From Candidatus Desulfovibrio kirbyi (lineage in GTDB: Bacteria; Desulfobacterota; Desulfovibrionia; Desulfovibrionales; Desulfovibrionaceae), in assembly GCA_013374015.1 (NCBI GenBank), contig BLLL01000003.1, positions 1 to 64,000 on the forward strand: a stretch of DNA of 64,000 nt. Direction: 5' to 3'. Below are positions 1 through 64,000 of this stretch, piece by piece. The notes beneath the pieces are model-generated. The model did not search any database. It had not been told where the DNA came from and saw only the letters and a program-made list of their open reading frames with translations. A program made the position numbers and the translations under genes. The number at the start of each line of letters is the position of its first letter. The first letter of the stretch is position 1.

Positions 1-812
1 CGGTTGAGCTGAGAGGCATTTTTAGCTCCGTCGGTCGCGTCCTCGTAAAACGAACGGCTGTAGCTTTCGTCGCCACGAACGCCGACAAACGCCATTACCT
101 TGACCGCCGACTTGTGCAGTTTGCGTTTCAGGCACATCAGCGCAGGCGTGCTTTTGTGAACAGAACAGCACCATCGAATCGTGCGCGACGGCGGGGCAAA
201 CACGCGCCAGTTTTCAAGCGCGGAGGATTCTGCTTTGGCGCAGATAAATTCTCGTTCAGGGTAGCGGGCTTGAATCTCCTCCCATACTTTATAAGTATCG
301 GGCAGTTCCATATCCGTGTCACTGAAAATCACAGGCACGGACAATGGCAAGACGCGGTGGCAGATGTCAAGCAACGTAACGGAATCCTTGCCGCCCGAGA
401 ACGCGATGTAGGCGATGTCGCACCGGTTGATACTGCCGTCGTAGAGTTCCTTGGTGCGGCGTTTTGCGTCGGCAACGACAATGTCCATAATATCAGCATT
501 AGTGGCAACCATCGCCTCAATGTCTACGGGTTCAAGTTTCAGCTTGCTCTCGAAAAAGATTTGAATGTTCAGTGGCTTGCCGTATTGTGTGTTATTCAAC
601 TGCGCGACTTTCTCACCGTTCAAGAGGTATATGTTCTTTTGCGCCCATAAGAGCGGTAAAGTTTCGTGTCGGTCGTATTCAAAGTGTCTCCCCAGTCCCG
701 TCATCGACAGTTCCGTGGCGAACACAGGACGTATTTCATTCGCGACAAACTTGCCTGTCTGCGTTGTCAGCAAGTAGCCGCGCGTTTTTTTATCCCAAAC
801 ATAAGAGTACAT
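1..812 (-). CDS. PAPS reductase/DndC-like ATP-pyrophosphatase, partial (runs off left edge)
   Basis: The minus-strand frame is open from an ATG at 812 to the window edge, giving at least 270 residues; the C-terminus lies outside. It begins MYSYVWDKKTRGYLL. Around residues 125-140 it carries an adenine-nucleotide PP-loop, AYIAFSGGKDSVTLLD, followed by FSDTDMELPDTY and a cysteine motif IRWCCSVHK. These are hallmarks of the phosphoadenosine-phosphosulfate reductase superfamily (CysH, DndC, BrxP), which activates or reduces sulfate-like groups or modifies nucleic acids. It begins 3 nt after the stop of the 553-aa gene, so the two are surely co-transcribed. The long N-terminal extension before the PP-loop is unlike assimilatory CysH and suggests a defence or DNA-modification role (inference). 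Confidence 0.8.
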   Translation of the reverse strand, partial: MYSYVWDKKTRGYLLTTQTGKFVANEIRPVFATELSMTGLGRHFEYDRHETLPLLWAQKNIYLLNGEKVAQLNNTQYGKPLNIQIFFESKLKLEPVDIEAMVATNADIMDIVVADAKRRTKELYDGSINRCDIAYIAFSGGKDSVTLLDICHRVLPLSVPVIFSDTDMELPDTYKVWEEIQARYPEREFICAKAESSALENWRVFAPPSRTIRWCCSVHKSTPALMCLKRKLHKSAVKVMAFVGVRGDESYSRSFYEDATDGAKNASQLN

Positions 813-815
813 TTT

Positions 816-2477
816 TCAGATCGTCACCCTTCCGAAAACGCCATATTTCCACTCGCGGGGAGAACCGGCTTTATAGCAAACGTCAACAAGTCGCCGATAG
901 GTCGCTTGGTCAGGAATATTATATTCCGCTTTGAAATTTACGCCCAACGCGAGCGACAACGCCGTGTGCAAGACTTCCTCGTTCGGGGCCAGTCCTAAAT
1001 CGTCAAGGCGGTACAACGTGTCGGAAAGCGTGCCCGAAAAATTGTCTGGCAATCCGAGCGCATTGAGCGTTTGATAGCAAACTATTCCGTTGAGTTCAAC
1101 GCGGAGAAGTTCGCCCCTGACGTAGTTTCTTATAATCTTGGCGAGCAAGTCCACAGAAAAGGCGCAGAATTTCTTATGTAAGTCCTCTTCGCTGACCACA
1201 CCGCCGAACTCGTCGTTTGTGACGATGATAATTTTTTGGGCAAGTGTGTCGAATGAGTCCCACACGTCCCCGTTGTTGTAGTGAGCAATTCTATTCCCGA
1301 TTTTCGGTGCTGCAACGCAACGAACGTCACGATTTCCTATGCACTTATAAAATTTCTCAAAATCGTCTGCACAACCAATACATTTCGGGTTGAGCCTGTC
1401 CGCATACAGCGCGTGGAGTTCCGCTATTTCGAAACAACCGTATTCGTCAAGCAGATCGTCGGCAAAACCGACAATGTCCTTACGCGTTTCCGCGTCCGCG
1501 ACGACATCAAGCAAGAAATAAACACCGTCGTTACGGCAAAACATCTGCTGTTTCAGCACGGACTGCATATTATTGTCAATTTCGACACCCGCTTTGTTTG
1601 ACAGCAAGCGGAGCGCAGTGGTGTCAAATCGGAAACCAGCGGAGTATTTTTCGGACAGGATGACAATGACTGACTGAGGAACTGTTACCCAACTCGAATC
1701 GCTGATATTCAGTAACGAGGGATACCTCTCCGCAAGGAATTCTTTCAGCATACGTAAGGAACGCAAATAGCCACGCGCCGATCCGGCTGGGTTGTTTATT
1801 CGTGTTGGGTTTGCCGCAACGTGCCGTTCTATTGCATCATACGCTCGTTGAAAGCCATTATCGGTCGTCAATGCTTCGGCGAGCGTAACGCCGCAGTCGT
1901 TGTTATAAACGTAGTAGGCACCTGAAGCATGCACCGTAACCGTGCCGGAACTCCAATCTGGACGTTGTTCCACAAGCCACGCTCTGAATGTCTCACGGAC
2001 TTCTGGTTGCGCAAACACAGAGGATTCGTCATTGTTCTGCGCCATATTTTTTTCAACAACTCCTCCTTTTATTTTAGGCATGTATGTGATCTCGACATTG
2101 CCAAGTTTTACACCACAGTACCGGCATAGCTTGCCGATAATATCCACAAGGGTTGCAATGTTAAAGTTTACATAAACCCAAGTATCCATCGTTAGTTGCT
2201 TTGATGCGCCGTTCGGCTTTTCTTTAAGTAAAAAAGGCCGTTTACTTCCTGATAGTAAAGGGTTGCTGAATAAGTCATCAATTTTCGGATTGCCCTTGGC
2301 TATGAACATTTCTAAAAGATTGACCAACAAATCTCGCCATGTCCCAACAGGAACAGTCTCGCCGTTTACTTTACAAGTCAATGGGTTGCAACCCGTACAC
2401 AGTGCCGTATGATTAAAGTCCACACGAAAAACTGCGTTATTCGTTGGTTCTGCGGTTGCCGTTGCGGTTTGTGTCAT
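816..2477 (-). CDS. Unknown 553-aa protein partnered with PAPS-reductase-like gene
   Basis: I do not recognise this protein. It has an N-terminal cysteine pair region (CTGCNPLTC, residues about 27-35), a folded-looking segment to about residue 135 with a second pair (CRYC), a charged middle region, and a C-terminal half of apparent alpha-helical repeats. No membrane segment or signal peptide is visible. The start has a good Shine-Dalgarno (AGAGGAAA about 10 nt upstream). The gene leads a two-gene operon with the PAPS-reductase-like gene and is driven by a near-consensus promoter at 2538-2566. Co-transcription with a PP-loop enzyme suggests a substrate-recognition or nucleic-acid-binding partner, but this is inference only. 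Confidence 0.75.
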   Translation of the reverse strand: MTQTATATAEPTNNAVFRVDFNHTALCTGCNPLTCKVNGETVPVGTWRDLLVNLLEMFIAKGNPKIDDLFSNPLLSGSKRPFLLKEKPNGASKQLTMDTWVYVNFNIATLVDIIGKLCRYCGVKLGNVEITYMPKIKGGVVEKNMAQNNDESSVFAQPEVRETFRAWLVEQRPDWSSGTVTVHASGAYYVYNNDCGVTLAEALTTDNGFQRAYDAIERHVAANPTRINNPAGSARGYLRSLRMLKEFLAERYPSLLNISDSSWVTVPQSVIVILSEKYSAGFRFDTTALRLLSNKAGVEIDNNMQSVLKQQMFCRNDGVYFLLDVVADAETRKDIVGFADDLLDEYGCFEIAELHALYADRLNPKCIGCADDFEKFYKCIGNRDVRCVAAPKIGNRIAHYNNGDVWDSFDTLAQKIIIVTNDEFGGVVSEEDLHKKFCAFSVDLLAKIIRNYVRGELLRVELNGIVCYQTLNALGLPDNFSGTLSDTLYRLDDLGLAPNEEVLHTALSLALGVNFKAEYNIPDQATYRRLVDVCYKAGSPREWKYGVFGRVTI

Positions 2478-2537
2478 AGGCGAACTTTCCTCTGTTGAAA
2501 AGGTTATTCCGTAACAACACAGTCTTGACTTGCAGAA

Positions 2538-2566
2538 AGTATATCATAAAATCATTCTATTGTCAA
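2538..2566 (-). promoter_or_regulatory. Sigma70 promoter for the PAPS-reductase module
   Basis: Reading the minus strand, TTGACA (2566-2561) is followed by a 17-nt spacer and TATACT (2543-2538). It has a perfect -35 and one mismatch in the -10. Transcription would start about 55 nt before the ATG at 2477. Confidence 0.7.
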
Positions 2567-2622
2567 TACTCTCAAAATTTATGCAATTTTTTGTGGATAG
2601 AAAATCTTATTGCCGCGCGCTC

Positions 2623-2651
2623 TTGAACTGTACCCCGCAATCTGTTATCAT
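2623..2651 (+). promoter_or_regulatory. Putative dnaE promoter giving an almost leaderless mRNA
   Basis: TTGAAC (2623-2628), 17-nt spacer, TATCAT (2646-2651). The expected transcription start is within one or two bases of the dnaE ATG at 2660, and there is no Shine-Dalgarno before that ATG. Confidence 0.45.
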
Positions 2652-2659
2652 TTATTGTC

Positions 2660-5600
2660 ATGTCTGATTTTGTTCATCTGCACTGCCATACCGAGTACAG
2701 CCTGCTGGACGGTTCCATCCGCATCAGGGATCTTTGCGACTGCGCCAAAAATTTCGGTATGCCGGCCTGCGCCATTACCGACCACGGCAATCTGTTCGGG
2801 GCGGCGCGTTTTTATTTCGCCTGCAAGGATGTCGGCATAAAGCCCATCATAGGCTGCGAAGTCTATGTCTGCCGCGACCATACGGACAAATCCAGAACCC
2901 TGGACGCCGTACGCAACAGTTATCATCTGATTCTTCTGGCGCAAAACGCCGCCGGCTACCGTAACCTTGTCAAACTGGTAACAAAAAGTTTTCTGGACGG
3001 CTTTTATTATACGCCCCGCGTGGATAAAGCCTTGTTGCGTGCCCATGCCGAAGGCCTTGTGTGCCTTTCCGCCTGTATGGCAGGAGAAATCCCCAGCGCC
3101 CTCAGCGCGAGCGATGCTGATGGCGCATTGCGCCTCACAAGGGAATACGCCGCCATATATCCGGACCGCTTTTATCTGGAATTGCAGGCAAACGGCCTTG
3201 TCGAGCAAGAAAAAATCAACGCCGGCCTGCAGGAGCTTGCCGCAACAGCCGGCTTGCCGCTGGTGGCGACAAACGACTGCCACTACCTCACTGCACAAGA
3301 CGTTGAAGCCCATGATGTGCTTCTCTGTATTCAAACTGCCGCCAAGGTTGACGACAAGGACCGCATGCGTTTTGAAACCCGGGAACTGTACTATAAATCT
3401 GCGGAAGAAATGGAGCGGGCATTCGCCCATGTGCCCGAAGCGTTGGCAAATACTGTGCGTATTGCGGATTCCTGCGATTTTACAATGGATTATGGAAAAC
3501 ATTATTTTCCCGTGTATGCTCTGCCGGAAGGTGCTGACATGGGCGGTGAACTGCGCCGGCTTGCGGAAGAAGGGCTTGAAAAACGCCTTGCAAAACATCC
3601 CGACCGCGACACGTTGAACAGGGATATGTACCAGGAGCGGTTGGGGCATGAGCTTGATGTTATTCTGAATATGGGATTTCCGGGGTATCTGCTGATTGTG
3701 CAGGAATTTATCCGGTGGGCAAAAGACAACGCTATCCCGGTAGGCCCCGGGCGCGGTTCTGTTGCCGGTTCGCTTGTGGCGTGGGCGCTGGGGATTACAG
3801 ATCTTGATCCATTGCCGTACGGCCTTCTTTTTGAGCGTTTTCTGAACAGCGAGCGCGTTTCCCTGCCGGATATTGATGTGGATTTTTGCGAACGCCGTCG
3901 CGGAGAAGTGATCAGACACATGGTGGAGCGGTACGGCGAAATGGCGGTTGCCCAGATAACCACCTTTGGTACAATGAAGGCAAGGGCTGTGGTACGCGAT
4001 GTCGCTCGCGCTTTGGGAATAAGCATTGCCGAAACGAACAGGATTGCCAAGCTGATTCCTGACGATTTGAAAATGACGTTGAAAAAAGCGCTTGATCAGG
4101 AGCCTGAGCTTCGCAAGCTCTGCGAATCCGATGATCCGCGCGTACAAAAGCTTGTAGACATATCACTCCGATTGGAAGGCCTTGTGCGTCACAAATCCGT
4201 CCACGCAGCCGGTCTGGTTGTTTCAGACGGGTCGATGGACGACTATCTGCCCCTGTACAATGGCAAAAATCCCGACGAACCGCCAGTCACGCAGTTTGAC
4301 GGGCCGATGGTGGAAAAAATCGGTCTTGTAAAGTTTGATTTTCTGGGCCTTAAAACCATGACGGTGATCGCGGACACTCTGGAAAATATCAAACGTCAGG
4401 GAAAGACGCCGCTGGTACTGGAAGAATTGCCGCTTACAGACCAGGCCACCTATGAGCTTTACGGCAGGGGCGACACGGACGGGGTGTTCCAGATGGAGAG
4501 CGCCGGCTTGCGCAAATATCTGCGTATGCTCAAGCCGTCATGCTTTGAGGATATCATCGCCATGCTGGCGCTGTACCGGCCAGGCCCTCTTGGATCAGGC
4601 ATGGTGGACAGCTTTATACGGCGCAAACACGGGCAGGAACGTGTCGCCTATCCGCACGAATCGCTTGCCGACTGCCTGCGCGATACCTACGGGGTTATTC
4701 TGTATCAGGAACAAGTAATGCAAATTGCCCGGGTTATCGCTGATTATACGCTTGGAGGCGCCGATCTGCTGCGCCGTGCGATGGGCAAGAAAAAAACGGA
4801 AGAGATGGCGCGTGAGCGCGCAAAATTTGTGGCCGGTGCGGGAAAAAAATCTATTGACACGGACACGGCCAATGAAATTTTTGACTTGATGGAAAAATTT
4901 GCCGACTACGGTTTCAACAAATCCCATTCCGCGGCCTACGCCCTTATTTCGTACCATACAGCCTATCTCAAGGCGCACTACAAAGTGGAATTTATGGCAG
5001 CTTTGCTTACCTCTGAAATAGGCAACAATCAGGACAAGCTGCTCAAATATATTACCTGCTGCAAGGCTATGGGCATTAACGTCTGCCCGCCTTCCGTGAA
5101 CAGGAGCAGAAGTGATTTTGTCGCGGCTGAAGACAGCGTTGTTTTTGGCCTTGGCGGAATAAAAAACGTTGGCGAAGCCGCTGTGGACGACATTGTAAAA
5201 TCCCGCGACAACGATGGAGAATTTGCCTCTTTTCTGGATTTCTGCTGCCGCGTTAATCTGCGCAGAGTCACAAACCGCGTACTGGAATTCCTGATCAAGG
5301 GAGGCGCGTGTGACTGTTTTGGCGTATCCCGCGCGGGTCTTTTGGCCGTTATGGACACTGTGGCGGCAAGGGCGCAAAAGCTGCTGAAAGACAAAAAATC
5401 AAAACAGGCTTCCCTGGTTGCCATGACCGCCTCCGCCGAAACGCCGGCACAGTCGGGCATCGGTTTTGACTGTTCTGAAGCCGGCATTCCGGAAATGAAC
5501 GACACAGATATGCTCAAGGCTGAAAAAGAAGCTCTGGGCGCGTATTTTACCAATCATCCGTTGCACGCCTATGCGCATGAAAAACAGCGTCTGGGTCTGA

Positions 5601-6160
5601 CGACCCTGGAAGAAACACTGGATATGCTTACCGGCGCGGAAATATCTTGCGCGGTTATGGTGGTCGATGTTAAAAAAGTTACCGCAAAAGCTGGCAGATA
5701 CGCAGGCAAATACATGGCCTTTGTGCAGGTGGAAGACCTGACCTGCCGTGCGGAAGTGGTTTTTTGGTCTGAAGTGTACGACAAAGTAAAAGAATTGCTT
5801 GTTGTCGACAACACACTGTGCCTGACAGCCAAACTGGAAGAGAACAGCGTGGAGGGGCAGTCTGATGAAACAGGTGAAGCGGGCGTGCCTACCATTAAGC
5901 TCCTCGCGCGCCATGCCCAGGATTTGCGTCAGTTCTGCGAGCAGAGCGCCAATCCGGTATGGGTGGACATTCCGGCGCACCGCCTTGGGCGTGAAGACAT
6001 GCTGGCCTTGAAAAATATACTGGAAACCTATCCGGGAACTGTAGCGGCAAAGGGCAGAGTCGTTCTGGACGGAATCACATGCCGCCTGTGCTTTGCCGAC
6101 TCTCTGAAAGTACGGCCAGGGTTGGATCTGAATAACGCATTGTACCAATGGACTGTATGA
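2660..6160 (+). CDS. dnaE: DNA polymerase III alpha subunit
   Basis: Replicative polymerase subunit of 1166 aa, the usual DnaE length. The N-terminal PHP domain has the metal-binding HLHCHTEYS motif near residue 6 and AITDHGN. The palm has GPGRGSVAGS near residue 362 and the catalytic acidic motif PDIDVDF near residue 403. A C-terminal OB-fold region begins near residue 995 (CAVMVVDVKKV). The reading frame is intact throughout, with no sign of decay. The chosen ATG lacks a Shine-Dalgarno but is the only one that preserves the PHP domain, and a promoter-like sequence ends 8 nt upstream. Confidence 0.97.
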   Translation: MSDFVHLHCHTEYSLLDGSIRIRDLCDCAKNFGMPACAITDHGNLFGAARFYFACKDVGIKPIIGCEVYVCRDHTDKSRTLDAVRNSYHLILLAQNAAGYRNLVKLVTKSFLDGFYYTPRVDKALLRAHAEGLVCLSACMAGEIPSALSASDADGALRLTREYAAIYPDRFYLELQANGLVEQEKINAGLQELAATAGLPLVATNDCHYLTAQDVEAHDVLLCIQTAAKVDDKDRMRFETRELYYKSAEEMERAFAHVPEALANTVRIADSCDFTMDYGKHYFPVYALPEGADMGGELRRLAEEGLEKRLAKHPDRDTLNRDMYQERLGHELDVILNMGFPGYLLIVQEFIRWAKDNAIPVGPGRGSVAGSLVAWALGITDLDPLPYGLLFERFLNSERVSLPDIDVDFCERRRGEVIRHMVERYGEMAVAQITTFGTMKARAVVRDVARALGISIAETNRIAKLIPDDLKMTLKKALDQEPELRKLCESDDPRVQKLVDISLRLEGLVRHKSVHAAGLVVSDGSMDDYLPLYNGKNPDEPPVTQFDGPMVEKIGLVKFDFLGLKTMTVIADTLENIKRQGKTPLVLEELPLTDQATYELYGRGDTDGVFQMESAGLRKYLRMLKPSCFEDIIAMLALYRPGPLGSGMVDSFIRRKHGQERVAYPHESLADCLRDTYGVILYQEQVMQIARVIADYTLGGADLLRRAMGKKKTEEMARERAKFVAGAGKKSIDTDTANEIFDLMEKFADYGFNKSHSAAYALISYHTAYLKAHYKVEFMAALLTSEIGNNQDKLLKYITCCKAMGINVCPPSVNRSRSDFVAAEDSVVFGLGGIKNVGEAAVDDIVKSRDNDGEFASFLDFCCRVNLRRVTNRVLEFLIKGGACDCFGVSRAGLLAVMDTVAARAQKLLKDKKSKQASLVAMTASAETPAQSGIGFDCSEAGIPEMNDTDMLKAEKEALGAYFTNHPLHAYAHEKQRLGLTTLEETLDMLTGAEISCAVMVVDVKKVTAKAGRYAGKYMAFVQVEDLTCRAEVVFWSEVYDKVKELLVVDNTLCLTAKLEENSVEGQSDETGEAGVPTIKLLARHAQDLRQFCEQSANPVWVDIPAHRLGREDMLALKNILETYPGTVAAKGRVVLDGITCRLCFADSLKVRPGLDLNNALYQWTV

Positions 6161-6164
6161 TATA

Positions 6165-6326
6165 ATGTCTATTTTTTCAAAGAGATATCAAATTTTTATA
6201 CTCCCTGTATCTCGGGATGACACTGAGGGCGGATTTTCCTTTGTCTGGAATCAGAACACGCGCAGTGTGCTGGCAATTTTTGTTGTGTTTGTTTCAGCCG
6301 TTGTGGTGTACTGGATTTTGTCCTGA
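6165..6326 (+). CDS. 53-aa single-pass membrane microprotein
   Basis: This short frame begins ATG at 6165 (MSIFSKRYQIFILPVSRDD) and ends in TGA at 6324-6326, which overlaps the queD start codon (TGATG). It has a positively charged N-terminus, a soluble segment of about 30 residues, and one strongly hydrophobic C-terminal helix (VLAIFVVFVSAVVVYWILS). A TATAAT-like run lies at the dnaE end just upstream. Translational coupling with queD and the clean transmembrane helix argue that it is real. Its function is unknown. Confidence 0.6.
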   Translation: MSIFSKRYQIFILPVSRDDTEGGFSFVWNQNTRSVLAIFVVFVSAVVVYWILS

Positions 6327-6739
6327 TGGCGACCAGGCTCTGGCAACTCACAGTGTGCGATGAATTTGCGGCGGCGCATGCCCTGCGTCACTACAAGGGC
6401 AAGTGCGAGCGCCTTCACGGACACAATTTTTCTGTTGAACTGACTGTGGAAGGTCGCCGCCTGACGCCTGAAACGGAACTGTTAATGGATTTTACAACAC
6501 TCAAGGCAATTCTTGCCAACGTGTTGCGCGATTTGGATCATACAACGCTTAACGATGTGCCGCCGTTCGACACAATCAATCCTTCTTCAGAAAATCTTGC
6601 CCACCATATCTGGCAGGGCGTTGTCGCGCGTCTGGTCGCCCACGCCGACCCGCAGGCCGCGCTTGTGCGCCCCGTCAGCGTGAGCGTGTCCGAAAAATAT
6701 TCCCAACGCGCCGTGTATCGGGAAATTGACGAACCGTAA
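6326..6739 (+). CDS. queD: 6-carboxytetrahydropterin synthase, queuosine pathway
   Basis: This 137-aa protein belongs to the 6-pyruvoyl-tetrahydropterin synthase/QueD family, which makes 6-carboxy-tetrahydropterin for queuosine and other 7-deazapurines. Seen in the sequence: an N-terminal histidine (AAAHALRHYKG), a catalytic cysteine in KCERLHGHNF with the zinc-binding HGH, and the C-terminal glutamate motif VSVSEKYSQRAVY. The length matches the family. The start overlaps the stop of the upstream microprotein. No other queuosine gene is in the window. Confidence 0.9.
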   Translation: MATRLWQLTVCDEFAAAHALRHYKGKCERLHGHNFSVELTVEGRRLTPETELLMDFTTLKAILANVLRDLDHTTLNDVPPFDTINPSSENLAHHIWQGVVARLVAHADPQAALVRPVSVSVSEKYSQRAVYREIDEP

Positions 6740-6895
6740 CTTATTGGAATTCCTCAAATAACAGTCTGAAATTGCTGAAATTGTCCTGACACAACCAGCA
6801 CAGCCGGCGTTGTTGTCAAAAAATGCTTGCTGCAGCCCTTGCCGTCTGATAGTTTTGTCGAATATTTTTCAGGTAGCGGGGGTAGCCTTATAACC

Positions 6896-7063
6896 ATGCG
6901 TAAAATTCGTGAAAATCTTGCCCGCGTCAGGCCAAGTTTGTCGCGTCATGAGTTTCAGCGCGCGCTCGGGCATTTGCGTACAGGCCTGAAGCTTGCTCCG
7001 TAAAATCAGGATTTGCGCGTCTTGGTTGCAGAATGCCTGAGCTTGCGCCAGAAGAAAAGCGCA
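6896..7063 (+). pseudogene. Probable decayed small gene upstream of the nuclease pair
   Basis: An ATG at 6896 opens a 35-aa frame (MRKIRENLARVRPSLSRHEF) that stops at 7003. A shifted frame immediately continues with coding-like sequence (NQDLRVLVAECLSLRQKKSA). The amphipathic, arginine-rich pattern suggests the two ends of one former protein after a deletion or frameshift. The rest of the 6740-7032 interval shows no supported gene. Identity unknown. Confidence 0.35.
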
Positions 7064-8364
7064 TAAAACCAAGGGGTTTTCTTACGGTACGTTATATCCA
7101 CGCGGCGGATCTGCATCTGGACACCGCTTTTTACGGCATTGCCGATGTGCGGCTTGCCAAGTTGTTGCGCAAGGCCACCTTTACCGCGCTGGATCGCCTT
7201 GTCCAGTTCTGTGAATCGGAAAAGCCGGATTTTCTTGTGCTGGCCGGCGATATTTACAATCAGGAAGATTGCAGCATCAAGGCGCAGCTTGCCCTGCGCG
7301 ATGCCTGCCTGAGTTTGCAACGCGCAGCGGTGCGCGTTTTTTTGGCGCACGGCAATCACGATCCTCTGTCTTCGCGTCTTGCAACCGTTGCCCTGCCGGA
7401 CAATGTGACGGTTTTCGGTACGGCACCGGAAAGCCATGTTGTTGAAAAACAAGGCGCAGTTGTGGCCGTTGTCCACGGCATAAGCCATGAGCGGGCCGGC
7501 GAGAGCAAAAATCTGGCCAGCTTGTTCAGCCGCGATCAGGCCCACGACTGTTTTCAGCTTGGTGTGCTGCACTGCGCCGTAACAGGCCAGACAGGCAAGG
7601 ATCGCAGCTATGCCCCCTGCTCTGTGGCCGATCTCAGGGCATCCGGTCTGGACGCTTGGGCGCTCGGGCATGTGCACGAACGCTGTGTGCTTTCTCCAAC
7701 GCCCTTTATCGCCTACTGCGGCAATGCCCAGGGGCTGCACATCAATGAAGAGGGCGATCGCGGCTGTTTGCTGGTAACGGTGGGAAGTACTGCCTGTGAG
7801 TCGAAGTTTCTGCCGCTTGGGCAGGTACAGTGGAAAACCCTTGCCTTTGATCTGGAAGGCGCGGCAAACGTCAATGACGTGGAGGCACGTCTGACGCGGC
7901 TTCTGAAAGATGCCGCGGCGGGAGCGAACAATGCCTGCGCGGACATTGTGGCGCGTGTGACGTGTACAGGGTGTACGGCGCTGGACGCCCAGCTGCGCAA
8001 CACCGATCTGTTGCAGACGCTTAAAGGGCGCCTTGCGCCGTACGCCGGCAGCCCGAACATCTGGCTTAAGGATTTCAGGGTGGAAACCAGCCCGGAGATT
8101 GACCGCGAACAGTATCTGCTGCGCGAAGATCTGCTCGGCTGCACGTTGCAGCGCATTGACGCGCTGTCAAAGGACAGGGCGGAGTTGCAGTCTGTCATAA
8201 ACGCAGCGATTGGCGGAAGAACGCCGCGCAATGCTTCCACCAAAAACCTTTTGGCGATGCATACCGCGCAGTTGGATGATGAGCAGAGGCTGCTTTTGCT
8301 GCGCGAGGCTGAGCGGCTGTGCATCGCTTCATTATCTCCATCAGCGCGTTCGTGTCACACATAA
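7033..8364 (+). CDS. YhaO/SbcD-like metallophosphoesterase (DNA repair nuclease subunit)
   Basis: Calcineurin-like metallophosphoesterase of about 443 aa. The di-metal motifs are in order: AADLHLD, LAGDIYN, HGNHDP, VHGIS and LGHVHER. It precedes an SMC/Rad50-like ATPase, as in yhaO-yhaN and sbcD-sbcC pairs, so it is probably the nuclease half of an end-processing complex. The start is uncertain. The ATG at 7033 adds about 17 residues with no family similarity. Homologues would begin at position 7084, where the codon is ACG preceded at 7 nt by AAGGGG. The last 20 residues look non-conserved and may reflect a 3' frameshift. Confidence 0.85.
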   Translation: MPELAPEEKRIKPRGFLTVRYIHAADLHLDTAFYGIADVRLAKLLRKATFTALDRLVQFCESEKPDFLVLAGDIYNQEDCSIKAQLALRDACLSLQRAAVRVFLAHGNHDPLSSRLATVALPDNVTVFGTAPESHVVEKQGAVVAVVHGISHERAGESKNLASLFSRDQAHDCFQLGVLHCAVTGQTGKDRSYAPCSVADLRASGLDAWALGHVHERCVLSPTPFIAYCGNAQGLHINEEGDRGCLLVTVGSTACESKFLPLGQVQWKTLAFDLEGAANVNDVEARLTRLLKDAAAGANNACADIVARVTCTGCTALDAQLRNTDLLQTLKGRLAPYAGSPNIWLKDFRVETSPEIDREQYLLREDLLGCTLQRIDALSKDRAELQSVINAAIGGRTPRNASTKNLLAMHTAQLDDEQRLLLLREAERLCIASLSPSARSCHT

Positions 8365-8415
8365 AGGCGTTGAAGAAAATTACGAGTTTGTCCGCATTTG
8401 TTGCTTGAGGTAGCG

Positions 8416-10995
8416 ATGTATATTGAATCCTTCAAAATTGACGGCTTCGGCATTTTTGCGGGCGCGGTTGTCGAATCTCTGTCGCCAGGTCTTTCCATAT
8501 TTATGGGAGACAATGAAGCGGGCAAATCCACCTGTCTGGAATTTTTGCGCGTCATCCTCACGGGCTATCCGGCAAGCAAAGCCGCAATCGACAAGCTTGC
8601 CCCGGTGCGCGGCGGTTCTCCCGGAGGTAGCCTTGTTTTGCGCACAGACGGGAACAAAACCTTGCATGTGACGCGCAAGCCCGGTGGCCTGCTCAAAAAC
8701 GGCGGCCTGCTGTCTCTGGCCGATTCTGATGGTCATCCTCTGAAGGATTCCGGACTGTTGCAGGCGATATTCCACGGTATTTCCGCCAATGTGTACCGCG
8801 CTGTTTTTGGTTTCAGCTTGTACGAGCTGCAAACCTTTGACACGCTCACCCAGGGCAATGTGAGTAGCGCCCTGTACGGGGCAAGTTTCGGTCCTGGTCT
8901 CACTCCGCCGGGCGTGGCGCAGCAAAATCTTGACAACAAAATGAAGAGGATTCTTGCCGGCGACAAAAACAGCCCGAGTATGGCTGACTATGCAGCGGAA
9001 TTGGAACAACTCACCGACAACATTAAGGCAGTAACAGCGCGGCATGAGCAATACGACGAATTTGCCTCAGAGCTTGACAAGAAAAGATCCCTGCTGACGG
9101 AGCAACGCGGCCGCAAAAACGGGCTGGATAAAGAGCGCGCCCGCCTACAACACCGTCTTGACCTTTGGAAGCAGTGGGACGACTGGCGCAAGGCCGGCAA
9201 GGAACTTGAAAGCCTTGCGCCTGATTCCGCCCTGCGGGACGCCTTGCCAGAGATGAACACCCTTGCCCAGCATAAAAGCCTTTATCAGAACGCGGTCAAC
9301 AGTCAATCGGAACTGTCAGCCTCACTGACGCGCGCCCGGGAAGAAAAAAACCATTTTCTGCATTCGCTGGGGGAAGGATGGGACTGCGCGCGCATACGCG
9401 CAACCGACCGTTCGCTGCATCAGGCTGCTGTGAACAACATCAACAGAGCCAATGACGAAATTGAATGCGCGCGGCGCGCGGTTGACAAGGCCGAGCCCGC
9501 AATCGACAGGGAAAATGAGCTTTTGCAGGAGACGGACTTACGGCTTAAAAGCAATCTGGCGTCTTCGTCTGCCAAAAATCTGCCGCTGATGGCGCTTGGA
9601 CTTACGTTAATTGTGTGCGGCTTTGCCTTGCTGGCCGCGTACTGGCGATTTGACGTGACGGCTTTGCCTGTCACGGAAACGCTGGCACTACCGATAAGCC
9701 CGTTGTCCGGCTGTCTTGCGCTGCTGTGCGGCGTGACTTTTCTGGCAGGCGGGCTGTTGCGCAGCGGGCTTGAGGCAAAGCGCTACAGGCAGGAACGGGA
9801 ATATCTGCAAAAAAGACGGGATGCGTATGCGCTGCATATCGCACTGCAAAAACAGGCGGCAGAGCGGATGCAGGGTGCGGAAAAACGCCTCTGTGCAGCC
9901 AAAAAAGCCTGGAATGCCTACACAGAGGGGCTTGGCCTTGGCAAAGACCTGGAGCCGGCAACAGTGCGCGCCGCCTTAGTTTCTATGGAAAAATTTCTGG
10001 CCGCGGAGGCGGAATGCGGGCATCTTACCAAAATCCTTGCGGAAAACAGCAAAAATCAGGAGGCGCTGCGCGCGCCCTTGCAGGAACTGCTCGTTCGGCT
10101 TGAGCGTTTGCCGCTGCTGTATGCAAACGGTGAACCGGACTGGGCAACTACGCTGGACATGCTGTTGAAAGACGCTCAGGATGCCTCGGACAGGCATACG
10201 AAAATCGCAACCCGCAAACAGATTGTCGAAGACGCGTTACGCCGCGCGGCGGACAAAACCCCTCTTGAGGAATTTTTGGCTTCGTTCAGTCCGGATGAAG
10301 AGGCCGGCCTGATGAGAAATCGCAGTGATCTGGAGGGAAAGTACGCTGCCCTTCAGGAGGCGGAACAGGAAATTCAGGGGAACATCGCCGTGCTGGATCA
10401 TACGGTCAAAACCCTGTCCACGGCGGACGATCTTGCAGAACTGCGCCAACGCTGGGAGGCTGTTCAGGAAGCCCTGCGCGTCATGTGTCTTGACTGGGCA
10501 CGGCACGCGCTTGCCTACGAACTGATCGCGCAGGCGCAACGGCAATTCCAGAACGAACACCAACCCCGGATTGTCCGCGACGTTTCCGCCATGTTCAAAA
10601 GCATCACCGGAGGGCGCTGGCGGGGGATCAGCGTCTCTCTGGCTGATTCCTCCCTGAACATTCTACCCGATCACGGTGCATCGCTTTCGCCGGAATCGTT
10701 GAGCCGCGGCGCTCAGGAACAGGTCTACCTTGCGTTGCGCCTTGCCTATATCAAAAACCATGCGCGTCAGGCATGTGCCCTGCCGCTTGTTATGGACGAT
10801 GTACTGGTAAATTTTGATCCAACGCGGGCGGAACGCACTGCAAATGCCCTTGTGCAATTTACTGAAAAAACAGGGGACTGTCCGTCCCACCAGATACTCT
10901 ACTTCACCTGTCACCCGCATACGGTGGATGCTTTGAGCAAAGCCGCGCCGAACGCGGCGCTGTTCCGCATTGAAGACGGCCGGATCAGAGCTTGA
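8416..10995 (+). CDS. YhaN/Rad50-like ATPase with coiled coil and central membrane hairpin
   Basis: SMC-like ATPase of 859 aa. Walker A GDNEAGKST lies at residues 31-39 and Walker B LPLVMDDVLVNFD near residue 790, with SRGAQEQVYLALRLA as the ABC signature region. Long heptad-rich arms lie between. Two hydrophobic helices sit in the middle of the arms (about residues 393-412 and 429-450), as in YhaN proteins but not SbcC. I chose ATG 8416 because TTGAGG lies 5 nt upstream and the protein then begins MYIESFKIDGFG as in the family. It follows the metallophosphoesterase by about 50 nt and is its likely partner. Confidence 0.88.
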   Translation: MYIESFKIDGFGIFAGAVVESLSPGLSIFMGDNEAGKSTCLEFLRVILTGYPASKAAIDKLAPVRGGSPGGSLVLRTDGNKTLHVTRKPGGLLKNGGLLSLADSDGHPLKDSGLLQAIFHGISANVYRAVFGFSLYELQTFDTLTQGNVSSALYGASFGPGLTPPGVAQQNLDNKMKRILAGDKNSPSMADYAAELEQLTDNIKAVTARHEQYDEFASELDKKRSLLTEQRGRKNGLDKERARLQHRLDLWKQWDDWRKAGKELESLAPDSALRDALPEMNTLAQHKSLYQNAVNSQSELSASLTRAREEKNHFLHSLGEGWDCARIRATDRSLHQAAVNNINRANDEIECARRAVDKAEPAIDRENELLQETDLRLKSNLASSSAKNLPLMALGLTLIVCGFALLAAYWRFDVTALPVTETLALPISPLSGCLALLCGVTFLAGGLLRSGLEAKRYRQEREYLQKRRDAYALHIALQKQAAERMQGAEKRLCAAKKAWNAYTEGLGLGKDLEPATVRAALVSMEKFLAAEAECGHLTKILAENSKNQEALRAPLQELLVRLERLPLLYANGEPDWATTLDMLLKDAQDASDRHTKIATRKQIVEDALRRAADKTPLEEFLASFSPDEEAGLMRNRSDLEGKYAALQEAEQEIQGNIAVLDHTVKTLSTADDLAELRQRWEAVQEALRVMCLDWARHALAYELIAQAQRQFQNEHQPRIVRDVSAMFKSITGGRWRGISVSLADSSLNILPDHGASLSPESLSRGAQEQVYLALRLAYIKNHARQACALPLVMDDVLVNFDPTRAERTANALVQFTEKTGDCPSHQILYFTCHPHTVDALSKAAPNAALFRIEDGRIRA

Positions 10996-11075
10996 CGAGA
11001 CAGGCCGGCCGACGAAAAAATTCTCCCCTTTCGCTGCCCGGCCAGCTTCATCACGCCCATTTATTAGCTGGTTAG

Positions 11076-11861
11076 GTTATAGATTTATGCCATGACAACA
11101 ATCCGCATACAGCGCCCGCCAAGCGCGCGTTCCATCGCGCCATCCATAATGCCCCGCCTCCGCTGCCGGCGGAGGCGGACATACTTTCGCAAAACGACAT
11201 TGCGTCAGATTGGCGGCTTGCCTGCCGCCGTCAAGCGCCTGATTCCCCGATCCCGCTTGATCTGGAACTGCCGCCTTCGGAGAAGGGAGAAGAAGCTGTT
11301 GCGGCGCGTTCTCTCAACGGCGCAAGCGTTCAAAGCGCGCGCGGCATCAGCGCCACGGGCTATATTTCCCTGCTTGCCGTGCTGCTGGAGCTGAAGGTGC
11401 TGGACAGCTTCGGCCATTTTGTCCGGCACAACGCCTCAACGCCCTTGGCGGCCAAAGTCGCGGCGGACATTGCGCCTTATGGGCAAACGCTACGGCTCAG
11501 TTTGCCGTACGGTCTCTGGCTGTCGGCATCGGATGTGGAAGAGCTGCTCAAAGTCAAGGCATCGTTCTCGCTGGCGCTGGAAAAGCTGTCCGCAATGTTG
11601 CCGTTGCGGAAGACGAATTTGTACCTAGCCGGCGCGCTGGGTGAGCGCGTCAATCCTGATTGGTTGGCAGCGCTGGGTTTTGTGCCGCGGGGGCTTTGCG
11701 TGTATACTGCAGGCAATACCGCGCTGGAAGGGGCGGCCCTGCTGGCGTTGAATCCTGGCAATGGCACGGATTTTCAGGCAAAAACGCTTTGTCTGACGGA
11801 TGATCCGCAGTTTCAGCAGACGTATTGCCGGCACCTCCGATTTGTATGGAACCAGGCATGA
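11076..11861 (+). pseudogene. Decayed RACo-like (DUF4445/ASKHA) reductive activator
   Basis: The frame is open from after a TAG at 11073 to the TGA at 11861 but has no usable start. Its N-terminal part keeps only the end of a 2Fe-2S domain (SDWRLACRRQA); the four-cysteine cluster is gone. It then jumps to the C-terminal ATPase region: ISATGYISLLAVLLE, NLYLAGALGERVNPDW and GNTALEGAALLALNPG. RACo proteins are normally about 600 aa; the ASKHA core of roughly 250 residues is missing here. Members reactivate corrinoid methyltransferases. The 3' end overlaps the next start (ATGA). Confidence 0.6.
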
Positions 11862-13075
11862 ATCCTCTTTTTTCCCCACTGTCCGCGCAGGCGTGCAATG
11901 CCTTTGCACTCCTGCCGAAAGCCCTTTCCCGTATCCGTCCTCTGAACGAGGCGCACAAACGCTCCCTTCCTGAGGATGTGGCCGCCCTCTCACGTCTTTT
12001 GACCACAGAACGCCGCGAACTGCGCCATCCCTACTGGAGTTCGCCGGCCTTTGTCAGCGCGTATCTGTATTATTTTTTGCCCTGGAATTTGTTGCGCCAG
12101 GCGCGTCTGCTCGCCTCCCTGCCCCTACCCGATCCGCGAAAAAACGCGTCAGGCGGGGCGCTCCTGCTGGATGTGGGGTCAGGCCCCTTGACGTTGCCGA
12201 TCGCCCTGTGGCTCGTGCGTCCCGATTGGGAGGATGCTGTGCGCGTTTTGGCTGTGGACATAGCTGTGCAGCCTTTGGAGATGGGCAAAGCCCTCTTTGC
12301 CGTGCTGGCCGAATTGCTGGGGCGCAAACCGTGGCCTGTGCGCACAGCGCGCGCGTCGTTGAGTCAGATGGCGTGCAAGAGCATGACAGATAGACCGTGG
12401 CTGATGACAGTTACCAATGTGCTGAATGAAGTGCGCGACAAGCGTTCGTTTGCCGCGGGGAACGAAGAGAGTGAAGAACAGTTTACACAGATATTTAAAG
12501 TAGTTGACACACTATCCCCGTCCACTTTGCTGGTTGTTGAGCCGGGGACGCGCCTTGGTGGAAAGGCCGTGATGCGTCTGCGTGACAGCGCGTTGTCAAA
12601 TGGTTTTGAGGCGCTGTCCCCATGTACGCACAACGGGTGCTGTCCCCTGTTTGCCGGAGACGGCGGCAGAACATGGTGTCACTTCACTCTTGACACGCTG
12701 GACGCGCCCTTGTGGCTGACGCAGCTTTCTCACAGGGCGGGGCTTGTCAAAAATGCCCTGAGTCTTTCCCCGCTTTTGCTGTCCGCGCAAAAAACCATAC
12801 GCCAGAGCGGTGTTGCTAGGATACTGTCCGCGCCTTTTCCTGTGCCGGGCCTCAAGGGGCTTGCCCGTTACGCATGTTCGGCCGAAGGGCTTTTGCTGCT
12901 GGAAGACGCCGGGAATGCGGCAAGTGGAGACGCGCAGGCGATTGTTGTGGACAGGCGCGCGCGGCGTGACAAAAAAAGCCGCGCTAAAATTGTTTCCGGT
13001 TCACATTCAGTCGTTCATCCTCGTCAAAAGATGTTCGATATCAATAAAGGATCCCTGCACCCCTCCGCGCCATAG
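11858..13075 (+). CDS. Rsm22-like SAM-dependent methyltransferase
   Basis: This 405-aa protein has a SAM-binding motif LLDVGSGPLTLP near residue 103, followed by a cysteine cluster CTHNGCCPL and TWCHF near residues 255-275. That cluster is typical of Rsm22-family small-subunit ribosomal methyltransferases, in which the cysteines bind an iron-sulfur cluster. The C-terminal 40 residues are basic. ATG 11858 overlaps the upstream stop by ATGA coupling and is preferred to the upstream in-frame ATG at 11825. Its last 69 bp overlap the 3' end of the convergent DVU0298-type gene. Confidence 0.8.
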   Translation: MNPLFSPLSAQACNAFALLPKALSRIRPLNEAHKRSLPEDVAALSRLLTTERRELRHPYWSSPAFVSAYLYYFLPWNLLRQARLLASLPLPDPRKNASGGALLLDVGSGPLTLPIALWLVRPDWEDAVRVLAVDIAVQPLEMGKALFAVLAELLGRKPWPVRTARASLSQMACKSMTDRPWLMTVTNVLNEVRDKRSFAAGNEESEEQFTQIFKVVDTLSPSTLLVVEPGTRLGGKAVMRLRDSALSNGFEALSPCTHNGCCPLFAGDGGRTWCHFTLDTLDAPLWLTQLSHRAGLVKNALSLSPLLLSAQKTIRQSGVARILSAPFPVPGLKGLARYACSAEGLLLLEDAGNAASGDAQAIVVDRRARRDKKSRAKIVSGSHSVVHPRQKMFDINKGSLHPSAP

Positions 13076-13783
13076 ATTGCGTATGCGCAATTCGCCGGAT
13101 GAGTGAGAAAGTGTCTCGTACGCCAGCTGACTGACGGTTTTTTCGTACACCACATCGCCGTCAAACAATTCGCAGACCTCTCGTCGGCCTACCCCGGAGA
13201 GACTGCGTAGCGTTGGCGCGTCTGTAGAATCCGGGGGCAACTGCATCAGCGCCCACGCGGCATAGCCGCAGCACACAATATTTTCGTCGTGCAGTCCGTC
13301 CGCAATCCGTGAACGCCAGCGCAGGCACAATTGTGGCCTGGCTTCGGCCAGACGACCGACAGCCCAGTAACATGAACACCGCAATGCGCTGTTGCCACAA
13401 TAATTGTCGGATTTGCCCGTATTGATAATGTAGGAAAACAGTATGTTATGATATTCCTTCGACAGCAATTCATCCGCGGCCAGAATTTCCCCGAAGGCCT
13501 CCGGGATGCCCCATCCGATATTTCCGGAGTCCTCATTCATATGCCACATAAGACGTCGCACAATGTTGCGTCCGTTTTCGGGCTGTGCCGCTGTCAGGCG
13601 CGTCGTGGTCTGTGCAAGCGCGCTGGCCGCGCGGTGTTTGAGCGTTGAACCGCAGGGCAGAATGGAGAGAAGCGGCGCTATGGCCTCCGTCCCGAAATTG
13701 ACAATCTCTTCCACACTGTTGTTCCAGTACGGCTCAAGAAGCCATTCCCGGAACAACAGTTTTGCGGATCGCATTTTGGACAT
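13007..13783 (-). CDS. DVU0298-family HEAT-like repeat protein
   Basis: This 258-aa soluble protein is composed of short paired helices with HEAT-like spacing (GTEAIAPLLSIL, HRAASALAQT, YWAVGRLAEARP, CGYAAWALMQL). This matches proteins annotated as the DVU0298 family in sulfate reducers. It has several cysteines but no clear CxxC cluster and no signal peptide. The start is preceded by CTGGAG at 6-8 nt. It is convergent with, and overlaps, the methyltransferase gene. Function unknown; HEAT repeats suggest protein-protein contacts. Confidence 0.7.
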   Translation of the reverse strand: MSKMRSAKLLFREWLLEPYWNNSVEEIVNFGTEAIAPLLSILPCGSTLKHRAASALAQTTTRLTAAQPENGRNIVRRLMWHMNEDSGNIGWGIPEAFGEILAADELLSKEYHNILFSYIINTGKSDNYCGNSALRCSCYWAVGRLAEARPQLCLRWRSRIADGLHDENIVCCGYAAWALMQLPPDSTDAPTLRSLSGVGRREVCELFDGDVVYEKTVSQLAYETLSHSSGELRIRNLWRGGVQGSFIDIEHLLTRMND

Positions 13784-13871
13784 TGTCCACTCCAGTTTGT
13801 CTTACGCCGACGGCCTTATTTTTTCTTTACGGTTTTTGTTTCAATATACTATGGCATCGTGACGATATTAT

Positions 13872-14648
13872 CTAGGACGGTGCGTGCATATTTGCGATAT
13901 CTCGCAGGGATCTGCGTAAAAATGCCAGCATGCCCTTATGACGCGTTTCTTCACGTATGAGAGTGTCAATGCAGTGCAGTACGTAAACAAATTGTCCACG
14001 CTCCCGATAGTGCAGGTGACTGAGGGGAGGCAGGTCGGACGGCAGGGCTAGGGCGCTCATTGCGTCCGAACCCATAACAACGACGCCCCGCGCGCCAAGC
14101 GCGTGCGCGCCGGACCAGAAGATTTCCGCATTGGGCAGGCAACGCGTTCCTGATGCGGTGTCGCTGTCAGGCAAACAGTGCGGCCAAAACGTGTGTGTGC
14201 CCGCGGGGTGACGCAATTCAGTGAGAAGTTTTTGAAAAAACGCGCGGCGTGCGACATTTGGGGCAATCCGCAAATCTTCTCCCAACTTCCAGTATGTCCA
14301 TACAATCAGCCCGGGACGTGTGGCGGCAAGCTGCGTGCGCCAAGGGGCGGGCCAGTCCTTTTGCGGCGTGGGGCGCCAAGGGGTGGCGAGATCCTCCACA
14401 GGCGGCTTTTGCGGCGCGGCAGACATCCGCGAGCGTTTGCCGGGTAAGACGTCCGGCGGTTGGGCATGGGGAACGTGGGGCGTAACGGGTCGTTGGGACG
14501 CTGTGAGGGGCGCGGCAGGGGGCATATCATAGGGCAGCAAGACAACGGAAAGTCCGCATTTGAGCCACAGAGCGCTCAGCGGATTCAGAACTGCGAAAGC
14601 CATGAGCACAAATCCCAAGCTACATCGGCTTTGCTTTGCATCGGCCAA
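13872..14648 (-). CDS. Hypothetical protein downstream of coaBC
   Basis: Not recognised. The first 30 residues contain a hydrophobic stretch (GFVLMAFAVLNPLSALW). A proline-rich linker follows (about residues 45-100), then a globular domain with WTYWKLGEDL, HTFWPHCLP and GARGVVVMGSDAMSALA. The latter resembles the strand-loop-helix of an alpha/beta fold such as uracil-DNA-glycosylase-like proteins, but no catalytic motif can be claimed. The start is uncertain: 14648 overlaps coaBC by 64 bp, and an alternative ATG at 14603 cuts this to 19 bp. It is probably co-transcribed with coaBC. Confidence 0.6.
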   Translation of the reverse strand: MADAKQSRCSLGFVLMAFAVLNPLSALWLKCGLSVVLLPYDMPPAAPLTASQRPVTPHVPHAQPPDVLPGKRSRMSAAPQKPPVEDLATPWRPTPQKDWPAPWRTQLAATRPGLIVWTYWKLGEDLRIAPNVARRAFFQKLLTELRHPAGTHTFWPHCLPDSDTASGTRCLPNAEIFWSGAHALGARGVVVMGSDAMSALALPSDLPPLSHLHYRERGQFVYVLHCIDTLIREETRHKGMLAFLRRSLRDIANMHAPS

Positions 14649-15829
14649 ATTTCTTCACGGCCGCGACTGTCTACAACGGCCACGCTGTTTGTCGGCGCGC
14701 AAAAACCAGCGGCTGGCTCATTCACGCGATTGGCGGCCAGCACGTCCGCTTTTTTGCGCTTCAGCTTGGCAGCCGCCATGGGCAGCAACTCCTGCATGGT
14801 TGATACGGTTTCCGCGGCAAATCCCAGCACTTTTTGTTCTGATTTGCGTGAATGCGCTAGTGTTTCAAGAATATCAGGGTTAGGGTGAAACGCAAGAGTG
14901 AAGCCCTCCGGCGATTCGGATTTTTTAAATTTTTTTTGGCCGATCGACTGGGGTGAAAAATCGGCCACAGCGGCGGCAAATATGCCCATATCCATCCGCG
15001 GCCAGAGAGTCTGCGCGGCGTCAAACATTTCACGGGCGCTTTCAACGGCGCAACGCCTCACTTCGTCGGGCAGGAACAGCGCGCCGGTCACGTTTATCGG
15101 GCCGCACAGCGCCGTGACTTCGGCCCCGCGCAAAAAAGCGCACACCGCAAGGGACGCTCCCATCAGGCCGCTGGATGGGTTTGACCAGTAGCGGAATCCG
15201 TCCCACGGTTCGCGGGTGGGGCCGGCCGTGACCAGCGCCTTGCGTCCTTTCATGTCCTGCGGCGACAGCGCCCGCAGGACAGCCAGAAAAATTTCAGGCA
15301 GATCGGCCATGCGTCCGAAGCCCGTATCGCCGCAGGCAGCCTCGCCGTGTCCGGGCGCGACAATGTGCGCCCCACGCTCCCGCAGGACGGCCACGTTGGC
15401 CTTGACAGCCGAATTGTCCCACATGCGCGGATTCATGGCAGGGGCAATAATGAGAGGGCCGTCAAAGGCAAGCGCCTGAGCGGCAAGCATGTCTGAGGCA
15501 TTGCCGTGGGCAAGGCGCGCAAGTGTGTCTGCCGAGGTTGGAGCCACCACCATGGCATGGGCGTGCTGTCCCGGCTCAAGATGAGCGAAAACATCTTCAT
15601 CGGGCGCGAACATGCTCTCATAGACCGGCATGGCCCCTAGGGATTTGAACAGCATGGGGGACACAAAGCGTTGAGCGGACTCTGTAATGGTCGCGGACAC
15701 GTGGATGTTGAGCTTGCGCCACGCCCGCAGCAAATCCGCCGCCCTGTAGCATGCTATGGAGCCGCAGATGCCCAGATGGACGCGTTTGCCTGCAAAGCGC
15801 GTGCTGTTGTCAAAAGGCAGTTCTGTCAT
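14585..15829 (-). CDS. coaBC: Bifunctional phosphopantothenoylcysteine decarboxylase/synthetase
   Basis: This 414-aa enzyme couples 4'-phosphopantothenate to cysteine and decarboxylates it in coenzyme A synthesis. The N-terminal flavoprotein half has GICGSIACYRAADLLRAW, the substrate clamp PAMNPRMWDN and the conserved cysteine in ACGDTGFGRM. The CoaB half begins GPTREPWDGFRYWSNPSSG and ends with DVLAANRVN. Length and motif order match CoaBC. It is divergent from the mlaE gene. panC, from an earlier step of the same pathway, lies far away at 56.8 kb. Confidence 0.93.
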   Translation of the reverse strand: MTELPFDNSTRFAGKRVHLGICGSIACYRAADLLRAWRKLNIHVSATITESAQRFVSPMLFKSLGAMPVYESMFAPDEDVFAHLEPGQHAHAMVVAPTSADTLARLAHGNASDMLAAQALAFDGPLIIAPAMNPRMWDNSAVKANVAVLRERGAHIVAPGHGEAACGDTGFGRMADLPEIFLAVLRALSPQDMKGRKALVTAGPTREPWDGFRYWSNPSSGLMGASLAVCAFLRGAEVTALCGPINVTGALFLPDEVRRCAVESAREMFDAAQTLWPRMDMGIFAAAVADFSPQSIGQKKFKKSESPEGFTLAFHPNPDILETLAHSRKSEQKVLGFAAETVSTMQELLPMAAAKLKRKKADVLAANRVNEPAAGFCAPTNSVAVVDSRGREEIWPMQSKADVAWDLCSWLSQF

Positions 15830-15892
15830 GGCGTGTCTTTCTGAAGTTGTTTCGGCTTGCGCGGATGCAGTACTTTTGGATATACTACAGGT

Positions 15893-17014
15893 ATGGAATC
15901 AAGTCCGCAAGTAGCGGTGTTATATCAGGGCGCGTCTCTGCGCGTCAGCGTGGGCGGGCAGTGGCGCATGGACAGGGCGTTGCCGGTCGACCAGGCTCTG
16001 GAAGATATTGCGGATACGCACGTGCGCGAGCTGTATCTGGAAGCAAAAAATCTGGACAGTTGGGACACAAGCCTGCTTGTGTTTCTGGTACGTCTCATCA
16101 GGACGGCGCAAACACGCGATATCGCCGTGAACATGGAACTGCCGGATGGCCTGAAGCATCTTGTGCGCATGGCCTTTGCCGTGCCGGCGCAGGTGGGGGC
16201 GGCACGCGCGTCAACCCGGGACTCTCTGTTTTCCGCTGTCGGCGGGGCAGCGCTTGCGCTGATTCCGCGTTTGACGCTTTTTTTGTGTTTTATCGGTGAG
16301 ATCGTTACTTCATTCAGACGCCTGCTGTCCGGTCGCGCACAGATGCGCATACAGGATTTTGTCGATGCCGTATATGAATGCGGTGTCTGTTCCCTGCCGA
16401 TCATTGCCCTGACCAGCCTGTTGTTTGGCCTTATTCTGGCCTTTGTGGGAGCTATACAACTGACCCGTTTCGGCGCGCAGATATATGTCGCCGGTCTTGT
16501 GGGCATAGGTATGTTGCGCGTTATGGGGGCTGTGATGGTGGGTGTTGTCATGTCCGGGCGCGTGGGCGCGGCCTATGCGGCATTGATCGGCGCCATGCGG
16601 GTGAATGAGGAGGTGGACGCGCTCAGTGTGGCCGGCATTTCGCCGATTGACTTTCTGGTGTTGCCGCGTGTGCTCGCCCTGACGCTGATGACGCCCTTCC
16701 TGACGCTGTATGCCGATCTGATGGGCATATGCGGCGGCTATTTTGTGGGCGTCGTGATACTTGATCTCAATCCTCTGGAATACGTCACAGCCACGGCACA
16801 GATGACCTCGTTCAGGCACATGTTCATCGGCCTTGTGTACGGTACTGTTTTCGGCGTAATCATATCCGTTGCGGGTTGCCGCCAGGGCATATTCTGCGCG
16901 GGTAGCGCCCAGGCCGTGGGACAGGCCACCACAAAGGCGGTAGTGCAGTCCATAGTGGGCATTATTGTGGCAACAGCCCTGCTCACTGTTATTTTTAACG
17001 TACTGGATGTCTGA
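15893..17014 (+). CDS. mlaE: MlaE-type ABC permease with N-terminal STAS domain
   Basis: This 373-aa protein combines an N-terminal STAS domain (about residues 5-95, LDSWDTSLLVFL; the MlaB-like part) with an MlaE permease (about residues 130-373). The permease carries the family loop VNEEVDALSVAGISPIDFLV and five or more membrane helices. It is the permease of an MCE lipid-transport system that maintains outer-membrane asymmetry. ATG 15893 is the first plausible start; an upstream in-frame TTG adds 12 unlikely residues. It overlaps the ATPase gene by a few bases, forming an mlaE-mlaF-mlaD-lipoprotein operon. Confidence 0.9.
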   Translation: MESSPQVAVLYQGASLRVSVGGQWRMDRALPVDQALEDIADTHVRELYLEAKNLDSWDTSLLVFLVRLIRTAQTRDIAVNMELPDGLKHLVRMAFAVPAQVGAARASTRDSLFSAVGGAALALIPRLTLFLCFIGEIVTSFRRLLSGRAQMRIQDFVDAVYECGVCSLPIIALTSLLFGLILAFVGAIQLTRFGAQIYVAGLVGIGMLRVMGAVMVGVVMSGRVGAAYAALIGAMRVNEEVDALSVAGISPIDFLVLPRVLALTLMTPFLTLYADLMGICGGYFVGVVILDLNPLEYVTATAQMTSFRHMFIGLVYGTVFGVIISVAGCRQGIFCAGSAQAVGQATTKAVVQSIVGIIVATALLTVIFNVLDV

Positions 17015-17804
17015 GATGCCGGATGTTCCCTTGTTGCGCGCGTGTGATCTCCAATTGGGATATGGCGGCTTTGTTCTCATGCGCAACGTCAGTTTTGAGG
17101 TGCGCGCCGGAGAAATATTTTTTATTATGGGTGGGTCCGGGTGCGGCAAGAGCACACTCTTACGCGCGTTTATGGGATTAAAGTCCCCGCAGGCCGGGCG
17201 GATTTTTTACGGAAAAGAGGATTTTTGGGGTGGCGGCGCGGAAAAGCGGCGGCGCATCATGCGCCGTACGGGTGTGCTGTTTCAGGGCGGCGCGCTTTGG
17301 AGTTCAATGACTCTGGCGGAAAATGTGGGGCTTGTGCTGCGTGGGTATACAGAATTGAGCGATGAAGAAGTGCGGCAACATGCTTCTCTCAAGCTGGCGC
17401 TTGTGGGGCTTGCGGGGTTTGAAGATTACTACCCTTCGGAAATCAGCGGCGGTATGCGTAAACGTGCCGGGCTTGCGCGGGCATTGGCGCTTGACCCTCC
17501 GGCGCTTTTGCTGGACGAGCCGTCCGCCGGGCTGGATCCGGTCAGTTCACGGATGCTGGACGATCTTATTTTGGAATTGCGCGCAACGCTCCGATCAACC
17601 TTTGTGATAGTTTCTCACGAGCTGGCAAGTATTTTTGCCATTGCCGACAACAGTATTTTTCTGGACGCTGCCACGCGTTCAGTGACGGCTTACGGCAAGC
17701 CGCAGGACCTTGCGCGCGCTCCGGATACTGAAAACAATGCCGTGAATTTTTTGACGCGGGGCGGTGATTGCACTAACACACTTTCAATCAAGGATGTGGC
17801 ATGA
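17007..17804 (+). CDS. mlaF: MlaF-type ABC transporter ATPase
   Basis: This is the ATP-binding subunit of the MCE lipid transporter, about 265 aa. Seen: Walker A GGSGCGKST, Q-loop VLFQGGALWSSMT (the Mla-type FQGGALF/W signature), ABC signature ISGGMRKRAGLARAL, Walker B ALLLDEPSAGLD and the switch histidine VSHELAS. Two in-frame ATGs (17007 and 17016) straddle the mlaE stop; neither has a strong ribosome site, so translation is probably coupled. Its 3' end overlaps mlaD (ATGA). Confidence 0.92.
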   Translation: MSEMPDVPLLRACDLQLGYGGFVLMRNVSFEVRAGEIFFIMGGSGCGKSTLLRAFMGLKSPQAGRIFYGKEDFWGGGAEKRRRIMRRTGVLFQGGALWSSMTLAENVGLVLRGYTELSDEEVRQHASLKLALVGLAGFEDYYPSEISGGMRKRAGLARALALDPPALLLDEPSAGLDPVSSRMLDDLILELRATLRSTFVIVSHELASIFAIADNSIFLDAATRSVTAYGKPQDLARAPDTENNAVNFLTRGGDCTNTLSIKDVA

Positions 17805-18766
17805 CCCCTTCACGAAGTAAAATGTTGGTCGGGGCATTTGTGCTGACAGGTGCTCTGCTTCTTATTCTGGGCTTGCTGTTGCTGGGTGGGCGGCATTTTT
17901 TTTCTTTTGATACGGAATATGTGCTGTATTTTGACGGCTCAGTGAGCGGCTTGTCCATCGGTGCGCCGGTGGTGCTTCGCGGCGTGCCCATGGGCAGTGT
18001 GACACGGATCATGCTGGTGCCTGAAGACAGCGGCGCGGTGGTGACCATCCCCGTGTACATACAGATTGATTCAAAACGTCTGGCGCGCGGCGATGGCACG
18101 CAGGTATCCGAAGACATGGAGCGGGCAATCATACAACGTATGGTGGGCAACGGCATGCAGGCGCGTTTGCAGATGCAGAGCCTCATTACAGGCCAGTATC
18201 GTATTGAGATGGACTTTTTCCCCGGCGTACAGCAGAAATTTTATTCGTCAACCAGAGAACTGGAAATTCCTACCCAGCCGTCGTCAATGGAGGCGTTGCA
18301 GCGCGCGTTGAACAAACTGCCGCTTGAACGCGTGATGACATCGCTGGATGTTATCATGGCCAATCTTGCCGTGGCCATGGGCGATGGCAAGCTGCACGAG
18401 GGCATAGCGGCCTTTGCCGATACCTTTGCGCAGGCGAGCGCTGTTCTGCGGAATACGGAAATGCGGCAAACCCTTGCCAGGATGATGGAGCGGATTTCCG
18501 GCGCGGCGGAGGTTGTCAGCGCGCAGACCCCTGAAGCGATTGTCGCGTTTCGCGACGCCATGCGCGCTGCGGCGGACGCCGCCGGACAGATGCAGCGCGC
18601 CGCGGTGGCGGTTCAGAATATTCTGGGCAAGGATTCTTCTTCCATGACAGATATGCGCCGTCTGATTCAGGAAAGCGCGGCTGCGGCGCGCGCTCTGCGT
18701 GAGTTTGCTTCCATGCTGGAACGTAACCCCGAAGCCCTTTTGCAGGGCAGAAAAGGAAAGTATTGA
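17801..18766 (+). CDS. mlaD: MlaD-type MCE-domain lipid-binding protein
   Basis: This 321-aa protein has an N-terminal anchor helix (about residues 8-28, LVGAFVLTGALLLILGLLLL) followed by one MCE domain (about residues 40-115, YFDGSVSGLSIGAPVVLRGV) and a long alpha-helical periplasmic tail. MCE proteins form hexameric rings that shuttle phospholipids between membranes. Start and stop overlap the neighbouring genes by 4 and 1 nt, so it is firmly in the operon. Confidence 0.9.
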   Translation: MTPSRSKMLVGAFVLTGALLLILGLLLLGGRHFFSFDTEYVLYFDGSVSGLSIGAPVVLRGVPMGSVTRIMLVPEDSGAVVTIPVYIQIDSKRLARGDGTQVSEDMERAIIQRMVGNGMQARLQMQSLITGQYRIEMDFFPGVQQKFYSSTRELEIPTQPSSMEALQRALNKLPLERVMTSLDVIMANLAVAMGDGKLHEGIAAFADTFAQASAVLRNTEMRQTLARMMERISGAAEVVSAQTPEAIVAFRDAMRAAADAAGQMQRAAVAVQNILGKDSSSMTDMRRLIQESAAAARALREFASMLERNPEALLQGRKGKY

Positions 18767-19359
18767 TGCTGAAGTCCGTCTGTCCGTTTTTGTTGCTGTT
18801 GTCGCTTGCCGCTTGTGGGCGTAGCGTGCCGGACACCTGCTATCTGCTGGAAAGCGCCGTCCCGCCCCTGGTTGTTGATCAGCTTCCCGCGTGCAGTTTG
18901 CGGATTGCCAGAGTCAGCCTGCCGGAATATCTTGACCGCAGGGGGATAGTCAGTCGCAGCGACAGTCAGGGGCGGCTTGAGATAGCGCAGTTCCACGTCT
19001 GGGCTGAACCGCTTGATCAGAATGTGCGGCGTGTTGTTCAGGAAGGGCTTATGCACCTGTTGCTCTCAAAGGGCATTACCGTGCAGAGCACTGGGGACGA
19101 AACTGTGGGCGATTTTACCCTTTTGCTTGATGTGCGGCGTCTCGACGGGGCTGTGGGGGGTATGGCAGTGTTGCAAATGCAGTGGACGTTCAAAAACAAA
19201 CGTGATGACATCCTTGGGCGCGGCATGTACGCTGACGAGGAACCGGTCTCCGGCAATGACCACGGTGCGCTTGTTCTCGCGCAGAGTCGTCTGGTGCGCC
19301 ACATGACAGAACATCTGGCCAAGGTGCTTGTGCCGTTGCTGGAAAAGGAGAGAGTATGA
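18766..19359 (+). CDS. ABC-type transport auxiliary lipoprotein (PqiC-like)
   Basis: This 197-aa lipoprotein has a signal peptide ending in the lipobox LSLAACG, then a domain typical of ABC transport auxiliary/PqiC proteins: DTCYLLESA, SLRIARVSLPEYLDRRGIV and DFTLLLDVRRLDG. It probably sits in the outer membrane and receives or passes lipid from the MlaEFD complex encoded just upstream. The start ATG (18766) overlaps the mlaD stop (TGATG). Confidence 0.82.
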   Translation: MLKSVCPFLLLLSLAACGRSVPDTCYLLESAVPPLVVDQLPACSLRIARVSLPEYLDRRGIVSRSDSQGRLEIAQFHVWAEPLDQNVRRVVQEGLMHLLLSKGITVQSTGDETVGDFTLLLDVRRLDGAVGGMAVLQMQWTFKNKRDDILGRGMYADEEPVSGNDHGALVLAQSRLVRHMTEHLAKVLVPLLEKERV

Positions 19360-19506
19360 GCGCGTTGACTTCCGTGCCTTTGAGAATCTGGACTCCGAAT
19401 TTCAGGAACTTGTACATAGTTTTGAGGAAGAGTCGCCTGTTGTTATGAGGCTGTTTTTTCCCATGTTGACCAGCGAATTAAAAAAACAATGAACAGCGCG
19501 AGGTGA
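19358..19506 (+). pseudogene. Small ORF broken at its start codon
   Basis: Directly after the lipoprotein stop, a frame beginning GAG at 19358 reads ERVDFRAFENLDSEFQELVH and then SFEEESPVCYEAVFSHVDQR, ending at 19506. The acidic, amphipathic composition looks coded, but no start codon is in frame. The adjacent ATG (19356) is one base out of register and is preceded by a good AAGGAGAG. A one-base deletion after ATG would explain this. Could be a 50-aa partner of the lipid-transport operon; identity unknown. Confidence 0.35.
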
Positions 19507-20351
19507 TCAGGTACACGGCGTCAATGCCTATAAACTCAATCAGGCTGTAAGCCATGAGCGGGCCGATCGCCGCGCCCAAGTCCACAGAGAATGCATACGC
19601 CATCAACAAAATTCGGCCTCCTGCCAGCGAGGCCAGATCTGTGACGGATGCCTCCACAAGCGTTGTCAACAGCGTTGCTGTCAGTTGTGCCACAGAGGGA
19701 TGGGCAGAGGTTGGGCAAGCAGGGCAAAGATCGCAACGCCCAAGCCAAAGGTTGTGCAGAGCAAGGTTGTGCAGAGCATGGACGATCGTTCAAAGCGCGT
19801 GGTCGGGACAGTCTGCCGATGAACGGCGAGAGTCAAGGCTCCCACAGCCAGCGTAGCGCCTGAAAAAACCCCGCAAGTGAAGCCGCGCCGATCAAGACGG
19901 CGAACAGTGCAACGCCTCCGCCTGTGTGTGCCGCAATAAGGCGACTCAGGGTAGAGGTTATAACGCCCTGCGTGGCAAAGGCGATAAAACAGCCGGCCGC
20001 CACCATCCACAGGGCTTTTGAATCCCGCGCGGCAAGGTTGAGGCTTACAAGAACGCCGCCCTCAAAACCAGCTTATACAGAGGGATTAATCGGCAGACGG
20101 ACAAGCCTGTTGGCGGCAAGCACAATGCCGACTTCCCACAGGGAGGCGAGGCCGGCCTCGCCGTAACGGATTGGCAGCACCACATACAGCATGGAGTCGC
20201 CGAGCAGACAAAGCGCTGTGATGAGCGCAAAAATGACAATATGCGTGGGATCCGCGACTGGAAATAGTGTTTTCAAAACATGCCTTCTTGACGTTGCGCT
20301 TGATGCTTGGGCATGCGAATACCTGTAGCCTGAATGGCGGGCATTTGGCAA
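19478..20351 (-). pseudogene. Frameshifted MFS transporter remnant
   Basis: Three consecutive minus-strand pieces in different frames encode parts of one major-facilitator transporter. These are LITALCLLGDSMLYVVLPIRYGEAGLASLW near 20.1-20.3 kb, a middle piece with AVLIGAASLAGVFSGATLAVG, and AGGRILLMAYAFSVDLGAAIGPLMAYSLIEF at 19.5-19.65 kb. The in-frame stop after RLVRLPINPSV and at least two frame changes show that it is dead. Order and orientation of the fragments are preserved, so decay is by point mutations and small indels rather than rearrangement. Confidence 0.8.
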
Positions 20352-20472
20352 AGAAGATTTTTTTCGGAAATATGCGTTGCAGTGAAATTATTTCTTGCTA
20401 TGCGTTGTGGAACAATATAGAGTTCTGTAGATTTTTTCCATTTTATGTTTATCCGTAAAGGAGGAGTAAGAC

Positions 20473-20862
20473 ATGGATGATTATATGGTTGAGGCATTGG
20501 CGATTGTCAAAGCGCAGGCGTCCACGAGGCCAATGACGGAAGACGAAATTACTTCAATGGTTAAGAAGCTTTCAAGCGGTATCCGTGCTATTGCATCCTG
20601 CTCGCAACAGACGGAAGATCTTCAGACTGATGTTGACGCGACAAAGAGTATCAAGGAAAAGTCTGTTTCCTGCCTTGAATGCGGCAAAATATTCAAGATA
20701 CTTTCTTCGCGTCACCTTGCCGTGCATGGATTGAGCGCTAAGGAATATAAGGAAAAATGGGGATTAAAGCAGAAAACTCCATTGATAGCAAAAGCGTTGC
20801 TGCGTGAACGCAGGAAAAAAATGAAAGAAATGCGTTTGTGGGAGCGGCGGAAAAAAGCCTGA
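20473..20862 (+). CDS. MucR/Ros-family transcriptional regulator
   Basis: This 129-aa DNA-binding protein has a Ros/MucR zinc finger in its second half: CLECGKIFKILSSRHLAVHG, with cysteines in CxxC and histidines in HLAVH. The family helix HGLSAKEYKEKWGLK follows, then a very basic tail (RRKKMKEMRLWERRKKA). The N-terminal half contains DDYMVEALAIVKAQAS, typical of MucR oligomerisation regions. A strong ribosome site, AAAGGAGGAG, precedes ATG 20473. The long AT-rich leader (20352-20472) is probably its promoter region. Targets unknown. Confidence 0.88.
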   Translation: MDDYMVEALAIVKAQASTRPMTEDEITSMVKKLSSGIRAIASCSQQTEDLQTDVDATKSIKEKSVSCLECGKIFKILSSRHLAVHGLSAKEYKEKWGLKQKTPLIAKALLRERRKKMKEMRLWERRKKA

Positions 20863-20977
20863 ATTTGGCTACGCCCAAACACTGCGTCTGAATCTGTGGC
20901 TGGAGCACGATGCTACACTATTTTTGTGAATTACAGAAATATGTTATGCCGCAGCCGAGCGCCTTGCCACGATGCCT

Positions 20978-21601
20978 CTAACGGATAAAGTTTGTAGGCT
21001 CCCACGTTTCAGGCACAGGCGCGTCTATGCCGGCAGCCTTGCCGGCGGCTATGCACTTGACAAGCCAGGCCATATTGTCGCCCAACGCGCGCATGGTTTG
21101 CAGGCCCTCCTTATCTTGGCGTACTTCGTCCGCCGTGTTCCCGTGGACGGAATTCCAGTACTGTGAGGCGACAACGGGCATACGCGCAATGGTGAAATAT
21201 TTGTTGAGACGGTCAAAGGAAGCGCTTGACCCGCCCCGGCGGCAACTGACCACGGCGGCGGCCGGTTTGAAGGCATATCCGGCTGATTTTCTGTAAAACA
21301 CCCGATCCAGCAAGGCGCAGAGAGAAGCGTTCGGTCCGGCGTAGTAGACCGGCGAACCGACAACCAGCGCCTCGGCCCGGGAGAGTGTGCCCACAAGCTC
21401 GTTTACCGGATCGTCGTTAAAAATACAGTAGCCGGTTTTGGCGCATTTGTTGCAGGCGATACAGCCGCGTATTGACTGTGTGCCCAGTTGGAAGAGTTGG
21501 GTTTGCAGGTCATTTTTTTCCAGTTGGCTCGCCACAGCGGACAATGCCGTAAAGGTGCAGCCGGTTGGATGCGGACTGCCGTTCACAAGAAGGACGCTCA
21601 T
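20978..21601 (-). CDS. Flavodoxin-like NAD(P)H-dependent FMN reductase with Cys motif
   Basis: This 207-aa flavoprotein begins MSVLLVNGSPHPTGCTF, the FMN-binding loop of the NADPH-dependent FMN reductase/iron-sulfur flavoprotein family. A compact cysteine motif, CIACNKCAKTGYC (near residue 47), may bind a cluster. It also has VVGSPVYYAGPNASLCALLDR and VVSCRRGGSSASFDRL. I prefer the start at 21601, with GGAGAG just upstream, to the longer frame reaching 21691. Likely redox or quinone/metal reductase activity in the cytoplasm; substrate not predictable. Confidence 0.82.
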   Translation of the reverse strand: MSVLLVNGSPHPTGCTFTALSAVASQLEKNDLQTQLFQLGTQSIRGCIACNKCAKTGYCIFNDDPVNELVGTLSRAEALVVGSPVYYAGPNASLCALLDRVFYRKSAGYAFKPAAAVVSCRRGGSSASFDRLNKYFTIARMPVVASQYWNSVHGNTADEVRQDKEGLQTMRALGDNMAWLVKCIAAGKAAGIDAPVPETWEPTNFIR

Positions 21602-21736
21602 AAGGACTCTCCGGTTATGGGTTGACAACAGGTTGAGTATGTACCAGATTCCGCTGACGGGCAAGGAGTTTTTTGTTTTGCAAAAACACACTTTTTATTT
21701 CCACTTGAAAAAAACCATTGCACACTGACGACTGGT

Positions 21737-21931
21737 GTGAAGACAGCCTTGATCATTGCGGGGATACTGAACTATCACCCGCGCTGGGTCGCGCTGAAGC
21801 TGATTGAGCGCGATAAGGAAATTCTGGCCGAATTGCGTGAAGCCGACAGCAATGTTGCGGCGGAACTGGAGGCGCTTACGGATGTGAGACTGAGTCTTAT
21901 TCTTAAGGGCTACTTGACAAATGCCTTTTGA
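21737..21931 (+). CDS. Small hypothetical protein upstream of response regulator
   Basis: A GTG-started 64-aa frame: MKTALIIAGILNYHPRWVAL, then a charged helix (ELREADSNVAAELEALTDV). It has no recognised domain and no clear Shine-Dalgarno. It lies 56 nt before the sigma54 response regulator, where a sensor kinase might be expected. It could be a genuine small protein or a remnant. Confidence 0.4.
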   Translation: MKTALIIAGILNYHPRWVALKLIERDKEILAELREADSNVAAELEALTDVRLSLILKGYLTNAF

Positions 21932-21987
21932 CGCGCACATACTTCCTGCCACTGGCAGTGGAGCAGGTAAGGAGATAGTTCCCCAAG

Positions 21988-23367
21988 ATGAGCGAAAAAA
22001 CACACCTTCTTGTTATTGATGACGAAAAAAATTATTTGCTGGTTTTGCAGACATTGCTGGAAGACGAAGGGTATGCGGTCACATCTGTGAGCGATCCTGA
22101 AATCGCGCTCACCTTTTTGAGTGAGAGCGAGGTGGATGTAGTAGTGACCGACATGAAAATGCCCAGAGTGTCGGGCAGGGAGGTGTTGCAGCACGTCAAG
22201 AAAAACTGGGCGCATATTCCCGTCCTGATAATGACAGCGTTCGGCTCCATTGAAAGCGCGGTGGAGGTGATGAAGTACGGTGCTTTTGATTATATTACAA
22301 AACCCTTTTCAAACGACGAACTTCTGCTTTCCGTCCACAATGCGGCGGAGCTTTCACATACGCATCGCCAGTATCGCCTTTTGCTGGAATCCATGGAAGA
22401 CAGATATGGCGTACACAAGATTGTGGGGCGCAGCCAGGCCATACGCGATGTGTTGGTCATGATCGACCGTGTCGCGCCCAGCCGTTCCACGCTGTTGCTT
22501 ACCGGAGAATCGGGCACGGGCAAGGAGCTTGTGGCGCGCGCCATCCATTACACGAGTTTGCGCAAGGACAAGCCCTTTATTTCCGTAAACTGCATGGCTC
22601 TTAATGCCGGTGTGCTGGAGAGCGAACTCTTTGGTCACGAAAAAGGTTCTTTCACCGGCGCTGTGGCAATGCGTCGAGGCCGTTTTGAGCAGGCGGACGG
22701 CGGCACGCTTTTTTTGGATGAAATTGCCGAGTTGACGTCTGACTTGCAGGTAAAGCTGCTGCGTGTCTTGCAGGAGCGATGTTTTGAGCGTGTCGGCGGC
22801 AGTAAACCCATTGATGTGGATATCCGTGTGGTGGCCGCTACCAATAAAAATTTGGTTTCACTTGTTGAGCGGGGGCTGTTTCGTGATGATCTGTACTACC
22901 GGTTGAATGTGGTGCAGATTCCTTTGCCGCCCCTGCGTGAACGCAGGGAAGATATTTTTCCTCTGGTGGCGTATTTTATGGAAAAAATCATTGCGGAAAA
23001 CCCCATACAGCAAAAGACGTTCAGCACCCAGGCGCTTAATTACCTGTTGGGCTACGAATGGCCGGGCAATATCCGCCAACTGGAAAACGTGGTGGAAAGC
23101 TGTATGGTGCTGGTGCCCGGCGCAGTGATTGATGTGGACAATTTGCCTCCGGAAATCCGCAACGAAGAAGCGCAGTTCAAAAGCGCTGTGGACCTGCTGC
23201 CCGTGCAACTGGACCTGGCTGACACTCTGGAAAAAATTGAGGCGGCGCTTATCCGCCGCGCTCTGGTGCGCTCTGATCTTGTACAGGTTAAGGCTGCGGA
23301 ATGTTTGGGTATTTCAAAAAGTCTTTTACAGTACAAGCTGAAAAAATACGGCATTACAGGGCACTAG
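21988..23367 (+). CDS. NtrC-type sigma54-dependent response regulator
   Basis: This 459-aa regulator has three domains. The receiver (1-120) has the phospho-acceptor D55 in VVVTDMKMP and acidic residues D11-D12. The AAA+ domain (about 145-380) has Walker A GESGTGKE and the sigma54-contact loop EKGSFTGAV, a serine variant of the usual GAFTGA, plus GGTLFLDEIAE. A Fis-type helix-turn-helix lies at the C-terminus (VKAAECLGISKSLLQYKLKK). No histidine kinase is adjacent, so its sensor must be elsewhere. Its last 14 bp overlap the convergent PP-loop gene. Confidence 0.93.
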   Translation: MSEKTHLLVIDDEKNYLLVLQTLLEDEGYAVTSVSDPEIALTFLSESEVDVVVTDMKMPRVSGREVLQHVKKNWAHIPVLIMTAFGSIESAVEVMKYGAFDYITKPFSNDELLLSVHNAAELSHTHRQYRLLLESMEDRYGVHKIVGRSQAIRDVLVMIDRVAPSRSTLLLTGESGTGKELVARAIHYTSLRKDKPFISVNCMALNAGVLESELFGHEKGSFTGAVAMRRGRFEQADGGTLFLDEIAELTSDLQVKLLRVLQERCFERVGGSKPIDVDIRVVAATNKNLVSLVERGLFRDDLYYRLNVVQIPLPPLRERREDIFPLVAYFMEKIIAENPIQQKTFSTQALNYLLGYEWPGNIRQLENVVESCMVLVPGAVIDVDNLPPEIRNEEAQFKSAVDLLPVQLDLADTLEKIEAALIRRALVRSDLVQVKAAECLGISKSLLQYKLKKYGITGH

Positions 23368-24448
23368 ATCTGTTGCGGCGCTCATTGATCAGTTGGCGTG
23401 TTGTTGCCCGAATTTTTGGACGCGTTGTTTCCCAGGTCGGCGTTTCTTCAAAAAAGGTCATGCGTTCGGGCATAACTGTCAACACACGGTTTTTGTTTGT
23501 CCGGACGCGCGCGCCGGCGCCTTGTCCCATGGCCTTGGGCGCGTACGATGCCGTTAATGCGCAGGCCTGTGCAAGCGCACCATCCGGCCACTGCGCGCCG
23601 CCTCTGGCAAGCCCCACAGGCCCCGGCGCATCGGCAAGAACAAGCAAGGCATCGGCTTCACGCGCCGAGGCCTCAAGTTTGGCATTGTCCTCACAGTTGC
23701 GCCCAATGCACAGCCAGTATCCGCCTTCATTTTTTCTTTCATTTCCGCCGTCGCCCCAAAACTGTCGTCCTAGGTTGGCCAAGGCGAAATCAGCCGCTTG
23801 CGGTTGTGCAAGCCGCGTAAGCACAGACCAGTAGCGCCGTGCCGTTTCGCGCTCTGTGAGCCGGCATCCGCCGGCGGGAGTGGGAATATGTTCAAGACGA
23901 AAGCGCGCGGCCAGCGCCAGTTGTTCACTGCGCCCGCGTCCACAAAAGCCGAGCAGACGCGCTCTGTCAACAATCCCTTTTTTTTCAACAGGAGTTGGCG
24001 GCAGGCGTTGCGCGCAGAGAGGGCGCACAAGCAGGCCGTCCACACCCGCTTCACGCGCGATCACATTCATGGCATCCCGCCGTTGCGACATGGGCCGTTG
24101 TCCCAGAACTTCGCCCGTGGCCAAGGCCTGCGCCCCGGTTTTTTCCATATATTGCCGCGCGCGGCGCAACAATAAAATTTTACAGTCCACACAGGGATTC
24201 ATAATTTTGCCGTAGCCGTGCGTTGGCCCGGCGCGCAGCATTTCCACAAATTCGTCCCCAACGTCCAGCGCGTGAATATCTAGGCCATAGCGCGCGCTCC
24301 AAAGCGGCAGGGAATTTTTGTTGCCGAAAAAAGGTGACACAGCGTGCAGACAACGCACACGCACACCTTGCTCCAGTAAAAGCAGGGCGGAGAGCAGGCT
24401 GTCCAGTCCGCCGGAAAAAAGAACGAGTACTTCTGGAGAGTGTGTCAT
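23354..24448 (-). CDS. PP-loop tRNA thiolation/MnmA-like protein
   Basis: This 364-aa protein begins with an ATP-pyrophosphatase loop, VLVLFSGGLDSLLSALLLLE, followed by the cysteine pair NPCVDCKI. It also has ATGEVLGQRPMSQ and TPAGGCRLTE, typical of tRNA 2-thiouridylase/ThiI-like enzymes of delta-proteobacteria that carry a C-terminal RNA-binding (NFACT-R-like) extension. It probably modifies tRNA in the cytoplasm; the exact product is not proven. It is the last gene of the efp-ftsK-lolA operon, 24 nt after lolA. Confidence 0.75.
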   Translation of the reverse strand: MTHSPEVLVLFSGGLDSLLSALLLLEQGVRVRCLHAVSPFFGNKNSLPLWSARYGLDIHALDVGDEFVEMLRAGPTHGYGKIMNPCVDCKILLLRRARQYMEKTGAQALATGEVLGQRPMSQRRDAMNVIAREAGVDGLLVRPLCAQRLPPTPVEKKGIVDRARLLGFCGRGRSEQLALAARFRLEHIPTPAGGCRLTERETARRYWSVLTRLAQPQAADFALANLGRQFWGDGGNERKNEGGYWLCIGRNCEDNAKLEASAREADALLVLADAPGPVGLARGGAQWPDGALAQACALTASYAPKAMGQGAGARVRTNKNRVLTVMPERMTFFEETPTWETTRPKIRATTRQLINERRNRSSAL

Positions 24449-24472
24449 AATACAGACGAATCCGCACTGTTT

Positions 24473-25129
24473 TTATCTGAACAATTCTTTTTCTTGAGTT
24501 TTGGCGCTGGTTCTGTCTTCCATCTCCACATCTTTGGGCGGCGTGAATGTAAAGTCGGAAGCTTTTGTCTTTGCGTTGGGCGTGAATGTTGTAAAACGCA
24601 CATCATTGGTATTGCCGTAAAAGTCTGTGATAGCGGTTCTGCGTATATAGCCCGATTCAACCCAGATGACGGCTTCCACAAGCTGCGGTGTCGGTTTTTT
24701 TGGGTAAAGACGCAGTTTGGCAAGACCGTTTTCCGTGCCGTCGGATTTGACCTCAAAATCTTTTGTCAGCGCCGCCTGTCCTGTAAGCACCTGAATGATT
24801 CCACCGGAATCCTTGAGCATGTCGAGCGGGTATTTGTATACAATTTCTTCATCCGGCAAATAATCCCAGATTTCCTGCCTAGTAGCCACCAAAATTTCCG
24901 TATGTGGTTTTTCCGTGGTCCAGCGGATCAGCAGCGGCTTTTGAAAAAGCAGGACGCCGCGCCGTTTTTCTATAGCGCCGCTTTCTTTGTGAGTGAGCGT
25001 TTGTTCAAAATTTGCTGAAAATGATGTCGTCTGGGCATAGCGCTGCTGAATGTCGTCTGTCAGAGCAGCCGCATGAGAGAGAGGGGACAGGCAGAATACG
25101 AGTAGTGTGAGGGTGAAAAAAAATCGCAT
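24473..25129 (-). CDS. lolA: Outer-membrane lipoprotein carrier LolA
   Basis: This 218-aa periplasmic carrier has a cleavable signal peptide (MRFFFTLTLLVFCLSPLSHA) and a LolA fold: SFSANFEQTLTHKESGAIEK, RRGVLLFQKPLLIRW and EIWDYLPDEE. It collects lipoproteins from LolCDE and passes them to the outer membrane. It lies 12 nt after ftsK, a linkage also seen in other proteobacteria. BamD and the Mla lipoprotein encoded in this window are possible clients. Confidence 0.9.
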   Translation of the reverse strand: MRFFFTLTLLVFCLSPLSHAAALTDDIQQRYAQTTSFSANFEQTLTHKESGAIEKRRGVLLFQKPLLIRWTTEKPHTEILVATRQEIWDYLPDEEIVYKYPLDMLKDSGGIIQVLTGQAALTKDFEVKSDGTENGLAKLRLYPKKPTPQLVEAVIWVESGYIRRTAITDFYGNTNDVRFTTFTPNAKTKASDFTFTPPKDVEMEDRTSAKTQEKELFR

Positions 25130-25141
25130 AAAAATTTCCTG

Positions 25142-27343
25142 TTATCTGATAAGCTGCCGTGGTTTGCTACCTGACGCCGGCCCGATGATGCCATCTTTTT
25201 CCAACTGTTCAACAATCCGTGCCGCACGGTTAAAGCCGATGTTGAATCGCCGTTGGATAAGGGAAATGGAGGCTTGCCCCTGGTCGGCAACAAAGGCGCG
25301 AACATCCGCGTAGAGGGGTTCTCTGGCCGCATCGCCGCCCATGTCGCCGTTTCCGGAAACTGTTTCGGCATTCCATTCGGCAAAGTCAATCGTGTAGGTA
25401 GGGGGCATCTGATTTTTCCAGTAGGCCACCACATTCTGCACCTCTTCATCGCTGAGAAAAGGACCGTGCAGTCGTCTCAGGCGTTCGCCGCTCGGCTTGA
25501 ACAGCATGTCGCCCCGTCCAAGCAGATGCTCCGCGCCCACTTGGTCAAGAATAGTGCGTGAATCGTGTTTTGAAGGGACATGAAAAGAAATGCGGCAGGG
25601 GAAATTTGCCTTTATAAGACCTGTCACAACGTCAACGCTTGGCCGTTGTGTGGCCAAAATCATATGAATACCGGCAGCCCGCGCGAGCTGGGCAAGACGC
25701 ACAATGTTGGTTTCAACTTCACGGGCGGCTGTCATCATCAGATCCGCCAGCTCGTCAATGACGATCACCAGGTAGGGCAAAGGCTCCAAATTTTCAAAGG
25801 TCGGCGGCAGGTCATTGCCAAAAGCGGCAAGTTTTTGATTAAAGCCCAAGATGTTGCGTACCCGTAAGCGCGCCATGGCGTCGTAGCGTCTGTCCATTTC
25901 ATGGACAGCCCATTTCAGGGCGTTTTGGGCATCATCCGTTTCGGTGACAACCGGATGGACGAGGTGTGGTTCATCGGCATAGACGGCCATTTCAATGCGT
26001 TTGGGGTCTACCAGCAAAAGCCGCATGTCCTCCGGGCGTGTTTTGTAGAGCAGGCTCACCAGTATGCTGTTCAGGCACACACTTTTGCCTGCGCCCGTGG
26101 CGCCGGCAACGAGCAGGTGTGGCATGGCGGCCAGATCAGCCATAAAGGGTTGCCCAGCAATATCCTTACCCAAAATCATGGTCAATTGTCCCTTGTCTTT
26201 AACAAAGGCCTCAGACGACGCCAATTCGTGAAAGCTGACGGTTTCGCGATTTTCGTTGGGGATTTCAATGCCGACAGTGTCCGAACCAGGTATGGGAGCC
26301 TGAATGCGTATGGATGTGGCCTTGAGTGTTAGCGCCAAGTCGTCGTTTAAGTTGGATATGCGGCTGACGCGGGTGCCAGGCGCCGGGCGCACTTCGTACA
26401 TGGTGACGACAGGGCCGGGCGTGATGCGTACAAGCTCGCTCTGGATATCAAAATCTTTGAGGCAGGCTATCAGGGTTTTGCCCTTGGCCTCACGGTTTTC
26501 CAACGTTGCGCCGCGCCTTGGCTGAGGCTGTGTAAGCAGGCCGATATCGGGCAGGGGAAGAGAAGTTCTTTTTCGTGTAGCGGCAATGGCTTTCCACACT
26601 GATGTTTGAGGGGGGCGACTGTCCGCCGCGACAGGGGGCGTGTCAGGCGGGAAAAGCTCGTCACTGTTTTCCGGAGGAGTGCACGCGTTTAAATTTTCAT
26701 CATACACAGTGGGAAGCGGCTTAGCCATCGGCCGTATGTCGCCCAGTTCGTCACGCCATTTTGCAAGGAGGGCAAGGGACGTTTTTAACACATGATCCAG
26801 AGCTTGCCTGGGTGAAAATTTTGAAAGTCTTTGTCGCCACGCCGCCAGAGGTGTTGGCGCGGAGGCAGGTTTAGTGGTATGGAATTTTTGCGCGCAGCGG
26901 GCAAGCAGACTGAACCAGGAAATGTCACAAGCCAGTTGCAGCCCTACAATGAAGAGAAATGACCAAAGCAGGGCTGAACCAACAGGGCTTAAATATTTTG
27001 CGACATTGTGGTGTAGCGTGCTGCCCACAAAACCCCCGCCCCGGAGATCACCCAGAGAGAAGTCCCAGGCGGCGCTCACAACAAGCAGGCAGACGGTCAA
27101 CAGAAAAAACCCGCACCAGCGCCACCAGTGTATCGTGTAGGATGAGGAAACATACGCCGCTCCCAGCGCCGCAAAGACAAAAGGCCACAGAAGGGAGGCA
27201 ACGCCAAAGACATCACTGAGAAATCCCGCTATATAGGCACCAAAAAAGCCCACCTCGTTTTGTGGTGTCGGGCGCCCGCTGTTGATATGATTGAGGCCGG
27301 TGTCGCCGGCGTTGAAGCTGAGCAGGCTGAGCAGCAGCAGCAA
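25142..27343 (-). CDS. ftsK: DNA translocase FtsK/SpoIIIE
   Basis: Chromosome-segregation translocase at the division septum. N-terminal membrane helices span about the first 170 residues. The motor has Walker A GATGAGKSVCLNS and Walker B YLVIVIDELADLM. A C-terminal gamma winged helix follows (QGQASISLIQRRFNIGFNRA). The coordinates use a TTG at 27343, giving 733 aa, but this cuts the first helix. The same frame is open back to the efp stop and reads HKFGQELFGLFLLFWALL, apparently beginning at an ACG (27400) 7 nt after GGGAGA. Translation probably begins there, giving about 752 aa. Confidence 0.92.
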   Translation of the reverse strand: MLLLLSLLSFNAGDTGLNHINSGRPTPQNEVGFFGAYIAGFLSDVFGVASLLWPFVFAALGAAYVSSSYTIHWWRWCGFFLLTVCLLVVSAAWDFSLGDLRGGGFVGSTLHHNVAKYLSPVGSALLWSFLFIVGLQLACDISWFSLLARCAQKFHTTKPASAPTPLAAWRQRLSKFSPRQALDHVLKTSLALLAKWRDELGDIRPMAKPLPTVYDENLNACTPPENSDELFPPDTPPVAADSRPPQTSVWKAIAATRKRTSLPLPDIGLLTQPQPRRGATLENREAKGKTLIACLKDFDIQSELVRITPGPVVTMYEVRPAPGTRVSRISNLNDDLALTLKATSIRIQAPIPGSDTVGIEIPNENRETVSFHELASSEAFVKDKGQLTMILGKDIAGQPFMADLAAMPHLLVAGATGAGKSVCLNSILVSLLYKTRPEDMRLLLVDPKRIEMAVYADEPHLVHPVVTETDDAQNALKWAVHEMDRRYDAMARLRVRNILGFNQKLAAFGNDLPPTFENLEPLPYLVIVIDELADLMMTAAREVETNIVRLAQLARAAGIHMILATQRPSVDVVTGLIKANFPCRISFHVPSKHDSRTILDQVGAEHLLGRGDMLFKPSGERLRRLHGPFLSDEEVQNVVAYWKNQMPPTYTIDFAEWNAETVSGNGDMGGDAAREPLYADVRAFVADQGQASISLIQRRFNIGFNRAARIVEQLEKDGIIGPASGSKPRQLIR

Positions 27344-27415
27344 TGCCCAGAACAGAAGGAACAGCCCGAATAGTTCCTGGCCGAATTTGTGCGCGTTCGT
27401 AGAGGTGTCTCCCTG

Positions 27416-27973
27416 TTATTCTCTGCCGAGATATTCCTTGGTGCGCGTGTCAATCTTGATTCGATCACCCGTGTTAACAAAGATGGGAACCTGCACTATA
27501 AGACCTGTTTCGAGCGTGGCGGGTTTTGTCACATTGCTCACCGTGTCGCCCTTGGCCCCCGCATCGGTATTGGAGACTGCTAGGACAATGGTAAGCGGTA
27601 TGTCAATATCCAGAGGACGGCCCTGATACAGCAGGACGCGGCATTCCTGTCCGTCTTTGAGAAAGCCCTCTTTGCCGCTTGTCGTCGCGGCAGACATGGG
27701 CAGCTGCTCATAGGTTGTCATGTCCATGAAGATAAGCCCATCATCCTGACGATACAGAAACTGCATGTCGCGGGTTTCAAGGTCGGGTTTTTCAACTTTT
27801 TCGCCGGAGCGAAAGGTGTTGTCCTGCATTCTTCCGGTAAGAATGTTGCGCAGTTTTGTGCGTACCATCGCGCCGCCCTTGCCGGGTTTGAAATGCTGAA
27901 AATCCACTATTTCAAAAGGCGTGCCCTCCACTTCAATTTTAAGACCCTTGCGAAAATCGGTTGTAGAATACAT
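27416..27973 (-). CDS. efp: Translation elongation factor P
   Basis: This 185-aa EF-P relieves ribosome stalling at polyproline. The N-terminal KOW-like domain carries the modifiable lysine in the loop [10 protein letters not shown] near residue 32, as in lysylated EF-P proteins. Two OB domains follow, with the C-terminal signature [14 protein letters not shown] 27973 has GGGAGG upstream. It is the first gene of the operon; ftsK starts within 20-75 nt of its stop. No epmA/epmB gene is in the window. Confidence 0.95.
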
Positions 27974-28057
27974 GAAACCTCCCGAATATCCGGCGCGTGT
28001 GCCTGGCGTTTGCCACTGCGCATAAAAGCTGTTAGGATTTGTACGTATGGGGCGCGT

Positions 28058-28690
28058 ATGAATTTAATATTTTCTGCAAAAACAGCCTTGTTGTCAAGAC
28101 ATATCAGCCTTGAGCTTGCAACCACGGCCTATACGGCAGATCAGCTTCCGGAATTGTGTGGAGCGCAGATTGCGTTGGCCGGTCGTTCCAATGTGGGAAA
28201 ATCTTCATTGATCAATGCGTTGGCCGGTCGTAAAAAACTGGCCAAAGTCAGCGCGACGCCAGGGAAGACACGTTCTGTGAATTTTTATTGTGTATCGCCC
28301 TATAATTTTTATCTGGTTGATTTGCCCGGGTACGGCTATGCCCGCGCGGGGCGCAACGAAAAGCGGCAGTGGGGGCTTTTGCTGGAAGCCTATTTAACGC
28401 GGGCAGTGCCCCCAGCAGCTCTTGTACTTTTGCTGGATTGCCGTTTGCCGCCTCAACGGCCTGATCTGCGCCTTTTCGCTTTTGCGCGCGATATGCGGTT
28501 TTCTTTGTTGGGTATTCTGACAAAGGCCGATAAATGCACGCAAAAAGAGATTGCTCACAGGCAAAAAGAATGGAGTGATCTGCTTGGGAAAAAGCCTTTG
28601 GTCACATCCTCGGAAAAGCGTTTCGGCATAACGGATCTGTGGCAATGCCTAGTGGATGCGTCAGGTACGAATTTACCGCAGGATGCGTAG
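28058..28690 (+). CDS. engB: Ribosome-assembly GTPase EngB/YihA
   Basis: This 210-aa small GTPase acts in 50S subunit assembly. The G motifs are G1 [10 protein letters not shown]3 DLPGYGYA and G4 TKAD. The region [16 protein letters not shown] is diagnostic of EngB. I used the ATG at 28058; the upstream in-frame extension to 27893 lies inside the efp leader and has no family similarity. It is divergent from efp and convergent with bamD (15 bp between stops). Confidence 0.93.
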
Positions 28691-28705
28691 AGCTGGCGTA
28701 CGTGT

Positions 28706-29437
28706 CTAGAGCCAGTTAAACCACTGTTTCCAAGAACCCTGCCGCTTCTGGCGTGTTTCGACAGACTGCTCCTCGCGATAGTAGTGATAGGCGGCCAGCC
28801 CTTTTTCTTTAGCATGTTCAGCTACTTCGGGCACCTCTTTGAATGTTTCCACAACATAGTCATAGCGCCGCCACGCCGGCCCGTATTTTTTCATGTGCCA
28901 AAAGACATCGGCGACATAGAGTTCGTGTTCGGCCATGAGTTTGCGGCATGTGGCCATGTGTTCTCCTGAGCTTGAGGCATACTGGGAGTCCGGATAGCTT
29001 TGATGCAGGCGGTTAAAAAGGTCATAGGCTTCTTGCAGTTCTGTGGTGGCTTTGTCAACGGAGTGGAATTGCTTCATGAGCGACATGCCCGTCTGATACA
29101 GGACATAGGGGATGGCCTCATGACGTGGGTGGAGAGATTCAAAGTCCTTATAGGTTTCTGCCGCCAGTATATAGTCCTCGTCCAGAAAATAGGCGTCAGC
29201 CAACGAAAGTTCCGCTTCAAGCGCATACGGGCTGAAGGGGTAGGAGTCGCGTAGTTTGTTGTACAGCTCAACAGCGCGCACATAGTTTTTTTCACTCATG
29301 GCATCGTTTGCCGCTTCAAAAATTTCCTGCGCGGTGTCTTCGGCAGGCGGCAGGTATACCATATCAATAATGCCGCATGCGGAACCCAGAAAAATACTGA
29401 CGCCAAGTGTGAGGCAGCAAAGGAGTTTGTTATGCAT
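28706..29437 (-). CDS. bamD: BamD outer-membrane assembly lipoprotein
   Basis: This 243-aa lipoprotein has a signal peptide and lipobox (SIFLGSACG), followed by TPR-like repeats: AVELYNKLRDSYPFSPYALE, AEDYILAAETYK-type helices and LHQSYPDSQYAS. It is part of the BAM complex on the inner face of the outer membrane. ATG 29437 puts the lipobox at the expected distance; the longer frame to 29533 lies inside trxB. It overlaps the trxB stop by 8 nt and ends the trxA-trxB-bamD operon. Confidence 0.88.
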   Translation of the reverse strand: MHNKLLCCLTLGVSIFLGSACGIIDMVYLPPAEDTAQEIFEAANDAMSEKNYVRAVELYNKLRDSYPFSPYALEAELSLADAYFLDEDYILAAETYKDFESLHPRHEAIPYVLYQTGMSLMKQFHSVDKATTELQEAYDLFNRLHQSYPDSQYASSSGEHMATCRKLMAEHELYVADVFWHMKKYGPAWRRYDYVVETFKEVPEVAEHAKEKGLAAYHYYREEQSVETRQKRQGSWKQWFNWL

Positions 29438-30356
29438 GGATCTGTTCCAGAAAGAGAAAAGCCGCCTGAGCGGCTGTTGCGCCGTCACCCGTTGCGGTGA
29501 TCGCCTGACGGCAGTGTTTGGAGCGAATATCACCTGCCGCGAATATGCCCGGGACAGATGTGCGCATTTCTGTGTCTGTCACAATAAAACCTTGGGCGTC
29601 GCGTTCTACCGTATCCGGCAGAAATTGTGCCGCAGGCACACTACCCACATAAATAAAAAGTCCGTCCATCGCAAGATATTTTTCCGCATTGCTTTGCACA
29701 TTTTTCAGCGTAAGCCCTGTAAGGTGGTCATCTCCGCACAGTTGTGTGATAATAGAACTGCGTTGAACATCTACTTTGTCAGACATTTTCTCAAGGCGGT
29801 TGAGGTAGATTTCATGCCCTCTGAATTCTTCCCGTCTGTGTATCAGCGTCACCTTGGCCGCGATATTTGCCAGATACAGGGCTTCTTCCAGAGCACTGTT
29901 GCCGCCGCCGACAACGGCAACCGACTGCCCGCGAAAAAAATTTCCGTCACAGATGGCGCAGTAGGAAACTCCGTGACCAAGCAGGCGTGTTTCTCCATCA
30001 ATGCCAAGTTTTTTATGATTTGCCCCTGTGCAGACCAGCACGGTTTTGCCCGGATAGTCCCTGCCGTCAACACGTAAAAGGAACTGACCAGCCGAACCCG
30101 AAACAGCTTCAACCGCGCACGGTATACGATCAACAGCCAGTCCTTCAAGGTGGGCATTGAGCGTGTCTGCCAGTTCATATCCCTTGATGCCTCCAGGAAA
30201 GCCGGGATAATTCTCCAAGGTGTCTGTCAGCAGAATTTGGCCCCCGGGCGTCAGTTTTTCAAAGACGCGAACCGAATGGCCTGAACGCGCCAAGTACATG
30301 GCGGCTGTAATGCCGGCAGGGCCGGCGCCGATGACCAAGGCATCGTATGGCGTCAT
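29430..30356 (-). CDS. trxB: Thioredoxin reductase
   Basis: This 308-aa FAD enzyme transfers electrons from NADPH to thioredoxin. Seen: N-terminal FAD loop VIGAGPAGITAAMYLARSG, redox-active pair CAICDG, NADPH loop VVGGGNSALEEALYLA and C-terminal FAD motif GIFAAGDIR. Length is typical. The start overlaps the trxA stop (ATGA), so the two redox partners are translationally coupled. Confidence 0.96.
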   Translation of the reverse strand: MTPYDALVIGAGPAGITAAMYLARSGHSVRVFEKLTPGGQILLTDTLENYPGFPGGIKGYELADTLNAHLEGLAVDRIPCAVEAVSGSAGQFLLRVDGRDYPGKTVLVCTGANHKKLGIDGETRLLGHGVSYCAICDGNFFRGQSVAVVGGGNSALEEALYLANIAAKVTLIHRREEFRGHEIYLNRLEKMSDKVDVQRSSIITQLCGDDHLTGLTLKNVQSNAEKYLAMDGLFIYVGSVPAAQFLPDTVERDAQGFIVTDTEMRTSVPGIFAAGDIRSKHCRQAITATGDGATAAQAAFLFLEQIHA

Positions 30357-30676
30357 GCCAGAGCCTTTGCCTCAAGTATCCCGGCAATTGTTTCTTTGGG
30401 GACTGCGCCGGATAACTGCTCGACAATTTCGCCGTTTTTGAAGAGAATTATTGTGGGAATTGAGCGGACCATAAACTTTGCCGGAGTGGCCATGTTTTCG
30501 TCCACATTCATTTTGACAACACGCACCCTGCCTTCATACTCAGCGGCAAGTTCGTCAATAGTCGGCCCCAGCGCACGACAGGGACCGCACCACGGCGCCC
30601 AGAAATCAACCAAAACGGGTATGGTTGATTTTGTAACAACGGCATCAAACAACGCGTCCGTGATTTGTTCAGCCAT
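30353..30676 (-). CDS. trxA: Thioredoxin
   Basis: This 107-aa thioredoxin has the active site WCGPC in VDFWAPWCGPCRALGP, the cis-proline loop SIPTIILFKNG and a C-terminal helix. ATG 30676 follows CAAGGAGATTTCG, a strong ribosome site; a longer frame to 30712 is not needed. It is the first gene of trxA-trxB-bamD, with a consensus promoter about 65 nt upstream. Confidence 0.97.
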   Translation of the reverse strand: MAEQITDALFDAVVTKSTIPVLVDFWAPWCGPCRALGPTIDELAAEYEGRVRVVKMNVDENMATPAKFMVRSIPTIILFKNGEIVEQLSGAVPKETIAGILEAKALA

Positions 30677-30741
30677 AACGAAATCTCCTTGAACCGGCCT
30701 GTCGCAAGTCATCTTGATGTGTGATATACTCCTACCGAGAG

Positions 30742-30770
30742 AGAATAGATAGCTAAGGTGTTTCTGTCAA
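30742..30770 (-). promoter_or_regulatory. Sigma70 promoter of trxA-trxB-bamD
   Basis: On the minus strand, TTGACA (30770-30765), a 17-nt spacer, and TATTCT (30747-30742). It has a perfect -35 and a good -10, leaving a leader of about 60 nt before the trxA ATG. Confidence 0.65.
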
Positions 30771-30862
30771 TGCGCTTAAAAGAAAAACTTCATTTCTATT
30801 CAGGCCGGCGTGTTTTTTTGCAGGGTGGATATTATGGTTTCAATGCCGCCGCGTTTTGAAAT

Positions 30863-30892
30863 TTGCCCTGTACAAAATATTATCTATATAAT
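30863..30892 (+). promoter_or_regulatory. Putative glnS promoter
   Basis: TTGCCC (30863-30868), 18-nt spacer, TATAAT (30887-30892) in an AT-rich stretch. It lies about 60 nt before the glnS ATG at 30954. Confidence 0.5.
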
Positions 30893-30953
30893 ATATTGAC
30901 ACAATCAGACAAATGCAAAATGCTTGCCTGCGTCGGCAGTATGGAGACAGAGT

Positions 30954-32627
30954 ATGGAAGCGCCGGTCGATTTTATTCGTGCAAAAATACTGGACGACAC
31001 TGCAAGCAACCGCTATGGCGGTCGTGTGTGTACGCGTTTCCCTCCTGAACCAAACGGCTACCTACATCTTGGTCATGCCAAATCCATCTGTTTGAATTTT
31101 GGTGTGGCAAAAGAGTTTGCCGGGCAGTGCAATCTGCGTTTTGATGATACCAATCCCACCAAGGAAGAGATCGAATATGTAGATGCTATCCGTGAAGACG
31201 TGCGCTGGCTGGGCGGAGATTGGCAGGACCGTGAATATTATGCTTCAGATTATTTTGAACGGCTGTATGCCTATGCGGAACAGCTGATACAGATGGGCAG
31301 GGCATATGTGGACGATCTGTCCGCTGATGAAATCCGTGAATACCGTGGCACATTGACCAGCCCGGGCCGTGAAAGCCCGTACCGCAACCGCGGCGTTGAA
31401 GAAAATCTGGACATGTTCCGGCGCATGCGCGCCGGGGAATTTCCCGACGGGGCGCGTGTGTTGCGCGCAAAAATTGATATGGCCGCGCCGAATCTGGTTA
31501 TGCGGGATCCCACGCTGTACAGGATTCGCCATGCCGCCCACCACCGTACCGGCGACATGTGGTGCATTTATCCTCTGTATGACTATACGCACTGTCTTTC
31601 AGATTCTCTGGAGGGCGTTACGCATTCCCTATGTACGCTGGAGTTTGCAAACAATCGTGAACTGTACGACTGGGTGCTGGCGACGCTTGGCGTGTACCGT
31701 CCACAACAGATAGAGTTCGCGCGCTTGAATGTGACCTATACGGTGCTTTCCAAGCGTAAATTGATACAACTTGTTGAGAGTGGATATGTCAGCGGCTGGG
31801 ATGACCCGAGAATGCCTACGCTGTGCGGTTTGCGCAGGCGCGGCGTGCCGCCGCAGGCCCTGCGCGAGTTCTGTAGACGTGTGGGGTTGGCGCGTGTAAA
31901 TTCCACTGTAGAATACGCCATGCTGGAATTTTGCATACGCGAATATCTGAACGAACACGCGTTGCGCTTCATGGTCGTGCTTGATCCGGTCAAGGTGGTT
32001 ATCGAAAATTATCCCGGGAATCTTGTGGAGGAGCTTGACATGCCGCTCCACCCGAAAAATCCTGCCCGCGCTAGCCGCAAGGTTCCGTTTTCGCGTGAAT
32101 TGTATATTGAGCGGGATGATTTTCGCCTTGAGCCGCCCAAAAAATTCCACCGTCTTGTCGTGGGGGCCGAAGTGCGTTTGCGGTATGCCTATCTTGTGAC
32201 ATGTCGTGAAGCTGTGACGGACGCTTCCGGCGCTGTCAGGGAACTGCGCTGTGTATATGATCCGCAAAGCCGGGGAGGGGTAAGCCCGGACGGTCGCAAG
32301 GTTAAAGGAACCATTCACTGGGTCTGCGCAGGCCGTGCCGTGCCGGCTGTTGCGCGTCTGTATGAGCAGTTGTTTGTTTCTGAAACTCCGGAAGACGTGC
32401 CGGAGAGCAAGACATTTCTGAACAATCTTAATCCCGGTTCCGTGCGTGCGGTTCAGGCTCTGCTGGAGCCGGCTCTGTCGGACATGGCAGTGGAGGGAGA
32501 GTGTGTCCAGTTTGAGCGTTTGGGATATTTCTGTAAGGACAGGGACAGCACACACGCCCTGCCTGTGTTCAATCGCACCGTGACACTGCGTGACACATGG
32601 GCGAAGCTGGAAAAAAAAGGAGAATAG
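30954..32627 (+). CDS. glnS: Glutaminyl-tRNA synthetase
   Basis: This class I synthetase of 557 aa charges tRNA-Gln. The HIGH-type motif is [16 protein letters not shown], the KMSKS-type loop is VLSKRKL, and the C-terminal part is the beta-barrel anticodon-binding domain ([15 protein letters not shown]). ATG 30954 has GGAGACAGAG upstream; the longer frame from 30924 lacks family support. Presence of GlnRS means tRNA-Gln need not be made by transamidation. ilvD follows after 7 nt. Confidence 0.95.
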
Positions 32628-32634
32628 CGCGCGT

Positions 32635-34317
32635 ATGTATGAGGCACACAGCAAAAAAATGAAAAATGGGCTGGAAAAAGCCCCTCATCGCTCCCTGCTC
32701 TATGCGCTGGGACTGACCAGAGAGGAAATGCAGCGCCCTCTGGTGGGCGTTGTCAACGCCGCCAGCGAAGTAGTGCCCGGCCATATACATCTGCACACGC
32801 TGGCGCAGGCTGTGAAGGCCGGTGTGCGTATAGCCGGCGGTACCCCCCTAGAGTTTCCCGCCATCGCGGTGTGTGACGGCATCGCCATGAATCACGAAGG
32901 GATGCGGTTTTCCCTGCCTTCACGGGAATTGATTGCGGATTCCATAGAAATCATGGCGCGCGCGCACGCTTTTGACGCGCTGGTGTTTGTGCCCAACTGC
33001 GACAAGTGCACTCCGGGTATGCTCATGGCCATGGTGCGTCTGAATCTGCCTTCCGTGCTGGTGTCCGGCGGACCTATGCTGCCCGGCAATCTTGATCCGC
33101 ACACGCGCGGCGATTTGATTACAGTTTTTGAGGCAGTGGGGCGCGTGCGCGCCGGGACGATGACCGAGGTTGAACTGGAGCGTATGACAGAGCGGGCCTG
33201 TCCGGGTTGCGGCGCGTGCGCGGGCATGTTCACGGCCAATTCCATGAACTGTCTTGCGGAAACTATTGGCGTGGCTTTACCGGGCAACGGGGTTTTGCCC
33301 GCTGTGAGCGCTGCCCGTGTGCGCTTGGCAAAATCCGCGGGCATGAAGGTGATGTATTTGCTCAAAAACGGAATCCGACCGCTTGACATCGTTACGCCAA
33401 AAGCAGTGGAAAATGCGGTGGCTGTGGATATGGCTCTGGGCTGTTCCACAAATACCGTGCTCCATTTGCCGGCAATTTTCGGCGAAGCGGGCCTTGGCAT
33501 GGGGCTTGAGGTTTTTGACGAAGTGAGCGGCAAAAGCCCAAATCTTTGTAAGCTTTCCCCCGCAGGCAAACATTTTATGGCGGATCTGGACAATGCCGGC
33601 GGCATACCCGCTGTGATGAGTGAACTGGACAAGATCGGTCTGATCCACAAGGACTGTATGACAGTGACCGGTAAAACCGTGGGGGAAAATCTCAGGGATA
33701 TGGACGCCCGAATTCTGGATCCGGAAGTCATTCGTCCCATTGGACAGGCCTATTCCAAACAGGGCGGCATTGCTATCCTTCGCGGCAGCCTTGCGCCGGA
33801 TGGGGCTGTTGTTAAACAGTCTGCCGTGTTTCCAGAAATGATGCGGCGTGAAGTGCGTGCGCGGGTGTTTGATTCTGAAGAAAGCGCCATGCGGGCAATC
33901 CTTGACGGTGCCGTTAAGGCCGGCGACGGCGTTGTCATTCGCTATGAAGGCCCTCGCGGCGGCCCGGGCATGCGTGAAATGCTTTCACCCACGGCGGCCA
34001 TTACAGGTATGGGTCTTGGCAGGGATGTGGCCCTGTTGACGGACGGGCGTTTTTCCGGAGGCACAAACGGCGCAGCCATAGGACACATTTCGCCGGAGGC
34101 GGCTGACGGCGGGCCTGTTGCCCTTGTGCGGGAAGGCGACAGGATACGCATTGACATCCCCGGGCACGCGCTGGATTTGCTGGTGGACGCAGACGAGCTT
34201 GCGGCGCGCAAGGCTGCCCTTGTCGTTCCTGAAAAGGACACGCCGTATCCGGTGTTGCGCCGGTATGCGCGTCTGGTCAGTTCCGCGGCAGCCGGTGCGC
34301 GGTACAAGGACATATAA
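32635..34317 (+). CDS. ilvD: Dihydroxy-acid dehydratase
   Basis: This 560-aa Fe-S enzyme performs the penultimate step of valine/isoleucine synthesis and leads to pantoate. Cluster and active-site motifs: [11 protein letters not shown] and [19 protein letters not shown], then GRFSGGTNG and GHISPEA. The N-terminus [20 protein letters not shown] is typical. ATG 32635 lies behind AAAAGGAGAA. The reading frame is complete. It is probably co-transcribed with glnS. Confidence 0.95.
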
Positions 34318-34382
34318 TTTTAACCACTATTATATGGATTATCTTGCAGCTTCAAGACGTTGTGACAGCGCTTCGGCGGGGT

Positions 34383-34670
34383 ATGCCTTGGCACGTGTAT
34401 CTGCTGGAATGCGCTGACGGCACATTGTATTGCGGTATTACCCGTAATGTGCAGCGGCGTCTGGCGCAGCATAACGGCGATATCCCGGGCGGCGCGCGCT
34501 ATACCGCGGGCAGACGTCCCTCGCGTCTTCTGGCAAGCCGTGCATGCACCCACAAGGGAGCTGCGCTCAAACTGGAGATGGCTGTCAAGGCGCGCCCGAG
34601 TGCAAAAAAACTGGATTTCCTGCAAAAAATGCCGCCTGACGCTGTTGAGTTGTGTCATGTTGAGTTTTGA
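34383..34670 (+). CDS. GIY-YIG nuclease-like protein (UPF0213/YhbQ type)
   Basis: This 95-aa single-domain GIY-YIG protein has HVYLLECADGTLYCGIT, whose YLL/YCG positions correspond to the GIY-YIG strands, and NVQRRLAQHN with the conserved arginine. ARYTAGRRPSRLL and a C-terminal basic helix follow. Stand-alone YhbQ-like proteins are structure-specific nucleases of unclear role. I prefer ATG 34383, preceded by GGCGGGG, to the upstream TTG at 34344. Confidence 0.85.
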   Translation: MPWHVYLLECADGTLYCGITRNVQRRLAQHNGDIPGGARYTAGRRPSRLLASRACTHKGAALKLEMAVKARPSAKKLDFLQKMPPDAVELCHVEF

Positions 34671-34726
34671 CGTTGTAGTGACGTTTTTTGCGGCGCTCGC
34701 CGTCATGCTTTTTTTCTGAGGTCGTT

Positions 34727-35251
34727 ATGCGCAAATATTTCGTGCCGTTCAGTGATATCCCCAAAGAGGGCAAGGTCTGTGAACTTGACGATCCACTCAT
34801 CTGGCGAAAATTTCTTCAGGATTTCGCCATGGACTGCCGGATACGCAGCCCGCTTTGCGCCCGCCTTGCGCTGTTTACCGCAGACACAGGCTGCCTTGTG
34901 CGGGGTACGCTCACTGGCGAAATAACCGTGCCGTGCAGCCGCTGCGCGGAGGATGCTCTTGTTGCAGTGAATGCCGATTTTGAAAATTTTGAGGAATTTT
35001 CAGATGCCGGCACAGTGGAATCAGAAAGCCGTATTGTGTATGAAAATGCCGTTCCCTATCTGGATATGGGCGCTGTCTGCTGGGAGGAGTTTGTTTTGGC
35101 GTTGCCGGTAACCCCCCTTTGCTCCGTGAACTGTAAAGGGCTTTGCCCGACATGTGGCGTAAACCTGAATACGGAAACGTGTTCCTGTCGCAGCGATGAG
35201 GGCGACCCGCGCCTTGCGGCGCTACGCGGACTTGTTTTGCACAACGCTTGA
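34727..35251 (+). CDS. YceD/DUF177 protein, 23S rRNA-processing accessory
   Basis: This 174-aa DUF177/YceD protein has the characteristic CSRC pair in ITVPCSRCAEDALV and a C-terminal cysteine set NCKGLCPTCGVNLNTETCSC, likely metal-binding. YceD proteins act in 23S rRNA maturation or ribosome assembly. In most bacteria the gene immediately precedes rpmF (L32) and the plsX-fabH genes; here rpmF does not follow. Start 34727 has GAGGTCG upstream. Confidence 0.88.
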   Translation: MRKYFVPFSDIPKEGKVCELDDPLIWRKFLQDFAMDCRIRSPLCARLALFTADTGCLVRGTLTGEITVPCSRCAEDALVAVNADFENFEEFSDAGTVESESRIVYENAVPYLDMGAVCWEEFVLALPVTPLCSVNCKGLCPTCGVNLNTETCSCRSDEGDPRLAALRGLVLHNA

Positions 35252-35323
35252 TGCTATAGTGGATTTTCTGTGCGAATATGCTGAATGCGGTCTGTCATTT
35301 TTGCGCCATAAAAGGAAAATCTG

Positions 35324-35515
35324 ATGTCAATAGTTTCTCAAAGCGAACTGGTGCGCAAGGCATTGGCCTATGTGTTTGAGCAACGCGCCGCCGCTCCGGA
35401 AAAGAACCTTGCCGGTCTTCTGGATGAGGCAGGCATGCGTTTTAACCTGACACCCCTCGACAGCGCTGCTCTGGAGCGTATTTTTTATGAAGCGCAGACA
35501 ATGGAAGGCAGGTAA
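35324..35515 (+). CDS. Small conserved-looking protein of unknown function
   Basis: This 63-aa soluble protein (MSIVSQSELVRKALAYVFEQ, then EKNLAGLLDEAGMRFNLTPLDSAALERI, given here as two runs) is predicted to be alpha-helical. It has a good ribosome site (AAAGGAAAA) before ATG 35324. No family is recognised. It occupies the place where rpmF would be expected after yceD but is not L32: it lacks the basic N-terminus and cysteine ribbon. Confidence 0.6.
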   Translation: MSIVSQSELVRKALAYVFEQRAAAPEKNLAGLLDEAGMRFNLTPLDSAALERIFYEAQTMEGR

Positions 35516-35560
35516 TTCCTCGGAATGCGCCGGGAACTGGCGCGTGGGATGGAATAGAAT

Positions 35561-35989
35561 CTAAAAAATCCTAGCTCTGTCACAAGCGCAGCACAATTCC
35601 TGATTGTTCAGCCCCTGCATGATGCCGCACGTAGCGCCGCTGTCTCCGCCCACGCAACGATTCCGGAGTTTCTCAAGGTGACGTTTCAGTTTTTCAAGAG
35701 ATCTGATCTGCTCATCCGCATTTGCAATATGGGCATCAAACAACGCTGTGATCCATGAGCAGTCAGGTTGCGGCTTGTCCCTGAAAGCCAGCAGTTTTTT
35801 AACCCCACTCCGCGTAATGCCGTGCCTGCGGCAGTGCAGAACAAATTCCAGTCGCTCCAGGTCTTCCTTGCCGTACAGCCGGTAGCCGGCCTTCGTCCTT
35901 TCCGGCTCAGTCAACAGACCCTCTTTTTCATAATACCTGATTGTCACAATCTTACAGCCAGTTATCTTTGCCAGTTCGCCAATTTTCAT
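35561..35989 (-). CDS. CadR/PbrR-like MerR-family metal-responsive regulator
   Basis: This 142-aa MerR protein has a winged helix at residues 1-70 (MKIGELAKITGCKIVTIRYY) and a dimerisation helix at about 80-110. The effector cysteines are C77, C112 and C121, close to the C77/C112/C119 set of CadR/PbrR, which points to Cd(II), Pb(II) or Zn(II). It is transcribed away from the metal ATPase; the CTATAG-TAG-CTATAG operator lies between them. Confidence 0.9.
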   Translation of the reverse strand: MKIGELAKITGCKIVTIRYYEKEGLLTEPERTKAGYRLYGKEDLERLEFVLHCRRHGITRSGVKKLLAFRDKPQPDCSWITALFDAHIANADEQIRSLEKLKRHLEKLRNRCVGGDSGATCGIMQGLNNQELCCACDRARIF

Positions 35990-36007
35990 AATCGCTCCAA
36001 AAAATTC

Positions 36008-36040
36008 TTGACCCTATAGTAGCTATAGACATCAGTTTGT
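36008..36040 (+). promoter_or_regulatory. MerR/CadR operator-promoter of the metal ATPase
   Basis: A -35 TTGACC (36008-36013) is directly followed by the inverted repeat CTATAG-TAG-CTATAG (36014-36028), matching the CadR/PbrR operator consensus. The -10 is poor and the spacer long, as expected for a MerR-twisted promoter. Confidence 0.75.
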
Positions 36041-36059
36041 CAATGTGGAGGTACACGAT

Positions 36060-38018
36060 ATGCGTTGTTTGGTAAAATCCTGTTGTGGATGTGACCACTC
36101 CGAGCCAAAAATTCCTTGGGTAAAACTGCTTATTGCCGGCATCTTCGCCGCTTTCTCCGAATTTTTTGAGCTTGTTCACGAATGGCGCGCGACCTTGTTC
36201 GGCATCGACTTGAACGCTTGGGAAATCGGCGGTTACGCCGTCATCGAATACGCGCCCCCGGTTCTCGCGGTTATGGCTATTTTGCTCGGCGGTCTCACCA
36301 CCTATAGACAAGGCTGGACAGCAGTCAGGACTCTGAATCTGAATATCAACGCGCTCATGTCCGTGGCTGTAACGGGCGCGGTTATCATTGGGCAATATCC
36401 GGAAGCGGCCATGGTTATGGTGCTGTTCAGCCTGTCCGAATCCATAGAGTCAAAGGCTCTGGGCAGGGCAAGAAACGCCATCAAGCAACTGCTCGCGCTT
36501 TCCCCTGAAAAGGCCACAGTGCTGCAGTCCGACGGTGCCTGTGTGGAAATGGACATTCGCCAGGTGCCGGTGGGCAGCCGTGCGCGTGTGAAGCCAGGGG
36601 AGCGCGTTGCGCTTGACGGCGTGATCATTCAGGGCCAGTCGGCCATCAACCAGGCTCCTATCACAGGTGAGAGTCTGCCTGTGGAAAAGAGTGTGGGCGA
36701 CACTGTGTACGCGGGCACCATCAACGAATCCGGCTCGTTTGAATTCGAAGTGACAGCCGCAGCGACCGATTCGACGCTTGCCCGCATCATCCATGCGGTG
36801 GAAGAAGCTCAGGGCAGCCGCGCTCCCATGCAGCTGTTCGTTGATCGGTTCGCCAAATATTACACGCCCGTGGTGTTCCTGACCGCCATCCTGACAGGTC
36901 TTATTCCACCCCTGTTTATGGGGAGCATATGGACTGAATCCATATACACCGCACTGGTTATTCTGGTTATCGGTTGTCCCTGCGCCCTAGTTATTTCAAC
37001 GCCGGTAAGCATTGTCAGCGGGATGGCAGCAGCCACACGCTACGGGATACTGGTCAAGGGCGGCATATTTCTTGAGCAGGGACGCTTGCTCAACTGGCTG
37101 GCCGTTGACAAGACAGGCACTATCACCCACGGCAAACCGCATCAGACAGATTTTGTGGAGCTGGGCGACATCGGCAATGACAGCGCGATCTTGCTGGCCT
37201 CCAGCATCGCAGCCCGTTCCGACCATCCGGTTTCCAAGGCCATTGCCAAAAACGCGGCGGAACATGGCGTAACCCTGCTTGATGTTGACGAGTTTACGGC
37301 CATTCCCGGACAGGGCGTGAGCGGCGTTATCAACGGACAGAAGTGGCATCTCGGCAATCACCGCATGATTGAAGAACTGAAAAAATGCTCACGCGGCCTA
37401 GAAGACCAGATTTTGCGTCTGGAACAGCAGGGCAAAACCGTTGTTGCCCTGATCGGTGACAGGGTGCAGGGGCTGTTCGCTGTTGCCGACACGTTGAAGG
37501 ACAGCAGTATCGAAGCCATCCGTGATTTGAAAAAACTCGGCGTCAGGACCATGATGCTGACAGGCGATAATGAACACACTGCCAAGGCAATAGCCGAACA
37601 GGTGAGCGTGGACAGCTTCAAAGGCAACCTTTTGCCGGAAGACAAGTTGCGGGTTATTGAGTGGCTTGAGGACACCGGAGCTAGGGTCGGCATGGTGGGG
37701 GACGGCATCAACGACGCTCCGGCGCTGGCTAGGGCCAATGTAGGGTTTGCCATGGCAGGCTGCGGAACGGATACGGCCATTGAAACAGCCGACGTTGCCC
37801 TGATGGACGACGATCTCAGAAAGATCCCGCGTTTTATCAGGCTGTCAAAGTCCACCTACGCCATACTGGTACAGAACATAAGTCTGGCGCTTGGCGTGAA
37901 GACGATCTTCCTCGCTCTGGCCTTCATGGGACACGCTACCATGTGGATGTCGGTATTCGCGGATGTCGGCACATCTCTTCTGGTGATTGGCAATGGTCTC
38001 AGGGCAATGCAAAAATAA
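36060..38018 (+). CDS. zntA: Zn/Cd/Pb-exporting P1B-type ATPase (ZntA/CadA)
   Basis: This 652-aa heavy-metal pump exports divalent metal ions across the inner membrane. Seen: the ion-site motif CPCALVIS, phosphorylation motif DKTGTIT, nucleotide site GDGINDAPALARANVGF, TGDNEHTAKAIAEQ and the C-terminal ADVGTSLLVIGNGLRAM. The N-terminal metal-binding domain is reduced to a short cysteine segment (CLVKSCCGCDH) instead of a full HMA domain. ATG 36060 has GTGGAGG upstream. Regulated by the divergent MerR protein. Confidence 0.93.
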   Translation: MRCLVKSCCGCDHSEPKIPWVKLLIAGIFAAFSEFFELVHEWRATLFGIDLNAWEIGGYAVIEYAPPVLAVMAILLGGLTTYRQGWTAVRTLNLNINALMSVAVTGAVIIGQYPEAAMVMVLFSLSESIESKALGRARNAIKQLLALSPEKATVLQSDGACVEMDIRQVPVGSRARVKPGERVALDGVIIQGQSAINQAPITGESLPVEKSVGDTVYAGTINESGSFEFEVTAAATDSTLARIIHAVEEAQGSRAPMQLFVDRFAKYYTPVVFLTAILTGLIPPLFMGSIWTESIYTALVILVIGCPCALVISTPVSIVSGMAAATRYGILVKGGIFLEQGRLLNWLAVDKTGTITHGKPHQTDFVELGDIGNDSAILLASSIAARSDHPVSKAIAKNAAEHGVTLLDVDEFTAIPGQGVSGVINGQKWHLGNHRMIEELKKCSRGLEDQILRLEQQGKTVVALIGDRVQGLFAVADTLKDSSIEAIRDLKKLGVRTMMLTGDNEHTAKAIAEQVSVDSFKGNLLPEDKLRVIEWLEDTGARVGMVGDGINDAPALARANVGFAMAGCGTDTAIETADVALMDDDLRKIPRFIRLSKSTYAILVQNISLALGVKTIFLALAFMGHATMWMSVFADVGTSLLVIGNGLRAMQK

Positions 38019-38034
38019 GCGGGAGCGGTTCGGC

Positions 38035-38070
38035 AAAGAAGAAGGGAGACGGACAAGCGGTTCCCTTCCA
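38035..38070. terminator. Possible bidirectional hairpin between zntA and qmoD
   Basis: GAAGGGA (38041-38047) pairs with TCCCTTC (38062-38068) across a 14-nt loop, between the convergent 3' ends of zntA and qmoD. A short T-rich run follows on the minus strand. Moderate quality only. Confidence 0.4.
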
Positions 38071-38095
38071 GCAAGGTTTGCATAAGAAGTCCACT

Positions 38096-38797
38096 CTAAA
38101 ATCCGAAACCGTCGTTGTTCGCACCGGAAGCGCAAAAGCCGAAATCATCCGGCACGGCGTTTTCTTCAGCCGCAGGCGCTTCACCGGAATCGGCCGCAAC
38201 GCCGCCGACAACCATGCCCTTGAGGCCATCCTTGATAGCGGATTTGATATTTTGCAGCAATTCGTCGTGGTTGATGGCAACCTTGCCCTGAAATTCCGCG
38301 ATTTGTTTGCGGAAGCCGCCCATTTCAGTATTCATTGCCTTGATTTTTGTTTCAAGCTCGTCGCATTTTTTTTGCAAGGCATCCGCTCTGGCTTCAACAG
38401 GTTCTAGGATGGTCACGCGTTCTGTAAGCGCGGTCGCGGCAAGTTTTTGCGCGTGCAGATCTTCAATGGTTTGCGCCAGAGTGTCCAGTGTTGCATCCAC
38501 CAAGGCTTTTGTGCGTCCGTCCATAGGCGTCAGGGAGACAGTGTCGCCCAATACTCCTTTGGCTTTGGAAACAAAGGATTCCCAAGGCTGGTCTTCTTTC
38601 CATTCCATTTCCGCAAATCCGGGATACAAGCGCGTAAGCCAGGACGCGGCAAACGGCCCAACAGCCTTTGCGCCGCAGTCGCAAGCGATGGAACGTCCGG
38701 CTATAAAGCCTGCAATATCCTTGCTGTCTATGCCGTCCTTGCCCGTGACAAGAGCAAGCAGGGACTCTACGGGAAAAATTTTACGGTCGGTGGACAT
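38096..38797 (-). CDS. qmoD: QmoD-like protein downstream of qmoABC
   Basis: This 233-aa soluble protein has a cysteine motif ACDCGAKAVGPFAASWL near residue 38, a long coiled-coil region (about 105-175, LETKIKAMNTEM) and an acidic glycine-rich tail. By position (last gene after qmoC) and size it corresponds to the gene following qmoABC in Desulfovibrio vulgaris (DVU0851, called QmoD). That assignment rests on synteny recalled from knowledge. A good AAGGAG precedes ATG 38797. It probably assists Qmo-AprBA electron transfer. Confidence 0.75.
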   Translation of the reverse strand: MSTDRKIFPVESLLALVTGKDGIDSKDIAGFIAGRSIACDCGAKAVGPFAASWLTRLYPGFAEMEWKEDQPWESFVSKAKGVLGDTVSLTPMDGRTKALVDATLDTLAQTIEDLHAQKLAATALTERVTILEPVEARADALQKKCDELETKIKAMNTEMGGFRKQIAEFQGKVAINHDELLQNIKSAIKDGLKGMVVGGVAADSGEAPAAEENAVPDDFGFCASGANNDGFGF

Positions 38798-38826
38798 AAG
38801 GACTCCTTACAAACAATATGTTAGTC

Positions 38827-40005
38827 TCAGCTTCTTCCATACATACGAACAAACACCAACGCCGCCGTGCGGTACACAAAATGCCCCAGTTTTGACCACG
38901 GCAGGTACGCAAAGAGCATCCAGACAAAGACAAGATGCAGATAGTACACCATAAATGCAGGCACAATCGAATCCGCCAGGCGGAAACACTGCGACAATAT
39001 GCCTGTTACAGCCACAAGCCAGATGATACCCAGCAGATACCAGTCATAAAAACCCGAGCCGAGCCGTTCCGGATCAAGCTGTACACGCCGCCACGTCAAC
39101 AGGGCGAGTCCGCAAATCAGGAGCAGGGCGCCGATATTTGCCAATATTTTGACAGGGAAGGACAGCGGCATGGGGGTTTCAATGTGGATGGCGGGGACGA
39201 TCTTGCCCCCCCAATGCCCCATCGCCACAGCAGCTGTAACAAAGGCCAGAATCACAAAGCTCCACACCAGAAATGCGTGTCCTGTCTTGCGGTTTTGTGT
39301 CGGTTTGCCGGTAACAGGCCCGTCCTCGCAGTCGTCAAACTTTTTGTGGGTGACAACTTCTTCCCAAAGCACATCTACAAGGTGGAATATCCAGTTTTTT
39401 CTGGGGCCGATGACAAGCATGCGCCCTTGCGGCGTAAACATTTCCCAGAGTTTGCGCACACTGCGGTACATGATGAAACACGCTCCGAAGAACGTCAGCA
39501 TAAAGATGGGGTCAATCGTGTAGTCGCCATAAAATATCTGTCCGAAAACAATGCGTCCGTCTGCAGCGCGAGGAAACCATTGCCCATTGATGGCCGCTCT
39601 TAATGCCCACACAACAAACCACAGCACAGCCGGGATCAGAAACAGATTTTTCAGTCCGCCGGCACTACTCATCCATTTGCCCACAATGGCCGGCTCCGTG
39701 AGGTTTTTGTAGACCATATTGCGGGCGGCGGATAGTACGTCCGCCGGGCGCGCGCCGCGTGGACACATCTCTGAGCAGTTGCCGCAGTTGTGGCAAAGCC
39801 AGATATCGACATCCGAGTCAAATTTGTCGCGCAAGCCCCACGAAGCCCATATCATTTCTTTGCGCGGGTAGGGCGCGTTGACCGGCGCCATGGGGCAGGC
39901 TACTGAGCATGTGGCGCACTGGTAGCATTTTTTGAGTGATTCGCCGCCTGCCTGCGCAATTTCGCGGGCAAAATCCGAATCGGGCTTGAGTGTATATTGT
40001 GCCAT
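38827..40005 (-). CDS. qmoC: Quinone-interacting membrane oxidoreductase subunit C
   Basis: This 392-aa membrane subunit has an N-terminal ferredoxin-like region with two cysteine sets, CYQCATCSVACP and CHNCGNCSEMCPRG. About six transmembrane helices with histidines for b-type haems follow. It oxidises menaquinol and passes electrons to QmoAB and AprBA. The start at 40005 has GTAGGAGG upstream; the longer frame reaches into qmoB. Last of the Qmo subunits; qmoD follows. Confidence 0.92.
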   Translation of the reverse strand: MAQYTLKPDSDFAREIAQAGGESLKKCYQCATCSVACPMAPVNAPYPRKEMIWASWGLRDKFDSDVDIWLCHNCGNCSEMCPRGARPADVLSAARNMVYKNLTEPAIVGKWMSSAGGLKNLFLIPAVLWFVVWALRAAINGQWFPRAADGRIVFGQIFYGDYTIDPIFMLTFFGACFIMYRSVRKLWEMFTPQGRMLVIGPRKNWIFHLVDVLWEEVVTHKKFDDCEDGPVTGKPTQNRKTGHAFLVWSFVILAFVTAAVAMGHWGGKIVPAIHIETPMPLSFPVKILANIGALLLICGLALLTWRRVQLDPERLGSGFYDWYLLGIIWLVAVTGILSQCFRLADSIVPAFMVYYLHLVFVWMLFAYLPWSKLGHFVYRTAALVFVRMYGRS

Positions 40006-40018
40006 TATTGCCAACCTC

Positions 40019-42304
40019 CTACATACCCTTAAACGGGTTGGGCCCCATTTCAATGATGCGGTCAACAAAACCATCAATCAGATCGGAAACTGTATCGTAT
40101 CCGTCAATGGCCGTTTCAAACTGTTCTATGCGCTCAGGCTGAACGCCCAGACGATTGAGGGTCTCGGCAATGTTTTCCTTGCGTTTTGAGCAAATTTCCG
40201 AGCCTTTCACAAAGTGGCACTGGTAGTCGTTGCCGTATTTGCACCCTAGAAGCATAACGCCGTCAAAACCCTTGCTCATGGCGTCTGAAACCCAGATGGC
40301 ATTAACCGAACCAAGACAGCGCACCGGAATGATGCGCACATAGGGACTCCATGCTTTACGCCGCATCCCCGCCATATCCAGAGCTGGATAGGCGTCGTTT
40401 TCGCAGGCAAGCATGAGGACGCGCGGCCCTTCGTTTTTGAAGTCCTTGGGCACGACAACTTCACGGATCATGGAGCCTATCTGGTCAATATTGTAGTCCG
40501 CAAAGGAGATGACCCGTTCCGGACAGGCACCGAAGCAGGTGCCGCAACGCCGGCAGCGTCCGGGATTTGGTTTGGGCGTGCCTTTTTCGTCATCGTCAAG
40601 CGCGCCAAAGGGGCATTCCTCAGTACAGCGCTTGCACTGTGTACAGCGCACAAAATTGAAGACAGGGTAAGCTGCGTCGCCGGAGCGTGGATGCACGGCC
40701 ACGCCGCGTGTGGCCGAATCAATGCACTGTGCCGCTTTTAATACCGCGCCCATAGCATCTTCTTCACAGGCGTCCAGAGTTTGCGGCTGGCGTACGCAAC
40801 CGGCCGCGTACACGCCAGTGCGCCGTGTTTCGTAGGGGAAGCAGATGTAGTTTGAATCCGCAAATCCGTCAAAAAGTTCCATATCCGGAAAATCCGGTCC
40901 CTGACGATAGGCGAACTCAACTACAGCGTCTTTGGCTGTCGTGGGCACAAGCCCTGTAGGCAGCACGACAAGATCCACGTTAAGGTTAAAGTCCATGCCC
41001 AACAAAGTGTTTTTGCATTCAACGACAACATCGTTGCCGACTTCACGAATGTCAGTCACATCGGCCTTTGTCATCATAATACCCAGACGGTTCTGCATTT
41101 TTTTGTAGAAGCGTTCAAAAATCCCGGGCACAGTCATATTTTTATACAAAATAAAGGCCTGCGTGGCATCGTCTGTCTGTTCACAGACGCTGTTGGCAAG
41201 GCGCAGCATGCCCACGCTGTTGACAGCGTTGGAATAGGCAAGATGGCGTATATTTTCAAGGTTTTCTTTGATAAAAGGTTTTTCTTCGTCTTGCGCGTTA
41301 ACGTTTTCAGGCGCGGACGGCGTTGCATCCGGTGACGCGCAGGGGCTTGCATCGCGCCAGGTATCCTCGGCCAGTGTCGTGTCCAGCACAAAGGCTATGC
41401 GTCTGGCTGTTATCTGTCCGTCAAGCAGCAATTTACCGAACCGGGAAGCTGTCATCACTTTGGAACACTTGCCAAGACCCATTGGAGCCAGATATTTGTC
41501 GTCAAGCTCGGTCCAGCCGGAGGCCAGCACAACGGCGCCGACAGTAACAGTCACAATGCCTGCGGCGCTGGCGATATGCGCGGTAAACTCGCCGGGTTGG
41601 CCCTCCAGTTTTTCCACACGGGCGTTGAGATGCACCTTGACAGAAGAAGCGCCCATAACCTCTCTGATTTTGTCCGCAACATTCGTGGGTTGCTTGTTAG
41701 CCCAAGGTGAAGCGAGCGGTGAGCCAACGGGAATGACAGTGGCGGCGCCGCCGAGCTTGTCGGTCTTTTCCACCAGCGCAACCTCATAGCCGCTGGCAAC
41801 GGCTTCCAAAGCCGCCGTAAGGCCGGTCCATCCGCCGCCGATAATCAGTATGCGTTTGACGCCCGCTATTGCCACGGGATCCGGCTTTTCACTCTTTTGC
41901 AGTTTCACAACGCCCATATTCACATAGTCACGCGCCTGAATGGCAAGGAGTGCCGGCGCTACGGATTGCGGCGCGCCGCCGTAGCGTATGTCAGGCACTG
42001 TGCCGTCGGCGTTTTTATAGGAGAGCACGCATTGCTCACGCAGGTTTACATGTCCCACCTGTACGGACAGCCGGTACAGATCAGCGTCAGCGCGCGGGGA
42101 TGCCCCACACAGCAGGACGCCGTCCAGCCCCTTTTCGGTGATGTCAGCCGTGATCACATCCAGAGCGTCGGCAAGTACGGGGACAGTCTTGACCACAGGC
42201 GTGGTATCACCCCACTTTTCTTGTGCTTGCGTGACCAGGGTTTCAATATCAAGACCCCCGCCGATATTCTGTATGTCAAAATAGACGCCAATTTTACTGG
42301 CCAT
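40019..42304 (-). CDS. qmoB: Quinone-interacting membrane oxidoreductase subunit B
   Basis: This 761-aa HdrA-like flavoprotein with iron-sulfur clusters also has a C-terminal MvhD-like domain. Seen: FAD loop ILIIGGGWTGLTAALEA, ferredoxin motifs CTQCKRCTEECP and CRRCGTCFGACP, and C-terminal VMLLGCKYGNDYQCH. An N-terminal extension of about 150 residues precedes the FAD domain, as in other QmoB proteins. The start overlaps the qmoA 3' end by 11 bp. Confidence 0.93.
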   Translation of the reverse strand: MASKIGVYFDIQNIGGGLDIETLVTQAQEKWGDTTPVVKTVPVLADALDVITADITEKGLDGVLLCGASPRADADLYRLSVQVGHVNLREQCVLSYKNADGTVPDIRYGGAPQSVAPALLAIQARDYVNMGVVKLQKSEKPDPVAIAGVKRILIIGGGWTGLTAALEAVASGYEVALVEKTDKLGGAATVIPVGSPLASPWANKQPTNVADKIREVMGASSVKVHLNARVEKLEGQPGEFTAHIASAAGIVTVTVGAVVLASGWTELDDKYLAPMGLGKCSKVMTASRFGKLLLDGQITARRIAFVLDTTLAEDTWRDASPCASPDATPSAPENVNAQDEEKPFIKENLENIRHLAYSNAVNSVGMLRLANSVCEQTDDATQAFILYKNMTVPGIFERFYKKMQNRLGIMMTKADVTDIREVGNDVVVECKNTLLGMDFNLNVDLVVLPTGLVPTTAKDAVVEFAYRQGPDFPDMELFDGFADSNYICFPYETRRTGVYAAGCVRQPQTLDACEEDAMGAVLKAAQCIDSATRGVAVHPRSGDAAYPVFNFVRCTQCKRCTEECPFGALDDDEKGTPKPNPGRCRRCGTCFGACPERVISFADYNIDQIGSMIREVVVPKDFKNEGPRVLMLACENDAYPALDMAGMRRKAWSPYVRIIPVRCLGSVNAIWVSDAMSKGFDGVMLLGCKYGNDYQCHFVKGSEICSKRKENIAETLNRLGVQPERIEQFETAIDGYDTVSDLIDGFVDRIIEMGPNPFKGM

Positions 42305-43544
42305 GCCGTCTACCTCCTTTCACCGTTTGTATCGCCTTCAGGGCGGCTGCTGTGGCAGACTGTGCCGTGCGCGTCACATCCAGCGGCATACGCGCGCACC
42401 CCGCAGCAAAAATGCCGACTTCTTCCCCTCCGGCAATGAAGCCGTCTTCATCCAGCGGCAGCTGCAGCTGCGGATTGTCTCCGGCGAGCGACGGCTGCAT
42501 GCCTGTGGCCAGCACGACAAGGTCATGAGTCAGGGTAAGTTTTTCACCGCGCACCGCGTCCTCAACTGTCAGCGTTACTTTATCGTCCCGTCCCTGGACG
42601 GCCTCGGCCACTTTGCCCTTGACAAAGGACACGTTGGGTTGCGCCTTGACTTTTTCAAGCACGTTCACATAGCGGCCGGGCGCGCGCAGATCAATGTAAT
42701 ATACCGTGATTCGCGCATCCGGGTTTTGTTCCGCAATATACAGACACTGCTTGAGTGAAGCCATACAGCAGATATAGGAGCAGTAGTCCAGATGATTCTG
42801 GTCCCGTGAGCCGGCACACTGCACAAAGGCGACGCTGTGCGGCGCGCGTCCGTCAGTTGGTCTGACAATGCGCCCGCCTGTCGGGCCAAAGGATGATGAC
42901 AGACGCTCCATCTGCATATTGGAAATACAGTTTTTTACGTTGCCCGCGCCAAAGTTGGCAAGATGTGTGACATCGTAAGGTTTCCAGCCGGTAGTGACAA
43001 CAATGGCTGCCACATCAAGCTCTATTTCGCGCGCCTGCTCGGTCATGTTCAGAAAATTTGCATCAGCAATTCGGGAGACATCCGCCTTGGAGAGGCTTTG
43101 CGCATCTAGCGCATAGCGATCAGGAAAGGCAAAGGGCATGGATTTATAGAGCGCCTTGCGTTTTGACAGTCCAAAATCAAAGTCGTTGTCCACTTCATTG
43201 ACAAGAGAGGAAGCCAGCAGGCTGAAATCCACTGAATGCGGTGCTGTGTAGCGCGGTTGCAGACGAACGGTTACGGTGTAGTTGCCCTTGGAACCGGAAA
43301 GTCCTGTTACTTCCGCCAGTGTGAAAAATTTGACGCGTGGATTTTTTCTGATGCGCTGGAATTGTATTTCCAATCCGCAGGATGGGGGGCAAAGTTTGGG
43401 AAAATATTTGTTCAGTTGGGCTACACGACCGCCAAGCCAGGGTGATTTTTCAATAATAAAGACATCGTGCCCCAACTCCGCCGCCTCAATGGCGGCTGTA
43501 AGGCCTGCGAAGCCGCCGCCCACGACAAGAATGGCTTTGGACAT
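42294..43544 (-). CDS. qmoA: Quinone-interacting membrane oxidoreductase subunit A
   Basis: This 416-aa HdrA-like flavoprotein begins with the FAD-binding MSKAILVVGGGFAGLTAAIE. It contains the cluster or disulfide motif KLCPPSCGLEIQF and FVQCAGSRDQNHLDYCS, as in HdrA-type subunits. With QmoB it forms the soluble part of the Qmo complex in dissimilatory sulfate reduction. ATG 43544 follows CAGGAGGAT; the longer frame to 43646 runs into the aprA terminator. Confidence 0.93.
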   Translation of the reverse strand: MSKAILVVGGGFAGLTAAIEAAELGHDVFIIEKSPWLGGRVAQLNKYFPKLCPPSCGLEIQFQRIRKNPRVKFFTLAEVTGLSGSKGNYTVTVRLQPRYTAPHSVDFSLLASSLVNEVDNDFDFGLSKRKALYKSMPFAFPDRYALDAQSLSKADVSRIADANFLNMTEQAREIELDVAAIVVTTGWKPYDVTHLANFGAGNVKNCISNMQMERLSSSFGPTGGRIVRPTDGRAPHSVAFVQCAGSRDQNHLDYCSYICCMASLKQCLYIAEQNPDARITVYYIDLRAPGRYVNVLEKVKAQPNVSFVKGKVAEAVQGRDDKVTLTVEDAVRGEKLTLTHDLVVLATGMQPSLAGDNPQLQLPLDEDGFIAGGEEVGIFAAGCARMPLDVTRTAQSATAAALKAIQTVKGGRRHGQ

Positions 43545-43603
43545 CCTAATCCTCCTGCGTTGCAACACAATAACCAGAAAAGCGCCACTTTCCCCGGTCA
43601 CTG

Positions 43604-43641
43604 GAAAAAAAGGGGCGGTCGCCTTGCGGGCCCCGCCCCTT
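43604..43641 (-). terminator. Rho-independent terminator between aprA and qmoA
   Basis: On the minus strand, AAGGGGCGG (43641-43633) pairs perfectly with CCGCCCCTT (43618-43610) across a 14-nt loop and is followed by a run of seven T. It lies 20 nt after aprA and before the qmoA ribosome site, so aprBA and qmoABC are separated or the signal attenuates read-through. Confidence 0.8.
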
Positions 43642-43660
43642 GTCAATTCAGAAGCACTGG

Positions 43661-45649
43661 TTAGTCAGGTATGATCTGGTAATAGGGTTTTTTGAATATG
43701 GTGGTTTTGCCGGTTGCCGGATCAAACTTTGAGTTCACAAAGCATTTCCACTTGTTGTCTTCAAGACCCATGAAGTCCGCGCGATAGTAAAAGCCGGGGT
43801 AGCGGGATTCTTCACGGAAGGAAATGTGCTGCATGTGCAGACGCACTGTCCAGAGGCGGTGGAAATTCTCCCAGCAACGCAGTAGTTCGTGCAAGTCGCG
43901 GGCGGCCAGATGCGCGGAGTCTTCTTCCATCATTTGCAGCAGGTTAAAGCCTGTATCCAGCAACGCCTTGGAAGTGGTGTAGTAGGTGCTCACGCCGCCG
44001 CCGTATTCGTCAGTGCATTTGACAAGGCGCATCATGAAGTTCTTGGGCGAAACAAAGTTTGGGTTGACCACAGGATCCGTGGAAGCCGCCTTGCCGTTTA
44101 TATAATTGTAATACGGCGCGTAGATCGCTTTTTTGAGAGCATCGGCGGTTTCCTTGATTTCAGGCTTGAAGTCCTTGTGGTCAAGGCACCAACGCACCAT
44201 CTGCTTGCCGGCGATACGGCCTTCGGCGTGCGAACCCGAGGAGAACTTGTGGCCGGAGGCGCCCACACCGTCCGCGCAGGTAAACAGGCCTTCAACAGTG
44301 GTCATGCGGTTATAAATTTTGCCGTTGGCGGCTTTGATCTTGTAATCGGCGGGCACCCAGTCTTCGTCCGGACCGGAAACCCAGATGCCGCAACAGCCGG
44401 AATGCGAACCGAGCAGATAGGGTTCAGTGGGCATGATTTCCGAGCCGCGTTCTTCAGGCTGGGTATTTGTGGATGCCCAGAGGTTCGCCTGACCGACGCA
44501 CATGTCGAGAAAATCTTCCCAGGCTTCGGATTCCAGCTCTCTTTGCTGTTCTTCGTTCAGCGTGGCAAAGGTGTTCTGAAGGGCTGATTTTGTGTCCATG
44601 CAGATGGGGCCGCGCCCTTCGCGCATTTCACGCAACATCATGTGGTTGCGCAGACAGGTAGGGATAACGTGCCCCTTGGCATAGCCACGTTCTTCATAGG
44701 GTCTGAGCATGGCCGCATTGGTGGCGCAGTAGTCTTCACCCTTGCAGTTTGTGGCTTTGGCCTTGAAAAGCAGAAACCACGCACCGACCGGGCCATAGCC
44801 ATCCTTGAAGCGGGCGGGCACGAAACGGTTTTCCATCATGGTCATTTCAGCGCCGACCTGTGAGCACATGGTGTAAGTAGAACCGGCGTTCCACACAGGA
44901 TACCAGGCGCGTCCCATACCTTCGCCGGTGGAGCGGGGGCGGTACACGTTTACCGCGCCGCCGGCAGCCACCATGATGGCGTTGGCCTTGAAGATATGCA
45001 CTTCATTGGCGCGCAGGTTAAAGCCCACGGCACCCGCGATGCGGTTGGTAGTATTTTTGTCAAGCAGCAATTTCACAATAAAGATGCGTTCCATGATGCG
45101 GTCTTCGCCAAGCGCGTTTTTGGCGGCTTCAGCCACAATGCACTTGTAGGATTCGCCGTTGATCATGATCTGCCAGCGGCCGGAACGGACAGGGTCGTCT
45201 CCCTTGCGCAGGGATTTGCCCTTGGCCTTTGCATCGGCGCCGTTCAGATTGTGGCCGTTCTCACCCTTGATCCAGCAGGGCAGACCCCAGTCTTCAAACA
45301 GATGCACGGAATCATCCACATGACGGCCCACGTCAAAAATCAGGTCTTCACGCACAATGCCCATAAGATCGGTGCGCACCATGCGGACATAGTCATCGGC
45401 CTTGTTTTTGCCGAGGTAGGTATTGATGGCCGAAAGCCCTTGGGCCACGGCACCGGAACGTTCCAGCGCGGCTTTGTCGCACAGCATGATTTTCAGACCG
45501 TGTTTGTCGCCCCAGCGCACGGCTTCGTAGGCTGTGCCGCAGGAACCCATGCCGCCGCCGACAATCAGCAGATCCACCTGATGCTCTTTGACTTCCGGTT
45601 CGGCAATGGCAACACCCTTATTAATTTCCTTGGAAGGAATCATAGGCAT
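43661..45649 (-). CDS. aprA: Adenylylsulfate (APS) reductase alpha subunit
   Basis: This 662-aa FAD flavoprotein reduces APS to sulfite and AMP, the core step of dissimilatory sulfate reduction. Seen: FAD loop DLLIVGGGMGSCGTAYEA, MVAAGGAVNVYRPRS, and catalytic/substrate region elements such as NRFVPARFKDGYGPVGAW and HPVVNPN-like residues. The length equals that of Desulfovibrio AprA. It lies 28 nt after aprB, with AAGGAG upstream, and ends at a strong terminator. Confidence 0.97.
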   Translation of the reverse strand: MPMIPSKEINKGVAIAEPEVKEHQVDLLIVGGGMGSCGTAYEAVRWGDKHGLKIMLCDKAALERSGAVAQGLSAINTYLGKNKADDYVRMVRTDLMGIVREDLIFDVGRHVDDSVHLFEDWGLPCWIKGENGHNLNGADAKAKGKSLRKGDDPVRSGRWQIMINGESYKCIVAEAAKNALGEDRIMERIFIVKLLLDKNTTNRIAGAVGFNLRANEVHIFKANAIMVAAGGAVNVYRPRSTGEGMGRAWYPVWNAGSTYTMCSQVGAEMTMMENRFVPARFKDGYGPVGAWFLLFKAKATNCKGEDYCATNAAMLRPYEERGYAKGHVIPTCLRNHMMLREMREGRGPICMDTKSALQNTFATLNEEQQRELESEAWEDFLDMCVGQANLWASTNTQPEERGSEIMPTEPYLLGSHSGCCGIWVSGPDEDWVPADYKIKAANGKIYNRMTTVEGLFTCADGVGASGHKFSSGSHAEGRIAGKQMVRWCLDHKDFKPEIKETADALKKAIYAPYYNYINGKAASTDPVVNPNFVSPKNFMMRLVKCTDEYGGGVSTYYTTSKALLDTGFNLLQMMEEDSAHLAARDLHELLRCWENFHRLWTVRLHMQHISFREESRYPGFYYRADFMGLEDNKWKCFVNSKFDPATGKTTIFKKPYYQIIPD

Positions 45650-45677
45650 AATTATTTCTCCTTATAATACAAGGTGA

Positions 45678-46151
45678 TCAGCACATAAGAGTTTTGTCGG
45701 CTTCCTGCACGTCGTGCTTTTTGCTGAGGACAGTTTCAGGTTTGGCAAGCGCTTTTTCGGTGAACAGCAGTTCATCGTCAATATTTGCACCTTCAGGAGT
45801 GCCGTCGTACGGTTTGATTGACCCTTCAGGCGTGGTGCGGATGGGGAATTTGAATCGTTTCACATTGCCATTACGGAATTTGACTGTCCACATAATGGAA
45901 TCGGCGGAGCGCATGGGAATACAGGTGCCGCCCATCGGCGCGAAGTCCGCATAGGGACGGGCAGTGATCGCGCCCTGCGGGCAGATTTTAACACAAGAAT
46001 AGCATTCCCAGCAGGCGTCCGGTTCCTGATTGTAGGCCTTCATTTCCTCAGAATCAAGAATCATGAGGTCATTGGGGCAGATGTACATGCAGGCAGTCTT
46101 TTCGCCACCCTTGCAGCCGTCGCATTTGGACGGATCGACAAATGTCGGCAT
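45678..46151 (-). CDS. aprB: Adenylylsulfate reductase beta subunit
   Basis: This 157-aa electron-transfer subunit has two [4Fe-4S] motifs, CDGCKGGEKTACMYICP and CWECYSCVKICP. A C-terminal tail wraps AprA (FPIRTTPEGSIKPYDG). ATG 46151 has GGAGG six nt upstream; the longer frame to 46199 lacks support. First gene of aprBA. Confidence 0.96.
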   Translation of the reverse strand: MPTFVDPSKCDGCKGGEKTACMYICPNDLMILDSEEMKAYNQEPDACWECYSCVKICPQGAITARPYADFAPMGGTCIPMRSADSIMWTVKFRNGNVKRFKFPIRTTPEGSIKPYDGTPEGANIDDELLFTEKALAKPETVLSKKHDVQEADKTLMC

Positions 46152-46280
46152 ATGTGTCCTCCAGCTCTTAAAAATGTTGAAAAACATCGCCGCCGGCACA
46201 ACGAAATGCGGGCAGCCGAATCGTCAAACCCGGTTTCTGTCGCGCGCCGTAAAAAAACAACGGCACTGTTCTTATGCTAC

Positions 46281-46310
46281 TGAATATCAGATAAATGCTG
46301 TTCGCGTCAA
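46281..46310 (-). promoter_or_regulatory. Putative aprBA promoter
   Basis: On the minus strand, TTGACG (46310-46305), an 18-nt spacer, and TATTCA (46286-46281). This gives a leader of about 125 nt before aprB. The rest of the 46152-46434 intergenic region holds no gene; an AT-rich stretch near 46340-46360 may serve the divergent fusion gene. Confidence 0.5.
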
Positions 46311-46434
46311 GCCCTATTTGCAGAATTTGCGCTTTCTTCATAACAAAATCTGGGATAATAACAAGCAATTCTTGCCGACACGCGCAATTCGGGATAACAC
46401 AGTGCAGACATTATCAGGCAGACAAGGACATACC

Positions 46435-48099
46435 ATGAATGACGCTCAAAATACGCGACCGCGCCGCCTGCTTCGCGATGTTGTTTGCGATCTTGATAAA
46501 GATATCCTGAAGCTGTTGCTGCGCCGTTACAATCTTGTCAGGCGCATGTACAACACAAAAGGTTTTTTGGATCTGAAAGATGAAAAAATACTGCGCGCCT
46601 CATGGCAGACGGCTGTTGCCCGTGTGAGCAAGGACTTCCGCCTTGCCGGCAATCTTTTTGCATTACTCCAAGACATCACGTTTTTGCCACGGCCCGCGCC
46701 ATCGCCTGAGGGCAGCGGTCCGGACGGCGATGGACAGACGGACAGCGCCCGCCGCGAACACGTTTTGCGTTCGGCGTTTAATCTGGCGCCGCCGCAAAAA
46801 CCTGTACGGCTGCATATGGCCGCTCCTTTTGCCTGCCGGGCGACACGCGCATATCTTATGCTGGCGGCGGCGACAGGGCAGGCTGTGCGGATATCCCCCT
46901 GCCTGATGAACGATCCCATTGTGGATTTTGTAAAAGCGCTCAATCAGGCCGGGGCAAGTTTGACACGCGAGAACGAGGGGGTTTTCTCCAGGGAATCGGC
47001 ACCATTGGGCGTGCCGGACAAGGTGTTGCATGTCGGCGACAGTGCATGGAATTTTTTTTTACTGCTCGCGCATTATCTGGGGCGTCCGTCACGGGTCAAG
47101 TTTACGGGCGAAACTGCCCTTAAAATGACGGATTTTTCAATAACACGGTTGTTTTTGCCACTGCTTGGCGCACGTCTTGTCCCTGTTGTGCCGAAAAGTG
47201 AGGGGCTGCCCGTGCGGCTTGAGTGCTCAGGCATGTTTCCGGAGAGCGTCAGCTTGCCAGCCGATCTGCCGGCGGAATTTGCGCAGGCCCTGTTACTGGC
47301 AGCGCCGCTGTATGTAAAGCCGTTTTCAGCAGATTTTGGCCTGCATCCGCAGCGGGACGGGATTTTTGCGCGTACGCTGCCCCTGCTGTCTTTCCTGGGG
47401 GCCCGGCATAGGGTAGACGGGGCGACCGTACATATCACGCCTGGCCCGCTGTCTCTGCCCGCGCAGCCCGATCTGCCACTTGAGCCGGAATTGGCCAATT
47501 TTTTTCTGGCGTTGCCCTTGGCGCTCGGCGGAGAGGCGCGTCTTGCCGGCTTCTGGCCTCATTGGTCAGGCGCTGATTCGGGAGTACGGATACTTCAGGG
47601 CATTGGTCTTGAACTGCGCGAAGAAAATGGGGAAGTACGCGCCAAGGCTGTCACGCCGTTGCGTGCCGCCTGTCTGTCAACCCTGCCTGCTGACCTGCCG
47701 CCGGAATGGTTCCCTCTGCCCGCGGCGCTGGCTGCATGCGCCGCGTTGCGCGGAGGAGAGGCTCTGCTGCCGAAACTGTTTTGTTACAATGAGGAAGTGG
47801 ACGGGTTTTTGCGCGCTCTGGGACTGGAGATGGCTGTGGACGGCCATGTGTTCAAGGCGGAGAGTTGTGAGCACACCGTGTGGAACGCGCCCACACCTGT
47901 CTGGGCGCTGGCGTTTGCCCTCGCCGCCTGCGCAAAACCGCATCGTAAGCTGGGCAACCCCGGCTGCGTTACCGAACTGTACCCGGCCTTCTGGTCTTTA
48001 TACAATGCCTTGCCGGATCCCGCGGAAAAAGTCGTGCGTGAGGAAAAGTCGCGCGAGTCCGCGATCAAACCGGTAAAGCGTCGGATAAAGGCGAAATAA
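46435..48099 (+). CDS. Chorismate-mutase/EPSP-synthase-like fusion lacking canonical motifs
   Basis: This 554-aa protein has an N-terminal type-II chorismate-mutase-like helical domain (residues about 8-85, DVVCDLDKDILKLLLRRYNL). A 30-residue linker and an EPSP-synthase-like two-domain fold (about 120-535, PAEFAQALLLAAPLYVK) follow. The EPSP catalytic signatures are absent: the SKS.SNR loop reads FACRATRAYLML, GNSGT.MR reads GDSAWNFF, and DHR is lost near the C-terminus. It may be a pseudoenzyme or a divergent AroA. ATG 46435 follows AAGGA. A truncated MFS gene follows after 8 nt. Confidence 0.7.
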   Translation: MNDAQNTRPRRLLRDVVCDLDKDILKLLLRRYNLVRRMYNTKGFLDLKDEKILRASWQTAVARVSKDFRLAGNLFALLQDITFLPRPAPSPEGSGPDGDGQTDSARREHVLRSAFNLAPPQKPVRLHMAAPFACRATRAYLMLAAATGQAVRISPCLMNDPIVDFVKALNQAGASLTRENEGVFSRESAPLGVPDKVLHVGDSAWNFFLLLAHYLGRPSRVKFTGETALKMTDFSITRLFLPLLGARLVPVVPKSEGLPVRLECSGMFPESVSLPADLPAEFAQALLLAAPLYVKPFSADFGLHPQRDGIFARTLPLLSFLGARHRVDGATVHITPGPLSLPAQPDLPLEPELANFFLALPLALGGEARLAGFWPHWSGADSGVRILQGIGLELREENGEVRAKAVTPLRAACLSTLPADLPPEWFPLPAALAACAALRGGEALLPKLFCYNEEVDGFLRALGLEMAVDGHVFKAESCEHTVWNAPTPVWALAFALAACAKPHRKLGNPGCVTELYPAFWSLYNALPDPAEKVVREEKSRESAIKPVKRRIKAK

Positions 48100-48107
48100 A
48101 AATCGTC

Positions 48108-48491
48108 ATGAATTTGAACAGGCATCCTGATATCGTTAGGCGTCCCATATTCCGCTATCTGATTCTGCTCACCTTCACGTGCGCAACGGCACAGTGGGGT
48201 TGGATGTCGCTGTATACTAACTTCGCAGTGGACGTAGTGCATACCACCGGTCAGCAAACAGGTATCATTCACGCACTGCGTGAAGTGCCGGGTCTGTTGT
48301 CTGTGGGGATCATTTTTTGCCTGCTGTTCGTGAGCGAACACCGGCTTATTTCCCTCTCCGTGCTCTGCTGCGGAATTGGCACGCTGTTGACGGGGCTTTC
48401 CCCATCTTTTTACGGGTTGATTATTACCGCCATGATCATGTCTTTTGGGTTTCATTTCCTATACGCTAAGTCTGTTGACAGTTACGACTAA
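48108..48491 (+). pseudogene. MFS transporter truncated at the island boundary
   Basis: The first 115 or so residues are a normal major-facilitator start: an N-terminal RHPDIVRRPIFRYLILL, three to four hydrophobic helices, and RLISLSVLCCGIGTLLTG. The frame then ends abruptly (FHFLYAKSVDSYD). The remaining eight or nine helices are missing and an AT-rich island begins. The ATG lies 8 nt after the upstream fusion gene, so the intact transporter was once part of that operon. Confidence 0.75.
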
Positions 48492-48686
48492 GAAAGTGGC
48501 GCGGCCCTGGGGGGGGGATAACGGAGGCGCACGAAATAGGGTCGTGGAGAACCTGCACGCCCAAGCAAAAGCACTTGCTAGAACAGGCGCCTTCGGTATA
48601 TACTATAATATTCGTTGGCGTGCTTACTTGTGTGGTACGCGCATAGACCTTTGCTTATTTCAGCATGTTTAAGAGGGTGGTGTGAT

Positions 48687-49163
48687 ATGTCTCATAATAT
48701 TCACTATATATGTGATTATATAATTTCGAGTTGTGCCGAAATTGATGTTTATCTCGACCTCCTTAAACTTCAAAAACTTCTATATTATTGCCAAGCATGG
48801 AATCTAGCCTATTGTCGGGAGAGGCTTTTTGAGGGAGAGTTTCAAGCATGGATTCACGGCCCTGTGTCAAGAGAAATTTACGATAGGTTTATAACTAGAG
48901 GAATGTATTCTCAGATCACCACTGCTGATATACGAACTTTTTGTGAAGAAGAAAGCATTACCTCCGAAGATGCCTCCCTCATTTCTGCTGTTCTTCATAC
49001 ATATGGGCAATATACAGGGGATCAGCTTGAGTATCTAACTCATTCGGAGGATCCGTGGATAAACGCACGGGGAGAATGCCTCGCTTTTCAAAGATGTGAA
49101 AATATAATTTCAGATCGTGATATGCAGAATTACTACAGTCAACGAGTTCAGAATAATGCATAA
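48687..49163 (+). CDS. Panacea-domain (DUF4065) antitoxin-like protein
   Basis: This 158-aa Panacea protein has the typical core LDLLKLQKLLYYCQAWNLAY and FQAWIHGPVSREIYDRF, then a helical C-terminus with VLHTYGQYTGDQLEYLTH. Panacea domains are antitoxins or adaptor proteins (SocA-like) that neutralise diverse toxins. It has an AAGAGGGTGG ribosome site, lower GC than the flanks, and overlaps the next gene by 8 nt, as expected for a toxin-antitoxin pair. Confidence 0.85.
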   Translation: MSHNIHYICDYIISSCAEIDVYLDLLKLQKLLYYCQAWNLAYCRERLFEGEFQAWIHGPVSREIYDRFITRGMYSQITTADIRTFCEEESITSEDASLISAVLHTYGQYTGDQLEYLTHSEDPWINARGECLAFQRCENIISDRDMQNYYSQRVQNNA

Positions 49164-49911
49164 TAATTTCAAAATTCTAACCGACGTTAGTCCCCCTTGC
49201 TATGCGCCCACAACCCACAAACCCCCTGTGCCAAAACTCTTTAGTTTTGGTTTCACGCATTGGCGCCAAGCTAAAAATTTTGGACTTTCTTCCGCTAAAA
49301 AAAATTGGTTTATATCTCTCTTACAACGCATGAAAGAAATGGGAAAGGAATCAATCCAAGACGTTTTCTCTGGTAAGAAAGGGATTCGCGCTCACAAAAT
49401 TTCGTGGGACAAAGCAGGGACAACAATGAAACAGAAATCTTTCTGCACAAAGGACTGGTTGGGCGAGGAGTTCTTTAAAGAGAACGAACTATACCAATTT
49501 CATATTTCTAAGGGGGAAGGCAGAGTTATTGGTTTTGTGGATGCCAACATTGTTTTTCAAATCGTCTTACTTGATCGTGACCATAACGCGCAACCCAGTA
49601 AGTTCAACAATTATAAAGTGGTCAAGAATGCAGAAGATGACTCAGAATACAATATCCTTCTTAAGGAATGTTGCAAAATTGTAGCGGCGTGTTATGGAAA
49701 AAACTGCGAGAACAACAAAAAATTTGATAGATTGCGAGAATGTAGTCTTCCTAAAATAGATGACAAGGCATCAATTTTAATTAACATTTCTGAGTGTATG
49801 CTCAAAAAAATTTATAAGGTATGTGGAGAGAAAAAGCTTTCTGTTGAAGATGTGTTTGAATTAGGATTAGATTCAATCAAAGACATAACACCCAAAGAAA
49901 GCAATGAATGA
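49156..49911 (+). CDS. Putative toxin partner of the Panacea protein
   Basis: This 251-aa protein starts inside the Panacea gene (ATG 49156). An N-terminal basic region (FSFGFTHWRQAKNFGLSSAK) precedes YQFHISKGEGRVIGFVDANI and FQIVLLDRDHNAQPSK, an arrangement of strands and a DRDHN motif seen in RelE/HigB-like toxin folds. A lysine-rich C-terminal helix follows. The coding is intact. Family assignment is tentative and rests on the linkage and strand pattern. Confidence 0.6.
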   Translation: MHNNFKILTDVSPPCYAPTTHKPPVPKLFSFGFTHWRQAKNFGLSSAKKNWFISLLQRMKEMGKESIQDVFSGKKGIRAHKISWDKAGTTMKQKSFCTKDWLGEEFFKENELYQFHISKGEGRVIGFVDANIVFQIVLLDRDHNAQPSKFNNYKVVKNAEDDSEYNILLKECCKIVAACYGKNCENNKKFDRLRECSLPKIDDKASILINISECMLKKIYKVCGEKKLSVEDVFELGLDSIKDITPKESNE

Positions 49912-50027
49912 TGGTAAGAACCCCGCTGCTGTCGCTTTGACGGTAAAAAAATGGCAAGGCTAGGGTAGAAAAGTTGACGCCTGAACAGCGGAAAGAAATA
50001 GTGCTAAAAGCTGCAAAGGCGAGATGA
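49904..50027 (+). pseudogene. Frameshifted remnant of a small KGGKAR-type protein
   Basis: ATG 49904 reads MNDGKNPAAVALTVKKWQG and stops at 49963. A shifted frame continues VEKLTPEQRKEIVLKAAKAR to a stop at 50027. Together they match the small basic proteins common on mobile elements (KNPAAVALG..GG.AR..KLTPEQR..IA.KAA.AR). An internal deletion removed the middle. Confidence 0.5.
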
Positions 50028-50043
50028 GTGTGAGAGTGATAGT

Positions 50044-51604
50044 ATGAAAAATAAACTGTATTATGGTGACAATATTGATATATTGCGGAAGTCTGTCAAG
50101 GATGAATCTGTAGATTTGTGTTATATTGATCCGCCGTTCAACTCAAAGCGCAACTATAACAAAATTTATAATAACATAGGTAAAGACGATAAAGCGCAGT
50201 CAATCGCCTTTGTGGATACATGGGAATGGAATACAGCGGCGGAAGCGGGTTTGCAGGAAATAATGACAAACAGTCGGGGAATTTTACCCGCACAGGCGAT
50301 TACCTTTACCGTAGGCTTGCAAAAAATGTTGAGCAAGGGAAGCCTGCTTGCCTATCTTGTAAGTATGACACTCCGCATAGCGGAAATTCACCGCGTATTG
50401 AAGCCAACAGGCAGCTTTTATTTGCATTGCGACCCTACGGCAAGCCACTATCTAAAACTTGTCCTTGATTCCATCTTCTGCTCACAGGGAGGAGATTTCA
50501 TAAATGAAATTGTGTGGTGCTATGGAATTGGTGGCAGAGTTTCAAAGCGTGCGTATGGAAGACGACACGACACGTTGTTTTTTTATACAAAATCAGATAG
50601 TTATACGTTTAATTACGATGATATTCTGGATGAATGGAGCGAAATGGGGAAAGCAAAATTCAAATATGAAGATGAAAAAGGTCGCTATCGTCTTATTGGG
50701 CGTTTCCTCAAAGATAGCCCAATTAAAGGGCATAGGGATGTAAGTTCCAAATGGGAGATTAATCATCCTGAGCTTGTTCAACGATATTATATGAAGGCCG
50801 GAAAATCTCAGGTAGATTGGTGGAATATCCCGCCAATTAATCAAGTAGCCAAAGAACGCCTCGGCTACCCAACACAAAAACCAGAAGCTTTACTTGAACG
50901 TATAATCAAAGCCTCCAGCAATGAGGGGCATGTCGTGCTTGATGCTTTCTGCGGTTGCGGGACTACGGTTGCTGTCGCGCAAAAATTAAAACGTCAGTGG
51001 ATAGGGGTTGACATTACATACCAAAGCATTTCCCTTATTCTGAAAAGACTTACGGATACCAACGGGCCGGATATTATCAAAGACATTACCGTGTCCGGCG
51101 TACCTGTGGACAGAGAAAGCGCGATAGCCCTAGCTAACAGGACGGATGACAAGACACGTAAGGAATTTGAAAAGTGGGCTGTCCTTACCTATTCAAATAC
51201 CAGAGCACTTATTAATGAAAAAAGAGGTGGCGATGGCGGTATTGACGGACGCGTCTATATTCTAGATTCATTCGGGCAATGAATATCGGGAAATCCTTTT
51301 TTCTGTAAAGTCAAACAAGGTTGTGAATCCAGGGATGGTTAGAGATTTGCGTGGCACAGTAGAACGCGAAAACGCGGCGGCGGGAATTTTCATAACCTTG
51401 AACCCGCCGACAAAGGAAATGATTAAAGAAGCTGTAGCAGCTGGAACATATAAAAACGAGATTTTGGGGAAACCTATAGAACGAATCAAAATTATAACCA
51501 TTGATGAAATACTTGCGGGTGAACGGCTGACGATGCCGCTTGTTGTCGATGTAGTAAAAAAGGCGAAAGGCCTTGCGGGAGAACAATTGAATCTCCCAAT
51601 TTGA
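50044..51604 (+). pseudogene. DNA methyltransferase fused to Mrr-like endonuclease domain, frameshifted near 51271
   Basis: Residues 1-412 form a complete beta-class N6/N4 methyltransferase, with motif IV DPPF in CYIDPPFNSKRNYN and the SAM motif LDAFCGCGTTVAVAQ. The frame ends at 51282. The C-terminal restriction domain continues in the next frame from SGNEYREILFSVKSNKVV to 51604. Its catalytic motif is split by the shift (GGDGGIDG in one frame, FSVK in the other). One extra T in GATTCATTCGGG at 51271 explains it. The intact product would be about 519 aa. The methyltransferase part may still be functional; low GC supports acquisition by transfer. Confidence 0.85.
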
Positions 51605-52396
51605 CGATTTTTATTAAACATTTTGCGTCTTTTGCGTTGTAGCATGTGTCACATGTTTCTAAAGTCATGGCATTTCCCTTTTTTGTTATAGGATTTTAAT
51701 CAGTGTTTTCTCGCTGTATGCACCCACCCGGTAATGACGCTTTAGGCCCACAGGTAGCGAGCATTTATCCTTTGTCGCAATTCTGTGCCCATTCGCTTTA
51801 CACTTACCTACCCACCATGGAAAAGCAGTTTCTCAATTCCAACATGTGCAACAGCGTGACGGAACAATCAGACCGTATTCTTTTTCGCCCGGGCTAGTGA
51901 TAGGGGGCAGTAAGACGGCTTTGTCTGAATCCGCCCTCTTCAGGAAATCCTCCGCATATTTGAGAGTATTAACAAAAGGATGTTGCGGTTATCTTTCCCT
52001 TACCCCATTGACGTGAAATCGTGCAAATAAAGCCATTGTCAGGGCTACCATGTGCATAGATTTTGATACGACAATAGACGTGCGTTTGAATCTGGCGAAC
52101 AAATGCCGTTGGCGACAGGTGTTTCGTTCATTACTACCAGTCCCGTTTTTCCCTGTAACCAGTTGCTCCTCTGGAATAACCAAAGGGTAGACCTTCCAAT
52201 TGTCCGCGCATTAGCACCAAATTAAGACTGTTGCAAATTAATTTATATAACATTCTGAGCTACAAAAAAATCTGCCAAGCCTAACTTGCCCATCTCACGT
52301 TCCATCGTCCGCCTCCATCGGCAACACAAGATGGTCGCGCACTCAGACGATATCGTCATAAGTAAGTCTATAAAGTTCTCGTAACTTAGGGAAACG
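51605..52396. other. Gene-poor decayed tract closing the accessory island
   Basis: About 790 bp of AT-rich sequence with no supportable intact gene. The only recognisable piece is an IS1-like transposase remnant at 51989-52183 on the minus strand. No clear direct repeats or attachment site were seen by eye. Confidence 0.5.
51989..52183 (-). mobile_element. IS1-family transposase C-terminal remnant
   Basis: A 64-aa minus-strand frame reads IPEEQLVTGKNGTGSNERN, then RFKRTSIVVSKSMHMVALTM. The spacing of ER-N, a basic R.KR segment and VSKS matches the end of IS1-type DDE transposases (ER.N...R....RL.RKT..FSKS). The N-terminus, catalytic DD and terminal repeats are not found, so it is a dead fragment. 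Confidence 0.5.
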
Positions 52397-53431
52397 CTAC
52401 ATGACGCTCGGACTTTTGAAACAGACAGCGCCTCCGGCGAGCTTCGCCTCAAGAGCGCCCGGCAACTGAAAGCGGGTATTGCCGCGATTCTCAACCCAGG
52501 CCGCATCCAAGGCAAGCAGTGTTTCGGCCCGTGCCTGGCCCGTGCCCAATCTGCGCACGCATTTGTGGTAGAGGCGCAGTCTGGCGGCGGGATGCAGGAC
52601 GCGCAGCAGTTCCTTGGGCAGTATCAGGCCGTTTGACGTCTCTTGCCAGGGATGTACTGCAAGCGCGTTTGCCAGATGTGTGTCCCAAAAGTCCCTGTCG
52701 CGCTGCGCCAGACGCCAGAGGCCGGCCACTGTTCTGTCCAGCGCGGGATTCTCCTTGCGCAGCAAGGGCAGCACAGTGTGGCGCAGACGGTTGCGCCTGA
52801 AACGCAGGCTTGCATTGCTGGCGTCCTCACGCCATGCGACGCCGCATTCCCGTAAAAGCGCCTTGAGCGCCGCAGGCTTGCTGAAGAGCAGGGGACGGAC
52901 CAGGCGCCGCGCGCCGTCGTATGCCGGCATACCGCCCAACGCCGGCCAGCCGGTTCCACGTATGAGACGCAACAGCACGTCTTCTGTCAAATCCCCGGTA
53001 TGGTGTCCGAGCGCGATAAAATCAGCCTTTTGCGCGCAACGTTCCTGTTCAAAAAAGGCATACCGCATGGTGCGGCCGGCTTCTTCCAGTCCAAGCCTGT
53101 TTTGCGCCGCAAAATCAGCCGCGTCCGTTTCCCGCAGGGCACAGTCAATATTCAGGCGTTTACAAAACGCGAGAACACTTTCCGCATCCTGTGCCGAATC
53201 GCGCCGCAGCCTGTGATTTACCGTAAGCGCAGAGAGTTCAAAGGCATTGCGTTGCATGAGAATGCGCATGACAACAGCAAGAGAGGTAGAATCCGCCCCG
53301 CCGGAAACGCCCATCACAAAACGCGCCCCGCGTTGAATACGCAAATCCTGCAAAAGAAAGCGTTCCACTGAAAGGCATAGTCCGGCGCCTGCGGAAGAGA
53401 GACTCTGGAGGTCACTCAACGTATCATCCAT
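52397..53431 (-). CDS. tilS: tRNA(Ile)-lysidine synthetase
   Basis: This 344-aa PP-loop enzyme converts the wobble C34 of tRNA-Ile(CAU) to lysidine, an essential decoding step. Seen: ATP loop FVMGVSGGADSTSLAVVM, ALTVNHRLRRDSAQDAE, ALGHHTGDLTEDVLLRLIRG and RRNRLRHTVLPLL. ATG 53431 has GAGGCG upstream; a TTG at 53449 is the alternative. It follows a small unknown gene of the hemA operon and is the last intact gene before the accessory island. Confidence 0.93.
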   Translation of the reverse strand: MDDTLSDLQSLSSAGAGLCLSVERFLLQDLRIQRGARFVMGVSGGADSTSLAVVMRILMQRNAFELSALTVNHRLRRDSAQDAESVLAFCKRLNIDCALRETDAADFAAQNRLGLEEAGRTMRYAFFEQERCAQKADFIALGHHTGDLTEDVLLRLIRGTGWPALGGMPAYDGARRLVRPLLFSKPAALKALLRECGVAWREDASNASLRFRRNRLRHTVLPLLRKENPALDRTVAGLWRLAQRDRDFWDTHLANALAVHPWQETSNGLILPKELLRVLHPAARLRLYHKCVRRLGTGQARAETLLALDAAWVENRGNTRFQLPGALEAKLAGGAVCFKSPSVM

Positions 53432-53438
53432 AAGCGCC

Positions 53439-53774
53439 TCATGCGTCAATCAGCAGAGATGTCAGACAGCGATCAATCCAGGTCATCATGTATGTTTGCA
53501 GTTCTTTTTCGGCATAGCGCACGCAGTCACAGCGTAAACGGCCACGCGCGCGGACAAGGAGTTCCAGGCGCAGAGCGTTCGGCAGCAGTTCAATTCCCAT
53601 GATATATGGACCGCAGGTTTCTAGGTGCTCGCATTGCAGTTTTGAGAGGTATTCACGCGGCACGGGCAGCCAGAAAAGCGTGTCGATACCTGAATCCAGA
53701 GAGCTGTTTTTCAGCGAGGCTGTCAGCGTTTGCACATCGTCTTCTGTCAGATCGTCAATCATATAGTAGCGCAT
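53439..53774 (-). CDS. Hypothetical protein between hemA and tilS
   Basis: A 111-aa protein (MRYYMIDDLTEDDVQTLTAS, LFWLPVPREYLSKLQCEH) of mixed alpha/beta character with no membrane segment and no recognised motif. It overlaps the hemA 3' end by 20 bp and ends a few bases before tilS, so it is part of that operon. Its function is unknown. Confidence 0.65.
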   Translation of the reverse strand: MRYYMIDDLTEDDVQTLTASLKNSSLDSGIDTLFWLPVPREYLSKLQCEHLETCGPYIMGIELLPNALRLELLVRARGRLRCDCVRYAEKELQTYMMTWIDRCLTSLLIDA

Positions 53775-55059
53775 TACGGTTTTTCCGTGCCGGACAGGCT
53801 TTTTTATCAAGACTGTACATACGCCGCAGCATGCTGACATGCGCGGCATTGCCGTCCATGCCGCAGCGTTTAAGAAACATGATGGGGGCATGATTGAGCT
53901 TGCGCACCAGAGCGGCCACCATAGTCTCCATGGCCGCGCGCTCCCTGTCGCTCACATGACCAAGACGTTTCAGGGTTTTGTCAAGTTCCTTGCGGGCTAT
54001 GGTTTCCGTATGGCTTATCAGATCCACAATGGAGGGCTGAATATCCAAACCGGAAAGCCAGCGGGCAAATGAGGCAACTTCCTCCTCCACAATGGCGGAG
54101 GCCTTGATTGCCTCATCGCGACGGGTCGCAGTGTTTTCTTCAACAACATCTTTCAGATCGTCTATGTCGTACAGGTACACATTGTCCAGATTGTTGACGT
54201 CCGGATCAATGTCGCGCGGCACGGCAATATCTATAAAAAACATGGGACGGTTTTTACGCAGTTTAAGCACTGCGTTAATGTCTCGTGCATTGAGCAGGGG
54301 ATATGTGGAGCCTGTTGAGGTGATCACAATGTCCACTTCCGCAAGACAGTTTGTAAGATTTTCAAAGGTGACTGCGCACCCGTGAAACTGCTCCGCTAAC
54401 GCCTGAGCCTTGGCATTGGTGCGATTCGCGACCAGAATTTCACTGACGCCGGACTGCAGAAGATGTCTTGCCGCAAGTTCGGACATTTCTCCTGCCCCGA
54501 CAAGCAGCGCCTTGCGCATGGACATGTTGCCGAAAATACGTTTGGCAAGTTCCACCGCGGCGTAGCTGATGGAAACAGCGCTTGAGGCAATGGCTGTCTC
54601 GCTTCGCACCCGCTTTGCCACGAAAAAGGCTCTGTGCAAAAGGTTGTTCAGAAGCACGCCTGTGGTTTTGCATTCCACTGCCGCGCGGTAGGCGGTTTTT
54701 AACTGTCCAAGAATTTGTGGTTCGCCCAGCACCATGGAATCAAGGCTTGAAGCCACACTGAACAGGTGGCGTGCCGCGTCAAGATGCTTGTAGACATAGA
54801 CATAGGATTTGAGTTCCGCGCTGTCTGTTTTTGTTGCCCCTGCCCATGCCCGCAGTGTCTGTTCTGGTGCTTCTTCTGTTCCGGCTGCGAGAATTTCCAC
54901 GCGATTACAGGTGGAAAGAATAACTGATTCCTGGACGGCTGCGGTACAGGGCACTGCCCAATGTTCCTGATCACAGTGATTGGCCAAGGAAAAACGCTCA
55001 CGCACGGCAACACCGGTCGTGCGGTGGTTGATTCCCAGAAGAAAAAGCGTGCGGTCCAT
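53755..55059 (-). CDS. hemA: Glutamyl-tRNA reductase
   Basis: This 434-aa enzyme makes glutamate-1-semialdehyde from Glu-tRNA, the first tetrapyrrole step. Seen: LGINHRTTGVAVRERF, the catalytic cysteine in VILSTCNRVEI, the NADPH-binding GAGEMSELAARHLLQ and DIAVPRDIDP. ATG 55059 starts the family N-terminus MDRTLFLLGINHRT; the longer frame is out of family. It is co-transcribed after the HemX-like gene and siroheme gene. Confidence 0.95.
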   Translation of the reverse strand: MDRTLFLLGINHRTTGVAVRERFSLANHCDQEHWAVPCTAAVQESVILSTCNRVEILAAGTEEAPEQTLRAWAGATKTDSAELKSYVYVYKHLDAARHLFSVASSLDSMVLGEPQILGQLKTAYRAAVECKTTGVLLNNLLHRAFFVAKRVRSETAIASSAVSISYAAVELAKRIFGNMSMRKALLVGAGEMSELAARHLLQSGVSEILVANRTNAKAQALAEQFHGCAVTFENLTNCLAEVDIVITSTGSTYPLLNARDINAVLKLRKNRPMFFIDIAVPRDIDPDVNNLDNVYLYDIDDLKDVVEENTATRRDEAIKASAIVEEEVASFARWLSGLDIQPSIVDLISHTETIARKELDKTLKRLGHVSDRERAAMETMVAALVRKLNHAPIMFLKRCGMDGNAAHVSMLRRMYSLDKKACPARKNRNALLYD

Positions 55060-55060
55060 G

Positions 55061-55897
55061 TCAGCGCCCGGACGACAGCCGAAAAAAAGTGTGGTGGGTA
55101 TCCATGACAGTATTGACCACAAAAATGGAAAACAGACAGAGCGTAAAAATAAGTGCCGTCAACAGCGCCGCCTTGCGACCGCGCATGCCCTTCAGCAAAC
55201 GGCTGTAAAACAACACGGCAAAAATCAGCCAGATGACAACGCTCACCACCTCCTTGGGGTCGCCCGTATCGCCAAAAATTGATTTGGCCCAAAGCAGCCC
55301 CGTGACAATCCCCAAAGTATACAAGGGAAAAGACAACAGCGTTCCCAGAGCGTTGATTTTGTCCAGCAGGGTGATGGCCGGCATATCCAGAAAAAAATTC
55401 TCCATGCGCTGTTTTCTTTTGATTCGCTTTTCAAGCAGCAGAAACAGCACGCCCGCGACAGAGGCAAGCGCCAAAAGAGCAAGGCTTGAAAACAGCGCGC
55501 CGATATGCAACACGTAAAATGGCGTATGCAATGATGCCGGCACGGTGACAAGCGTACCGAGATAGGGCGCTGACATGACAAAGAGTAGCAATCCCAATGG
55601 GGCGGAAAACAGGAGCAATGTTTCCTGATGCAGTTTGCCCCAGACAACAATCCCGCAGAGCAGCAAAAACCAGGCAAGTAATTGCAGATACGCGCCCAAG
55701 CTCAAACCGCCGGGCAAAGCCTTGTGAAAGCCCAGCATAAGCAGAACGGTCTGGCAGACAAAGCCGCAAAGCGCAAGAAAACAGGCAAGCCGCCGCCAGA
55801 AGGCACTGCGCGCCATTATTCCCGCAATACCGACAATGCTTGCCAGCGCGTAGAAAACAAGGGTGACAAGAGTTGAAAATTCAGGGGAGATCATCAA
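55061..55897 (-). CDS. HemX/CcsA-like cytochrome c assembly membrane protein
   Basis: This 278-aa integral membrane protein has eight hydrophobic segments. It carries the HemX/CcsA family motif near WAKSIFGDTGDPKEVVSVVI and conserved histidines at HTPFYVLHIGALF and DTHHTFF, but not the full WGxxWxWD tryptophan signature. Such proteins lie next to hemA and affect tetrapyrrole synthesis or haem handling. It overlaps the siroheme gene by 17 bp and ends just before hemA. Confidence 0.8.
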   Translation of the reverse strand: MMISPEFSTLVTLVFYALASIVGIAGIMARSAFWRRLACFLALCGFVCQTVLLMLGFHKALPGGLSLGAYLQLLAWFLLLCGIVVWGKLHQETLLLFSAPLGLLLFVMSAPYLGTLVTVPASLHTPFYVLHIGALFSSLALLALASVAGVLFLLLEKRIKRKQRMENFFLDMPAITLLDKINALGTLLSFPLYTLGIVTGLLWAKSIFGDTGDPKEVVSVVIWLIFAVLFYSRLLKGMRGRKAALLTALIFTLCLFSIFVVNTVMDTHHTFFRLSSGR

Positions 55898-56558
55898 GCA
55901 ACTCCGCGATATGTTCGTGCAGTTCCGGAGGAAGTTTTTCCATAAACAGGGCTTTGCAGTCGCGCATATAGCTTTTATTCAAGCAATACTGCAAGGGGGA
56001 ATCGGCCAGGTCGTGAAATATCCGGCGGTTAACCTCAGCGCGCAGAACAAGTGGACGCAGACGCCGCATAACTTCAGCAATGCGGACGCGCGGAACTAGC
56101 CATTCCTCAAGTTCGGCACACCAGCGGCGGATGAGGGCCGGGCTTGCGCCGTCCGAAGAAATTGTCGCCACAAGACAGCCTTTGCGGGCGACAGCCAGCA
56201 CGTTGAACGATCCGTTTTCGGGCGTTGTGACGCTGTTGCACAGCACTCCCACAGCGCGACAAAGCTCCGCGATACGGGCATTTTCCTGTTTGTTGTCAGT
56301 TGCCGCGAAAACGAGCGTTTTTCCAGCAATGTCCTCCGGTGTACAGCTTCGCCGCTCAAAGCGTATGCGGGAATCGTCCAGCAAAGGCAGGGCATTGGGT
56401 GACGGGAGAGCTGTGTCCAGCGCCAGAATTGAAGCAGGCGCGCAGGGTAAAAGGCCGGAAAGTTTGCGCAAGCCGACACTGCCAAGCCCGACCAGGAGGC
56501 AATGCCGCCCTTCCAGAGAGAGGGCGATAGGATAGAGTGGCGCGGCGATAGGTTCCAT
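55881..56558 (-). CDS. Precorrin-2 dehydrogenase/siroheme synthase (Met8p-like)
   Basis: This 225-aa protein has the NAD-binding loop CLLVGLGSVGLRKLSGLL, the TDNKQENARIAELCR region, VLCNSVTTPENGSFN and ATISSDGASPALIRRW, typical of the Met8p/CysG-N oxidation and ferrochelation domain. It makes siroheme for sulfite reductase and, in sulfate reducers, for the siroheme-dependent haem pathway. First gene of the hemX-hemA operon. Confidence 0.88.
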   Translation of the reverse strand: MEPIAAPLYPIALSLEGRHCLLVGLGSVGLRKLSGLLPCAPASILALDTALPSPNALPLLDDSRIRFERRSCTPEDIAGKTLVFAATDNKQENARIAELCRAVGVLCNSVTTPENGSFNVLAVARKGCLVATISSDGASPALIRRWCAELEEWLVPRVRIAEVMRRLRPLVLRAEVNRRIFHDLADSPLQYCLNKSYMRDCKALFMEKLPPELHEHIAELLDDLP

Positions 56559-56661
56559 GTGCGTATACTTACACGAAAGCGCAGCTTTTGAAAAGCTGTG
56601 AAGTTCAGCGCGTCAGTGCAAGTTGATCATTGCAAACCTGAATCTCCTCCTGAAAAGCGTA

Positions 56662-56690
56662 TTGACAATTTTTTTTTCTTGAATAACGAT
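56662..56690 (+). promoter_or_regulatory. Putative panC promoter
   Basis: A perfect -35 TTGACA (56662-56667) is followed by a T-rich spacer and a weak -10 (TAACGA or TAAGGA). It is about 95 nt before the panC ATG. Confidence 0.4.
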
Positions 56691-56784
56691 AAGGAAAATT
56701 TGGAATATCAGTATTCACAGTGACAAATTCCCTGTCGTTAAAGCGGCGCGAATTTAGATAGCGTTCGAGCCATTGTTGTAAGCC

Positions 56785-57636
56785 ATGCAAAAACTGACAA
56801 CTCCGGAAGAACTGGCGGACATGTGCCGTAACTGGCGCAAGGGCGGGCGGAGCGTTGCGCTTGTTCCGACAATGGGCAGCTGCCATGCCGGGCATGAGGA
56901 TCTGATGCGGCACGGTCGCGCCTTGGCCGACCGCCTTGTGATCAGCCTTTTTGTAAATCCTGCCCAGTTTTCCCCTGCCGAGGATTTACAGGCCTATCCG
57001 CGCGTTCCGAATCAAGATGCCGCTGTTGCCAAACGTTGTGGAGCCGACGTGCTCTTTACGCCGGATTCGTCGGCCATGTATATGCCAGATCACGCCACAT
57101 GGGTGGATGTGCCGGAAATGTCAGGTCTGCTCTGCGGCATGCAGCGCCCCACACATTTTCGCGGCGTCTGCACTGTTGTGCTGAAGCTTTTTTTACTTAC
57201 TTTGGCGGATGTGGCTGTTTTTGGCGAAAAAGACTGGCAGCAGCAGGCGTTGCTGCGCCGTATGGCGCGTGACCTCAATGTGCCGACGCGCATTGAAACC
57301 CGCGCTACCGTGCGGGAGCCGGACGGCCTTGCGTTGTCTTCGCGCAATGTTTATATGACTGTCGATGAACGCGCGCAGGCGCCTGAGATTTATCGCGCCC
57401 TGCAGTATGCCGGAGATATGGTTGCCGGGGGAGAGTCAAATGCGGCAACGCTGCGCGCGGCAGTGCTGCGGCGCTGGTCGGAACGCCTGCCACTTGGCAG
57501 GCTTGACTATCTCGCGGTGGTGAATCCTGAAACGCTTTTGCCGATTGAACGCCTTGACGCCCCGGCGCGAATGGCGTGCGCCGTGCGTATGGGCATGGCA
57601 AGACTCATCGACAACATTTTGTTGCGTAATGAATGA
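56785..57636 (+). CDS. panC: Pantothenate synthetase
   Basis: This 283-aa ligase joins pantoate and beta-alanine. It has the HIGH-like loop [18 protein letters not shown] (HAGH), [31 protein letters not shown] and [10 protein letters not shown]. The window also has ilvD and coaBC from connected steps. It is followed by metK after 10 nt and starts a five-gene plus-strand run ending at aroQ. Confidence 0.94.
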
Positions 57637-57646
57637 GGGGAAATTC

Positions 57647-58819
57647 ATGCAAACCAGGGGAAAATATTTTTTTACGTCTGAATCTGTGACCGAAGGACAT
57701 CCCGACAAGGTTGCCGACCAGATTTCTGATGCCGTGCTGGACACGCTGCTGGCGCAGGACCCGGACGCGCATGTGGCCTGCGAGGCGCTTGTGACAACGG
57801 GGATGGCGGTTATCGCCGGTGAAATCAGCACAACAGGCTATGCGGATTTCCCCACTGTGGTGCGTGAGACCATACGACAGATCGGCTATAACAGTTCCGA
57901 AATGGGTTTTGATTCCCAGACGTGCGCGGTGATTTCTTCTGTAGACCGTCAATCGCCCGATATTGCCCAGGGCGTGTCCCGTGAAAAGCCTGAAGACCAG
58001 GGCGCCGGCGACCAGGGGATGATGTTCGGCTTTGCGTGCGGTGAAACAAAAACCCTGATGCCCGCGCCTATCTATTGGGCGCACCAGCTTTCCCAGCGTC
58101 TTGCCCATGTGCGCAAGGAAGGCATTGTGGATATTTTTCGTCCCGACGGCAAAACACAGGTTTCTTTTGAATATCAGGACGGCAAGCCCGTGCGCATCAA
58201 CAATGTGGTGGTTTCGACCCAGCATGCCGCCACGGCGAGCCAGGACGATGTGGCGCAGGCGGTCAAACAGCATGTGCTACGCCCGGTGCTTGAGCCTTCC
58301 GGATATTTTGACGAAAAGGATTGTGAAATATTTATCAACACGACAGGGCGTTTTGTCGTTGGCGGCCCTATGGGAGACTGCGGACTTACGGGGCGTAAAA
58401 TTATTCAGGACACTTACGGCGGCAGCGGGCATCACGGCGGCGGCGCGTTTTCCGGCAAGGACCCGTCTAAGGTAGACCGCTCCGGTGCCTACATGGGGCG
58501 GTATATCGCTAAAAACGTGGTGGCTGCGGGTCTTGCTCCGGCATGCGAAGTGCAGATTGCCTATTGCATTGGGGTTGCCCAGCCGGTGAGCGTGCTGGTG
58601 TCTTCACAGGGTACCGGAGAGATACCGGACGAAGATCTGACGCGTGCCGTGCGTGAGGTTATCGATTTGCGCCCGTATTTTATCAGCAAGCGACTCAATC
58701 TCAAGCGTCCGATTTATAAAAAATCTTCCTGCTATGGGCATTTTGGACGCGAACTTCCTGAGTTTACTTGGGAAGCGACAGACGTTGCCGCCGATCTGCG
58801 TACTGCGGCGAAAGTATAG
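57647..58819 (+). CDS. metK: S-adenosylmethionine synthetase
   Basis: This 390-aa enzyme has the ATP motif [20 protein letters not shown] and the phosphate loop [20 protein letters not shown]. The usual YGG..PHGG pattern appears as YGGSGHHGG. It makes SAM from methionine and ATP. GAGGGGAA is 6 nt before ATG 57647. No SAM riboswitch is present because metK sits directly after panC. Confidence 0.96.
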
Positions 58820-58845
58820 AGTCGGATACAGCCCGGATATGATCT

Positions 58846-59916
58846 ATGCCCGGCAGTAGTTTTGGCAGAATACTGCGCCTGACAACCTTTGGTGAATCTC
58901 ACGGGCCAGGTCTTGGCGGCATTGTGGACGGATGCCCGCCCGGTCTTGATCTCGCTGAAGCCGATATTCAGGCGGACCTTGATTTGCGCATGCCCGGACA
59001 GGGAGGCGCCTCCACAAAGCGTGTGGAGGCGGATCGCGCGCGTCTGCTGTCAGGGGTGTTTCAAGGGCAAACCACCGGCGCTCCCATAGCGTTTTATATT
59101 GATAATACAGACCAGCGTTCGTGTGATTATGCCGACTTAGCTTCCGTGTTTCGCCCCGGTCATGCGGACTGGTCGTATGTGCGCAAATACGGCGTGTACG
59201 ATTATCGCGGCGGCGGGCGCGCCTCAGGGCGAGAAACGGCGGCGCGGGTGGCCGGTGGCGCGATTGCAAAAAAAATTCTTTCTCTTCGCGGAGTTGTCGT
59301 CCATGCGGCCTGTGTGGAATTAGGCGGAATCGCTGTCCCGCATGATACAGTTGAGGCTATGTCCGCCATATCCCGTCCCTATTTCGCGGTTTCCGGAGCG
59401 GTCGTGCCGCGTTGGGACGCGCGTGTGGAAGAGGCGCGGAACGCCGGAGACACCTTGGGCGGCGTTGTGCTGATTGTTGCCCGTAATGTGCCAGCCGGCT
59501 TGGGAGAGCCGGTTTTTGACAAGCTGGACGCTGTGCTGGCGCACGCCTTGATGAGTGTCGGCGCGGTAAAAGGCGTGGAATTAGGCGAAGGATTTGCGGC
59601 GGCGCGATTGGCCGGTTCACAGAACAATGACACTCTGCTGCCCGGTGGGCTGTTTGCCTCAAACCATGCGGGCGGCATTCTGGGCGGCATTTCCAGCGGT
59701 CAGGACATTGTTGCGCGTGTTGCGGTAAAGCCCATTGCCTCAATTGCGCAAAAACAGCAGACTGTGGACAAGGACGGCAGACCAGCGGAAATTTGTGTGG
59801 GCGGCCGCCATGATATCTCTGCTATCCCGCGTATTGTACCCGTCCTTTCAGCCATGACAGCTCTTGCGCTTGCCGACGCACTGCTTGCTCAGGCGCGTAT
59901 TGAGTGTGTGCGGTGA
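58846..59916 (+). CDS. aroC: Chorismate synthase
   Basis: This 356-aa FMN-dependent enzyme converts EPSP to chorismate. Seen: FGRILRLTTFGESHGPGLGG, DLDLRMPGQGGASTKRVE, DYRGGGRASGRETAARV and the C-terminal RHDISAIPRIVPVLSAM. Another shikimate gene, aroQ, is downstream, and the EPSP-synthase-like fusion lies 10 kb upstream. Confidence 0.96.
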   Translation: MPGSSFGRILRLTTFGESHGPGLGGIVDGCPPGLDLAEADIQADLDLRMPGQGGASTKRVEADRARLLSGVFQGQTTGAPIAFYIDNTDQRSCDYADLASVFRPGHADWSYVRKYGVYDYRGGGRASGRETAARVAGGAIAKKILSLRGVVVHAACVELGGIAVPHDTVEAMSAISRPYFAVSGAVVPRWDARVEEARNAGDTLGGVVLIVARNVPAGLGEPVFDKLDAVLAHALMSVGAVKGVELGEGFAAARLAGSQNNDTLLPGGLFASNHAGGILGGISSGQDIVARVAVKPIASIAQKQQTVDKDGRPAEICVGGRHDISAIPRIVPVLSAMTALALADALLAQARIECVR

Positions 59917-62096
59917 ATGCGGTCGAACATGACGTTGTTGTTCTGACCGGCGCTGTGGAGCGTATTGTTTTTCATAATGACGAGAACGGTTACACCGTTT
60001 TACGTTTGCTGCCCATTGTCGACGACAGGGAGCGTGAGGCTGTCGCCTGTGTCGGCCATATGATCAATCCCCGCGCCGGCGCGCAGATCCGTGTGAGCGG
60101 CCGGTGGGTAAATAACGCCCGTTTTGGCCGTCAGCTTGTTTTTGACACGTCCGAAGAAGTGCTGCCGCAGGCAGAGGATGGCATTCGCCTTTATTTGAGT
60201 TCCGGTCTTATCAGGGGCGTGGGCGCGGGAATGGCGGAACGCATTGTCGCCCTGTTTGGGTCGGACACGCTGCGCGTGCTGGACAATGAGCCTGATCGTC
60301 TGCTGAAGGTGCGTGGAATCGGACGTAAAACATTGTCGCGTATCCGCGAAAGCTGGACTGAGCACCGCGGTATGCGCGACCTTATGCTCTTTCTTCAGCC
60401 CCACGGCATTACCCCCGCGTATGCGGCGCATATTTACAGGGCTTACGGCAACAACGCGCTGGATGTGGTGCGTGAAAATCCTTACCGCATGGCGATGGAC
60501 ATACACGGCATCGGTTTTGTGACGGCCGATGCTGCGGCGGAAAAGCTGGGTTTTGATCGGGAGCACCCGTTACGCGCGCAGGCCGGCGTGCTGTACGTTT
60601 TGCAAAAATCCACAGACGACGGGAATGTGTATCTTCCTGAAGAAAGACTGCTTGAGGCGGCGCAACGCCAACTGGACGTGCCGCCGGACATTGTGGAAAA
60701 TGCCCTTGCCGCTCTGGAAGCGGAAAAGCGCATTGTCCGCGAGACAATGGATGTTGAAATCGGAGTGTTCCTGCATCGTTATTATCATTATGAATCAAAG
60801 ATAGCTTTTTATCTGCAACGTCTGCTCCATTCGCCCAAATCCGTGCGCTTTATTGATGTGGAATCCGGAATTGAGGCAACCGTCAAGGCATTGCCTATAA
60901 GGCTGGCCCCCGAACAGCTGAAAGCCGTTCGGACAGCCGCACACAGCAAGATTATGACGCTCACGGGAGGACCTGGCACCGGCAAGACAACCATTATCAA
61001 TGCCATTATTCGTCTGTATGCCGAAAGCCGCGTGCGTATTTTGCTGGCCGCGCCCACGGGCAGGGCGGCAAAACGTATGGCGGAGGCCTGCGGACGCGAG
61101 GCGCGCACAATACACCGCCTGCTGGAATACAGCCCAAAGGATGACGGCTTTTTGCGCAATGAGGACAATCCGCTGGCCTGCGGCCTGCTGGTTGTGGACG
61201 AAGTTTCCATGATGGATACCGTGCTTTTTTACCATTTGCTCAAGGCTGTGCCTCTAGGCGCCACTCTTGTTTTTGTGGGTGATATTCACCAACTGCCCTC
61301 TGTGGGACCGGGGAATGTGCTAGCTGACATTATGACATCAGGCATTGCGCCGGTGGTGGAACTGCGGGAAATTTTCCGTCAGTCGGCGAAAAGCGGCATT
61401 ATCAGCAACGCGCACAGCATCAACAAAGGGGAAGTGCCCCTACTGGAATCAAGCAAAGATCGTCTTTCTGATTTTTATTTTATTCATCAGGACGATCCTG
61501 AAAAAGCCGCTGACATAATTGTGGATTTGGTGTGCCGGCACATTCCGCGCCGATTTGGACTGAATCCTGTGGAAGACATTCAGGTGCTCACGCCCATGCA
61601 CAGGGGCGCCGTTGGCGCGGGACACATGAACACACAGTTGCAGACGGCTCTGAATCCCAACGGATTTGAGGTACGGCGCGGCGAGAAAATTTTTCGCCTG
61701 CACGACAAGGTAATGCAGATACGCAACAACTACGACAAGGATGTTTTTAACGGGGATATGGGGCGGATTGTCTTTATTGACGGGGCAGAGCGCGCGTTGA
61801 GCGTGAATTTTGACGAGCGCGTTGTGCCCTATGAATTTGCCGATCTGGACGAGATTGTGCCGGCATACGCCATTTCCATTCACAAATCTCAGGGTTCAGA
61901 GTATCCGGCTGTGGTTATTCCGGTTATGATGCAGCACTATATTCTGTTGCAGCGCAACCTGATTTATACGGGCGTAACGCGCGGTAAAAAACTTGTAGTG
62001 CTGGTGGGGGAGGCGCGCGCGTTGCGCATGGCTGTTAAAAACAACAAGACGCGAAAGCGTTTTACGCGTCTTGCCCAACGCCTGAAGTCCGTGTGA
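59904..62096 (+). CDS. recD2: RecD2-type ATP-dependent DNA helicase
   Basis: This superfamily 1B helicase has 730 aa. The N-terminal OB and helix-hairpin-helix region (residues 1-190) precedes the motor: Walker A GGPGTGKTTIINAI near residue 354, motif II VVDEVSMMD, and C-terminal VPAYAISIHKSQGSEYPAV (motif VI region). RecD2 acts alone, without RecBC. The start is GTG at 59904 or 59913, overlapping the aroC stop. It is in the run from panC to aroQ. Confidence 0.92.
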   Translation: MCAVNAVEHDVVVLTGAVERIVFHNDENGYTVLRLLPIVDDREREAVACVGHMINPRAGAQIRVSGRWVNNARFGRQLVFDTSEEVLPQAEDGIRLYLSSGLIRGVGAGMAERIVALFGSDTLRVLDNEPDRLLKVRGIGRKTLSRIRESWTEHRGMRDLMLFLQPHGITPAYAAHIYRAYGNNALDVVRENPYRMAMDIHGIGFVTADAAAEKLGFDREHPLRAQAGVLYVLQKSTDDGNVYLPEERLLEAAQRQLDVPPDIVENALAALEAEKRIVRETMDVEIGVFLHRYYHYESKIAFYLQRLLHSPKSVRFIDVESGIEATVKALPIRLAPEQLKAVRTAAHSKIMTLTGGPGTGKTTIINAIIRLYAESRVRILLAAPTGRAAKRMAEACGREARTIHRLLEYSPKDDGFLRNEDNPLACGLLVVDEVSMMDTVLFYHLLKAVPLGATLVFVGDIHQLPSVGPGNVLADIMTSGIAPVVELREIFRQSAKSGIISNAHSINKGEVPLLESSKDRLSDFYFIHQDDPEKAADIIVDLVCRHIPRRFGLNPVEDIQVLTPMHRGAVGAGHMNTQLQTALNPNGFEVRRGEKIFRLHDKVMQIRNNYDKDVFNGDMGRIVFIDGAERALSVNFDERVVPYEFADLDEIVPAYAISIHKSQGSEYPAVVIPVMMQHYILLQRNLIYTGVTRGKKLVVLVGEARALRMAVKNNKTRKRFTRLAQRLKSV

Positions 62097-62134
62097 AGTC
62101 GCATTAAACCATATTACCGAAAAGGGCGTATCCG

Positions 62135-62578
62135 ATGAATATCCTCATACTTCACGGTGTTAATCTGAACATGTTCGGCAGGCGCGATCCTGCCCAGTAC
62201 GGCGTTGCCACATTGCGGGAAATCAACAGCCGTCTTGTCGAGCTTGCGCGGGAGTTGAAGGTGACTGTCGGCTTTTTTCAGACAAACCACGAAGGCGCGC
62301 TGGTGGAGCGCATCCACAGTATTCCTGATGAAAACGTACAGGGCGTTGTCATCAACGCCGGCGCATGGACGCATTACAGTTACGCCATACTGGATGCTCT
62401 TGCCATTCTGCGCGTACCTGTAGTGGAAGTGCACTTTTCAAATGTGCACGCCCGCGAGCGTTTTCGCCACAAGTCCGTGCTTGCGCCGGCGTGTGCGGGT
62501 TCTATCGCCGGATTCGGGGTTGAAAGTTACCTGTTGGGCATGCGCGCAGTCTGCGGCCTGATTTCTTCTCTTGACTGA
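62135..62578 (+). CDS. aroQ: 3-dehydroquinate dehydratase, type II
   Basis: This 147-aa enzyme has GVNLNMFGRRDPAQYG (catalytic tyrosine region), FFQTNHEGALVERI and VVINAGAWTHYSYAILDAL with the active-site histidine, and EVHFSNVHARERFRH. Type II enzymes form dodecamers. It is separated from recD2 by 38 nt and convergent with a small gene after rpsA. Confidence 0.95.
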   Translation: MNILILHGVNLNMFGRRDPAQYGVATLREINSRLVELARELKVTVGFFQTNHEGALVERIHSIPDENVQGVVINAGAWTHYSYAILDALAILRVPVVEVHFSNVHARERFRHKSVLAPACAGSIAGFGVESYLLGMRAVCGLISSLD

Positions 62579-62603
62579 AGACGACAATATTTTTTGCCGG
62601 CGT

Positions 62604-62789
62604 CTACCGTTTGTCCAGCACCCGTTTTGACTTGCTGAACGTGCGCGGCAACCCGACGTAATCTGTTATTTTTACCGTTATGCGCGTTTGGAGCGCCTTG
62701 TGAAAACGGCGTTCCAGTTTTGCCGTAAGAGCGTCGTCAATTACCTGTCCGAGATAAATATTGACCCCGCTTAGCGCAAAAATAGTCAA
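62604..62789 (-). CDS. Small hypothetical protein after rpsA
   Basis: A TTG-started 61-aa frame that begins directly after the rpsA stop (62790). It reads ALSGVNIYLGQVIDDALTAK and TRITVKITDYVGLPRTFSKS, giving a basic alpha/beta pattern. No domain recognised. It has only a weak AGGA upstream, so it could be a remnant of a longer gene. Confidence 0.4.
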   Translation of the reverse strand: MTIFALSGVNIYLGQVIDDALTAKLERRFHKALQTRITVKITDYVGLPRTFSKSKRVLDKR

Positions 62790-64000
62790 TTATTCCTGGA
62801 TGTTTTCAGTTTCCTCAAGTTTCTGCTTCAACAGATCGCCCAAATTCTGTCCGGCTTCCTGGGAGCCGGTGTGGACTTCCTTGGGCTTGCCGCGCTCTTC
62901 CTCATCCCTGATCTGCTTGATGGACAAGCCGAGGCGGCGCTCGTCAGCACTTACGAAAATTACCTTGGCTTCAATTTCCTGTCCGTCCCTGTAAATTTCT
63001 GTAGGGGTTTTCACCTTTTTGCCGGACAGTTCAGAAACGTGCACAAGGCCTTCTATGCCTTCTTCCACTTCAACAAACAAACCGAAATCCGTAATATTTG
63101 TGATAATCCCCTTGATCGTGCAACCCACGGGGTAGGTGTCCGGCACATGCCCCCAAGGATCGTCCACAATTTGCTTGATGCCCAAGGTGAATTTTTCGCT
63201 TTCCTGATCCACTGTCAGCACCTTGGCCTGAATAACGTCTCCCACCTTATAGATTTCATTCGGGTGGCGTATTTTTTTTGCCCAGGAAATATCCGACACA
63301 TGAATAAGGCCGTCAATGCCGCTCTCAATACCGACGAACATTCCAAATTCTGTGATATTTTTAATAACGCCTTCAAGGACGGTGCCTTCAGGATATTTTT
63401 CAGCCACCATTTCCCAAGGGTTTGGGTGTATCTGTTTCATACCGAGGCTGATGCGTTTTTTGTCGCCGTCCACCCCCAGAATGACAACTTCCACCTCGTC
63501 GCCGGCGTGTACCATCTGGGAGGGATGTCGCAGCTTGCGCGTCCAAGACATTTCGGATATGTGCACAAGTCCTTCCACGCCTGTTTCCAGTTCAACAAAC
63601 GCGCCATAGTCCACAAGGTTTGTGACTTTGCCGGTATATTTCGCTCCTTCGGGAAAGCGCATGGAAATATCCTGCCAGGGGTCGGGTACAAGCTGTTTGA
63701 GTCCCAGCGAAACTTTATTGTTGTCACGGTCAAAAGAAAGTACTTTCAGCGTCAAATCCTGCCCCATGACAATCATTTCCTTGGGGTGGCGGATACGCTT
63801 CCAACTCATGTCTGTGATGTGCAACAGCCCGTCCAGACCGCCAAGATCAACAAATACGCCGTATTCAGTAATGTTTTTGGCCTTGCCGGTGACAGTTTGC
63901 CCTTCTTCCAAGGTACGGAGCAAATCCTGGCGTTTGGAGTCGCGCTCCTCTTCCAGCAGGACGCGCCGCGAGACAATCACATTGTTGCGGCGGCGGTTGA
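62790..64000 (-). CDS. rpsA: 30S ribosomal protein S1, partial (runs off right edge)
   Basis: About 400 C-terminal residues are in the window, and the frame continues past 64000 (NRRRNNVIVSRRVLLEEERD). Four S1 RNA-binding domains are present, each with the GVFVDLGG or GMFVGIESG type core and a LHITDMSW or HVSDISW segment. The expected upstream domains lie outside. S1 helps ribosomes bind mRNA lacking strong ribosome sites. The C-terminal tail is short and acidic. Confidence 0.96.
   Translation of the reverse strand, partial: NRRRNNVIVSRRVLLEEERDSKRQDLLRTLEEGQTVTGKAKNITEYGVFVDLGGLDGLLHITDMSWKRIRHPKEMIVMGQDLTLKVLSFDRDNNKVSLGLKQLVPDPWQDISMRFPEGAKYTGKVTNLVDYGAFVELETGVEGLVHISEMSWTRKLRHPSQMVHAGDEVEVVILGVDGDKKRISLGMKQIHPNPWEMVAEKYPEGTVLEGVIKNITEFGMFVGIESGIDGLIHVSDISWAKKIRHPNEIYKVGDVIQAKVLTVDQESEKFTLGIKQIVDDPWGHVPDTYPVGCTIKGIITNITDFGLFVEVEEGIEGLVHVSELSGKKVKTPTEIYRDGQEIEAKVIFVSADERRLGLSIKQIRDEEERGKPKEVHTGSQEAGQNLGDLLKQKLEETENIQE

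Follow-up and report, generated by a model that had tools for sequence, protein, structure and literature searches.

A modular gene directly 5' of brxP in BREX type 4 operons as a candidate DNA-reading subunit

Most operons of the phage-defence system BREX type 4 are headed by a gene that lies directly 5' of brxP and exchanges its DNA-binding N-terminal modules between close relatives. One such gene is located at a contig edge of Candidatus Desulfovibrio kirbyi, within the 64,000-nt stretch of DNA analysed here (the window). Sequence comparison indicates that this gene, which encodes a 553-aa protein, and the CysH-like gene behind it make up the start of an operon of BREX type 4, a DNA-phosphorothioation system. 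Somewhat more probably than otherwise, the 553-aa protein is a modular subunit of BREX-4 that reads a DNA target or its modification and fills the specificity role of the absent PglX. The family and position of this reader gene are established from the loci themselves, and from these we infer its function.

The reader gene would bear on how BREX-4 chooses its sites without a PglX methyltransferase. Passages of PMC12839542 and PMC11931770 describe BREX-4 as using BrxP-based phosphorothioation in place of this methyltransferase. In its main text, the 2026 BREX survey gives BrxP/DUF4007, BrxC, PglZ and BrxL as type-4 parts, and mentions five major parts together with a small zinc-finger protein and a cysteine desulfurase (PMC12839542). 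The gene upstream of brxP is unmentioned in the passages of that text covered here, and BREX is unmentioned in the 2024 phosphorothioation reappraisal. The novelty of the reader gene as a BREX-4 component is provisional; the supplements may mention it.

The gene pair as the start of a BREX type 4 operon

The gene pair and its upstream region comprise the following features:

816..2477, minus strand: 553-aa ORF, first gene of the BREX-4 operon; candidate modular DNA reader
2079..2438, minus strand: N-terminal exchangeable module, residues ~14-133; predicted SeqA-DNA-binding-domain-like fold
1692..2042, minus strand: helical module in the middle of the protein, modelled with low confidence (pLDDT about 51-78); residues ~146-262
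819..1685, minus strand: conserved core at the C-terminus, predicted as winged helices in tandem; residues ~265-553, with the HMM matching 273-522
3..812, minus strand: 5' part of brxP with the N-terminal extension and PP-loop CysH domain; 270 of ~780 aa, the gene continuing past the contig end
2538..2566, minus strand: sigma-70-type promoter by sequence, TTGACA-17-TATACT
2524..2582, no strand assigned: repeat overlapping the promoter; six other genomic matches of 28-62 bp

Both ORFs are real genes, and the second one is truncated by the assembly. The stop codon of the 553-aa ORF occupies 816-818 and the ATG of brxP 812-810, which leaves the spacing of 3 nt that the earlier note had reported. 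A strong promoter had also been placed ahead of the pair, and the minus strand indeed carries near-consensus boxes there, TTGACA at 2561-2566 and TATACT at 2538-2543, separated by a 17-nt spacer. At least two copies of the overlapping repeat (on contigs C19 and C21) lie immediately 5' of IS1-like transposase frames, and the operon promoter may have originated from an IS end. Position 1 of the window is base 1 of its contig (G000:C3), so nothing lies to the left, and brxP is open-ended at this point.

BrxP is a PAPS-reductase-like protein with an N-terminal extension and with Fe-S and DUF4007 parts. By sequence similarity, the CysH-superfamily ORF is the N-terminal 270 aa of this enzyme, which carries out sulfur transfer in BREX type 4; the assignment refers to the 270-aa N-terminus, as the Fe-S and DUF4007 parts fall past the contig end. 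The PADLOC BrxP model matches the ORF at E=2.8e-97 (325 bits, model positions 1-274 of 779), and the PP-loop motif SGGKDS is present, with a PF01507 match of E=3.1e-14. Window BrxP is 89% identical across all 270 residues to BrxP of a Desulfovibrio MAG locus (L029) and 55% identical to the complete BREX-4 BrxP of genome G355. The PADLOC match confirms as BrxP what had been described as a DndC/BrxP-like PP-loop enzyme, while the N-terminal extension regarded as unusual is standard for BrxP, being in register from residue 1. Membership in a Dnd or Ssp system was rejected on the competing PADLOC scores (SspD 1.5e-12, 46 bits; DndC 2e-5, 22 bits) as against the 325 bits for BrxP. An assimilatory CysH was likewise rejected, with 23.7 bits for TIGR00434 (cut-off 165) and 33 bits for PRK02090 (cut-off 154); truncation of the ORF depresses both scores, and the BrxP model matches far better regardless.

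Homologous full BREX-4 operons have the gene order partner-brxP-brxC-pglZ-brxL. On the Methanosphaera plasmid pNP174 and in genome G355, BrxP is followed by BrxC, PglZ and BrxL, and in G355 a homologue of the 553-aa protein adjoins brxP on the 5' side; in L029, matches to brxC, pglZ and brxL lie 3' of brxP. The window locus is therefore like BREX type 4 in that its BrxP is in register and its homologous loci are complete BREX-4 operons, and unlike it in the extra first gene and in the absence of the operon remainder from the assembly. The rest of BrxP and the BREX-4 BrxC, pglZ and brxL were found on none of the other contigs of this assembly, whose sole PglZ and BrxL sit in a BREX-1 locus on contig C4. 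With neither a brxP remainder nor a BREX-4 brxC in the assembly, the missing part either falls into an assembly gap or has been lost from a truncated operon. The BrxC homologue noted as not visible would lie past the contig end, and no other contig carries a BREX-4 BrxC.

The same observations bear on whether the two genes alone could form a distinct minimal system, as had been suggested. In its favour, no more than two genes can be seen and BREX-4 brxC, pglZ and brxL are absent from the assembly; against it, the contig stops within brxP, and BrxP homologues extend to ~780 aa and are followed by brxC-pglZ-brxL, so that this reading retains very little probability. The broader proposal of a defence or DNA-modification module is upheld by the BrxP match and by homologous pairs inside full BREX-4 operons. 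A neighbourhood survey placed the homologues of the pair in BREX-4 operons with no sulfur-assimilation neighbours, and the partner did not turn out to be a known metabolic enzyme.

The same genome contains a BREX type 1 locus (L014 521-16591, contig C4 of G000) with brxA, brxB, brxC, pglX, an ATPase, pglZ and brxL. Two genes of the genome belong to PF00266, a family that includes cysteine desulfurases.

A conserved core directly upstream of brxP

The partner protein, previously described as large and unrecognised, is a real protein with zero matches in the Pfam, NCBIfam and PADLOC models, methyltransferase and TRD models of these libraries included. Single-sequence searches found no relatives in plasmids, phages and viral contigs, and none in the 198 further genomes of the same taxonomic family, and phmmer against PDB sequences gave no meaningful match. 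A BrxP scan of 84,980 species' genomes yielded 80 loci, and a same-strand ORF lies directly 5' of brxP in 69, nearly all of those in which upstream sequence is present. A core HMM, built iteratively with the C-terminal half of the 553-aa protein as its seed, reaches 69 of the 71 brxP-upstream proteins. The conserved core comprises ~237 aa; about 69 BREX-4 loci, spread over many phyla, encode it immediately 5' of brxP, with a spacing of ≤15 nt between core ORF and brxP in 60/67. Against all ORFs of the loci, the HMM matches the brxP-upstream ORF only and gives no match in the BREX-1 locus. Among 395 evenly drawn genomes of the phylum, strong core matches number four, all directly 5' of brxP.

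Similarity of the core tracks that of BrxP (Spearman 0.85, 0/999 permutations), which at the sequence level shows that the two co-evolve. The CTGCNPLTC cysteines of the 553-aa protein are kept only in near relatives and are therefore no family-defining feature; the earlier description of a cysteine-containing partner is accurate for the window protein and does not extend to the family. Two loci, L044 (3152-8962) and L079 (3545-7803), each have a pair of tandem reader genes 5' of brxP, the two copies differing from one another.

Domain architecture and exchange of N-terminal modules

Reader-family proteins combine a core of 240±6 aa with an N-terminal part of 9-884 aa (351±193) and a C-terminal tail of ~31 aa in the window clade and ~220 aa in most others; the largest upstream proteins reach 1356 aa. 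In an AlphaFold2 model of the 553-aa protein based on 53 sequences, the core (pLDDT ~95) is predicted to consist of repeated HHH-EE units, and its nearest PDB structures are winged helices. The N-terminal module also reaches pLDDT ~95 in the whole-protein model and 93.9 when modelled alone, and the middle region is poorly modelled. The best three PDB matches of the N-terminal module are to the SeqA DNA-binding domain (1lrr, 3fmt and 3sk7; Z 6.7-7.0), followed by a SLED domain at Z 4.6. The module resembles the C-terminal DNA-binding domain of SeqA, with 95 residues aligned at an rmsd of 2.9 (Z 7.0), but at 10% identity the likeness is one of predicted fold only; the Foldseek E of 0.28 is modest, and a Z of 7 can reflect a common arrangement. 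The model is thus suggestive of a SeqA-like DNA-binding fold. Like the tripartite wHTH of the DUF4007/SspB/BrxA type, which is tied to BREX/Ssp DNA binding, the core contains several predicted winged helices; BrxP relatives already have a DUF4007 domain of their own. Kinship between core and DUF4007 was rejected, as hhalign gave a probability of 0.4% and no profile relation.

The N-terminal module of the window protein yields 40 domain matches in 32 ORFs, with 1-3 copies per ORF, and is confined to the reader-gene family among the loci analysed. The helical middle module is found only in P0001, L031 and L032. Alternative N-terminal modules include HARE-HTH, sigma70_r4 (sigma-70 region 4), RNA_pol_A_CTD, Phage_int_SAM (SAM-like) and SeqA-like ones; all exchanged modules that can be recognised thus belong to families or folds that bind DNA. 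Helicase, PLD and MazG domains, which a pooled family scan had offered as N-terminal modules, were rejected because they come from the core-less upstream gene of L086.

Sequence comparison shows that close relatives have exchanged the part of the gene that precedes the core. L024 and the window share BrxP proteins that are 86.7% identical and cores that are 60% identical, with zero similarity in the N-terminal part, where L024 has HARE-HTH in place of the SeqA-like and helical modules. Between L029 and the window, 86% nucleotide identity ends at window position 1718, the boundary between module and core; the reader copy of L029 (8007-8991) lacks the N-terminal module and has a frameshifted core. 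For pairs with 80-90% identical BrxP, the N-terminal part is <30% alignable in 39%.

Proposed function of the reader gene

In the proposed mechanism, the core would dock the protein onto the BrxP/BrxC complex and DNA, and the N-terminal module would read DNA sequence or modification state. The protein could thereby direct sulfur insertion by BrxP, restriction by BrxC-PglZ-BrxL, or both, and would do the specificity job that PglX performs in the methylating BREX types, BREX-4 having no PglX. PglX/BrxX of BREX-1 and HsdS of type I R-M systems offer a functional parallel only: in them, too, an exchangeable recognition part stands beside a conserved enzyme, and the reader gene likewise occurs in occasional tandem copies. 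Unlike them, the window protein matches no methyltransferase or TRD model. A more specific version, in which BREX-4 would have a near-universal, hitherto undescribed extra gene for an exchangeable target-recognition subunit that serves phosphorothioation and restriction, and in which swapping the N-terminal module would reprogramme the sequence marked by sulfur, is put forward tentatively. Several points weigh against a reading subunit: one BrxP clade does without the gene, the SeqA match is modest, DUF4007 in BrxP already supplies a DNA-binding unit, and DNA-binding modules would suit a regulator too.

SeqA is a reader of hemimethylated DNA, and a predicted fold of this kind would also fit a protein that senses phage DNA or its modification status for restriction only, licensing PglZ/BrxL and leaving the sites of BrxP undirected. 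Turnover of the N-terminal part is compatible with an arms race, and HARE-HTH has been proposed to discriminate modified DNA (PMC10853773). The coupling to brxP (≤15 nt in 60/67) and the co-evolution with BrxP favour the modification side, though not exclusively, and a pure sensor appears rather unlikely. Less likely still is a role in which the protein regulates transcription of its own operon, as BrxR does in BREX-1. The gene is the first of its operon, and winged-helix, sigma-70 region 4 and RNAP-alpha-CTD-like modules would be in keeping with such a role; sizes of up to 1356 aa, N-terminal parts that vary widely from one near-identical operon to the next, differing copies in tandem and the near-overlap with brxP would all be unusual for it.

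A gene that heads most BREX-4 operons, co-evolves with BrxP and has swapped DNA-binding modules is a concrete target for deletion and module exchange. Because no PADLOC model matches it, a model of the reader family would aid BREX-4 detection. If the specificity role is true, the variety of modules may permit sequence-programmable phosphorothioation.

BREX-4 loci without the core and weak matches elsewhere

In the BrxP tree, scored for presence and absence with loci cut by contig edges excluded, the loci without the core group together in a single clade (support 0.997; L010, L086, L118, L120 and others), apart from the singleton L037. As one BrxP clade lacks the reader gene, the gene is not obligatory for every BREX-4. 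Several members of this clade have a stand-alone second DUF4007 gene between brxP and brxC, with such genes at:

L118, 9999-10727: second DUF4007 gene
L119 (reverse complement), 2404-3126: second DUF4007 gene
L120, 9051-9797: second DUF4007 gene
L070, 2546-3322: second DUF4007 gene

A separate short DUF4007 piece is absent from 69 core loci and present in one (L085), which has no full-length BrxP ORF, suggesting a split brxP. These few loci hint that the core and a separate DUF4007 gene are mutually exclusive. In the Desulfonema BREX-4 locus L086, an unrelated 941-aa MazG/PLD/helicase protein is encoded 5' of brxP (5892-8714).

The 395-genome set also gave two weak core matches (2e-10 and 6e-4), both in long proteins that adjoin an HKD-type helicase and an ABC ATPase in an arrangement that, by eye, is Dnd-like. 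In L108 (247-8470) and L109 (3505-11257), the genes for an HKD-type helicase and a DndD-like ABC ATPase come after that for a long protein, which has weak similarity to the core and a sigma-70-like helix. This protein may be a related reader that belongs to a Dnd-like system.
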